40,643 nucleotides of DNA. Source: an uncultured Clostridia bacterium. GTDB taxonomy: Bacteria > Bacillota > Clostridia > Oscillospirales > CAG-272. This document shows, piece by piece, positions 1 through 40,643 of the stretch. The position numbers and the translations under genes are program-made. Position 1 is the first letter of the stretch; every line of letters begins with the position of its first letter. The stretch lies in NCBI GenBank assembly GCA_944384525.1, contig CALWTR010000018.1:1-40643 (forward strand), given 5' to 3'. The notes below the pieces were generated by a model that did no database searches, was not told where the DNA came from, and saw only the letters and a program-made list of their open reading frames with translations.

Positions 1-15
1 CTTTTGACTTTGGCC

Positions 16-44
16 TTGACAAAGAATTTATGCCGGTGTATAAT
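16..44 (+). promoter_or_regulatory. sigma-A promoter of the tRNA-Met/tRNA-Val unit
   Basis: Exact TTGACA (16-21), a 17-nt spacer and exact TATAAT (39-44). The tRNA begins 25 nt after the -10 box, consistent with a strong stable-RNA promoter. Confidence 0.9.
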
Positions 45-68
45 GATAAAGTATCGGACGGTAATTGC

Positions 69-145
69 GGACCATTAGCTCAGTTGGTTAGAGCTACCGG
101 CTCATAACCGGTCGGTCCTAGGTTCGAGTCCTAGATGGTCCACCA
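69..145 (+). tRNA. tRNA-Met (anticodon CAT), CCA encoded
   Basis: Complete cloverleaf of 77 nt. Acceptor GGACCAT pairs with ATGGTCC, the D arm is GCTC/GAGC, the anticodon stem ACCGG/CCGGT surrounds loop CTCATAA, the T arm is CTAGG/CCTAG with TTCGAGT, and ACCA ends the gene. The anticodon stem lacks the three consecutive G:C pairs of initiator tRNA, so this is an elongator Met. A lysidine-modified Ile2 tRNA also has a CAT anticodon and cannot be excluded by eye. Confidence 0.93.
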
Positions 146-146
146 G

Positions 147-193
147 ATAAAATCCGGACCCTGTCGCAAACTGCGGTTCGGATTTTATTCTTT
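147..193 (+). terminator. hairpin after tRNA-Met
   Basis: A 14-bp stem (147-160 with 175-188, one G.T pair) is followed by a T-rich stretch. Its AATCCGGACC/GGTTCGGATT arms resemble those of the hairpin after the tRNA-Pro repeat at 28764. It lies between two tRNAs, so it may terminate or act as a processing stem. Confidence 0.7.
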
Positions 194-223
194 ATAAAGG
201 CTTTTTAAACCGCCGCTTTATCC

Positions 224-300
224 GGAGGTATAGCTCAGTTGGTCAGAGCGTTTGCTTGACATGCAAGAGGCCATAGGTTCGAGCCCTATTATCTCCACCA
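224..300 (+). tRNA. tRNA-Val (anticodon GAC), CCA encoded
   Basis: Cloverleaf of 77 nt. Acceptor GGAGGTA pairs with TATCTCC including one G.T, the anticodon stem TTTGC/GCAAG surrounds loop TTGACAT, the T loop is TTCGAGC, and ACCA is the 3' end. No separate promoter is obvious, so it is probably co-transcribed with the upstream tRNA-Met. Confidence 0.92.
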
Positions 301-305
301 AACGG

Positions 306-340
306 AAACTGTCCGAACATTTCGGACAGTTTTTCTTTTT
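306..340 (+). terminator. Rho-independent terminator of the tRNA unit
   Basis: Perfect 12-bp stem (306-317 with 321-332), 3-nt loop CAT, then TTTCTTTTT. The stretch 341-465 downstream holds nothing recognisable. Confidence 0.9.
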
Positions 341-469
341 GCTTGTGTTCGGACGCGTTTATCAGTGCCGGATTTGTCTCAGCACTGCGCGTTAAAAAGC
401 AAAGTTCGTTTTTTATATCCTACTTTCCGTCATTCCCGCCGCTCCGGCACATCGGACTTAAAATCGTAC

Positions 470-498
470 TTGATTTTTAAAGAGCGCCGTGTTATAAT
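470..498 (+). promoter_or_regulatory. sigma-A promoter of the zinc-ribbon gene pair
   Basis: TTGATT (470-475), a 17-nt spacer and TATAAT (493-498). This implies a leader of about 75 nt before the ATG at 582. Confidence 0.75.
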
Positions 499-581
499 TT
501 AGTCGGGAGCTGTCCGCCGATATTCGCCGGCTTATAATCGTCGGAGTATATCGTCGCTGTGCCAGCCGGCGGAGGGATAAT

Positions 582-1496
582 ATGTCGCTTGTAAATATGA
601 CGTGCGAAAACTGCGGCGCACCGCTCAAGAAAAATGGAGATCACTATATTTGCGAGTACTGCGGTTCGGTCGTTATACACATCCCGGGCGGGAAAGGGAC
701 ATATTCCGAAGGGATGAGTCCGGGAGAACTTAAACAAAAGCTTTTTGAAAGCGGTAGGTCGTATACTGTCGTGTTTCCGTCCGAGGAGGAGGGGGATATC
801 GACGCGGCTATAATCAGAGGCAAACTCCGTCTTGCAGAAAAACAGCTTGATGAGGGAAATGCATATCTTGCCGAGGAAACCCTCAAAGGACTGCCTGAGG
901 GATATTTTCCCGCGGAAAGACTGCGATTTCTCGCTTTCATCGGCGCACGCGATGAGGCGGAGCTCGCGATGTATTCCGGAGACATAAGAAAATTGCCGCA
1001 ATTTGAGAGATTGCTCACCTATTGCAATGAACAGAACAGGGAAACGTATATCGCGATAGCCGACGTCTGCCTTTCCAATTCACGTGCGGCGGCCGAGATA
1101 GATAAGGGCAGACAGATGATCCTCGCAGGTATGAAGACCGAGGCGCTTGATCACGCAGCGTCTATGGTAAAAAAATATCCTCAGCACTCTCGGGCATGGG
1201 AGTTGCTTATCGAGGCGCGGTGTTGTTCCGATCCGGAGTACTCTCCGTTTGCCGATCTGGAATATTTCAAGGCGTGCCCCGATGCGGTCATCAATGTGAC
1301 CGGCGGTGCGGAGGACGGAGCCGGTCTGCCTTTGAATATATCTCCGCTAATTTCTTCCCGATGCCGTGAGATACGGAAAAAGCAGGAGATCAACGCCAAA
1401 TTTATAAGGGATATCTTGATACGTCCGGCTGTGGTGGTTGCGGTGATCCTTGCACTGATCGGTATATGGAAGCTGATAGATATGCTTTTCAGCTGA
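582..1496 (+). CDS. zinc-ribbon protein with helical-repeat middle and C-terminal membrane anchor
   Basis: 304 aa. The start is fixed by GGAGGG six nt upstream. Residues about 8-29 form a treble-clef or rubredoxin-type zinc ribbon (CENC...CEYC). The middle, about 85-220, is alpha-helical with alternating small and charged residues, like TPR-type repeats (ERLRFLAFIGARDEAELA, EALDHAASMVKKYPQHSRAW). The last ~20 residues are one hydrophobic helix (VVVAVILALIGIWKLI) that would anchor the protein, with the zinc ribbon probably in the cytoplasm. There is no signal peptide. It is the first gene of a two-gene unit with another zinc-ribbon membrane protein 42 bp downstream. Function is unknown; a scaffold or sensor role is only a guess. 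Confidence 0.85.
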   Translation: MSLVNMTCENCGAPLKKNGDHYICEYCGSVVIHIPGGKGTYSEGMSPGELKQKLFESGRSYTVVFPSEEEGDIDAAIIRGKLRLAEKQLDEGNAYLAEETLKGLPEGYFPAERLRFLAFIGARDEAELAMYSGDIRKLPQFERLLTYCNEQNRETYIAIADVCLSNSRAAAEIDKGRQMILAGMKTEALDHAASMVKKYPQHSRAWELLIEARCCSDPEYSPFADLEYFKACPDAVINVTGGAEDGAGLPLNISPLISSRCREIRKKQEINAKFIRDILIRPAVVVAVILALIGIWKLIDMLFS

Positions 1497-1538
1497 TATA
1501 TTTACAATACAACCATTGATTTTAAACAGGAGGATAGC

Positions 1539-2039
1539 ATGAAAATAACTATCAATGAACATGATGATAATAAGCGCGAGACCGTTTCGATCGATACGGG
1601 ACATATTGCGGCAAAGCGGAAATTGAAGATCGCCGGGACGATCCTGCTCATCGCCGGAGCTGTCGCATGCATCGTCGGATTTATAAATATAATTTCATCC
1701 ACCAGAAACGGAGAATTCCCGAATCTGTTTTTCCTGCTTATGATAGGCTTTCCTCTTCTGGCTATCGGACTGTCGCTATTGATGTTCGGTTTCAGGCGTG
1801 AATTTACCAAATATGTAAAAGATGAAGTGATGCCGCTGGTCGAGGTCGATGCCAGACGGTTGTCACGCGCGGTCCGCGAAGGTGGAGAAACGAAAAAATG
1901 CGAATGCGGAGAGGTAAATGATCCGGTAAGCAAATTCTGCAAGAATTGCGGAAAGCCGCTCTCCAAGAAATGCCCGGACTGTGGGAATGACAATGATCCT
2001 ACCGCGCAGTATTGCTCAAACTGCGGGCGGCGGTTTTGA
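1539..2039 (+). CDS. two-helix membrane protein with C-terminal double zinc ribbon
   Basis: 166 aa. AGGAGG lies 5 nt before the ATG. Two hydrophobic segments, about residues 28-52 and 63-85, are followed by a soluble tail carrying four CxxC-type pairs (CECG..CKNCG, CPDCG..CSNCG), the double zinc-ribbon (DZANK) arrangement. The tail is likely cytoplasmic. It sits 42 bp after another zinc-ribbon membrane protein and ends just before a strong terminator, so the two form one operon. No enzymatic motif is visible. Confidence 0.85.
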   Translation: MKITINEHDDNKRETVSIDTGHIAAKRKLKIAGTILLIAGAVACIVGFINIISSTRNGEFPNLFFLLMIGFPLLAIGLSLLMFGFRREFTKYVKDEVMPLVEVDARRLSRAVREGGETKKCECGEVNDPVSKFCKNCGKPLSKKCPDCGNDNDPTAQYCSNCGRRF

Positions 2040-2041
2040 TG

Positions 2042-2080
2042 AAAAGGGCTCCCGCACCGAACAGGTGCGGGAGCCCTTTT
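2042..2080. terminator. bidirectional terminator
   Basis: Perfect 17-bp stem (2042-2058 with 2064-2080) with an A run on one side and a T run on the other. It closes the rightward zinc-ribbon operon and may also serve the leftward gene ending at 2158. Confidence 0.92.
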
Positions 2081-2096
2081 CTGTTTTGTATATTAA

Positions 2097-2128
2097 AGGC
2101 TCTCGGGTCATTATAGGCTCGGGAGCCT
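2097..2128 (-). terminator. terminator of the leftward serine hydrolase gene
   Basis: A 13-bp stem (2097-2109 with 2116-2128) closed by Watson-Crick and G.T pairs, loop ATTATA. On the minus strand it is followed by TTTAATA. Confidence 0.65.
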
Positions 2129-2157
2129 GTGCTTTTACGGTACATATCTGTACCTGA

Positions 2158-4290
2158 TCATTGCTTTTTGTCCTTATTTTTATCGCTCTTCAGCAGTTTT
2201 TTGATCTTTGACAGCACGTCGGTCTTTTCCGGCTTTTCAGGCTTTTCTTTTTTGTCATCGAGCTCGACCAGCGCCTTCGGTATATCTGATTCTTTGTCAA
2301 CAAAGGTGCGGAATTCTTCCTCGTCGATATCCGGCTCCTCTACCATTTCTGCGGCGTCGCGCTCGTGCTCCTTGATTATCATTTCGATACGCTTTGCCTC
2401 TTCCTCCGTAGAGATGCTCTCGCTCTCCGCCGCAGTTGCGGAGCGCTCTGCTATCGCGGCAGTATCGGGAGCAAACCTCTTCCTGAGCAGGCGGGAGATG
2501 AATCCCATCTTGGAGTCCTGGAGCTTTGCGATATCGTCTTCCCCGACATAGGAATACAGAGTCGGAGAAAATGCCCGGAGCAGTTTATTTATTATCATTT
2601 GATTATTTACTTTAGAACTCAGAAAAGACGCGACAGAACTCATCTTCGGATTGGATACCGTTATCGAGTCGACATACGAACGTATTATACGCTCGTTCGG
2701 CATTTCGCTCATCCGGAGTTTCAGTCTTCCGCCGTCAAAGCTGACCTTGATCCGCCTCTCGTTCGGGATCTCGGGAAACTGGAACAGGAACTTGAACAGC
2801 GGATCTCTCTCCTCGTCCTCCATATATTCGCAGGAGGCGTTTATTATATACGGTTCGCCGCAGAAGTCAATGACGTTTCGCTTCGCCTCATATATCCCCG
2901 CCTCTATATTGTACGTCTCTTTGCCTTCACGGACGGTCACGAATACGCTGCCGCCCTCATATGAGAAGGATATCTCATCTATCCCCTCGCTGTGGTTGTT
3001 CTGCATGACGCGGACAAAATAGGGAAGGATGCCGACATTGTTTCTCGATATCGTATAGTTGCCGCACAGCGCTTTCCAGGCCTCGTGCGTGTTGTCGGAG
3101 AAATATCTGAATATCCCTGCGCCGCCTTTTCTGGGGAGACGGACCCAATGCGTTCTGCATCCGAAATTCTTCTCTGTGTTCTGCAATAGTTTATAATCGC
3201 CGGAGGAGCCCGCAGGCTGCAGGCGTACGCCGGAGCCGAACATATCGTGCAGCAGCGTAAGTGCAAGGGATCGCTGATAAAATTCTCCGTTTCCGGAGTT
3301 CATCGATACCACTATCCCGTTTTCGGGGCAGATCCAGACATTCTGGCCGAGCATTCCGTTGAAGAGGTATTCGCCTCCGTGTCTTGAAACCCACATTTGA
3401 TATCCGTAGTTGTAGTCGCCGGAATCGGACGGGGGCGTCATGTGCGCGGTGCAGGATTTTGTCACCCATTCCTCGCTTATTATCCGTTTGCCCTCCCATA
3501 CTCCGCCGTTTAAATAGAGCTGACCGAGCTTTGCCCAGCTCTCAGCGGACATATAGAGACCCCAGCCGCCTTTTTCTATTCCTTCCGGGCTCTTTTCCCA
3601 GAAGTAATTTTTGATCCCCAGAGGACGGAACAGGCGCGGCTCAAGGTAGTCACACAGGCTCATGCCGGTCACTCGGGTCGCTATCGCGGCGAGCATGTAT
3701 GAATTCATGCTGTTGTAGGAAAAATCCGTACCGGGAAGAAAGGATATGCCCGACTCCATGAAAGCCCGGGACCAGTCACTCTCCGTGACGGATCCGACCT
3801 CCGCGAATGCTATTCCGGTCGACATAGTGAGCAGATGCTCTATCGTTATGCTCATCAGCTTGGAGCGTTTCGGCTGTGTAAATTCCGGGAAAAAATCGCA
3901 CAGGCGGTCTGATAGAGAGAGCTTATTCTCTTCGATCAGCATACCTATGGCCATACCGGTGACTGACTTTGACATTGAGTGCGACAGGTGGCGCGTGTTC
4001 ACACTGTATCCGGGCGCGCTCGCCTCGCCGATCACATATCCGTCCTTAAGTATCATTATACTGTGTACGTTCAGCGATTTATCCGATCCAATCCTGCGCA
4101 GGTACTCTGCTACGAGAGAGGATGGGACCCCATGCTTTTCCGGACGAGAGCGTTTGAAATACGGCTCTTCATAACCTGCGTCGACGGAGGTCTTCTGAGG
4201 GGCGTACGGTATTACTGCCGGATGTTTTTTTTCGAACATCAGCATATTGGAGACTAGCTCCAACGCTTTTATTTGCCATTTATAATCCAT
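2158..4290 (-). CDS. beta-lactamase-family (PF00144) serine hydrolase with acidic/lysine-rich tail
   Basis: 710 aa. Residues about 50-360 match the class C beta-lactamase/PBP4* fold. The SxxK pair is Ser105/Lys108 (SMSK), followed by a Tyr-Asn-Ser motif (FSYNSMNSY) where YxN is usual, and an HGG near the third motif (SRHGGEYLFNG). Such proteins are esterases, D-aminopeptidases or amide hydrolases; the substrate is not readable. No signal peptide is seen, so it is probably cytoplasmic, which is unusual for cell-wall-acting members. Residues about 400-560 form a C-terminal domain common in this family, and the last ~100 residues are Glu/Lys-rich low complexity. AAAGGAG lies about 20 nt before the ATG, further than normal, so the start is less certain. 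It lies 88 bp after the oxidoreductase and is likely co-transcribed. Confidence 0.85.
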   Translation of the reverse strand: MDYKWQIKALELVSNMLMFEKKHPAVIPYAPQKTSVDAGYEEPYFKRSRPEKHGVPSSLVAEYLRRIGSDKSLNVHSIMILKDGYVIGEASAPGYSVNTRHLSHSMSKSVTGMAIGMLIEENKLSLSDRLCDFFPEFTQPKRSKLMSITIEHLLTMSTGIAFAEVGSVTESDWSRAFMESGISFLPGTDFSYNSMNSYMLAAIATRVTGMSLCDYLEPRLFRPLGIKNYFWEKSPEGIEKGGWGLYMSAESWAKLGQLYLNGGVWEGKRIISEEWVTKSCTAHMTPPSDSGDYNYGYQMWVSRHGGEYLFNGMLGQNVWICPENGIVVSMNSGNGEFYQRSLALTLLHDMFGSGVRLQPAGSSGDYKLLQNTEKNFGCRTHWVRLPRKGGAGIFRYFSDNTHEAWKALCGNYTISRNNVGILPYFVRVMQNNHSEGIDEISFSYEGGSVFVTVREGKETYNIEAGIYEAKRNVIDFCGEPYIINASCEYMEDEERDPLFKFLFQFPEIPNERRIKVSFDGGRLKLRMSEMPNERIIRSYVDSITVSNPKMSSVASFLSSKVNNQMIINKLLRAFSPTLYSYVGEDDIAKLQDSKMGFISRLLRKRFAPDTAAIAERSATAAESESISTEEEAKRIEMIIKEHERDAAEMVEEPDIDEEEFRTFVDKESDIPKALVELDDKKEKPEKPEKTDVLSKIKKLLKSDKNKDKKQ

Positions 4291-4378
4291 TTATCATGTA
4301 CGCCGTTCGGCACTCCTTTCCGGACCGGCCGTTGAAAACGGCGGCCGAGCCTTTGTAAAGAATCCTCTTTTCCGCGGT

Positions 4379-5437
4379 TCAGATCTCGTCTCCGCGTTTG
4401 AAGTGTATGGCGTTTCCTGTCTCTGCCGAGCGGAAAGCGCTCTCCATGACGCGAAGTACCCTGCGCACTTCGGGCAGCTTTATGAGCTGCTCCTCCTTGC
4501 CGTCCAGAGATCGTGTGAAATTCCTGTAGAAATCATGAACGTCAGATTCGGGGCGGTCTTTTTCATAAAAGTCCAGCGTTATTTCGTCTCTCGGCGCCAT
4601 GGTCTTCGTTATCCCCGCCGCGGTCTGGACCGGCAACACCTCTTTTTCGTTCCATGCCTTGAGCTTAGCCACACGGCAGTTCCGGCGCCAGTCGTCTATA
4701 ACAGCTGTACCGCTGGTCATCTGAACATAAAAGCGGGGCAGGGGCAGAAAATTATATGTTCCGACCTCGATCGTTGCCCTCTTTCCGCTTTCAAAGGTGA
4801 GGTGCAGATTAAAGCCGTCGTCTACCTCGGTTTTTGTTATATTCGTGGTCTCACAGTATACCGATACGACTTTTTCCTTTATAAGGCAGAGCATCTGATC
4901 TATAAGGTGGACTCCCCAGTCCAGGATCATCCCGCCACCGTACGCCTTGAGACATCTCCAATCGCTCGGAATGCCCCTTGAGCCGTGTATCCTGGATTCG
5001 ATATTTATAACTTCGCCTATCTCGCCGCTCTCTACAAGCCCTTTTATCGCGAGAAAATCAACGTCCCAGCGTCTGTTCTGGTGGACAGTGAAATGCATCC
5101 CGCTCTTTTCAGCCGCGGCTACCATATCGTCAAAATCGCTTACAGTCATTGTGACCGGTTTCTCGCATATGACGTTTTTGCCGCTCTCAAGGGCGCGGAT
5201 GACTATGTCCTTATGGACGTCGTTCGGGGTGGCGCAAAGTACTATATCTACGGATTTATCTGCCAGGATATCCTCAAGCGACGCGTAGGTATGTATCCCC
5301 GCGTCCTCCGCCGCCTTCATCCTTGCGGGCTTTATATCATATATTCCGCTGAGAGACACAACGTCGCTTTTCAGCGCATGCGCGGCATGCCACGCTCCCT
5401 GTCCTCCGTATCCTACGATAGCGAGATTCTTCTTCAT
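4379..5437 (-). CDS. Gfo/Idh/MocA-family NAD(P)-dependent oxidoreductase
   Basis: 352 aa. The N-terminal Rossmann domain carries VGYGGQG at residues 8-14 and the family motif EKP at 92-94. The C-terminal alpha/beta domain holds the LDWGVHLID stretch, the DxGxH(xx)D signature supplying the catalytic His. Family members oxidise or reduce sugar, inositol or sugar-acid hydroxyls; with several glycosidases in the window a sugar substrate is likely but unproven. GGAGG lies 9 nt before the ATG. A consensus promoter at 5519-5547 drives it, and the serine hydrolase gene follows in the same direction. Confidence 0.92.
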   Translation of the reverse strand: MKKNLAIVGYGGQGAWHAAHALKSDVVSLSGIYDIKPARMKAAEDAGIHTYASLEDILADKSVDIVLCATPNDVHKDIVIRALESGKNVICEKPVTMTVSDFDDMVAAAEKSGMHFTVHQNRRWDVDFLAIKGLVESGEIGEVINIESRIHGSRGIPSDWRCLKAYGGGMILDWGVHLIDQMLCLIKEKVVSVYCETTNITKTEVDDGFNLHLTFESGKRATIEVGTYNFLPLPRFYVQMTSGTAVIDDWRRNCRVAKLKAWNEKEVLPVQTAAGITKTMAPRDEITLDFYEKDRPESDVHDFYRNFTRSLDGKEEQLIKLPEVRRVLRVMESAFRSAETGNAIHFKRGDEI

Positions 5438-5518
5438 TTTTTCATCCTCCGTCCGCTGTCATGCGGACACGTTTAAACACTGAAATGTATTAGCGGCATA
5501 TCGCCGCTTCTGCTGTTA

Positions 5519-5547
5519 ATTATAGCAGAGATGCTCTGCGTTGTCCA
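5519..5547 (-). promoter_or_regulatory. sigma-A promoter of the oxidoreductase/serine hydrolase unit
   Basis: Read on the minus strand: TGGACA (5547-5542), 17-nt spacer, TATAAT (5524-5519). An AGCGGCATATCGCCGCT hairpin lies in the leader at about 5492-5508. Confidence 0.8.
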
Positions 5548-5588
5548 GTCCTTTTGGATTTTTCGGCAATTTTTTGACCCTGTGCCTA

Positions 5589-6470
5589 TCATCGGCCGAG
5601 CGAAGATGTTATGAGGTCTCCGACGGGGGTTATGTCTGCAAGTATCCCGAAGAGCACGCCGAACAGCAGAAGAACTCCGCAGACAGCGAGATTCTCCTTG
5701 ACGTTGCGGTTCATTTTGAACAGTATCATAAGCCCTATCCCGGAACCGGTAAGCAGGCCGGAGAGCATGGTCCCGGCGGTTATGAGTCCGTCTGTATATA
5801 GGCTGGTTATTATGACTGAGGCCGCGCAGTTCGGTATAAGTCCGATCAGGGAGGAAAGGATATGACTGAGAAGAGGAGCGCCGTGTATGACCGAGGAGAG
5901 CCTATCTTCTCCTATAAAGAATATTGCAGTGCCGAGTAAAAAGTTCATGATAAATACAAAGAGAAAAATTTTGACCGTGTGGATGACCGCGGAGACGAAT
6001 ATCCCCCTCTCGCAATGGCAGTGCTCTCTTTCACAGATGTGGCTGAGCTCCTCCGCACCGGAACGTCTGCGGAAAAAGAGGAGATCACACGCGAATCCTA
6101 CGATCATGCCGACCGCTATCTTGTAGAGCAGTATATATACCATGGTGAGGACCGGTATTCCGGACGATATCATCACCGGGAGCATTTCGTCCGATGTGGA
6201 CAGAAATATGGCGATGAGCGTTCCCACGGATATTATCCTGCCCGCGTACAGATTGCTCGCCATTGCGGAAAAGCCGCATTGCGGCACCGCACCCAGAGTC
6301 GCACCGATCAGCGGGCCGAGTCTGCCGGAACGGTATATGATACTGTAAGTTTTGTCGCTCGCCTTGTGCTCCAGCAGTTCCATCGCCAGATATGTCAGGA
6401 ACAGAAACGGGAGAAGTTTCAGGGAGTCAAGCGCCGCATCCGGCAAAACGTCTGTGAAAAGTTCGATCAT
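5589..6470 (-). CDS. putative manganese/arsenic-type permease
   Basis: 293 aa from the ATG at 6470, chosen over an upstream in-frame ATG because AGAAGGAAG precedes it. About eight to nine hydrophobic segments are arranged as two related halves. Each half carries a Pro-x-Cys turn: VPQCGFSAM near residue 60 and IPNCAASVI near residue 210. This is the hallmark of permeases annotated as 'putative manganese transporter' or arsenic-efflux-like. A Cys/His-rich cytoplasmic loop (HICEREHCHCE, about 143-153) could bind metal. It lies 212 bp downstream of a Fur-family gene in the same direction, which supports metal-responsive expression. The metal itself is inferred from family and context. Confidence 0.85.
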   Translation of the reverse strand: MIELFTDVLPDAALDSLKLLPFLFLTYLAMELLEHKASDKTYSIIYRSGRLGPLIGATLGAVPQCGFSAMASNLYAGRIISVGTLIAIFLSTSDEMLPVMISSGIPVLTMVYILLYKIAVGMIVGFACDLLFFRRRSGAEELSHICEREHCHCERGIFVSAVIHTVKIFLFVFIMNFLLGTAIFFIGEDRLSSVIHGAPLLSHILSSLIGLIPNCAASVIITSLYTDGLITAGTMLSGLLTGSGIGLMILFKMNRNVKENLAVCGVLLLFGVLFGILADITPVGDLITSSLGR

Positions 6471-6682
6471 GTAAGGTTCTTCCTTCTGAAAAATCAAATA
6501 AACATAAAAAACCAAAGTGCCGCGCCGGACGGCAACGGCAAATGTAAAAAATAGTTGTCAAGATCCGGAAATTTGCCCCGGATCTGAAAATATCCCGAAA
6601 GCAGAGCGGGCAGAACTCGGCGGCCGTCAGAGTAATATCAGCCTCACGCGTTGCGCATATTCAGAGGATAACGGTGCTGTAT

Positions 6683-7090
6683 TCATCCGGATACTGCCGA
6701 TATACATTTTGCGCACACCCCGAAGAGAGTCGTTTGCATCTCGTCTACCTTGAAGCTCTTTTCTTTGAGGAGCATGTCCTCTATCCGCCGTGAGGTCTTT
6801 TCCTCAAGGTGGATGAGTTCTCCGCAAACCGTACAGCGCAGATGCATGTGAGAGCGGCAGCTGCCCTCGATATTATATTGATACGCATATGTGCCTGAGC
6901 CGGACGGAGAAATGCGTCTCAGTTCTCCCTCCTCGACCAGCCGGGATATCAGCCGATATACCGTGCTCTTCCCGGAGCCGCCGTCCGATAGCATCGCGCG
7001 GCATATTTCACCTACGGTCATCGGCCTCTGGCAGTTGCGTTTCATGAACTCGATCAAAGCGGTGCGCTTTTCCGTGTTGTATATCTTCAT
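6683..7090 (-). CDS. Fur-family metal-responsive transcriptional regulator
   Basis: 135 aa, normal for Fur/Zur/PerR. The winged helix occupies residues about 1-75 (SGKSTVYRLISRLVEEGEL is the recognition helix). The dimerisation domain has HMHLRC..CG and a terminal CAKC, giving two CxxC pairs for the structural zinc site. The usual HHDH sensory cluster is reduced to SHMH, so the exact metal (Fe, Mn or Zn) cannot be told. AAGGAT precedes the ATG. The gene's own promoter carries a 21-nt palindrome just downstream of the -10 box, so it is probably autoregulated, together with the downstream permease. Confidence 0.92.
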   Translation of the reverse strand: MKIYNTEKRTALIEFMKRNCQRPMTVGEICRAMLSDGGSGKSTVYRLISRLVEEGELRRISPSGSGTYAYQYNIEGSCRSHMHLRCTVCGELIHLEEKTSRRIEDMLLKEKSFKVDEMQTTLFGVCAKCISAVSG

Positions 7091-7159
7091 TATCCTTACC
7101 GTGTAAACGGTCCCCCCGTTGAAAATCCATTGGAAAAAGTTACTGCATCATATCGCAAA

Positions 7160-7180
7160 ATATGAGAACCGTTCTCATAT
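7160..7180. promoter_or_regulatory. Fur-type operator palindrome
   Basis: ATATGAGAAC-C-GTTCTCATAT, a perfect 10-1-10 inverted repeat. The core TGAGAACnGTTCTCA has the 7-1-7 layout of Fur-family boxes. It lies 11 to 32 nt downstream of the -10 box of the Fur-family gene, where a bound repressor would block initiation or elongation. Confidence 0.85.
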
Positions 7181-7191
7181 CATACTGTAAT

Positions 7192-7220
7192 ATGATACAT
7201 CGGCGAATGCGGTTTGTCAA
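7192..7220 (-). promoter_or_regulatory. promoter of the Fur-family regulator gene
   Basis: On the minus strand: exact TTGACA (7220-7215), 17-nt spacer, TATCAT (7197-7192). The operator palindrome follows immediately. Confidence 0.82.
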
Positions 7221-7371
7221 GCGCTTTCAGTAAAAAATCGATTTGCCGGTCCGGAACGGGTGTAGCCTGCTGACCGGGCGGCGAGAGCGGCGAGCTGATA
7301 TTACGGAAAATACTGAAAAAGCTGCCGTTATAGATGAGACAGGCAACACATATATGACCGATAACAACTAT

Positions 7372-7398
7372 TTAGCACTCTAATCACGCGAGTGCTAA
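7372..7398. promoter_or_regulatory. CIRCE element (HrcA operator) upstream of clpB
   Basis: TTAGCACTC-9 nt-GAGTGCTAA, identical to the CIRCE consensus. HrcA is known to repress groE/dnaK-type heat-shock units through this site. It lies 135 bp before the clpB start. I could not place the clpB promoter with confidence; the AT-rich stretch 7400-7460 is the likeliest place. Confidence 0.95.
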
Positions 7399-7533
7399 CA
7401 TTTACAAATAAGTCATCACAAGTTATTTATTTGTTCACAATTGTGTTATAGAATATAGCTGTTAAAAAGCGGATGGCAACGCTGTGTGCCAGAAACGCAG
7501 TTTTAAACTAAGAAGTGAAGAGAGGAGACAGAT

Positions 7534-10116
7534 ATGAATGCCAACAATTTTACTGAAAAGAGTATAGAAGCGCTGAACGCCGCTAAGACGACGGCGGAAA
7601 GTCTCTCCTCCCAGGAGATACAGCAGTCGCACATGCTGCTCGCTCTGTCAGAGGCTCAGGACGGACTCATACCGGAGATATTGAAGTCGGCAGGGGTGGA
7701 CGTAACGGCCTTTATCGCAGACGTAAGGGAGGCATGTGAAAGTTATCCTAAGGTCTCTGTCTCGGGTGGAACCGACAACGTTTATATATCCAGAGAGATG
7801 GACCGCGCTTTCACCGCCGCCGAAAAGACAAGAACGGATATGAAGGACGACTATCTCTCGGTCGAGCACATAATGCTCGGCCTGATAGAGGAAGCGGACA
7901 GCAAGGTCTCGCGGATATTCAAGAAATACGGTATCGACAAAAAAAGCTTTCTCGAAAAGCTGAGGTCGGTAAGGGGGAATGCTAGAGTGACAAGTCAAAA
8001 TCCGGAGAGCACCTACGATGTGCTCAATAAATACGGTCACGATCTCGTAAAGGAGGCTCGCGAACAAAAGCTCGATCCGGTCATAGGGCGAGACGACGAG
8101 ATAAGAAACGTGATCAGGATACTCTCGAGAAAAACAAAAAACAATCCTTGCCTTATAGGTGAGCCGGGCGTCGGAAAGACGGCTATTGCAGAGGGGCTGG
8201 CCCAGAGGATAGTGCGCGGCGATGTTCCGGAAAACCTTAAGGACAGGACGATATTTTCACTGGACATGGGCTCGCTCATCGCCGGAGCAAAGTACCGCGG
8301 TGAGTTCGAGGAGAGGCTCAAGGCGGTCCTCGGCGAAGTAAAAGCGTCTGAGGGAAAGATAATACTCTTTATAGATGAGCTCCATACTATAGTCGGCGCC
8401 GGCAAGACAGAGGGCGCAATGGACGCGGGCAACCTTCTGAAACCTATGCTCGCCCGCGGTGAGCTGCACTGTATCGGCGCTACCACGCTCAATGAGTACA
8501 GGCAATATATCGAGAAGGATGCGGCGCTTGAGAGGCGGTTCCAGCCGGTCATGGTCCCGGAGCCTTCCGTTGAGGATACGATAACTATACTACGAGGACT
8601 CAAGGAGAGGTATGAAGTATATCACGGGGTCAAAATACACGACTCCGCGCTCATCGCGGCGGCTACGCTCTCTAACAGGTATATAACAGACAGGTTCCTG
8701 CCCGACAAGGCAATAGATCTGGTGGACGAGGCGTGCGCGCTGATAAAGACGGAGATGAACTCCATGCCTACCGAGATGGACGAGATCTCGAGGAAAATAA
8801 TGCAGCATGAGATCGAGGAGGCGGCGCTCAAGAAGGAGACCGATAAGCTCTCGGCGGCGCATCTTGAGGAGATACGCACAGAGCTTGCCTCCCTGCGCGA
8901 GCAGTTCTCTGCGATGAAGGCAAAATGGGAAAATGAAAAGGCGTCTATCGGCGAGGTCCAGAAGCTCAGGGAGGAGATCGAGGATACAAACGCGAAGATA
9001 GAAAAGGCGCAGAACGAATATAACCTCCAGCTTGCCGCAGAGCTCAAATACGGCCGTCTGCCCGAGCTCCAGAAACGGCTCTCGGAGGCGGAGAGCAAGG
9101 AGAGCGGGGAGAACGTACTGCTCAGAAACTCCGTCGATGAGGAGGAGATAGCCAAGATAGTGTCCAGATGGACCGGTATACCGGTATCCAAGCTTATGGA
9201 GGGAGAGAGAGATAAGCTGCTCCATATGGAGGATATACTGCACAAACGTGTGGTCGGTCAGGATGAGGCGGTATCCAAGGTCGCAAGCGCGATACTCCGC
9301 TCCAGAGCGGGGATACAGGATCCGAACAGACCGCTGGGCTCCTTTATGTTCCTTGGCCCCACCGGAGTCGGAAAGACAGAACTCGCCAAGGCGCTTGCCG
9401 AGGCGCTGTTTGACGATGAGAAGAGCATGATACGTATAGATATGTCCGAGTATATGGAGAAGTTCTCGGTATCCAGACTGATAGGAGCTCCTCCCGGATA
9501 CGTCGGGTATGACGAGGGCGGTCAGCTCACCGAGGCAGTCCGCAGACGGCCGTATGCCGTAGTCCTCTTTGATGAGGTCGAGAAGGCGCACCCTGATGTT
9601 TTCAATGTGCTCCTTCAGGTGCTCGACGACGGACGTATAACCGACAGCCAGGGAAGGGTCGTCGATTTTAAAAACACGATAATAATACTGACCAGTAATC
9701 TTGGATCTGATATCATACTCGACGGTATAGAGGACGGAGAGATAAGTGAGAGCGCAAGGGAGAAAGTCTCCGCACTGCTGCGCCGTTCCTTCCGCCCCGA
9801 GTTCCTCAACAGGCTCGATGAGATAGTGTTCTACAAGCCGCTCACCAAGGACAATGTCCGGAAGATCGTATCGATGCTTATTGATAAGCTCAACGAGAGA
9901 CTTGGACAAAGACAGCTATCCGTTAAGGTCAGCGATCGGGCAAGAGATTATATAATCGACTCCGCATACGATCCCTCATACGGCGCGCGTCCGCTCAAGA
10001 GGTTTTTACAGAGCCGGCTCGAAACTCTCATTGCGCGTAAGATAATAGAGAGCGATCCGGCACCGGATACGGTATTCAACGTCGATTATAATGGCACCGA
10101 TCTTGAAATAAAATGA
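7534..10116 (+). CDS. clpB: ATP-dependent disaggregase ClpB
   Basis: 860 aa, full length for ClpB. The N-terminal Clp repeat domain occupies about 1-145. The first AAA+ module has Walker A GEPGVGKT at about 210 and Walker [10 protein letters not shown]. The long coiled-coil middle domain, about 400-530, separates ClpB from ClpA/ClpC. The second AAA+ module has GPTGVGKT at about 608, [10 protein letters not shown], and a C-terminal D2-small domain. There is no ClpP-binding IGF-type loop. ClpB works with DnaK/DnaJ/GrpE to extract and refold aggregated proteins in the cytoplasm. GAGAGGAG precedes the ATG. It is monocistronic, with a CIRCE upstream and a terminator downstream. Confidence 0.97.
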
Positions 10117-10153
10117 TGCATGCCGGGAAGACTAAGGCGGGCTGATACGATGC

Positions 10154-10187
10154 GACTCCGCGTCCTGAGTGACGCGGAGTCTTTTTT
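10154..10187 (+). terminator. Rho-independent terminator of clpB
   Basis: Perfect 11-bp stem (10154-10164 with 10171-10181), loop CTGAGT, then six T. Confidence 0.93.
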
Positions 10188-10248
10188 CTTGTGAGATAGG
10201 CGTGTGATTTGTAAAAAAGGCTTAATTATATAAAAATGGAACAAGCTG

Positions 10249-10277
10249 TTGCAGTCGTACTTTTCCTCTGCTATAAT
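10249..10277 (+). promoter_or_regulatory. sigma-A promoter of the GH123-like gene
   Basis: TTGCAG (10249-10254), 17-nt spacer, TATAAT (10272-10277). The ATG lies 53 nt downstream. Confidence 0.8.
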
Positions 10278-10330
10278 GAAATTGCAGTTACCCTGGGAGG
10301 TATGGAAAGAACATTTAAACGGAGGTTTTT

Positions 10331-12076
10331 ATGAACGTAAGATCCGAATTAAAGAATGAGGCTTATAAGCTTACGCTCTTGAACGGAGAGGTCAAAGACG
10401 GCTTTTCCGGAGGAGAGAGAGATCCGCTGCGCATGGTGGCGGGGCGCGGTGATATCGCTGTCTTCCAGCTTTTGCTGTCAGATGACGAGGATTTTTGCGT
10501 CAATGTCGGCAAGGAGGCGTTCTTCAGTCAGAGAGGAATGATCGAGACGCTGAGGGTCGGTTTTGATTTTCCGTTCCCGGTCAAAGTGCATATAGAGGGA
10601 ATGGTAAAGGTGAACGATTCCTTTTCTGCGGCTGATATACTTCTCGATACCGATACGGCTGAGTACTCCGCCGGGGATCATGCCGCGGTATTTTTCGGCT
10701 GTGAAATAGGGAGGGACGCGGAGCCCGGAGAGTATACCGGCAAGATAACGGTATATGCGGGACGCATGTTCGAGGATGAGAGGGTCGTTGCGGAGAGGAC
10801 GGTATCGCTCAAGGTGTATCCTTTCACTTATCCGGAGCCCGGCAAGGGAAAGTTTTATCTTGATCTTTGGCAGCATTCTTCAAACATAGCGCGCCATGCA
10901 GATGTAAAGATGTGGAGCCCTGAGCATTTCAGCGTGATCAAAAATTATCTCGAGAGCCTGGCGGCGCTCGGACAGAAGGCGCTGACTATCGTTGTGACCG
11001 AGGTGCCGTGGAACGGGCAGAGATGCTACGACGACAAAATACACCTCGGCAATCTTTTCGAATACTCTATCGTACATGTAAAAAAAGATAAAAAGGGAAG
11101 TTTTGTTTACGATTTCAGCGACATGCAGCGCTATATAGATATAGGACGCGAGTGCGGGATATGTGATGAAATATCTCTTTACGGGCTTATCAACATATGG
11201 GGCAACGATGAGGCAGGGTTCAACAAGCTGGCGCCCGATTACCCTGACGGTATACGGCTCAGATACTTTGACGAGGCGAGCGGAGAATACCGCTATGCGC
11301 ACAGTGCGAAAGAGATCGACGAATATATAAAGGCGCTCGAACAGTATTTCGTCAGCACAGGTCAGATAGATATCGTCCGCGTTGCGGCGGATGAGCCGGG
11401 TGATGTAGACGCATTCCGCAAGAGCCTCTCTCATCTCGCCTCGGTCGCTCCCGCGTTCAAATACAAGGCGGCTATCAATCACGCCTCCTTTATAGGCGAG
11501 TTCGGAAAAGAGATATACGATTTCGCGCCGCATATCGGATGTCTGTCAAAGGAATACGCGAAGATCGCGGAATACAAACGCAAGATGACGGGAAAGAGGT
11601 TCATCTGGTATGTTTGCTGCGGACCGGAGTATCCGAACACCTTTATTGCGTCTCCTCTGACAGAGAGTTATTTTATCGGTGTTATAACTTCCTATTTCAA
11701 GCTTGACGGTTTTCTGCGCTGGGACTATACTGTCTGGTCTGAGGATCCGAGGAAAGACGTCAATATCAAGGAGTGGCCCGCAGGCGACAGTAATTTCGTC
11801 TATCCCGGATATGACGGGCGCCCGCTCCTCTCTCTAAGGTATTATGCTCTCATGCGCGGCATACGCATATTCGAGCTGCTTGAGGCGTACAGAAATAAAT
11901 GCGGCGAGGATAAATACAACGCCGCAGTCGGAAAAGTGGTCCGCATGAAGGATATAGGGAATTATTATGTAGAAAATGCAGAGGGAGAATGCTCACTCGT
12001 TCCGGCAGACGATATAATGTCTCCGGATCACTGTGATTATTCCTCTATGATAGAGACCGCGCTCGCCGATATGTAA
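10331..12076 (+). CDS. DUF4091 / GH123-like glycoside hydrolase
   Basis: 581 aa. A beta-sandwich N-terminal half, about 1-170 (EPGEYTGKITVYAG is typical of these sandwiches), precedes a TIM-barrel-like catalytic half. The Asp354-Glu355 pair in AADEPGD matches the adjacent Asp-Glu of GH123 N-acetyl-beta-galactosaminidases, where substrate-assisted catalysis uses that pair. A C-terminal DUF4091 segment carries WPAGDSNFVYPG and SLRYYALMRGI. There is no signal peptide, so it probably acts on imported oligosaccharides or glycans. GGAGG lies 7 nt before the ATG. It is monocistronic, with its own promoter and terminator. The family is fairly clear; the sugar specificity is inferred. Confidence 0.85.
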   Translation: MNVRSELKNEAYKLTLLNGEVKDGFSGGERDPLRMVAGRGDIAVFQLLLSDDEDFCVNVGKEAFFSQRGMIETLRVGFDFPFPVKVHIEGMVKVNDSFSAADILLDTDTAEYSAGDHAAVFFGCEIGRDAEPGEYTGKITVYAGRMFEDERVVAERTVSLKVYPFTYPEPGKGKFYLDLWQHSSNIARHADVKMWSPEHFSVIKNYLESLAALGQKALTIVVTEVPWNGQRCYDDKIHLGNLFEYSIVHVKKDKKGSFVYDFSDMQRYIDIGRECGICDEISLYGLINIWGNDEAGFNKLAPDYPDGIRLRYFDEASGEYRYAHSAKEIDEYIKALEQYFVSTGQIDIVRVAADEPGDVDAFRKSLSHLASVAPAFKYKAAINHASFIGEFGKEIYDFAPHIGCLSKEYAKIAEYKRKMTGKRFIWYVCCGPEYPNTFIASPLTESYFIGVITSYFKLDGFLRWDYTVWSEDPRKDVNIKEWPAGDSNFVYPGYDGRPLLSLRYYALMRGIRIFELLEAYRNKCGEDKYNAAVGKVVRMKDIGNYYVENAEGECSLVPADDIMSPDHCDYSSMIETALADM

Positions 12077-12094
12077 TACGGAATTCCGGATCTT

Positions 12095-12130
12095 GAAAGG
12101 CAGGGACCTCATCCCTGCCTTTCTCTTTTC
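12095..12130 (+). terminator. Rho-independent terminator
   Basis: Perfect 12-bp stem (12095-12106 with 12112-12123), loop CCTCA, then TCTTTT. Confidence 0.9.
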
Positions 12131-12202
12131 CGCGGTGTTTCATGCGCGTCTACTGCATAAATGACAAATCAGATATCAAATAAACGAATTTTTATTTGCA
12201 TA

Positions 12203-12231
12203 TTGCTTATGGGTGACGAATGTGTTATAAT
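12203..12231 (+). promoter_or_regulatory. sigma-A promoter of the polysaccharide lyase gene
   Basis: TTGCTT (12203-12208), 17-nt spacer, TATAAT (12226-12231). The implied leader is about 245 nt, long for this window. Confidence 0.75.
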
Positions 12232-12325
12232 TGCTCTATACAGCTTTATAATTATTATAACAGAATTCAGATTTTTTAAAGCCGGATCTTTGATTTTTTG
12301 ATACTGACTTAAAATACGGCTTTTA

Positions 12326-12348
12326 AAACCGGGTTTTCAGCCCGGTTT
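12326..12348 (+). promoter_or_regulatory. hairpin in the long leader of the lyase gene
   Basis: AAACCGGG (12326-12333) pairs with CCCGGTTT (12341-12348) across a 7-nt loop. The T run after it is short (TTTCTG), so it could be an attenuator or simply mRNA structure. No known riboswitch architecture was recognised in 12232-12482. Confidence 0.45.
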
Positions 12349-12482
12349 CTGAATTCGGCTTTTGATCCGGTCAGGTTTTATGATTTTTCCGTTTCGATCA
12401 ACCGTCAAAAGCAAAAAGCAGGCGGACACCGGATACGAGTACGTCGCTTTTGTCTGAAGGTCGCTACAAAGAGGAGGCGTTT

Positions 12483-15400
12483 ATGAAAAAAAGATTCGGG
12501 AAAACAGTGTGCGTATTGCTGGTTGCGGCATTTGCTCTGCCGTTCTTCGGCGGCATAGCGGAAATTATAGGCAACAAAGCCTCGGCCTCCGGCGATAATA
12601 CGGTGTACTATAACCGTACATACGATGAAAACAGGTACGACTACCTCGAAGGGGTATCCACAAATACCGGCGGCGGACCTATAACGCTTGAGTCCGAGAG
12701 CGGGAATAATTTTGTAAAGCTCGCCCTTACGCAATCAGGCTCTGACTGTTATATCGACATCCCGCTGAATACAAAAAACCATTCCGACAACAAGATGGTG
12801 TTCGAGATATCACTCAAGTTTGACGCCAACCATCCCACTACCGGAACGGTTATCGCCATGAAGGATGAGAACAGCAAATTTACTAACGGCAGCATACTTC
12901 AGTTCACCACATCCGGCGGGAAAACATATATAAGCTCGTGCGGAGTGAATGTGTATGAGATAACCGGGGACGGGCAGTGGGTCGATTTCGTGCTGCTCAT
13001 GGACACCTCTGCACATACGGTAAGCACATATGTGAACGGCACTTTAAAAGTCAGCTCGTCCGTGTACTGCTCAACGTCCGGTATAGGCGACTATATAAGT
13101 ACGTTCCGTGTCAATCTTCCGTCCGCAAACGGGGTCGGCAAGTATTACTGCTTTGACGATATCCGCCTTTACGGCGGCGAAAATGTCCGCAATGTCAGCG
13201 GCAATGTCGGAATAGTTGTAGACTCTTCATTCGTTGATATCTCCGAGGCGGGAAATATGCTCGTGATGAAGGTAGGCGCCGACTATGCCCTCTCAAACCT
13301 TTGCCGCGTTCCGGTCGCTGACGGAGAAAAAGGCGCGCCTGTGAAGAGCGGAGACACGGTTTACGTCCCGTTTTCATTCATCGCGGGATATCTCGGATAC
13401 GAAATATCCGCTTCGGAAAATACGAACACGGCAACGGGACCGGATACGGTCGTCGTAACAGCCGGCAGTACGTCCGCGACGGTTAACGGTACCGCAAAGA
13501 CACTGACCTCGGCGCCGGCGATATACGACGGGCTCCTTATGATCGATAAGGAGGACGTTACCGCGCTCTTCGGCGCCAATATGAAGTATGACGATATGGG
13601 GCTTATAATTATATCCGAGGATGTAATAACGCTTGACCGCAGTACCGATATGGACGTTCTTATATCAATAATGAACAACTTCATATTTGATTTCCCCAGC
13701 GGCGATGAGCTTATAAGCGACATAGATTCATATGTCGGTCTTACCACGCACCCGAGACTCCTTGTCGATCAGGACAGATTCGATGAGATAAGGGCGTACT
13801 ATGAGGCTGAGGACGGGACCGCAGGCTACAACAGCAGGATGAAGAAATGGACGCAGAGCCTTGTAAATACCGCTCTGAATAACCTGAATAATTATTTTGA
13901 CGTTTCATCCGGGGGAACGGTATCGTGGAAGAGCGGAAAGTATCTGTATCAGCCGCTTTTCGTTTACGATTCGGACGGCAACGTGCAGGTGGGCGTTACC
14001 GGGACGGATCCGTACGGCAACTATTCGTACGGAGACGGTTACGACGTCGGAGGACGCAGTTCCGTATCTACATATACGACATGCCTCAAGAATTTCGCAT
14101 TCGCATGGCAGATGACCGGAGAGCAGAAATATGCGGACGCATTCTATCTCTTTGCAAAGGCGCTCGGAGAATGGGTGCACTGGGGACCCGGTCACTTCCT
14201 TAACTGTGCGGACGGCGCCGCAGAATACGCTCTGGGCTTTGACTGGATATATCATGCCTTCGACTCGGAGCCGCAGAAACAGGAGGAGCTGGCAGAGATA
14301 CTTTACCGTCAGGCCATCTATGCCGGGTACGGTTCTTTCCACGGCGATACGACTAACAACTCGGTGCGCGCCGGAAGCGGCGGACGTCTTTGGCACACCA
14401 AGACGAACAACTGGGTCACCGTTTGTGCATCAGGAATGGTGCTCTCATGCCTTGCGATCGCGGAGTATGACGATCTTATGCTGACCGGCGAAACACAAGA
14501 TTCCGCTTACGTCATAAGAGATCTTCTCACGAGGACTATTAAAGATATCCCGGACGCTCTCGCAGTCTACGCTCCGGACGGCGCTTATGAAGAGTCCGCA
14601 TCATACTGGACATACGGCACAAACACATTCTTCCTTATGTGCGAGGGACTTGTCAGCGCAACGGGAACAGAGTACGGTTTCATGGATACATACGGTATAG
14701 ATAAGACCTGCTACTTTGCGCTCAATATAGAGTCCTCCAATTATAAATACTGGAACTATCACGACGGAGGCAGCCCCGGAGCTATGGCGACACAGCATTT
14801 CTCCTGGGTGGGACAGTATTTCGGCGACGGCGGGCTCGTGGCGCTCAGATACAAACAGATAGATAACGGCAAATCGTTCAATATAATCGACGTACTTTAT
14901 TATGCGCCTGAGTATGACGGGGAAGGCGCTCCGGAATCCTCTCCTGACTATTACGCAGAGGGCATAGATACCTTCCTTACCCGTTCTTCATGGGAAAACG
15001 GAGCGATATTCACGGGTATCCACGGAGGCGAAAATACCGTGCCTCACGGGAATTACGATGCAGGTAACTTTATAATATACAAGGGCTCCAATGAATGGAT
15101 ATGCGATCTGGGAAGCGACAACTATAACCTTAAGAGCTATTTCGGAAACGCGCATTACTACAGGCTCAGCGCGGAGGGAGCAAATACCGTTGTGCTCACC
15201 GGGAAGTCAGGCCTGCCGTACGGAGTGAGCCCTAACGGAAACGCTAAAGTCACTGAAATGTACAGCGGCGAGTACGGATCATATGCTGTTCTGGATATGA
15301 ACACCATATACGGAAGTTATGTATCAGAGGCAAAGAGAGGGCTCCTATTTACCAACGACAGGAATACCATAGTTGTACAGGATCAGATGAGCTTTACAGA

Positions 15401-18400
15401 GTCCACCGATCTTTACTGGTTCGCACATACTAAGATCGCGGATATAGAGATAAGCCCGGATGGACGTACAGCATATCTGCGGAAGGGAACTGAGACACTG
15501 CGGGCAACTATAATTTCCAGCGATACGTCCCTTACCTTCGAGATAATGGATACCTATACATTCGTGCTCGATACTACTTATACCCCCGAGGAGGCAAGCT
15601 CCATAAGCAACGGACAGCAGGAGAACGACAGAAGTCAGTACAGAAAGCTGGCAATATCCGCTACCGGAGTACAGTCGCTTGATCTCGCAGTGGTTTTTGA
15701 GTTCATCGATTACGAATCCGACGGCGTCGGTTATTCCTGGACCGATATGAGCAGCTGGACGGTCAGCGACGGCTATGAGCTTATATCCGGCAACGTTGCG
15801 GCGGCAGTGGATTCCGGCATGGCAAGCATAGAGCAGGCCGACACTGCTTATGATCTCATAACCGCGATAGCCGCATTCGAAAAATACATAAACGATCCCG
15901 TTAACCGCAGTTATATGAGTGCGGAGCAGATCGCTGAATGCGAAGCATTCCTTCAGTCGGCCCATGCCGATGCGGACGCATTGCTGGCTCAGGAGATAAT
16001 AGCCCGGGAGGACTCCGTGGACCTGAGCGAATATTCATACAGCAACGTCTGGAAAAACGTTGACTTCGATACGGTAGGAGCATCTGCAAGCGGAAACGGA
16101 GATACGGTCGGCGTGACCGCGCAGGAAAGCAACGGGAACAAATATATGTCTATATATACTCCCGGTGGAAACGCTTCAAGCAACAGGTATATCGACACGT
16201 CTGCCAACGTCTCCTATGAGAATATCGTCATAGAATTCGATTACGCCGCGTTCGGAGATGCTTTCGCAGAGAAATTCCAGTTAATGTTCCGCTACGCATC
16301 TTCTCCCGCAGAGTTCGTTACCTTGCTGGAGCTCGGAGGCGGAGATGTCAGCTGGGCAGATACGATGGGCGAGGCCTCCGGAACGGCTCAGGGTCTGCTG
16401 AAGCTCGGCGAATGGAACAAGATCGCCGTTGTGCTCAGCGCATCTCAGAGAAAGATAGATATATATGTCAATGATCTGCTCATAGCGAGCGATTTCGTGT
16501 ATATTGATCAGCATCCGGCAAACGCATTCAATATAAGGATCAACTATCCCTCCGGTAATGTCAACAGCGCCGCTCTTGACAATATAAGAATATACAAGGG
16601 CACGGCGCCGAGAGATCTCATAACCGGGACCGGATATTCCGACGAGCTGGCGCGCCGTTATATAAGACGCGTGAATGAGGCGCTGGCGGACGGACTCTCT
16701 GCTTCTGAAATCGAGGCGTCCGCTCTCCTTGCGGACGAGGTCTACAATACCGGAAAGGTGGATCCGTCAGATCCTGAGGTGGCGGCAGCGGCGGCGGCGC
16801 TGAGCAATAAGCTCGAAAGCATCGGCGCGCTGGAGGAATTCGGATCGCTCGTAGCAACCGCATCCGATTCCGCCCTCCCGATATCCGTCAGAGATACCGC
16901 GGCGAAAAGCGCTATGGCTATGCTTGACGGGGGAGAGATCGATGAAGGACTGCCGGGAGCCGCAGAGGCGATAGCCGAGCTCGACGCGGCGCTTGAAAGC
17001 ATAGGGACATATAAGCTCACCGAGCTTGCGGACGCGCTCCCCGAGACTCCTGCGGTGAGCGATATAGAGGCTTTTCTAAGCGCCGCCGCCGCCATACTAG
17101 ACGAGGGGTACAGCTTCGATGTGACCTCGCCCGCGTATGCGGTCTACGAGAGCTATATCGGATACAGCGACCCGGATCTGCTTTTTACAATGATAACGGA
17201 TAAGTTCGATGACTGTACGAACAGGGCGGAATATGAGGCTGTGAAGGCGGAGGCGGATGAATTTATGGCTACGCACTCCGTCAGCCATGACAGCGAAGGC
17301 TATATAAAATACCTCGGGGCGCTTGAGATCATAGGCACATACAGGCTCACTGAGCTCGCAGCCGCACTTCCGACCTCCCCCGGGGTCAGCGAGATCGAGG
17401 AGTTCCTGAATTCCGCAGCCGCGATACTCGATGAGGGTTACAGCTTCGACGAGACCTCGCCCGCGTATGCGGTCTACGAGAGCTATATCGGATACAGCGA
17501 CCCGGATCTGCTTTTTACGGTGATAACGGATAAGTTCGACGACTGCACCACAAAAGAGCAGTATGCGGCAGTTATAGGAGAGGCGGAAGAATTTCTCGAA
17601 TCGCACAGCGTAAGCAACGGGAGCGCGGGATATTTAAAATATCTCGCCGCAGTCAGCACCTATAACGGGATGATCCTGAGCGAGAACACCGCGGAATTCG
17701 AAAGACTGGTCAACTATGCCGCAGGCCTCTCATCTATACAGGACAGAGAAACGGCACTCGCAGAAGCGAGAAATTATCTCACGTCCCATGCAGTGGACAC
17801 GGAGAGCGATGTATATAAAAACGCTCTGGCTAAGCTCGAGGAGGAAGAGGCGCGTCTGGAGGAGGACAAGGAACAGGATACGACAGCGGACGCGAACAGC
17901 CGGGAATTCATCAGATATGCAGGTCTTGCGTATTCCGCAACAACGTATTCTTCGATAACCCGTTATATCGACGCCGCAAAGGCGGTGATGACCGGGGCGA
18001 ATACTTCGTATGACGGTTACACAGAGGCGCTGGCAAAGCTCGAACAGGCAGAGGCGCGGGTCGAGGAACTCGTGGATGCGGCGAATGCGTACAAAACTGC
18101 CGTTGACGCGGCGGAGGCGGCGGCAGACGAGGGATATTCCGCTCTTCTTGATGCGGTGGATACGGCGCAGGCTCTTTCAGCTGACGCAGACAGGGGCATA
18201 GACGGGGTAGTTGAGGCGGGTGCGAAATTGTCATCTCTCCGCGCTGAGCTCGCCGCGATAGAGGAACGCAGCAGTTCTTTCATCGCTTCTGTCATAGTGC
18301 TCGAGGCAATGACCGGGGAGGAGAGATTCAACTGTATTCTTGATTCCGCATCAAAATATACGGCGGCGGATGTCACTTATCCCGGCGTAACGGAATCTTA

Positions 18401-18569
18401 TGGCAAATATTCCGAGATAGTATCTGAGTATAACGACTACGTCGAACAAGTAAACGAGGACGTCGAAAGCACGATCGAAAATGCGTTTTCCTTTTCAGCA
18501 TCGGTCCCGGAAACGAGGATATCTGCTACGATCCCGGCAATAATAAAAAAGCTGCATGAGTCTCTGTAA
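12483..18569 (+). CDS. large secreted heparinase II/III-like polysaccharide lyase
   Basis: 2028 aa from the ATG at 12483, chosen because GAGGAGG precedes it. Signal peptide: MKKRFGK, a hydrophobic core, then SASA near residue 37. Reading inward: a LamG/concanavalin-like domain at about 45-245 (ends FDDIRLYGG); a copper-amine-oxidase-N-like stalk at about 250-385; an alpha/alpha-toroid plus beta-sandwich of heparinase II/III or alginate lyase type at about 410-1050 (THPRLLVDQDRF; then HGGENTVPHGNYDAGNFIIY). A second LamG-like domain at about 1170-1375 is followed by helical FIVAR-like repeats to the end, including two 110-residue tandem units. No LPxTG, SLH or anchor helix is seen, so it may be released or held by the repeats. 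Likely role: depolymerising an acidic polysaccharide such as a glycosaminoglycan; the substrate is not readable. Confidence 0.88.
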   Translation: MKKRFGKTVCVLLVAAFALPFFGGIAEIIGNKASASGDNTVYYNRTYDENRYDYLEGVSTNTGGGPITLESESGNNFVKLALTQSGSDCYIDIPLNTKNHSDNKMVFEISLKFDANHPTTGTVIAMKDENSKFTNGSILQFTTSGGKTYISSCGVNVYEITGDGQWVDFVLLMDTSAHTVSTYVNGTLKVSSSVYCSTSGIGDYISTFRVNLPSANGVGKYYCFDDIRLYGGENVRNVSGNVGIVVDSSFVDISEAGNMLVMKVGADYALSNLCRVPVADGEKGAPVKSGDTVYVPFSFIAGYLGYEISASENTNTATGPDTVVVTAGSTSATVNGTAKTLTSAPAIYDGLLMIDKEDVTALFGANMKYDDMGLIIISEDVITLDRSTDMDVLISIMNNFIFDFPSGDELISDIDSYVGLTTHPRLLVDQDRFDEIRAYYEAEDGTAGYNSRMKKWTQSLVNTALNNLNNYFDVSSGGTVSWKSGKYLYQPLFVYDSDGNVQVGVTGTDPYGNYSYGDGYDVGGRSSVSTYTTCLKNFAFAWQMTGEQKYADAFYLFAKALGEWVHWGPGHFLNCADGAAEYALGFDWIYHAFDSEPQKQEELAEILYRQAIYAGYGSFHGDTTNNSVRAGSGGRLWHTKTNNWVTVCASGMVLSCLAIAEYDDLMLTGETQDSAYVIRDLLTRTIKDIPDALAVYAPDGAYEESASYWTYGTNTFFLMCEGLVSATGTEYGFMDTYGIDKTCYFALNIESSNYKYWNYHDGGSPGAMATQHFSWVGQYFGDGGLVALRYKQIDNGKSFNIIDVLYYAPEYDGEGAPESSPDYYAEGIDTFLTRSSWENGAIFTGIHGGENTVPHGNYDAGNFIIYKGSNEWICDLGSDNYNLKSYFGNAHYYRLSAEGANTVVLTGKSGLPYGVSPNGNAKVTEMYSGEYGSYAVLDMNTIYGSYVSEAKRGLLFTNDRNTIVVQDQMSFTESTDLYWFAHTKIADIEISPDGRTAYLRKGTETLRATIISSDTSLTFEIMDTYTFVLDTTYTPEEASSISNGQQENDRSQYRKLAISATGVQSLDLAVVFEFIDYESDGVGYSWTDMSSWTVSDGYELISGNVAAAVDSGMASIEQADTAYDLITAIAAFEKYINDPVNRSYMSAEQIAECEAFLQSAHADADALLAQEIIAREDSVDLSEYSYSNVWKNVDFDTVGASASGNGDTVGVTAQESNGNKYMSIYTPGGNASSNRYIDTSANVSYENIVIEFDYAAFGDAFAEKFQLMFRYASSPAEFVTLLELGGGDVSWADTMGEASGTAQGLLKLGEWNKIAVVLSASQRKIDIYVNDLLIASDFVYIDQHPANAFNIRINYPSGNVNSAALDNIRIYKGTAPRDLITGTGYSDELARRYIRRVNEALADGLSASEIEASALLADEVYNTGKVDPSDPEVAAAAAALSNKLESIGALEEFGSLVATASDSALPISVRDTAAKSAMAMLDGGEIDEGLPGAAEAIAELDAALESIGTYKLTELADALPETPAVSDIEAFLSAAAAILDEGYSFDVTSPAYAVYESYIGYSDPDLLFTMITDKFDDCTNRAEYEAVKAEADEFMATHSVSHDSEGYIKYLGALEIIGTYRLTELAAALPTSPGVSEIEEFLNSAAAILDEGYSFDETSPAYAVYESYIGYSDPDLLFTVITDKFDDCTTKEQYAAVIGEAEEFLESHSVSNGSAGYLKYLAAVSTYNGMILSENTAEFERLVNYAAGLSSIQDRETALAEARNYLTSHAVDTESDVYKNALAKLEEEEARLEEDKEQDTTADANSREFIRYAGLAYSATTYSSITRYIDAAKAVMTGANTSYDGYTEALAKLEQAEARVEELVDAANAYKTAVDAAEAAADEGYSALLDAVDTAQALSADADRGIDGVVEAGAKLSSLRAELAAIEERSSSFIASVIVLEAMTGEERFNCILDSASKYTAADVTYPGVTESYGKYSEIVSEYNDYVEQVNEDVESTIENAFSFSASVPETRISATIPAIIKKLHESL
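17002..17661 (+). repeat. two 330-bp in-frame tandem repeats in the lyase C-terminus
   Basis: Each 110-residue unit begins IGTY(K/R)LTELA and includes YAVYESYIGYSDPDLLF and ITDKFDDCT. Inside otherwise diverged copies a 66-bp block is identical (17123-17188 and 17453-17518), and a 19-bp block follows after two changed bases. Confidence 0.9.
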
Positions 18570-18611
18570 AAAATATATTTAAGCTGCTCAGGCAACATTT
18601 TGATAAAATGC

Positions 18612-18641
18612 TTGCAATTTGAGCAGAGTTTGTGATATAAT
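18612..18641 (+). promoter_or_regulatory. sigma-A promoter of the yggS-sepF unit
   Basis: TTGCAA (18612-18617), 18-nt spacer, TATAAT (18636-18641), 54 nt before the yggS ATG. Confidence 0.75.
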
Positions 18642-18694
18642 AGGGCGTACAAATATAATATGTTTGCCGCAGGTCGGCAAGAAAATCATCAAAT

Positions 18695-19408
18695 ATGGAA
18701 TCATACAGTTACGTTGAGCGGAATTTTTTATCGCTCAAAGAGGATATTGAAAAAATAAGCCGTTCCGCCGGCAGGCAGTGTCCGATCCTGGTGTGTGTGA
18801 CGAAAAGCGCGGACGACGGGGAGGTACTCAGCCTGCTTGCCTCGGGCGCCTCGGATATCGCGGAAAATCGGCCCCAGATGTTTGCCGCAAGGCATAAGCT
18901 TGCCGCAGATAACGGATACGGCAATATAAGAATGCATTTGATAGGCTCTCTTCAGACCAATAAGGTCAAACTCGTTGTTCCGTTTGCCGAGCTCATACAT
19001 TCGCTCGACAGCGACAAGCTCGCGCGCCACATAGATGCGGAGGCAGGAGCAGAGGGAAAAACGACCGACGTTCTGATAGAAATAAACAGCTCAAGAGAGA
19101 CTCAGAAGGGAGGGGTACTCCCGGAGGACGCCGAGAGGCTTGCGGAACTTGTGAGATCTCTTCCGAACATACGTTTGAGGGGGGTAATGACCATGGGCGC
19201 ATTCTCTGAATGCGAGGAGGATTATCGTGCGCCTTTCCGTACCACCGCTGCCGTCTGCAGGAAAATGCTCCTCGACGGATTCATCGAGGGGGGAGAACCG
19301 GTCATTTCAATGGGCATGAGCGGAAGCTACCGCGTTGCAATAGAAGAAGGCGCGACTATCATACGCGTCGGAAGAAAACTCTTTTGTAAGGAGACAGGAA
19401 ATGTTTGA
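18695..19408 (+). CDS. YggS/YlmE-family PLP-binding homeostasis protein
   Basis: 237 aa, normal for the family. It is a single TIM barrel like the N-terminal domain of alanine racemase. The PLP lysine is in CVTKSADD (about residue 35). Further marks are AENRPQ, MHLIGSLQTNKVK and the phosphate-binding end SMGMSGSYRVAIEEGATIIRVG. The family keeps the pyridoxal phosphate pool balanced and has no known catalytic turnover. The ribosome binding site is weak. The gene overlaps sepF by 8 bp, the usual Firmicutes arrangement (ylmE-ylmF), tying its expression to cell division. Confidence 0.95.
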   Translation: MESYSYVERNFLSLKEDIEKISRSAGRQCPILVCVTKSADDGEVLSLLASGASDIAENRPQMFAARHKLAADNGYGNIRMHLIGSLQTNKVKLVVPFAELIHSLDSDKLARHIDAEAGAEGKTTDVLIEINSSRETQKGGVLPEDAERLAELVRSLPNIRLRGVMTMGAFSECEEDYRAPFRTTAAVCRKMLLDGFIEGGEPVISMGMSGSYRVAIEEGATIIRVGRKLFCKETGNV

Positions 19409-19856
19409 TTTTTTGAAAAATAAGTTTCCGCTTAACAAGCCGAGATCTGCGGAATCCGAGATCACTTTCATACCTTTTGAAGATGAGCATAGTGAGCCGG
19501 TCGTAAGAAAACAAGACAATATTTCAGAGGTGGATAACGAAATGAATACTTCATTCAAGCCCGCACAGGACAGAAATGTAAACGCAAACAACATAGAGCT
19601 CAAGGTGGTAAAGCCCGAGGAATTCTCAGAGGTCAGCACGGTCGCCGATTACCTGATCGAGGGCTCGACGGTAGTGCTCAATGTGGAGTCGCTCGCCAAG
19701 GACGTTGCACGCAGAATGCTTGATTTCCTGAACGGCGTCACTTATTCGGTCGACGGGCAGATAAAAAAGGTAGCGGTAAATACCTATATCCTTACCCCGT
19801 CGAGCGTTGACGTTACTGAAGACGAGGACGAGAAGCAGGGGCTTGTGACAGAGTAA
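19401..19856 (+). CDS. sepF: cell division protein SepF
   Basis: 151 aa. The N-terminal amphipathic membrane-binding segment (MFDFLKNKF) is followed by a linker and the compact SepF core at about 58-135 (VVKPEEFSEVSTVADYLIEG; VARRMLDFLNGVTYSVDG; ILTPSSVDV). SepF polymerises and links FtsZ to the membrane at the septum. AAGGAGA precedes the ATG inside the yggS end. The acidic tail after residue 138 is variable in the family. Confidence 0.97.
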   Translation: MFDFLKNKFPLNKPRSAESEITFIPFEDEHSEPVVRKQDNISEVDNEMNTSFKPAQDRNVNANNIELKVVKPEEFSEVSTVADYLIEGSTVVLNVESLAKDVARRMLDFLNGVTYSVDGQIKKVAVNTYILTPSSVDVTEDEDEKQGLVTE

Positions 19857-19873
19857 GCGGTATAGCGCCGCGC

Positions 19874-19897
19874 CGCCACCGGTTTGAGCCGGTGGCG
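19874..19897 (+). terminator. hairpin between sepF and yggT
   Basis: 9-bp GC-rich stem (19874-19882 with 19889-19897) followed by TTATTC. The T run is imperfect, so it may only partly terminate and adjust expression of the downstream genes. Confidence 0.6.
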
Positions 19898-19938
19898 TTA
19901 TTCTCATAAGGTGCCGTGAGCACATAAAGGAGCTTCGA

Positions 19939-20214
19939 TTGGAGACTGTATTTTTTATAGCTGCAAAACTCGTTGCGGTGATTTTGTCGATCGTCTCGAC
20001 CGGATTGCTCGTCAGAGCTATCTTATCATTTTCGGAGGAGCTCTCTCAGTCCAGCATCAATTATTACGCCTACCTTATAACGGAGCCATTTGTGGCGCCC
20101 GTCAGAATGATCCTGTATAAATACAATATAGGCGTTGATTCTATGTTCGATATACCTTTTATCACTACATGCGTGATAATAATGGTACTGAGGATGTTTT
20201 TGCCGGTCATATAA
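19939..20214 (+). CDS. YggT-family membrane protein
   Basis: 91 aa with two hydrophobic segments (about 4-28 and 68-90) around the signature ITEPFVAPVRMIL. The start is TTG at 19939, fixed by AAAGGAG six nt upstream. Proteins of this family sit next to sepF in many Gram-positives and are linked to membrane organisation during division; the molecular role is unknown. It lies 12 bp upstream of lspA. Confidence 0.9.
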   Translation: METVFFIAAKLVAVILSIVSTGLLVRAILSFSEELSQSSINYYAYLITEPFVAPVRMILYKYNIGVDSMFDIPFITTCVIIMVLRMFLPVI

Positions 20215-20226
20215 GGAGGTGGGACA

Positions 20227-20736
20227 GTGAGGCTCGTTTCCCGCAGAAACGGACTTATATATCTTGCGGTCGCTGCGGTAGGTATCGCAGTCGATCAGAT
20301 ATCCAAATTTCTGGCGTCCGAGTACCTTGAGCCAAAGGGCTCGGTCCCGATATGGGACGGCGTTCTGCGCCTGACTTACGTTGAGAATACAGGCGCGGCG
20401 TTTGGGATGCTTTCCGACAGCCGTTGGGTATTTATGCTTATTTCTACGATCGCGATAATCGCGCTGTCCGCATACCTGTGTCTTACCCCGGAGACGGATC
20501 CGGTGACCGGCGTGTTCATTTCCATGATAGTGTCGGGCGGGATAGGAAATATGATAGATCGTATCGCTCTCGGATATGTGGTCGATTTTATAGATTTTGA
20601 GCTGATAGATTTTTATGTTTTCAACATAGCTGATTCACTTGTATGCGTCGGTGCATTTCTGCTCCTTATAGTCATGGTGCGCGACATTATCAGGGAGGAA
20701 AAAAGGAAGCGTGCCGGCGGGAGCGGCGAGGTATGA
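20227..20736 (+). CDS. lspA: lipoprotein signal peptidase (signal peptidase II)
   Basis: 169 aa, four transmembrane helices. The start is GTG, set by AAGGAGG nine nt upstream. Conserved blocks are DQISK, ENTGAAFGML, GGIGNMIDRI and VFNIADS; the Asp in NMIDR and in NIADS are the aspartyl dyad. It cleaves prolipoproteins before the lipidated Cys at the outer face of the membrane; the solute-binding lipoprotein in this window is a likely client. The stop overlaps the next start (ATGA), coupling translation. Confidence 0.97.
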   Translation: MRLVSRRNGLIYLAVAAVGIAVDQISKFLASEYLEPKGSVPIWDGVLRLTYVENTGAAFGMLSDSRWVFMLISTIAIIALSAYLCLTPETDPVTGVFISMIVSGGIGNMIDRIALGYVVDFIDFELIDFYVFNIADSLVCVGAFLLLIVMVRDIIREEKRKRAGGSGEV

Positions 20737-21668
20737 CCTATATTGTGACCGGCAGTGAGGCAGGCAAGCGGCTCGATGCGGCGGCGGCCTCTCTTTCCGG
20801 GCTCTCCAGATCTGCATCGGAGCGTCTCATTTCGGACGGACGAGTGCTTTTGAACGGCGTCTGTGCCGGGAAGAAGACTGCTGTTCGTGAGGGTGACCTG
20901 ATCGATATAGAGATACCGGAGCCGGAGGAGATCGATGTAGCCGCAGAGGATATCCCGCTCGACATTGTCTATGAGGACGGCGATATAATAGTAATAAACA
21001 AACCCAGCGGGATGGTCGTACATCCCGCCCCAGGAAATTACAGCGGAACATTAGTCAATGCACTGCTGTATCATTGCAGGGGCTCGCTTTCAGGCGTAAA
21101 CGGAGAGCTGAGGCCGGGGATAGTTCACAGGATAGACAAGGATACCAGCGGTCTGCTTGTCGCGGCTAAGAACGACGCCGCTCACCGAGGCCTTGCGGAA
21201 CAGCTTGAGGGGCACAGGATAAGAAGGGAATACCGTGCACTCGTTATAGGCGGTTTTTCCTCGGACAGCGGAACGATAGATCTCCCGATAGGTCGGCATC
21301 CGGTCGACAGAAAAAAGATGGCGGTTATCACAGGCGCCGGAAAGGCTAGAGATGCCGTGACGCATTACAGCGTTCTCGAGAGGTTCGGGCAGGTCACATA
21401 TCTTTCGCTCCGCCTTGAGACGGGAAGAACGCATCAGATAAGAGTGCATATGTCGTATACAGGGCACCCTCTGCTCGGGGACAGGGTGTATTCTCAGCAT
21501 CCCTGCGCTTTTGAAAGGCGGCATCCGGAACTGTTCGACGGACAGATGCTCCATGCAGTCAAACTCTCCTTCCTACATCCGAGGACGGGAGAGGCAATGG
21601 AATTTTCCTGTCCGCTTCCGGACAATTTTTTAAGGGCGCTTGAACTTTTAAAGCATGAGAATCTCTGA
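20733..21668 (+). CDS. RluA/RluD-family 23S rRNA pseudouridine synthase
   Basis: 311 aa from the ATG at 20733, which overlaps the lspA stop. The N-terminal S4 RNA-binding domain covers about 12-75 (KRLDAAAASLSGLSRSASER). The catalytic domain has HRIDKDTSGLL with the catalytic Asp, and RTHQIRVHMSYTGHPLLGD. It isomerises uridines in rRNA. The position after lspA is conserved in Firmicutes (ylyB). Which uridines are modified cannot be read. Confidence 0.95.
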   Translation: MTYIVTGSEAGKRLDAAAASLSGLSRSASERLISDGRVLLNGVCAGKKTAVREGDLIDIEIPEPEEIDVAAEDIPLDIVYEDGDIIVINKPSGMVVHPAPGNYSGTLVNALLYHCRGSLSGVNGELRPGIVHRIDKDTSGLLVAAKNDAAHRGLAEQLEGHRIRREYRALVIGGFSSDSGTIDLPIGRHPVDRKKMAVITGAGKARDAVTHYSVLERFGQVTYLSLRLETGRTHQIRVHMSYTGHPLLGDRVYSQHPCAFERRHPELFDGQMLHAVKLSFLHPRTGEAMEFSCPLPDNFLRALELLKHENL

Positions 21669-21714
21669 ATTTACAAACAATTGTTTGCATATATATTTTT
21701 TAGTGATAAAAAAA

Positions 21715-21746
21715 CCGCGAGCCATATCGGCTCGCGGGATTTTTTT
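21715..21746. terminator. bidirectional terminator between convergent genes
   Basis: Perfect 9-bp stem (21715-21723 with 21729-21737), loop ATATC, an A run before and a T run after. It serves both the rluD-type gene and the leftward fucosidase operon. Confidence 0.92.
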
Positions 21747-21789
21747 TATTAATCTTTTGATCTGCAACGTGACATCGTGAGCTTGTTCG

Positions 21790-23208
21790 TTATTTGCCGA
21801 AAGACGGTATCTCACGTCCGTAATGCACTCCCAGATAGCGAAGTATAGGAGCACATCTGGAGCTTGTCACCTCGATGCGTATCGTGTCACTGCGGGTGAT
21901 AGGCAGGCGGCAGATCTTTTTATGGCCGACTGTCGTGCCGAGGTATACGGGCTTGTTGCTGTCTTTTGTATAAACAGAAAAGCTCTCTATCCTTTGTCCC
22001 ATGGAGATGTCCTCCATAAGAGTTATATAATTGAAACTGCGCTCTTCCGGAAATTTTACGGTAATGACCGCATTTTCTTCCGATGCGGTTACTGAGGTAT
22101 TGCCGCTGTCCTTCAGCGCATCCGCTTTAATTTCGGGACAGGACGGACCGCCTACTGTTATCTCCGCATCTGAGGCCAGATTTTCTGAGAATACGGAGCG
22201 GATGAACTCTCCTATCTCGCGGAGCCGGTTAAGATCCGGATCGCTTATCCTGCCGTGCCTGTCCGGCGGGATGTTCAGAAGCAGAGCGGCATTTCCGCCT
22301 ACGGCGGAGAGATAGATATTGAGTAGCTCATCGAGATTGCGTACCTTGTCATCCTCAGAGCTGTGATAAAACCAACCCGGTCTTATCGATGTGTCGACCT
22401 CACAGGGGTACCAGATCAGGCGAGGCTCATCTCTGAGAGCCTCTCTGCTGCCGAGGTCTACGGTCTTTGAATTTATATTGCGTAGCCTTGCCGCGTCCTC
22501 CTCGTCTTGCTGTGAGAGTGACGCAACTATCTCGGCTTTTGAGAGTCGGGCCGGTACAACGCTCCACTCTGACGGGCGGGTCTTACCAGCCTCGTTGCCG
22601 CACCAGCGGACGTCCGGCCCGCTTATGGATATAACGGCTCCGGGCTGTTTTTCCCTTACGAAGGAATAGAATCTCTGCCAGTCATATATCTGTTTTTTGC
22701 CGTTCGGTCCCTCTCCGCACGCCCCGTCAAACCATACACAAAACACGTCACCGTAGTTTGAGAGCAGTTCGTCGAGCTGAGCTATGAAATAATCGTTATA
22801 TTTATCGCTGCCGTACAGAGGACAGTTCCTGTCCCAGGGCGAGAGATATACTCCGAATTTCATTCCGTATTTGCGGCAGCTCTCAGAGAGAAGTTTTACG
22901 ATGTCCTTTCCGAACGGGGAGTGCATGACATTATAGTCTGTCGTCTTTGTATCCCACAGACAAAAACCGTCGTGGTGCTTGGCGGTGAATATGACCGCCT
23001 TCATTTCCGCCGTCTTTGCCGCCGCGACCCACTGATCGGTATCCAGCGCATCCGGTCGGAATACATTCGGGTCGGCGGTTCCGTCGCCCCACTCGCGGTC
23101 GGTGTATGTGTTTGTGCCGTAGTGAAAAAATGCATAGAACTCCAATTCCTGCCAGTTGAGCTGCCGCTCTGACGGGCGTACAGCCGCGAGTCTTTGCGAT
23201 TCAGTCAT
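21790..23208 (-). CDS. GH29 alpha-L-fucosidase
   Basis: 472 aa from the ATG at 23208; AGAGGTG six nt upstream supports it over a GTG three codons earlier. The TIM barrel carries AKHHDGF at 76-82 and the nucleophile Asp161 in VWFDGACG, both GH29 hallmarks, followed by a C-terminal beta-sandwich domain (from about 370). It releases L-fucose from glycans with retention. There is no signal peptide, so it works on intracellular oligosaccharides or leaves by an unseen route. It is 39 bp behind the ABC transporter ATPase in the same direction, so probably in that operon. Confidence 0.94.
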   Translation of the reverse strand: MTESQRLAAVRPSERQLNWQELEFYAFFHYGTNTYTDREWGDGTADPNVFRPDALDTDQWVAAAKTAEMKAVIFTAKHHDGFCLWDTKTTDYNVMHSPFGKDIVKLLSESCRKYGMKFGVYLSPWDRNCPLYGSDKYNDYFIAQLDELLSNYGDVFCVWFDGACGEGPNGKKQIYDWQRFYSFVREKQPGAVISISGPDVRWCGNEAGKTRPSEWSVVPARLSKAEIVASLSQQDEEDAARLRNINSKTVDLGSREALRDEPRLIWYPCEVDTSIRPGWFYHSSEDDKVRNLDELLNIYLSAVGGNAALLLNIPPDRHGRISDPDLNRLREIGEFIRSVFSENLASDAEITVGGPSCPEIKADALKDSGNTSVTASEENAVITVKFPEERSFNYITLMEDISMGQRIESFSVYTKDSNKPVYLGTTVGHKKICRLPITRSDTIRIEVTSSRCAPILRYLGVHYGREIPSFGK

Positions 23209-23247
23209 CCAAATCACCTCTCAGTAATTTATTGAGCGGACGCAATA

Positions 23248-24081
23248 TCAAAGCACTGCGTTAAGAAATTGCTTTGTTCTGGGGTTCTGCGGATTGTCGA
23301 ATATCTCAGCCGGCGTGCCCTGTTCTGCGATCTTGCCGCCGTCCATGAACAGGATCCTGTCCGCGACTTCGCGGGCAAAGCCCATTTCATGAGTTACTAT
23401 TACCATTGTCATTCCGTCATCTGCAAGGTTTTTAATAAGGTCAAGCACTTCTCCTACCATCTCCGGGTCAAGCGCGCTCGTTGGCTCGTCGAAGAGCATG
23501 ACTCTAGGATTCATTGCGAGGGCACGGACGATAGCTATCCTTTGCTTCTGACCTCCGGACAGCGTGGACGGGTATTTGTCTGCCTTTTCTTCAAGGCCGA
23601 TACGCTTGAGCAAAGCCATTGCCCGCTCTCTCGCCTCTTCCTTTATCTTGGCTACAGAGGTGTTCATGTTTTTGAACTCCTCGCGCGCTCCTTTGGAGAA
23701 CAGCGCCTTTATACGCGCTTTCATTATCCGGCTCTTGCCGAGGCAGACCGGGGCGAGCATGATGTTTTCTATGACCGTCATATTATTGAAGAGGTTGAAG
23801 GCCTGGAACACCATGCCGATGTGTTCGCGGTGTTTGTTGATATCTACCCTCATGTCCGCAATGTTGACACCGTCAAAGTACACCGCACCGTCTGTCGGAT
23901 CCTCCATGCAGTTCAGACAGCGGAGAAAAGTAGATTTCCCGCTTCCGGACGGTCCTATGATAGCGACCTTTTCCCCCTCGTGTATGACCTCGTCTATATG
24001 GTCGAGGACGAGGAGCGAGCCGTATTTTTTGGTGAGGCCCTTTGCCTCTATCATTACGTTTTGGTTATGCGTGTCTGTCAC
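23248..24081 (-). CDS. amino-acid-type ABC transporter ATP-binding protein
   Basis: 277 aa from the GTG at 24081 (AGGAGG ten nt upstream); a TTG at 24090 is an alternative, and both overlap the permease end. Walker A GPSGSGKS, signature LSGGQKQR, Walker [15 protein letters not shown] and the switch His in THEMGFA are intact. It powers the polar-amino-acid transporter encoded with it. Compared with the usual ~240 aa of GlnQ-type ATPases, there is an extra basic helical stretch of about 30 residues after [12 protein letters not shown], between the Q-loop and the signature. Confidence 0.94.
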
Positions 24082-24877
24082 TTCTGGCAAGCCTCCTCTC
24101 CATAAGCTTTATAAGACCGGCTATGATCGCAACGATCACTATATATATCAGAGCCATGACCAGGTAAGGCATCATGTATTCGTAAGAGTTACTGCCCTGA
24201 TACTGGAACGCGTTCGTTATATCGACTGCTCCGACGTAGCCGACCACAGCCGTCTCCTTTATCAGTGCTATGAATTCGTTTCCCATAGTGGGAAGGATGT
24301 TTTTTATCGCCTGAGGGACAACGACCTTCAGCATCGAAGTGGAGAAGGGGAGCCCTAGAGCGCGTGCCGCCTCAAGCTGTCCGGGATCTACCGAGTTTAT
24401 ACCTCCGCGCATTATTTCCGAGATATACGCGCCGCTGTTGAGTCCGAATATTATGACGCACGCGTTGACCGGCGGCATTGAGAGGCGCATCAGCGGGAAG
24501 AGTATGTAGTATCCGACCAGAAGCTGGACAACTATCGGCGTGCCGCGGAAGAGAGCTACGTAAAAGGTGCAGACCTTGTGCGCGTAGCGCGTCAGCTTCT
24601 TATATGGCGGTATTACCTTTATAACAGCTATGAGCGTACCTATAAGTATACCGATAAGAAGTCCCAAAACGGCAATGATCGCCGTGTTCTTCATACCGGT
24701 TATCAAGCGTCTGTAACCGTTATTGGTTATAAAATAGTTATAGAATATATCCCATTTTTTTGCAAAACGGAATTCCGTGTATACATTAGCGGCAATAAGA
24801 ACTATGATCGCTGCAAGAGCCGCTATTACGAGTATATCTACCCAATGCCTGGCGAAAAATTTTTTTGTTTTTTCCAT
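24065..24877 (-). CDS. amino-acid-type ABC transporter permease
   Basis: 270 aa from the ATG at 24877, chosen because AAGGAA sits five nt upstream. About five to six transmembrane helices are seen, plus the HisM/GlnP-type signature ([30 protein letters not shown], the EAA loop that docks on the ATPase). The family imports polar amino acids. It lies 111 bp after the binding-protein gene, separated by a stable hairpin, and overlaps the ATPase gene. Confidence 0.95.
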
Positions 24878-24942
24878 ATCAGTTCCTTCTCGGAGCAAAA
24901 ATGCGCCTGATGGACAGGCAGCTCCGGGTCATCTTTTACATA

Positions 24943-24980
24943 GACAAAACACGGAGAGCCGCCCCTCCGTGTTTTGTGTC
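24943..24980 (-). terminator. intercistronic stem-loop between binding protein and permease
   Basis: A 13- to 14-bp stem (24943-24956 with 24965-24978) with a GC-rich loop. On the minus strand it is followed by CTATG rather than a clean T run. Such stem-loops after a binding-protein gene often protect the upstream mRNA or reduce readthrough, giving more binding protein than permease. Confidence 0.6.
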
Positions 24981-24988
24981 TTCAAACG

Positions 24989-25906
24989 TCAGTTTGCCGC
25001 GTTGACGTTCTTTACTATCGCTTTTGCAGGACCTTCGTCTATAATGACGTATTTTATATTGCCGTTAAGTATATTGTTTGTTGCAAGCGCGCCGCTCGTG
25101 TATCCTGTGGTCGTGAAATCAAAGCCGTCAAAGCCCCATTCCGCATCGCCCTCGCAGTATTTCTGACCGGTAGTTCCGTTCTGTACGCCGACGACAACAT
25201 CTGAGCCGAGAGATTTGAGTATGTTCTCGACATCCTCTTTTGTCTGGCAGTTGTCGAACGTGGTGTCGTCAGCCGCGGTGATGATCATCTGTGCCGCACT
25301 GTAATAAGAGGTGGAGAAGTCGAGTATCTCCTTGCGGACGTCGCTCACGGTAAGACCTGCCGCTGCAACGTCGCAGACGCCGCCCTGTACCGTGTGGGAT
25401 GTGCCGTCCTCATCCTCATAGCTTCCGCCTGCCGCAGAAACTGAGAGGCAGACTGCGTCGAACTCCATGTTGTTTATGTAGAGCTCCTTGCCGATCTTCT
25501 GAGCGAAGAGAGACATGATCTCCATATCGATACCGTAGTAGTTGTCGCCGACCATGTACTCAAAAGGCTCGAATGCAGCGTTGGTCGCAACTATGAGCTG
25601 GGATCCGTCTGTTTTCATTTCGGCAGCGGAGGTAACGGGAGTAGGAGTGCCGTCGCCGAAGTACTTATTAACGATCTCATCAAACTTTCCGTTTGCCTTG
25701 ATCTCTTCCATAAAGGAGTTGATCTGGTTGAGGAGCTCAGTATCGCCCTTGCGTACCGCAAATGCGTAATCCTCCTCGGTGAGCTTTATGTCAACGACCT
25801 TTACTACGTCGCCGCCATTGTTATCATCCCCGCCGCATGATGCAAGAACGAACATCGTTCCGAAAACCATGCTGAGAGCGAGGAGCGCAGATATAACTTT
25901 CTTCAT
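24989..25906 (-). CDS. ABC transporter solute-binding lipoprotein, apparently circularly permuted
   Basis: 305 aa from the ATG at 25906 (GAGG upstream); an earlier in-frame start lacks a site and a signal. Lipobox LASC with the lipidated Cys24. Residues about 38-85 (LTEEDYAFAVRKGDTELL through IVNKYFGDG) are what normally forms the C-terminus of polar-amino-acid binding proteins. A linker at about 86-103 then leads into the normal N-terminus (LIVATNAAFEPFEY), the rest of the fold (GIDMEIMS; AAAGLTVSD; VVVGVQNGTTGQ; VIIDEGPAKAIVKN), and the protein stops where that last segment would have come. It should capture an amino acid outside the membrane and pass it to the permease. Confidence 0.92.
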   Translation of the reverse strand: MKKVISALLALSMVFGTMFVLASCGGDDNNGGDVVKVVDIKLTEEDYAFAVRKGDTELLNQINSFMEEIKANGKFDEIVNKYFGDGTPTPVTSAAEMKTDGSQLIVATNAAFEPFEYMVGDNYYGIDMEIMSLFAQKIGKELYINNMEFDAVCLSVSAAGGSYEDEDGTSHTVQGGVCDVAAAGLTVSDVRKEILDFSTSYYSAAQMIITAADDTTFDNCQTKEDVENILKSLGSDVVVGVQNGTTGQKYCEGDAEWGFDGFDFTTTGYTSGALATNNILNGNIKYVIIDEGPAKAIVKNVNAAN

Positions 25907-25960
25907 AATATTATCCTCATTTCCGGGCCGTTTTGTAACGGCTCCTTTGTCAGTGCTATT

Positions 25961-25989
25961 ATTATACAATTTTATACATGAATTGTCAA
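25961..25989 (-). promoter_or_regulatory. consensus sigma-A promoter of the ABC transporter/fucosidase operon
   Basis: On the minus strand: exact TTGACA (25989-25984), 17-nt spacer, exact TATAAT (25966-25961). The leader is about 50 nt. Confidence 0.9.
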
Positions 25990-26178
25990 TAGTTTTTCAC
26001 AAATAATATATTTTTAGCGAATATATTTATTATTACTGATTTTTGTGCCGATATATTGTATAAAATATACTAAATAATGACTTCAAATATCGAATTTTAC
26101 AAAACTCAACCATCTTTTTATCAGAGTATCACGGCAAAAGTGCAGGCTTGTAAAATAAATATACGCGTTATTAAATGA

Positions 26179-26196
26179 ATAATTATGCATAATTAT
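26179..26196. promoter_or_regulatory. 18-bp perfect palindrome in the divergent intergenic region
   Basis: ATAATTATG-CATAATTAT is fully self-complementary and also part of a tandem repeat of the 10-mer ATAATTATGC (26179-26198). It sits 24 nt before the -35 of the ABC-F gene and 190 nt upstream of the transporter promoter. A regulator site is possible; the rest of 25990-26219 is AT-rich with no gene seen. Confidence 0.5.
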
Positions 26197-26219
26197 GCAA
26201 AGCTCAAACCAAATATGTA

Positions 26220-26248
26220 TTGCAATCAAACGTGATTTGATATATAAT
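26220..26248 (+). promoter_or_regulatory. sigma-A promoter of the ABC-F gene
   Basis: TTGCAA (26220-26225), 17-nt spacer, TATAAT (26243-26248). The roughly 60-nt leader contains a 7-bp hairpin, TGTCCGG/CCGGACA (26269-26286). Confidence 0.82.
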
Positions 26249-26314
26249 ATATATGTAATATGAAAAAATGTCCGGCGTTCCGGACAAGTAAACACGAAAT
26301 TATCGGGGTATCAG

Positions 26315-28225
26315 ATGACTGCACTATCCGTATCCGGGGTCACACTTTCCTTCGGAGATAAAAATATTCTTAATGACGTTTCATTCGCGCTTAATGACGG
26401 GGATAAGCTTGGCATAATCGGCGTGAATGGAGCTGGTAAGACCTCATTGTTCCGGATAATTACCGGGGAATATCTGCCGGAATCCGGCGCTGTCTATATA
26501 GCCAGAGAACATACCGTCGGAATGCTGAGACAGAATGCGGATCTTACGGAATTGCCAAAGGGAATGACGATGCTGGAGTATATGTATACGGCGTTCCCGC
26601 ACCTTATAGATCTTGAGGAGCAGATATCTGACACGGAAACGCGCCTGCGTACCGTTTCCGGAGATGAGGCTGTCGCTTTGAGCGGAGAGCTTTCGGAGCT
26701 CAACCGCAGATATGCGGATGGCGGCGGACTGGAGTTCCGGTCAAGATGCAAGGGAATGCTTTTGAATCTCGGTTTTTCTTCAGATATGACAGAAAGGCGT
26801 ATAGAGACGCTTTCGGGCGGACAATATACAATGCTTTCGCTTGCGCGGCTTTTGGCGTCCGAGCCGGATATACTCATGTTGGACGAGCCTACGAATCATC
26901 TCGATATAGACGCGCTCGCATGGCTCGAGAATTTTCTCGTTTCTTATAAAAAGACTGTGCTCGTAATATCGCACGACAGATATTTTCTTGATAAAATTAC
27001 AAATAAAACTTTACATATACTATATACTCGCGCCCGTTTGTACAACGGATCATATACCGCGACCATCAGGCAGCAGGAGGAGGAGCGCGAGTCGCTCGAG
27101 CGCAGATACAAGGAACAGCAGAAAGAGATAGCCAGGATAAAGGCCAATATAGAATTCCAGCGCCGCTGTAACAGGGAGCGTAATTATGTGACGATCCGCT
27201 CTAAGGAAAAGCAGCTTATGAGGATGGAGAAGATAGAGCTGGCGCCGGCGGCTCCGAAGGAAATCAGAATATCCTTCAATGCAGAGGAACAGAGCGCTAA
27301 CGACGTGCTCGAGCTGTCGGACGTTTCGTTTTCATACCCGGACAAAAGGATATTGAAGGATCTGTCTTTTTTGGTCAGACGGTATGAGCGGGTGCTGATA
27401 CTTGGAGCAAACGGCTGCGGGAAATCTACACTTATGAAGCTCATAGTGGGGCGTCTTGCTCCGTCCGGGGGAAGAATAAAGCTCGGATATAACATAAAGA
27501 TAGGGTACTACGATCAGGAGAACAGGAACCTTGACCCCGGAAATACCGTTTTCAGTGAGATGAAAAACGCGTATCCGCTCAAAAAGGATCAGGAGTTGAG
27601 AGCAACTCTCGCGCTGTTTTTGTTCGGAGCGGAGGACATAGACAAGCCCGTGTCCGCGCTTTCCGGAGGGGAGCGCGCAAGACTCACACTTGCCAAGCTG
27701 ATACTTGAAAAAGTCAATCTATTGGTCATGGATGAGCCGACGAACCATCTGGATATCGGCTCGCGTGAGGCACTCGAATATGCGCTTGAGGCGTTTGACG
27801 GCACGGTAATTGCTGTCAGCCATGACAGGTATTTTATAAACAGGATAGCGACCCGTATAATAGAAATCGGCCGCGGCGGAGAGGGGTGCACCGATTATGC
27901 GCTCAGCGATGATGACGACGCATTCTCGGAATATATGAGACTCAGAGAACAGGCCGCTGCGTCAAAGACTTGTGCCGTGCAGGAGCCGTCCGACGGCCGT
28001 GCGCTTTATGAGCAGAGAAAGAGGGAAGAGGCGGACCGCAGAAATGCCGAAAAGCGTATCGAACGCGCCAAGCTCCGCGCAGAGGAATTGGAGCGGGAGA
28101 CAGAGCGGCTGGACGAGGAGCTGTTCGGCCCGGCATCTACGGATTATGTCAGAGCGGCGGAGATAGACAAGAGGAAAAAAGAGATCGAGGACGAGCTTTT
28201 GGAGCTTTATGAGATAATAATATAA
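26315..28225 (+). CDS. ABC-F family ATPase (duplicated ATP-binding cassettes)
   Basis: 636 aa with no membrane segments. Cassette 1: GVNGAGKTS, LSGGQYTM, LMLDEPTNHLD. The interdomain P-site tether linker is helical and charged, about 225-310. Cassette 2: GANGCGKST, LSGGERAR, VMDEPTNHLD. The C-terminus (about 555-636) is a charged coiled coil. ABC-F proteins bind the ribosomal E site and modulate translation; some give antibiotic resistance, but nothing here identifies a resistance subtype, so a housekeeping YdiF/Uup-like role is as likely. The ribosome binding site is weak (GGGGT). Confidence 0.93.
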   Translation: MTALSVSGVTLSFGDKNILNDVSFALNDGDKLGIIGVNGAGKTSLFRIITGEYLPESGAVYIAREHTVGMLRQNADLTELPKGMTMLEYMYTAFPHLIDLEEQISDTETRLRTVSGDEAVALSGELSELNRRYADGGGLEFRSRCKGMLLNLGFSSDMTERRIETLSGGQYTMLSLARLLASEPDILMLDEPTNHLDIDALAWLENFLVSYKKTVLVISHDRYFLDKITNKTLHILYTRARLYNGSYTATIRQQEEERESLERRYKEQQKEIARIKANIEFQRRCNRERNYVTIRSKEKQLMRMEKIELAPAAPKEIRISFNAEEQSANDVLELSDVSFSYPDKRILKDLSFLVRRYERVLILGANGCGKSTLMKLIVGRLAPSGGRIKLGYNIKIGYYDQENRNLDPGNTVFSEMKNAYPLKKDQELRATLALFLFGAEDIDKPVSALSGGERARLTLAKLILEKVNLLVMDEPTNHLDIGSREALEYALEAFDGTVIAVSHDRYFINRIATRIIEIGRGGEGCTDYALSDDDDAFSEYMRLREQAAASKTCAVQEPSDGRALYEQRKREEADRRNAEKRIERAKLRAEELERETERLDEELFGPASTDYVRAAEIDKRKKEIEDELLELYEIII

Positions 28226-28435
28226 ACGATCATAGAGGCAGGTGACACAGGTCTAGAAGACCCCGTGAGGCGCGAGAGCTTTTGAGATCTACATATATCA
28301 GCGGAGAGAGGCTCGCACCGGGGAGGCAGAATTAATTTCAGTGCGGTCGTTTTTGAAAGTGACTGAAGACGGTTCGATCGTTTTAGAGCCGTTAAACTCG
28401 GATAAGTATTTTGCTTTTTACAAATAAAAAAGGAC
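28226..28435. other. intergenic stretch without a recognised gene
   Basis: Between the ABC-F stop and the tRNA-Pro promoter. It holds only short inverted repeats, for example GGTCT-AGA-AGACC at about 28249-28261. No convincing terminator with a T run and no supported reading frame. Confidence 0.5.
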
Positions 28436-28464
28436 TTGACAATCAATTGCGACTATGCTATAAT
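28436..28464 (+). promoter_or_regulatory. consensus sigma-A promoter of tRNA-Pro
   Basis: Exact TTGACA (28436-28441), 17-nt spacer, exact TATAAT (28459-28464); the tRNA starts 31 nt later. Confidence 0.9.
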
Positions 28465-28494
28465 AACTGATGCACACGGCGAGGACCGTGGCGA

Positions 28495-28570
28495 CTGGGT
28501 GTGGCGCAGTTGGTAGCGCGCTACCTTGGGGTGGTAGAGGCCGCAAGTTCAAGTCTTGTCACTCAGACCA
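28495..28570 (+). tRNA. tRNA-Pro (anticodon GGG), CCA encoded
   Basis: 76 nt. Acceptor CTGGGTG pairs with CACTCAG (one G.T). The D arm is GCGC/GCGC, the anticodon stem CTACC/GGTAG surrounds TTGGGGT, the T loop is TTCAAGT, and ACCA is the 3' end. Its last 31 nt recur at 28725-28755, marking it as a likely integration target. Confidence 0.93.
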
Positions 28571-28614
28571 GAAAAAGCAGAAAGGACAAAGAGTCTGATC
28601 TGCTTTTTCTTTTT
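28571..28614 (+). terminator. terminator directly after tRNA-Pro
   Basis: GAAAAAGCAG (28571-28580) pairs with CTGCTTTTTC (28600-28609), followed by TTTTTATATT. It lies inside the 185-bp unit bounded by the tRNA 3'-end repeats, so it may have arrived with the insertion. Confidence 0.85.
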
Positions 28615-28673
28615 ATATTGAAGGCATGAACTTGTGTCTGATACCACCCCCGCTCCGAAGGAGCATAAGTGGG

Positions 28674-28718
28674 CCGGGGTTCCCCGAAGAGAGCGGAGCG
28701 AGCTTTGGGGGTCCCCGG
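28674..28718. repeat. GC-rich 16-bp imperfect inverted repeat
   Basis: CCGGGGTTCCCCGAAG (28674-28689) pairs with CTTTGGGGGTCCCCGG (28703-28718) with one mismatch and two G.T pairs, across a 13-nt loop. It is preceded by a small CGCTCC..GGAGC hairpin. It is structured like intergenic repeated palindromes, but only one copy is in this window. Confidence 0.7.
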
Positions 28719-28724
28719 TAGTGC

Positions 28725-28755
28725 GCCGCAAGTTCAAGTCTTGTCACTCAGACCA
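28725..28755 (+). repeat. duplicate of the tRNA-Pro 3' end (att-like site)
   Basis: 31 nt identical to 28540-28570, covering the distal part of the variable region, the T arm, the acceptor 3' strand and CCA. Sequence before and after it is unrelated to that around the intact tRNA. Integrases that use tRNA 3' ends leave exactly this kind of direct repeat. Confidence 0.85.
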
Positions 28756-28763
28756 AAATCGAG

Positions 28764-28808
28764 AAATCCGAACTTATTCTCCATAGGAGATGGGTTCGGA
28801 TTTTTTGT
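28764..28808 (+). terminator. terminator after the tRNA 3'-end repeat
   Basis: AAATCCGAAC (28764-28773) pairs with GTTCGGATTT (28794-28803), then TTTGT. The arms resemble those of the hairpin after tRNA-Met (147-188), suggesting this is the original tRNA-Pro terminator, now displaced. The stretch 28809-29040 has no gene I recognise. Confidence 0.8.
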
Positions 28809-29040
28809 ATTCTTCGACAGCACGGAGCGTTATGTTCGGAATAAGCGGGGTGAGAGTGCAAATGAGCACTCCGGCAAAGAATATACTGAACCGATGTCCG
28901 GCGAAAGCATACTACCCGATGATATAAAGACGGACGGTGACGAGGTGTGAAGATAATTCTGCGTAGGCATCGCTCACGTGCTCCACCGTTGATCCTTTTT
29001 CAGTTGTCACACAAAAACAAGAGAACGAAAGGATATGAAT

Positions 29041-29394
29041 ATGAAAAATGCTATCACATACAAAAATAGGAACGGTTACCTTTATCCCCTGCTGGCACTT
29101 CCCAAAACAGAAGAAGCGCCGATCGGCAAATACGGGCGGATGTATCTTGACTATCTCAAGAAACATCGGCGAGGTACATACATTTCTCTGCTGACAAGTG
29201 GCAATCTTGGTGAAGAACTCTCCAAATTTGACGCAGAAGTGCGAAATGAAGTTGACCTCATACTTGCCCGACTTATAGATGAACGAGGCATCACAGAAGC
29301 CCTGAAATCCGCGAACCCGCTTCATTGGGTGCAGGAAATGAATACCGCAAAGCATGATGCGGAGAAAACCGTCATCTGGGCGATGTTTCAATGA
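29041..29394 (+). CDS. tnpV: TnpV-family transposon-encoded protein
   Basis: 117 aa. The ATG at 29041 is preferred over 29035 because AAAGGA is seven nt upstream of it and only one nt from the other. YLYPLLALPKTEE, PIGKYGRMYLDYLKKHRRG and the C-terminal NPLHWVQEMN are the TnpV signature. This small protein is carried by Tn4451-type and other Clostridia integrative elements; its function is unknown. No recombinase is beside it, so it is a passenger or a remnant. It is convergent with the defence genes. Confidence 0.88.
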   Translation: MKNAITYKNRNGYLYPLLALPKTEEAPIGKYGRMYLDYLKKHRRGTYISLLTSGNLGEELSKFDAEVRNEVDLILARLIDERGITEALKSANPLHWVQEMNTAKHDAEKTVIWAMFQ

Positions 29395-29439
29395 TGGTTT
29401 CTAAATTGTTTTGCACAGGAGTGCAAATTCCGTAAAAAT

Positions 29440-29473
29440 GAGACCGTATGCCATCGGTTTGGCATACGGTCTC
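29440..29473. terminator. terminator between tnpV and the leftward island operon
   Basis: Perfect 14-bp stem (29440-29453 with 29460-29473), loop TCGGTT. On the minus strand it is followed by ATTTTTAC, so it mainly closes the leftward genes. The stretch 29474-29557 holds nothing else seen. Confidence 0.87.
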
Positions 29474-29557
29474 CACATTTACTAATTATTCCTGTGTTGA
29501 AATCAACAACGCAATAGTAAATGATAGTTGTTATTTAAGTAACGTAATACTTTTTAA

Positions 29558-32500
29558 TCACCATGCGCTTGTACCGATTTCTGAGAACAAATGGTCTCGT
29601 TTCCCCTCTGCTGCATAATCATCGCTTAACCACCGCAACAATTGAGCCGATTCAGGATATGTAACTTCCAATAGTTTTGCATCTTCTCGTAATTTTTTAG
29701 AGCAATTGATTTCGTATGTCCCGTCTTCGACGGATCGAACTCCTCGCGAATTCAATTTTCCAATCATTACATGGTGATTTAAGCGGTATTCTCTATAAGA
29801 TTCTAGAACATCTCGAACGACCTCATGCGGGAAAATACCATCTGAACCATTTGGCGCTTTCCCAAGAATACTACCCAACATCGGGAGTAACATATCCTTA
29901 TCTGTATGATTATCAACGATAGTTTTTACAAAAAAATGAAACGCTTTCGGATCATCGTAGGCAATTAGGGGCAAATCATAGTGTAGGTGGAAGTGCGAAT
30001 ATGTTTTCCCTGTTAGATGAACTTCTGCTTCACACAAAAGATGAGGATTTTCAAAATAGTACCTTTTGAGCGCATTGGGATATGTTTGCAGCCAGTCCTG
30101 TTCATATAACGCAACGCATAACTTTGCCCATTCTTCTGAATAATATCCTTCCTCATCAATTCGAGATAGAAGCTCCTCCATTTCATATGAATAAAGATTA
30201 TTAGGAGGCGCCGCTCCTAATGATAATACTGCTTTGATTATTTCGATTATTTTGTCGATCTCAATACACAACGATACTTTATGGCGATACGAAAAATACG
30301 AAAGCAACTCACAAGGATTGTACGCAAGCAATTTTGAATATGTATTGGGATCGAATTCACACATTATTTGGTGTGACCAATATGCTTTTTCTTTTTCTTC
30401 TGTATTCAACCACCCCTCAATATCTTTGCGGTACATATTTTGCAAAGCAAAAATCTGTTCTTCGGGGGGAAATGTGTCTAGTATAGTAATGCAATCCTCT
30501 ATCTTTGCACCATCTAACAATCCGTGAAGAATCCTATTTTTCTGTAACCGGCGGGCTTCATACACAAAATTTAACAACATGGCAGATGAGAGCACACGTG
30601 CATAGAAAGATCCCCAAGAAGCATCGTCATTGGAATAGCGAACTAATGCGATCAATTTTTCCGAGTGCTCCTGTACTAATGCGTTTATTACCTCAACACG
30701 CTTGGACTCTATTGCTTTTTGATTGCCCTCCCAATCATCGCATTCATGGATTTCTGAAGAATGACAGTGATAAAAATCATGAAACAGCCAGCCTACCTGT
30801 CCGATTGAATCAGATGGAGTTGTAACGTTGATCCAAGTTTCCAACGCCGGGAGCCATGGTTTTGTCACATCGTTTTTCCTCGCGTAAAAAGCTTGTTCAC
30901 GAAGTCTCGAATTTAGCGATACTAATTCCTCCGGTGTATATTCACCCTTAGCAAATAACCTCGCTGCTGACTGTAAGGTGTCAAGAGAAAAATGATGGTA
31001 TCCTTCAAGAAGTTTTTTCAGGCAACCGATGTCATGATATTCTATGCTCTTATCAAATGTAATCAACGCTAGGTCGTTGATTGCCTTAAATAATTCATTG
31101 GTATATATCGGCATTCGAGACAATTGCTTTGCACCGCTATGTACGCCCTGAAAAATACTATCTTTTAATAGTAAGTCAACTGCAAATGATAGAAAATATA
31201 CTTCATCCATTGAAAAATAGCGTTTTATTAGTTTAACTTTATCATTCACGGTTAAAACGGTATGATCATTCCAAAGGCAAAGCGCCGTTAATAAAGACTC
31301 CCTTGGAGAGTTTGACGTCACGAACTTGCTGTTTTGGGTTTTGAGACACAAATCGAACAAAAAATCGCAGGCGTGAATTCTCGTGTCATCGTGAAGCACC
31401 AACTCGTCCAATGCAAATAACACCTTGCAATAATTTCTCGAATAAATGTCTTCTTTAAATGTAGAATTCACAATACCGTCCGGATTGATTGCATCTTTTT
31501 CAAAAAAATCCATTACAATTTGAGGGGCGGCTTCGGATAGTAAAGCCAAGTACTCAAACGCCAAAGCAGGAAGTGGATCAATAGCCAGTATTCTTGCAAC
31601 AGCTTGCTCTATACATTCTTTTTCGCCTTCATTGTATGAAAAATAAATCAAGTCCAAAAAAAGATTATAGAGATGCCTTTGGGTTCTGCCATCTATATAA
31701 CTTGGGGAATTCTCTTCCAAATACTGGTTTGAAATAATAGTGCAAAGCGCCTCTGTAAAACGCGAGAATATCGGATTATTAGTGCTCAGGTTTAAAACTT
31801 GCCATGCTTCTTCAAAATTGATCAATACAATATGGTCGTCTACACGTTTAATGGGAGAATCTTCCCAACGAAGCCATTCATCATATTTTTCGGATACAAC
31901 CTCATATTTTTCTCCCGCTAAATAAGAAACCAGATCACAGTCGCTTTTATTTTGGGTATCAAAATCGCGAAGCAAAAGAACCGGCGCAAGTAAAATTATT
32001 CTGTCAAAAGTCGCCCATTGTGGAGCACTCATCGTGGTATTACCGGGAAGTTTACGAATTAACGACAATAAATTTCCATGAGTACTTCCGTAAAGATCTA
32101 TCGCCTTCAATTCCGGAATGGACATATCTTTAATCGCTCTAGCAAAGTACGATTTTGTCAATTGACGCAGCTCTATGTTCGCACGAATTGTTCGAGCTTC
32201 TTTATTATAGCACAATATTACTCTATTGCCTGGAATCACATCATCATCCGCGTTCAACTGGCAATTGAGTAAAAATAATTTGTTGTGGCAGAATTGAGAG
32301 AGATTTTTGTATGTTGTTTGATTATTGATAACAATTACGGTGTTAGCTAAATCTTCATTTTTAAGTATAACTGATAAGCAAAAGCCGAAAGAGTCAATTG
32401 TAGTATCCGCTTTCACTCTAATTATGGATGAATCCAAAGCTTCAAGAAAATTTTTTGCTTCTACGTCGCGTCCCTCGAGAAATAGCGAATGGGAAAAAGC

Positions 32501-33067
32501 AGGGGACGACTTTGACGAAAAACGTTCCCATGCCGAAGACGCCGTTAGAAAATCAATGTCCCCTGTTTCCCCAAACTGTTCCAATAACCATGCGCATACT
32601 GCAGGTTCCGAATTGATCCAATCAGATAACACATTTGCATCATAAATATGGATCCCCTTCCATTCTTGCTGATGCTCCGTTTCCCACTTTGGTATTGACC
32701 ATCCTTGATTATCATAAGCCCAGACATGAGGAAGAACAAAATAAATAGTTGTCTCTTCTTTTACCATTCCGAGAGGGTTTTGATTTCGTTTTTCCCAATC
32801 TTCATTGATTTTTTTCAAGGAATTCCTATTCGTACCAATTTCCCAAACACTTTTCCCTGCACATACATAGAGGGTCGACTCTTCACTTTCCACTATTCCG
32901 TCAAAACCAGGAGACCAATTATCATCCTTGCTTGGCATTCTGATATTTTTAACATTGTTTGAATTGCAAAGAATCAGTTTTTTAATCAGTTCCGGCAACA
33001 ACTCTTGGAACAACTTTGGGCGTTCGGCAGCCATTGCCGACAGTTTAGTTCCTGAAAAGATATCCAT
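29558..33067 (-). CDS. unrecognised 1169-aa protein, possible nuclease-like N-terminus (candidate defence gene)
   Basis: Start at 33067, set by GGAGG nine nt upstream. Residues about 15-150 show a pattern recalled from large uncharacterised proteins of phage-defence type: a helix with PELIKKL, then NWSPGFDGIVES near 54 and KSVWEIGTNR near 75, then NEDWEKR, a hydrophobic TTIYFVLPHVW strand, and DANVLSDWINSEPAVCAWL. The Asp in FDG and Glu in WEIG could be part of a PD-(D/E)xK-like site, but the Lys is not in the standard place. Residues about 190-350 look like an alpha/beta domain with alternating strands, yet no Walker A P-loop is present. The rest is long and alpha-helical, like a solenoid. 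It is AT-richer than the chromosome. It lies 94 bp behind the restriction-modification gene. Function unknown. Confidence 0.8.
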   Translation of the reverse strand: MDIFSGTKLSAMAAERPKLFQELLPELIKKLILCNSNNVKNIRMPSKDDNWSPGFDGIVESEESTLYVCAGKSVWEIGTNRNSLKKINEDWEKRNQNPLGMVKEETTIYFVLPHVWAYDNQGWSIPKWETEHQQEWKGIHIYDANVLSDWINSEPAVCAWLLEQFGETGDIDFLTASSAWERFSSKSSPAFSHSLFLEGRDVEAKNFLEALDSSIIRVKADTTIDSFGFCLSVILKNEDLANTVIVINNQTTYKNLSQFCHNKLFLLNCQLNADDDVIPGNRVILCYNKEARTIRANIELRQLTKSYFARAIKDMSIPELKAIDLYGSTHGNLLSLIRKLPGNTTMSAPQWATFDRIILLAPVLLLRDFDTQNKSDCDLVSYLAGEKYEVVSEKYDEWLRWEDSPIKRVDDHIVLINFEEAWQVLNLSTNNPIFSRFTEALCTIISNQYLEENSPSYIDGRTQRHLYNLFLDLIYFSYNEGEKECIEQAVARILAIDPLPALAFEYLALLSEAAPQIVMDFFEKDAINPDGIVNSTFKEDIYSRNYCKVLFALDELVLHDDTRIHACDFLFDLCLKTQNSKFVTSNSPRESLLTALCLWNDHTVLTVNDKVKLIKRYFSMDEVYFLSFAVDLLLKDSIFQGVHSGAKQLSRMPIYTNELFKAINDLALITFDKSIEYHDIGCLKKLLEGYHHFSLDTLQSAARLFAKGEYTPEELVSLNSRLREQAFYARKNDVTKPWLPALETWINVTTPSDSIGQVGWLFHDFYHCHSSEIHECDDWEGNQKAIESKRVEVINALVQEHSEKLIALVRYSNDDASWGSFYARVLSSAMLLNFVYEARRLQKNRILHGLLDGAKIEDCITILDTFPPEEQIFALQNMYRKDIEGWLNTEEKEKAYWSHQIMCEFDPNTYSKLLAYNPCELLSYFSYRHKVSLCIEIDKIIEIIKAVLSLGAAPPNNLYSYEMEELLSRIDEEGYYSEEWAKLCVALYEQDWLQTYPNALKRYYFENPHLLCEAEVHLTGKTYSHFHLHYDLPLIAYDDPKAFHFFVKTIVDNHTDKDMLLPMLGSILGKAPNGSDGIFPHEVVRDVLESYREYRLNHHVMIGKLNSRGVRSVEDGTYEINCSKKLREDAKLLEVTYPESAQLLRWLSDDYAAEGKRDHLFSEIGTSAW

Positions 33068-33161
33068 ATATTCTCCCTCCTTCGTTTTAAAATTCATTGA
33101 CAGTTGCACAAAATCTGATTTTTAAACTCTCCTCGCAAATGAATCTAGCATATTAAAGAGG

Positions 33162-36100
33162 TTACTCACCCATCGCCTCCAGAACCCGATCCACGGTCTT
33201 GCCGTCCCAGTCGGTGCAGAGCATTTGCTTGGTGATGATGGTTTTATAGAGCGGGTTTTGCTCGATGACGCTCCAGAGATGGCGGAGGATGCGGATATAG
33301 TCATCAAAATTATCCTGCACTTTGGAAGCCACGGTTTTGCGCCATTCCTCGGCGGGTTCTTTGCCGGCGTAAATGTCGTTGAGCTGCTTGCAGAGATAGT
33401 TGATAGCACCGCCGATACCGGGAAGTTCGTTTTCGTTGGCGTCCGGATTTTTCGGTTCTTCCGCAATCTTTACATGGAGCAACAGATGTTCGAGCAGATT
33501 GCAATAGACAAGCCGATTCTTTTTCTGATACTCAAACGGATTCCGCGCGGCATACTCGTCATTGCTGAGCATGATTGCCTTATCTTCATCGATATGATGG
33601 CAGAAGAGACCTTCGGCGGTACGGGAAACCAACTTGTTCTTGAGGGTGCATTCTCTGTCGGTGAAATAATCATGCTTTGCGGCACCGTATTTTTTCAGAA
33701 GAAGTTTGACAATTTCGTCATAGGACATGGAGAGCATTTGATCATACGGGGACAGTTCATCCATAGAACGAATTTTTGATTCAATAAATGCAATTTCATT
33801 GTCAGAAAAACTGTATTTTTTGTAAAGGTACTGATCGATATTCTCTACACTATCGTCCCAGTTAACATCAGAATGTGAGGTGAAATTTTGAGCGGGGACA
33901 TATTTCCATACTTCACGAGGGTTGTCTTGTGTAACTTTTAGTGCCCCCAACAAGGTGCGAGCAAACTTTGTTTTTATGTACTTCAATACCGCTTCTGCTT
34001 CAAACAACGAGTTAAACTTTCCAATACTAAGAAAAGTTACGGTATGCCCGACAACGGGCTGCCCGACAACGGGCGTAGACAATACCTCTCCTATTGCGCC
34101 TGAGCCATTTGCTTTGGGAATAAACACCTTGTAGAAATCAAAATTGTCTGGTGTCTTCAAATACTTTCGTTTAATCCATTTGAAACATCTTCCGTTTTTA
34201 TCGCGTCCGCATATTTGCGCGTACTCATCGTTATCTTCCGGCTTTTTATCAAAAAACAATTCAGGAAAAATGTCGAATATATTTGAACCAACATCATACT
34301 TATGTCCTTCGCTCGGTCGGGTTATCGCCCAACTATTTTCCTCATAAAGAGTCTCTGTGAGCCGATACAAGTCTCTGGGATATACTAATTCAGAAAATGT
34401 GCTAAAATCGCTTCTACTGGTTACTTTGGCTACAATAGTACGCAGTTCATCAAACGGCGAGAAGAAACCTATTTCACCGAAATCTTTTTTGGCATCCCAA
34501 TAGGTAACCGCAATTCCGCCTTTAACGTCAACAGACGGAAATACGGATGTACTGTCGCTCCAATATGACACAACTTTGTAATGACAGTCATGAAGCATTT
34601 TGTCGTTCCACTCTTTTGGGGTTTTCCCTGCGTTGAACAAAAATCTGCCGGGATGTATAAATGTACCCTTTTCGCTCAGTTGACGCCCCATGTTGATGAA
34701 CAAGTGATATATTGGATCTTTTCCGTTTCCGTCGCCGCTATTTTCAATTTGATACGGCGGATTCCCGACGATTGCATCGAACTTCATTTCTTTCACCTCT
34801 TTTCCCCAATAGCTGCCTTTGAGGATTTTCTTTTTGAACTGCTCCGGTTTGCTTTTCAGCATATTGACAAGGTCATCAAAATAGTGGGCATTGACGACAT
34901 TATCGTGATAACCGGTCAACGTGCGTTTTGTGATATATTTTGCCATCGGGGTTTTGCAGATGACATAGATATTGTCGCGGAGAACTTCTTCCCACATGGC
35001 TTGCAGTTCGGCGGGCTCCCAGTCGTCATCGGTGGTGTCCTCCAGCTTCTGACGGTAAACACTGTAAGCGACATAGAGCGGATACAAGCCGGTCTTGGAG
35101 TTGATCTCCAGAATATGCGTATCCTCGCGGAACACTTCTTTTGTCACCTCTCCCTGTTCCACAAAGCGTGGCTCGTCCAGACGGTGCTTTTCCTCCTGCG
35201 TGTCGTCCTCAAACTGTTCATTGAAGAAGCACCAACCGCCCAGCGTATCGCTCATATGCATATTGACAACACGCCACGGTGTCAGGACAGTTTCCTTGTC
35301 AGGATTTTTGAAATGGCGGAAGATCTCGGCAATCAGTTTTACGCGTCTTGTGGGCGTTTCTTTGTCCGCCGCTGCTGCCAGTTTACGAATGCGCTTACCT
35401 GCCGCAATGAACACATCGCGGTCGTAATATTTTGTGAAATCCGCAAACAGCGGCTTGGTCACGCCTTTGGGCATAAACTCAGCCCATGAGGTATCGTCCA
35501 CCAGTTCCACAAAGCGGTCAATGTCGATGTCCTCGTCAATCGGCACATTGGCGCCGTAAATCATCAGCGGCATACGGATAGAAATGCCTCGGAGAATATC
35601 AATGGCTTTTTTGCGCGCTTCCTTCGCCTGTTTCTTTTTCAGGCGATCCGCGATTTCTTCCGGCGTTGGCGGTGTGGGAGGTGTGACGGGCTCATCATCG
35701 CCGTCGTCGATATGGGCGATCTGCTCATCGGTCAGTCCCTGACCGTTGACAATGACTTTGTCTTTTTTCTTCTGCGCTTTGGAGGCGCCGATAATGTCCT
35801 TCAACGCATTGAATTTTGAGGCATCGATATCGTCGAGTTTCAGAAGTTCATCGTTATAAATGGATTCGTCTTCAAACCCGCTGTTGACGGCTCTCTCGGC
35901 GTAAATCTGCTTGACCTGCTCCATCATGGAATTGACGCTGTATTTAGTCATTCTCGATCCGGCAATCGCAATGACGGGGCAATAGTTCAGAAATTCTGTC
36001 ATTGCCTCACGGCGCTTTTTCTGATTCTTGCCGGGCTTACGGGAGAGATGTACGGTTTCGGTCAGCACTTTCAGGGTTCTGTCAGGTGCAAAGTCAAAAA

Positions 36101-37847
36101 CATAGCAATCGGTTTTCTGCTTGCCGTCAATACATCCGGCAGACTGCACACGGAAAATGGTCTGCATATACTGAGAAGCAGCTGTGGAATAGGAGCCGGA
36201 AAGCATCAGTACCGCCGTCCACTCCGGAACGGTCACGCCCGTGGTCAGTTTTCCGCAGGAAAGCGTGATGGAATACTTATTTTCACGGATGGTTTTGCGG
36301 ACAAGCTCCAGCGCGTCCTTTGCGTGGTCTTCCTCGTAAGTATCGCCCTCTCCGGCAACATTGGCAATGCCGAAATGCATAAACACCGGGTGATGGCGGA
36401 GCATTTCGCTGAGTGCCCTTGCCTCTTTGACACCGGGCACCATCCACAGCGTAGGGCGGAACATATTACGGTAGGCATCGGTAGAGAAGGGATAGATGCT
36501 GTCCTTGTCCTCTTTTGCCATCAGATCCAGGAAAGAACGGACGTCCGCTTCGTGTACGAAGTTGCCCTCAACGGCACCTTGCGGAATTTCACGCCTGCCA
36601 TGCGGTCCTCTTGACCATACACGGAAGAATTCGCGGAAGTTGAATGCTTTGGTATCGTATTCGTCCGAGACATATTTTTTCAGTTTTTCGCCGAGATCGT
36701 AGGTATAGATATGCATCTGCGGCAGATCGGCATAGGGGTTGTGGTCACCGTAATGCTCCGCGTCCCACTCTGCCTTTTTCTTCTGCTCCATGACATAGTC
36801 CCAGGTATAGACATTGTCTTCGCCGAACTTATCAAGCAGATTGAACGGCGTGCCGGACAAAGCCAGCACCTTGGTGCTCGCTTTGCGCAATTGTTTTATG
36901 ACATGATCGCCCAGTTCGGTCTGTGTGCCTTCGTGGGCCTCGTCAACGATGATAAGATCCCAGTTCAGGTCAAATACTGCGTTGTTTTTATTGAATTTTC
37001 CGCCGACACGTTTGGAACCGCGCAGATCCTGAATCGACGCAAAATAGAGGAAATAGGCGCCGTCTTTATCAAGCCGTTTGATTTTCAGATCATTTTCAAG
37101 GTCGATCTTCTCATCGTAGGTATAAGCGGGGTCGTTGGTTTTCAGTTCAAAAGAATAGTCATGCTCGGACGAGCCCGGATAAAAGATTTTTGCAAAATCC
37201 GTGCTCCATCCGTCACTGACGACCGGACGATGCGTAACAATGATCACACGGCGATACTGCGAACGGCGCACGACTTCAAGGGCTGTCAGCGTTTTGCCAA
37301 AACGCATTTTGGCATACCACAGCATTTCGTTCTCTTTTTTGAACGCTTTGATGGTCTGTTCGATTGCCGCCTTCTGTTCGTCACGGAAATCTATTTTTGC
37401 AACCGTCTGCCCGTCAGAGGTTTTCTCGGTTGCGGAAAGCGCGGACTTGCCCTGCTTTACGGCGAGGATCGCGCGAATTGCCACATCAACCGTCGTGGCA
37501 AACCATTCCTCGCCCGTTGCACCGTTCGGCTGTACCTTATGAATGCCGGAATTCATCAGAACCTTGTGGACATCCTTGTCCTTGAAAGTGAATGAATATC
37601 CGTCCTTTTGCAGGACAGCCAGTTCGGTATATTCCAGTTTGAAGTTCACGCTTGCGGTTGCTGTATAGCCTTTGATACGGGCAATAGCCGCCTGATTCAG
37701 TTCTCGGCAATTCGGTGTCAGGTATTCGGGTTTCGTATCCGTGGTCAGTGTCGCCTCACCGATTTTCAGAAGCCCCTTATGGGTATCGTAGGGCATGCTG
37801 AAAACATATATGAGTTTGTATTTATAGGTGCAATCAAACTTTTCCAT
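33162..37847 (-). CDS. single-chain restriction-modification protein: GIY-YIG-like nuclease, SF2 helicase, N6-adenine methylase, HNH-like
   Basis: 1561 aa from the ATG at 37847 (GAGGAG eight nt upstream). Domains in order: residues about 8-130 resemble the GIY-YIG T5orf172/Mug113 family (LIYVFSM, LLKIGEAT, GATGEEWF); about 160-560 is an SF2 helicase/translocase with AKMRFGKT near 185, IIVDEAHEG near 300, LSGTPFN and QTIFRVQSAG; about 870-1080 is an Eco57I-type methylase with motif X TPWRVVNMHM, motif I-like EINSKTGLYPLY and catalytic NPPY near 1027; about 1100-1350 is probably the target-recognition region; about 1400-1460 is HNH-like (CHHIDED..CNLLEHLLLH). It should methylate host sites and cut unmodified DNA after translocation, as type ISP/IIG enzymes do. 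Having two nuclease-like ends is unusual. Confidence 0.9.
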   Translation of the reverse strand: MEKFDCTYKYKLIYVFSMPYDTHKGLLKIGEATLTTDTKPEYLTPNCRELNQAAIARIKGYTATASVNFKLEYTELAVLQKDGYSFTFKDKDVHKVLMNSGIHKVQPNGATGEEWFATTVDVAIRAILAVKQGKSALSATEKTSDGQTVAKIDFRDEQKAAIEQTIKAFKKENEMLWYAKMRFGKTLTALEVVRRSQYRRVIIVTHRPVVSDGWSTDFAKIFYPGSSEHDYSFELKTNDPAYTYDEKIDLENDLKIKRLDKDGAYFLYFASIQDLRGSKRVGGKFNKNNAVFDLNWDLIIVDEAHEGTQTELGDHVIKQLRKASTKVLALSGTPFNLLDKFGEDNVYTWDYVMEQKKKAEWDAEHYGDHNPYADLPQMHIYTYDLGEKLKKYVSDEYDTKAFNFREFFRVWSRGPHGRREIPQGAVEGNFVHEADVRSFLDLMAKEDKDSIYPFSTDAYRNMFRPTLWMVPGVKEARALSEMLRHHPVFMHFGIANVAGEGDTYEEDHAKDALELVRKTIRENKYSITLSCGKLTTGVTVPEWTAVLMLSGSYSTAASQYMQTIFRVQSAGCIDGKQKTDCYVFDFAPDRTLKVLTETVHLSRKPGKNQKKRREAMTEFLNYCPVIAIAGSRMTKYSVNSMMEQVKQIYAERAVNSGFEDESIYNDELLKLDDIDASKFNALKDIIGASKAQKKKDKVIVNGQGLTDEQIAHIDDGDDEPVTPPTPPTPEEIADRLKKKQAKEARKKAIDILRGISIRMPLMIYGANVPIDEDIDIDRFVELVDDTSWAEFMPKGVTKPLFADFTKYYDRDVFIAAGKRIRKLAAAADKETPTRRVKLIAEIFRHFKNPDKETVLTPWRVVNMHMSDTLGGWCFFNEQFEDDTQEEKHRLDEPRFVEQGEVTKEVFREDTHILEINSKTGLYPLYVAYSVYRQKLEDTTDDDWEPAELQAMWEEVLRDNIYVICKTPMAKYITKRTLTGYHDNVVNAHYFDDLVNMLKSKPEQFKKKILKGSYWGKEVKEMKFDAIVGNPPYQIENSGDGNGKDPIYHLFINMGRQLSEKGTFIHPGRFLFNAGKTPKEWNDKMLHDCHYKVVSYWSDSTSVFPSVDVKGGIAVTYWDAKKDFGEIGFFSPFDELRTIVAKVTSRSDFSTFSELVYPRDLYRLTETLYEENSWAITRPSEGHKYDVGSNIFDIFPELFFDKKPEDNDEYAQICGRDKNGRCFKWIKRKYLKTPDNFDFYKVFIPKANGSGAIGEVLSTPVVGQPVVGHTVTFLSIGKFNSLFEAEAVLKYIKTKFARTLLGALKVTQDNPREVWKYVPAQNFTSHSDVNWDDSVENIDQYLYKKYSFSDNEIAFIESKIRSMDELSPYDQMLSMSYDEIVKLLLKKYGAAKHDYFTDRECTLKNKLVSRTAEGLFCHHIDEDKAIMLSNDEYAARNPFEYQKKNRLVYCNLLEHLLLHVKIAEEPKNPDANENELPGIGGAINYLCKQLNDIYAGKEPAEEWRKTVASKVQDNFDDYIRILRHLWSVIEQNPLYKTIITKQMLCTDWDGKTVDRVLEAMGE
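34045..34074 (-). repeat. 15-bp tandem repeat (two copies) inside the methylase specificity region
   Basis: TGCCCGACAACGGGC occurs twice in a row, exact. The length keeps the frame and encodes PVVGQPVVGH around residues 1258-1267. Each unit is itself a GCCCG/CGGGC hairpin. Confidence 0.92.
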
Positions 37848-38826
37848 GTTTTTTGCTCCTCTCAAACAAATCAATAAATCTTACGGAATGTTCGCGGCTC
37901 CAATCCATGATCCGGCAGTAGGTGCCGATATGGAGAGCGTTATCGTTTTTCAAGCAGCCGGGGCACGGCTCGTTTTTTGTCCTATCATCGAATAAGGACA
38001 ACTGAGAATTTTCAATCGGTTTACACGAATTCGGGATTACATATTTTAACCCGTCCATCTGCCAAAGATTCCATGAAAGGATTTTTGCGATTTTTACCAG
38101 GTATTCCTTAATCGGTGGTACGGTGAACCGATCCGTATAGTAGTCGATAAAGGAAAACAGCAGATTTTCGCGGGCAATCAACAGGCTGTCGCCTTGCCAT
38201 TCAAAGCCATACACCGATTGAAAGGCTTTGGTTACCCACTTCATCCAATCCTGTTCGGTCTCTGTGTTTTCGTTGACAATGCGTATTTTGCGATCCAGGA
38301 TGCCGATCCTGTCGCGCACTTCAATCCATTTTCCGGTCACGGTGTCATAACGGCTCGCAAGGTATGGTGCTTCACCGCAGGAAATCTCCATGCGGTTGGC
38401 TTTTACATAGTCCTGCCATGTCCTGCCTTCGGGAAAAGTAATTTTTTCTGTCGATGTGATCCATGTCTGATCGTTCTCTGTGTTAAACACATTTTCTCTG
38501 CCGAACCATGCGTTGTCCACAAGGTTATTTTGGTTGTTACATACCCATGACGGAGTGAAAACCTCCGCCTTGTCACGAACGCGAATTGCCTGTTCCTTTT
38601 TTGATTTTGTCGTTCGTGGTTTGATAACGCTTCCGTTACGGTGCGTAATGCTATCTACCATGATCTGATCGCTGCTTTGGTACCCAAACCCGCGCTCGGC
38701 ATAATTATCGGTCGCCCAAATAATATTTTTGCCAGAGCTCTTATCGAGAAGCAAAATTGCAAGCAGATTCGCATCCAGCTGGTAGATATAATTTTCTTTT
38801 ATATCAATGTTTTGTTCCATTTTCAT
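37834..38826 (-). CDS. restriction-modification accessory protein ('restriction endonuclease subunit M'-like)
   Basis: 330 aa. The start could be 38826 or the ATG two codons later; neither has a strong site. It overlaps the large restriction-modification gene by 14 bp, so the two are translationally coupled. AEVFTPSWVCNNQN near residues 80-95 looks like methylase motif X, but no motif I or NPPY follows, so it is not a complete methylase. It also has the stretch ISCGEAPYLASRYD and a Cys-containing CPGCLKND segment near 290. Proteins like this are commonly found next to helicase-methylase fusions; the role (specificity, regulation or structural partner) is not established. Confidence 0.78.
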   Translation of the reverse strand: MKMEQNIDIKENYIYQLDANLLAILLLDKSSGKNIIWATDNYAERGFGYQSSDQIMVDSITHRNGSVIKPRTTKSKKEQAIRVRDKAEVFTPSWVCNNQNNLVDNAWFGRENVFNTENDQTWITSTEKITFPEGRTWQDYVKANRMEISCGEAPYLASRYDTVTGKWIEVRDRIGILDRKIRIVNENTETEQDWMKWVTKAFQSVYGFEWQGDSLLIARENLLFSFIDYYTDRFTVPPIKEYLVKIAKILSWNLWQMDGLKYVIPNSCKPIENSQLSLFDDRTKNEPCPGCLKNDNALHIGTYCRIMDWSREHSVRFIDLFERSKKHGKV

Positions 38827-38856
38827 CTCACGATAAAATCATTTTATACGACTTCG

Positions 38857-38873
38857 GACAATTTCAAATTGTC
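38857..38873. promoter_or_regulatory. 17-nt perfect palindrome overlapping a -35-like TTGACA
   Basis: GACAATTT-C-AAATTGTC is a perfect 8-1-8 inverted repeat. On the minus strand TTGACA occupies 38875-38870. A TATAAA lies 21 nt further (38848-38843), longer than ideal, so the promoter itself is uncertain. It lies 31 bp before the 330-aa gene, in the gap after the TIR gene, where it could control the restriction-modification genes separately. Confidence 0.6.
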
Positions 38874-38925
38874 AATATTTTTTATGAGGGAGTTGTTGAA
38901 TTTTTTTACCACAATACAAAGCATT

Positions 38926-39438
38926 TTAATTATCGTAGTATATTTTGTGTTTTAAGGGCATACATGCGTTCGTATGCGCGGTACACAGGGATCTATCATT
39001 AGCACGCTCAAATGCTGTCCGCACCAATGATTCAATCGCTTGATCCATCTCGCTCCAATATGCCCACACCACATAGTTTTTGTTATCCCATAGCTTGGGC
39101 GAAATAGTGCTCAATTCCAATTGACTTAGTGAATCGCTTCTGGAAGGTAAATGAACAGCTATAACCCCAAGTCGTTGACCCACTATGCCACAAAGCGCTG
39201 TGTGTATTTCTCTATCAACATGAGGTCTACTGTATGTTTCTTTACCAATCAAACATAGCAACACTTGACATTTCTTAACATGTTTACATGTAAAATTTCG
39301 AATCGTTTCATTGCTTTTTCCATTAAAATCTGCATTTTCCGGAACCGCGTAATATTCGATTTGATGTGCTTTTAAAATAGTCTCAAGCTTTTTTCGATAT
39401 TTAGCATCGGCTCGGTGATAACTGATAAACACTTTCAT
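38926..39438 (-). CDS. TIR-like (DUF1863/ThsB-type) protein
   Basis: 170 aa from the ATG at 39438, which overlaps the stop of the upstream membrane-protein gene (ATGA), so the longer in-frame reading is not used. Beta-strand 1 MKVFISYHRAD, a helix, IEYYAVPENAD, then CQVLLCLIGKETYSRPHVDREI, the pattern of the MTH538/ThsB TIR-like family. Glu77 in HVDREI is at the place of the catalytic Glu of TIR NADases. ThsB-type TIRs in Thoeris defence make an NAD-derived signal after phage infection. No ThsA-like SIR2/SLOG gene is present; the partner here is a membrane protein. Confidence 0.86.
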   Translation of the reverse strand: MKVFISYHRADAKYRKKLETILKAHQIEYYAVPENADFNGKSNETIRNFTCKHVKKCQVLLCLIGKETYSRPHVDREIHTALCGIVGQRLGVIAVHLPSRSDSLSQLELSTISPKLWDNKNYVVWAYWSEMDQAIESLVRTAFERANDRSLCTAHTNACMPLKHKIYYDN

Positions 39439-39857
39439 CCTGCTATCCCCCAAACAGTCAATCCAATAATCAAAGCTCCGTACAAAGGAACTGTTGATGC
39501 CGATCCTATAAAAGCTCTCCAAAAAGAATAGTGCCATCCCGTAAATTTGTTCAAAGGCATTTCGTACTCACGAATTACAATATGGTTTTCAAGTCCGGCG
39601 ACATTATTATAAATACCAATAAATTTGTATTCTTTTGATAGATAGAAAGCATCCAAAACCCAAAATAAAACCACAGGTGCAAGAGCTATCCGAAGGTATA
39701 TCTTATTTCCCGTATTTGTTTCTGATATTGTTGAAACATACACAGCAATCAACGCTGAAACGGCGGCAATTGCCCATCCTTTTATTTGAAAAGAACATTG
39801 ATTCATGCGTGAAATACTATTTTGGATGAATTCCAAATGCTGCTCGTTCGGTTTCAT
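39435..39857 (-). CDS. small membrane protein coupled to the TIR-like gene
   Basis: 140 aa; AGGAG seven nt upstream of the ATG. Hydrophobic helices at about 24-45 (GWAIAAVSALIAVYVS), 54-72 (LAPVVLFWVLDAFYL) and 115-138 (STVPLYGALIIGLTVW), with a soluble loop of about 40 residues between the last two. There is no signal peptide and no enzyme motif. The 4-bp stop/start overlap with the TIR gene implies fixed stoichiometry and joint function. It could be a pore-forming or depolarising effector gated by a TIR product, or an anchor for the TIR protein. No family name recognised. Confidence 0.8.
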   Translation of the reverse strand: MKPNEQHLEFIQNSISRMNQCSFQIKGWAIAAVSALIAVYVSTISETNTGNKIYLRIALAPVVLFWVLDAFYLSKEYKFIGIYNNVAGLENHIVIREYEMPLNKFTGWHYSFWRAFIGSASTVPLYGALIIGLTVWGIAG

Positions 39858-39868
39858 AATGCTACTCC

Positions 39869-40643
39869 TTATTTTACTGAATCATCAGAAATTGAAAGAC
39901 TATACGAAACATTCTTTCTCGTCCCGCTCGCCGTGATCTTTCCGTCCTCCATCATTTTTTGCAGAATTCTGCGTGTGGTGGAGGTGGAAACGCCGAGCGC
40001 TTTCTCGATTTCCGTGCGGGGATGGGGCGCATGATCGGAGAGAATGGAGAGGACGATCTGTTCCCGTTCGGTGAAAACAGGCGGCTCTTTGACTATATTT
40101 GTAGTCGTTTTCAAAGATATGCTCTGATTCGGCAAGACAAATTTGAATGCCCCGGAGGTTACGGTCACCTCCGGTTTTCTCGGAGAATTCTGATAAGAGG
40201 ACATGATCTTGTTCATGCCGGTTCCGTATGCCTCGATGAGTCCCATGCGATAGAAAATGTCGGCAAGTTTTTTGTTACGGCAATAGGAAATGCCAAGCAT
40301 CATATCGTCATAGGAAATGCCCCCGGCAAGACCGCCGATGGAAATCAGCTCAATACGGTCCGAATACACGCTGAGAAGCGTACTTGCCGAAACGGCATAG
40401 TCCCGGTGAACAATGGCGTTGAGGAGCGCCTCGCGAATGGCGGTATCGGGATAATCCCTGTGGTCAATGCGCTGTAGCCCCTCAAAGGTCGCCGCATTCC
40501 GGTTGCGCATATCAAGGTAAGCATACGCATCCTCCAACTGCTTTAAGAGCGAACCGGTGAACTCCCGGCGGTCCTGGAAGTTGTCCTGATTGACGCCGGC
40601 AAAGGTGGCAGCTTTGATGATATGCGGGCACTGATCCGAAAGG
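39869..40643 (-). CDS. AlbA/RecG-like ATP-binding transcriptional regulator, partial (N-terminus beyond window)
   Basis: The frame stays open to the window edge; the visible part is about 258 residues. HIIKAATFAGVNQDNF and REFTGSLLKQLEDAYAYL lead into a GHKL-type ATP-binding domain (REALLNAIVHRDYAVS, EAYGTGMNKI), then a winged helix at the C-terminus (REQIVLSILSDHAP, TEIEKALGVSTSTTRRIL). The missing N-terminus should be a Schlafen AlbA_2 DNA-binding domain, as in proteins annotated as 'putative DNA binding domain' or RecG-related regulators. It is 11 bp upstream of the membrane-protein gene, so it may regulate the TIR unit or simply be the first gene of the operon. Confidence 0.85.
   Translation of the reverse strand, partial: LSDQCPHIIKAATFAGVNQDNFQDRREFTGSLLKQLEDAYAYLDMRNRNAATFEGLQRIDHRDYPDTAIREALLNAIVHRDYAVSASTLLSVYSDRIELISIGGLAGGISYDDMMLGISYCRNKKLADIFYRMGLIEAYGTGMNKIMSSYQNSPRKPEVTVTSGAFKFVLPNQSISLKTTTNIVKEPPVFTEREQIVLSILSDHAPHPRTEIEKALGVSTSTTRRILQKMMEDGKITASGTRKNVSYSLSISDDSVK

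What the first reader, a model, noticed from the sequence alone, without database searches (positions are those of the whole stretch)
29558..33067. Unrecognised 1169-aa island protein, possible nuclease-like N-terminus and no P-loop
The N-terminal block (FDG near 54, WEIG near 75, TTIYFVLPHVW, AVCAWL) has the look of large single-gene defence proteins, but the next alpha/beta region lacks a Walker A, and the rest is a long helical region. Unlike Avs/STAND proteins it would need an ATP-independent way to sense and respond. It sits at the distal end of a defence-like operon and differs in composition from the chromosome.
Basis: partly seen in the sequence, partly recalled or inferred. Interest (0 to 1): 0.75.

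Follow-up and report, generated by a model that had tools for sequence, protein, structure and literature searches.

The report
Nuclease immune receptor without ATP switch
This gene encodes a large bacterial protein built like a known kind of virus-sensing immune receptor, with a DNA-cutting front end and a long sensor tail, but its middle ATP-binding switch has lost the parts that bind ATP, so it probably defends cells in an ATP-independent way.

Summary
The gene is an open 1169-aa frame on the minus strand (ATG 33067, stop 29558-29560), last in a run that includes R-M and TIR genes, with G+C 0.389 against 0.502 for bases 1-28500. Pfam, PADLOC and NCBIfam give it no family. It belongs to a broad, patchy family: a scan with one member found 349 related stretches in GTDB genomes, of which 80 were read. 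AlphaFold and profile comparison give: PD-(D/E)XK nuclease-like domain, STAND-type nucleotide-binding, helical and winged-helix domains, helical superhelix. Foldseek's best matches for residues 1-430 are Avs3, AVAST5 and Avs4, with low TM-scores. The family is co-linear with P-loop-bearing PD-lambda-4A relatives (hhalign E 2.9e-24; 1.1e-12 for residues 1-430), but none of 86 aligned members has a Walker A there. Nuclease Asp and Glu are invariant (84 of 84); the catalytic Lys seems to have moved to the next helix. Best reading: a pseudo-NTPase (inactive-STAND) nuclease receptor that works without ATP. Inactive STANDs are published in other systems, so this is a new variant of a known kind. Phage sensing and DNA cleavage are inferred, not shown.

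The parts
29558..33067 (-). Coding sequence of the pseudo-STAND nuclease receptor, 1169 aa plus stop
   Evidence: relatives
32576..33067 (-). Residues 1-164: PD-(D/E)XK nuclease-like domain (GxDG, WExG, Lys-containing helix)
   Evidence: co-linear with the DGGxD...QxK region of PD-lambda-4A relatives
32900..32902 (-). Asp56 codon, invariant (84 of 84 rows that cover it; 2 of 86 rows do not reach it)
32840..32842 (-). Glu76 codon, invariant (84 of 84 rows that cover it; 2 of 86 rows do not reach it)
32810..32812 (-). Lys86 codon, proposed migrated catalytic lysine
   Evidence: 79 of 84 rows; reciprocal with Lys78
32168..32488 (-). Residues 194-300: degenerate STAND nucleotide-binding domain without Walker A or B
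32387..32410 (-). Residues 220-227 (ADTTIDSF), aligned with the P-loop GASGLGKS of PD-lambda-4A relatives
   Evidence: alignment; family rows
32048..32155 (-). Residues 305-340: helical domain after the NBD
31787..32008 (-). Residues 354-427: winged-helix-like domain (helices plus strands 406-409 and 412-415)
29561..31780 (-). Residues 430-1169: helical-repeat superhelix, presumed sensor
29440..29473 (-). Terminator-like hairpin after the gene (14 pairs)
   Evidence: pattern match only
33162..37874 (-). Upstream neighbour: helicase plus Eco57I-type methyltransferase, type IIG-like R-M protein
37834..38826 (-). Upstream neighbour: PADLOC MTase_II protein
38926..39537 (-). Upstream neighbour: TIR protein (ThsB-like / PDC-M50B-like)
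39435..39857 (-). Upstream neighbour: small PDC-M50A protein

Best explanation
A single-chain innate immune receptor derived from the PD-lambda-4A/Avs kind of STAND protein whose nucleotide switch has decayed. Supported by sequence and models: an N-terminal PD-(D/E)XK-type domain with intact Asp and Glu and a probably relocated Lys, a STAND-fold NBD without Walker A or B, a helical domain, a winged helix and a helical superhelix. Inferred: the superhelix recognises a phage component, and binding is transmitted through the pseudo-NBD and winged helix, as a mechanical relay and oligomer interface and not as an ATP/ADP switch, to bring the nuclease domains together. They then cut DNA and abort or restrict infection. 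In outline this resembles DSR2, where binding of phage tail tube protein changes the conformation of the chain and activates an N-terminal effector.
For: Single-sequence tblastn finds 19 plasmid records, the two best spanning residues 48-1172 of the 1183-aa frame in two pieces (57% covered, E 7e-25 and 4e-25; no record covers 80% in one place), a 45% relative in the genus and a 35% one in the phage collection. A scan with a 4-row family alignment found 349 stretches encoding a relative of member P0012 in GTDB genomes. hhalign of the family (69 rows) with 9 P-loop-bearing PD-lambda-4A relatives: 99.6%, E 2.9e-24 over 986 columns; residues 1-430 only, so not driven by helical repeats: 97.8%, E 1.1e-12. 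P0018, the annotated form of one of the nine, hits PADLOC PD-Lambda-4_A at 3.4e-51. Model pLDDT 79.3 whole, 91.7 for 1-430. Foldseek ranks Avs4 first and second for the whole protein, and Avs3, AVAST5, Avs3, Avs4, Avs4 as ranks 1-5 for 1-430, then AAA+ clamp loaders, with apoptosome and Sso1545 proteins lower down. Walker A at the site in 0 of 86. Asp56 and Glu76 in 84 of 84. The three rows with canonical ExK all lack Lys86 (Fisher p 1e-4, not corrected for relatedness; two of the three are sisters). Defence neighbours: R-M and TIR here; Drt3a/Drt3b-like and PDC-S31-like proteins beside L002, and a DrmD-like helicase with a type III R-M operon around the G612 member.
Against: No phage, DNA-cleavage or oligomer data. 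The window protein and its two closest relatives are not found by the 9-sequence PD-lambda-4A HMM at E 1e-3; 51 of 93 family proteins, near-copies included, are, so the link runs through the family. Foldseek TM-scores are low (0.17 for Avs4 whole; 0.22-0.32 for ranks 1-5 of 1-430), and for the whole protein ranks 3-12 are mostly eukaryotic helical-repeat proteins with similar E-values. Gly stands at the canonical Lys of ExK in 74 of 84, and 2 of 84 have neither Lys. Neighbourhoods of the members scanned are mixed and include housekeeping genes; no PADLOC model at E 1e-10 matches more than 2 of 147 neighbours; the one neighbour of the G315 member scanned had no PADLOC hit.
Confidence: 0.55

Rival explanations
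1. The pseudo-NTPase is a nucleic-acid receptor: the inactive STAND and helical part bind invading DNA or RNA directly, and the nuclease cuts it, perhaps as an accessory to the neighbouring restriction-modification genes.
For: Inactive STAND modules in other conflict systems have been proposed as nucleic-acid receptors (PMC8195603, passages read). R-M genes lie directly upstream in the window, and the G612 member sits inside a DrmD-like helicase plus type III R-M operon.
Against: R-M genes are not a constant neighbour: no PADLOC model matched more than 2 of 147 neighbours scanned. Foldseek gives Avs3, Avs4 and AVAST5 as best matches; the Avs3 and Avs4 entries are complexes with phage proteins.
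Confidence: 0.2
2. The protein is a subunit that needs a P-loop-bearing PD-lambda-4A paralogue to form a mixed STAND assembly.
For: A PD-lambda-4A-like gene lies next to family members on Rhizobium plasmids (L003; L096) and in L035.
Against: Of the 95 loci scanned with the PD-lambda-4A model (flanks 1.5-9 kb, many cut by contig ends) only L003 and L035 carry one, and the five other window proteins scanned do not. The PADLOC model found nothing in the host or 19 relatives, but nothing in 14 controls either, so that search is uninformative.
Confidence: 0.1
3. The nuclease domain is also dead, and the protein is a scaffold or regulator (for HTH-fused relatives, of the divergent AbiE toxin-antitoxin genes).
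For: ExG instead of ExK in 74 of 84 rows. AbiEi lies divergently beside 19 of 31 N-terminally extended members, AbiEii beside 18 of them; HTH found by Pfam in the 3 extended proteins scanned.
Against: Asp56 and Glu76 do not vary (84 of 84) and Lys78/Lys86 are reciprocal, which looks like selection on a catalytic centre. The window protein has no N-terminal HTH extension, and no AbiE family was found among the six window proteins scanned.
Confidence: 0.15

Closest known systems
PD-lambda-4A (PADLOC PD-Lambda-4_A; PD-lambda-4 is listed as a system of Vassallo et al. 2022 in PMC10952713, passage read)
   Same: Co-linear profile homology over 986 columns: nuclease-like domain, NBD, helical repeats.
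   Different: The nine relatives aligned have Walker A (GxSGxGKS/T) and most a Walker B-like VVDxC; this family has neither. Active-site region DGGxD...QxK against GxDG...WExG plus Lys in the helix.
Avs3, Avs4, Avs5 (AVAST STAND receptors)
   Same: Foldseek best matches; effector, STAND and sensor order; Avs4 is recalled, not looked up, as carrying an Mrr-like nuclease.
   Different: No nucleotide-binding motifs here; sequence identity in the matches 8-12%.
Inactive STAND modules: iSTAND, iSTAND2, BrxB (BREX)
   Same: STAND fold with lost NTP-binding motifs in conflict systems (passages read in PMC8195603 and PMC12839542).
   Different: The passages read describe components of MoxR-vWA ternary systems, BREX proteins (BrxB, and domains of PglZ and PglW), or a fusion to GT4/HEPN; here the inactive module is internal to one chain with a PD-(D/E)XK-type domain, a winged helix and a superhelix. 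No sequence comparison with them was made.
DSR2
   Same: N-terminal effector plus sensor domains, activated by binding of a phage tail tube protein; 'ATP' does not occur in the paper's main text as searched (PMC11087589, passages read).
   Different: Effector is a SIR2 NADase; no STAND module was mentioned in the passages read.

Membership tests
PD-lambda-4A | Profile homology along the chain | tested here: met
   family against nine relatives: hhalign 99.6%, E 2.9e-24, 986 columns; 97.8%, E 1.1e-12 for residues 1-430
PD-lambda-4A | PADLOC PD-Lambda-4_A model, or HMM of nine relatives, hits the window protein itself | tested here: not met
   0 PADLOC families at E 0.1; not among the 51 of 93 family proteins hit by the nine-sequence HMM
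PD-lambda-4A | Walker A and Walker B | tested here: not met
PD-lambda-4A | Partner gene PD-lambda-4B nearby (recalled as a two-gene system) | tested here: not met
   none among the five other proteins scanned; genes beyond the contig end not seen
STAND / Avs receptors | NBD, helical domain and winged-helix fold order | tested here: met
   AlphaFold model and Foldseek ranks 1-5, by prediction only and with low TM-scores
STAND / Avs receptors | P-loop NTPase motifs | tested here: not met
   0 of 86 at the aligned site
PD-(D/E)XK nuclease | Asp and Glu of the active site | tested here: met
   84 of 84 each
PD-(D/E)XK nuclease | Catalytic Lys of ExK | tested here: inconclusive
   ExK in 3 of 84; Lys86 in 79 of 84, reciprocal
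PD-(D/E)XK nuclease | DNA cleavage | not testable with these tools
   needs purified protein
iSTAND / iSTAND2 / BrxB | Profile similarity to those modules | not tested
   their sequences were not fetched
DSR2 | SIR2 N-terminal domain | tested here: not met
   no Pfam family at E 1

The most novel reading that the evidence does not exclude
A widespread clade of single-chain immune receptors in which the whole STAND apparatus is kept as an ATP-free mechanical relay between a phage sensor and a nuclease with a relocated catalytic lysine, showing that NLR-like defence does not need a nucleotide switch.
Probability: 0.45. Interest if true: 0.8.

Novelty: new variant of a known kind. Interest (0 to 1): 0.62.

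Why it matters
STAND receptors, from Avs proteins to plant and animal NLRs, are understood as nucleotide-driven switches. A broad family that keeps the fold and the effector but lacks the P-loop in every member aligned gives a direct way to ask which steps of receptor activation need ATP. It also names a gene that Pfam, PADLOC and NCBIfam models miss, and links it to a defence protein family named after a functional selection in E. coli.

Tried and rejected
Rejected: a plus-strand gene; an orphan of unknown ancestry (relatives found); a phage gene (the one phage-collection record, MT837561, is an unverified 6.6 kb contig whose other frames look like HsdM and a transposase by my reading, and the one viral scan made confirmed none of 15 candidates); membership of Avs or PD-lambda-4A in the strict sense (Walker motifs absent).

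Led nowhere: the genome scan with the single protein (8 candidates, none confirmed) and with the 7-row alignment (no conserved stretch); PADLOC PD-Lambda-4_A in 20 genomes and 14 controls (nothing rang, so uninformative); PDB sequence searches (E 0.23 or worse); the second structure aligner. Promoter-like sites in the region are at chance level (23 against 22.2 in shuffles). Paper searches (also 130 for AbiE) listed no title or abstract start that describes this family; the library holds open-licence PMC papers only, and apart from the five papers named below I saw listings only. Passages, not whole texts, were read of PMC10952713, PMC9519451, PMC11087589, PMC8195603 and PMC12839542. The term PD-lambda-4 does not occur in the main text of PMC9519451 as held; the name, with a P-loop domain, was seen in the table of PMC10952713.

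Rows dropped: 93 loci hold a family protein of 700 bits or more. The 86-row alignment holds the window protein and 85 of these; left out were two copies of the window gene (L001, L008), L016 (same as L010), L060 (near-copy of L037), and the four identical proteins L047-L050, the last by oversight; L047 was checked afterwards and has Asp56, Glu76, Gly78, Lys86 and no Walker A. L009 and L015, below the limit, were not aligned. The structure alignments used the window and 68 of the 69 search for related loci rows listed (L037 omitted; five fragments or split genes skipped before). The tree used 80 of the 86 rows, in quick mode with SH-aLRT support only, and many rows have uneven composition. The neighbour scan took genes within two places, 120 aa or longer, after removing 22 loci that I had taken for AbiE-type (two of them, L053 and L064, later showed no AbiE hit) and near-copies; 147 of the 167 proteins listed were given (left out: those of L004, L031, L033, L047, L074, L045, L093, and one each of L019, L082, L094). 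Only the top 25 families of those scans are shown, so the number of neighbours with any defence hit is not known.
Full report
Observation. The finding's interval holds one minus-strand gene of 1169 codons starting at ATG 33067. Upstream of it on the same strand lie a helicase-methyltransferase gene (33162-37874; 94 bases between its stop and the ATG), a PADLOC MTase_II gene, a TIR gene, a PDC-M50A gene and a RecG-C/winged-helix gene; downstream lies a terminator-like hairpin. Its G+C is 0.389 against 0.502 for bases 1-28500. Pfam, PADLOC and NCBIfam give no family, and the PDB sequences only matches with E 0.23 or worse.

Family. tblastn with the single protein found 19 plasmid records at 20-35% identity (best E 4e-25; the best hits span residues 48-1172 in pieces that cover 57%, none covers 80% in one place), one phage-collection record at 35% and one same-genus genome at 45%. 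A scan with an alignment of four relatives matched 393 stretches in the GTDB genome collection, 349 of which encode a relative of its first member, P0012; the best 80 were kept, from Bacteroidota, Pseudomonadota, Actinomycetota, Bacillota, Planctomycetota and others. The distribution is patchy: 2 of 59 genomes among relatives, 2 of 295 in the order, 7 of 398 in the phylum, the own genome counted each time and partial matches included. The window protein, L002 and L007 form one branch (SH-aLRT 100, quick tree).

Architecture. AlphaFold gives pLDDT 79.3 for the whole protein and 91.7 for residues 1-430: an alpha/beta domain 1-164, a second alpha/beta domain about 194-300, helices 305-339, a winged-helix-like part 354-427, then helices to the end. 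Foldseek on the whole model ranks two Avs4 chains first (E 3.4e-5, 5.1e-5) and EfAvs5 13th of 13 with E up to 0.001; the ten between are mostly eukaryotic helical-repeat proteins. On residues 1-430 ranks 1-5 are Avs3, AVAST5, Avs3, Avs4, Avs4 (best E 6.3e-6, four of them at E up to 0.001), followed by clamp loaders, RuvB and ORC, and lower down apoptosome and Sso1545 proteins; nucleases such as EcoO109I and Mus81 appear only at ranks 47 and 48 with E 0.46. TM-scores are low (0.22-0.32 for ranks 1-5), which is a weakness.

Relation to PD-lambda-4A. Downstream of the Rhizobium gallicum relative lies a large gene, P0018, that hits PADLOC PD-Lambda-4_A at 3.4e-51 and has a clear P-loop (GASGLGKS) and LLVVDECP. 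Nine such proteins compared with the 69-row family alignment give 99.6% probability, E 2.9e-24 over 986 columns, and 97.8%, E 1.1e-12 with residues 1-430 alone. There GASGLGKS aligns with ADTTIDSF, residues 220-227 of the window protein. An HMM of the nine finds 51 of 93 family proteins at E 1e-3, near-copies included, but not the window protein, L002 or L007. Four of the nine match AAA_16 weakly (best E 4.5e-4).

Loss of the switch, retention of the nuclease. At the P-loop site 0 of 86 rows have a Walker A, and no row holds GxxxxGK[ST] anywhere; four rows have AxxxxGK[ST] at other places. Asp56 and Glu76 are present in 84 of the 84 rows that cover them. Position 78 is Lys in 3, Gly in 74; position 86 is Lys in 79. 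The three with Lys78 (L058, L063, L092) all lack Lys86; two other rows (L019, L025) lack both (table 0/3/79/2, Fisher p 1.0e-4, not corrected for descent; L058 and L092 are sisters). This pattern is what a migrated catalytic lysine would give.

Context. L002 lies beside Drt3a-like and Drt3b-like reverse transcriptases, a PDC-S31-like protein and a UvrD-type helicase (a fifth protein scanned there had no hit); the G612 member lies between a DrmD-like helicase and a type III methyltransferase, PDC-S05 and type III restriction gene; one large neighbour of the G315 member had no hit. Of 31 rows with an N-terminal extension (HTH by Pfam in the 3 scanned), 19 have AbiEi beside them in divergent orientation, 18 of these with AbiEii too; none of the 55 unextended rows does, within flanks of 1.5-9 kb and at BLAST E 1e-8 with the L003 proteins as query (the near-copy L060 is not counted, and the extended L047-L050, not among the 86 rows, have none). 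PD-lambda-4A-like genes adjoin family members in L003, L096 and L035. Neighbours of the other members are diverse: no PADLOC model at E 1e-10 matches more than 2 of 147, no Pfam model at E 1e-6 more than 3, and housekeeping genes are among them. So defence is the best reading of context, but context alone does not prove it.

Mechanism. Supported by computation: homology, fold prediction, loss of Walker motifs, conservation of nuclease residues. Inferred: sensing by the superhelix, ATP-free relay, DNA cleavage, abortive or restrictive outcome. DSR2 offers a precedent for activation of an N-terminal effector by binding of a phage protein (PMC11087589, passages). [quoted passage not shown]

Novelty. 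The concept of an inactive STAND is known; a single-chain nuclease, inactive STAND, winged helix and repeat family related to PD-lambda-4A was not seen in the listings of the searches made. It is filed as a new variant of a known kind.

Noticed in passing
window 28540-28573 and 28725-28758: The 3' end of tRNA-Pro (28495-28570) is repeated 185 bases downstream (34 nt, 97%), just before the low-G+C region: an att-like duplication that suggests an island inserted at tRNA-Pro. A third, 3-mismatch copy lies on another contig.
   Followed up: partly
window 33162-38826: Unusual R-M pair: a 1570-aa protein joining helicase, Eco57I methylase and SAV1803-type domain, overlapping by 41 bases a PADLOC MTase_II protein without any Pfam domain at E 1.
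   Followed up: partly
window 38926-39857: Overlapping PDC-M50A-like protein and TIR (ThsB/PDC-M50B-like) genes, a candidate defence pair.
   Followed up: no
L003, L030, L036, L037, L040 and others: N-terminally extended (HTH-fused) family members stand back to back with AbiEi/AbiEii type IV toxin-antitoxin genes in 18 distinct loci with both genes and one with AbiEi alone.
   Followed up: partly
L104 2017-6144: A PD-lambda-4A-like gene annotated as alpha/beta fold hydrolase, which suggests effector exchange at the N-terminus.
   Followed up: no
L007 (MT837561): Record filed as a phage contig carries a 35% relative next to frames that look like HsdM and a transposase; more likely a bacterial mobile element (my reading).
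   Followed up: no
L009 (G315) and L019: Family members with an internal stop in the match or split into two frames; left as they are.
   Followed up: no
window 29035-29394 +: Small ORF between tRNA-Pro and the receptor gene that looks like a TnpV-type transposon protein (recalled, not searched).
   Followed up: no
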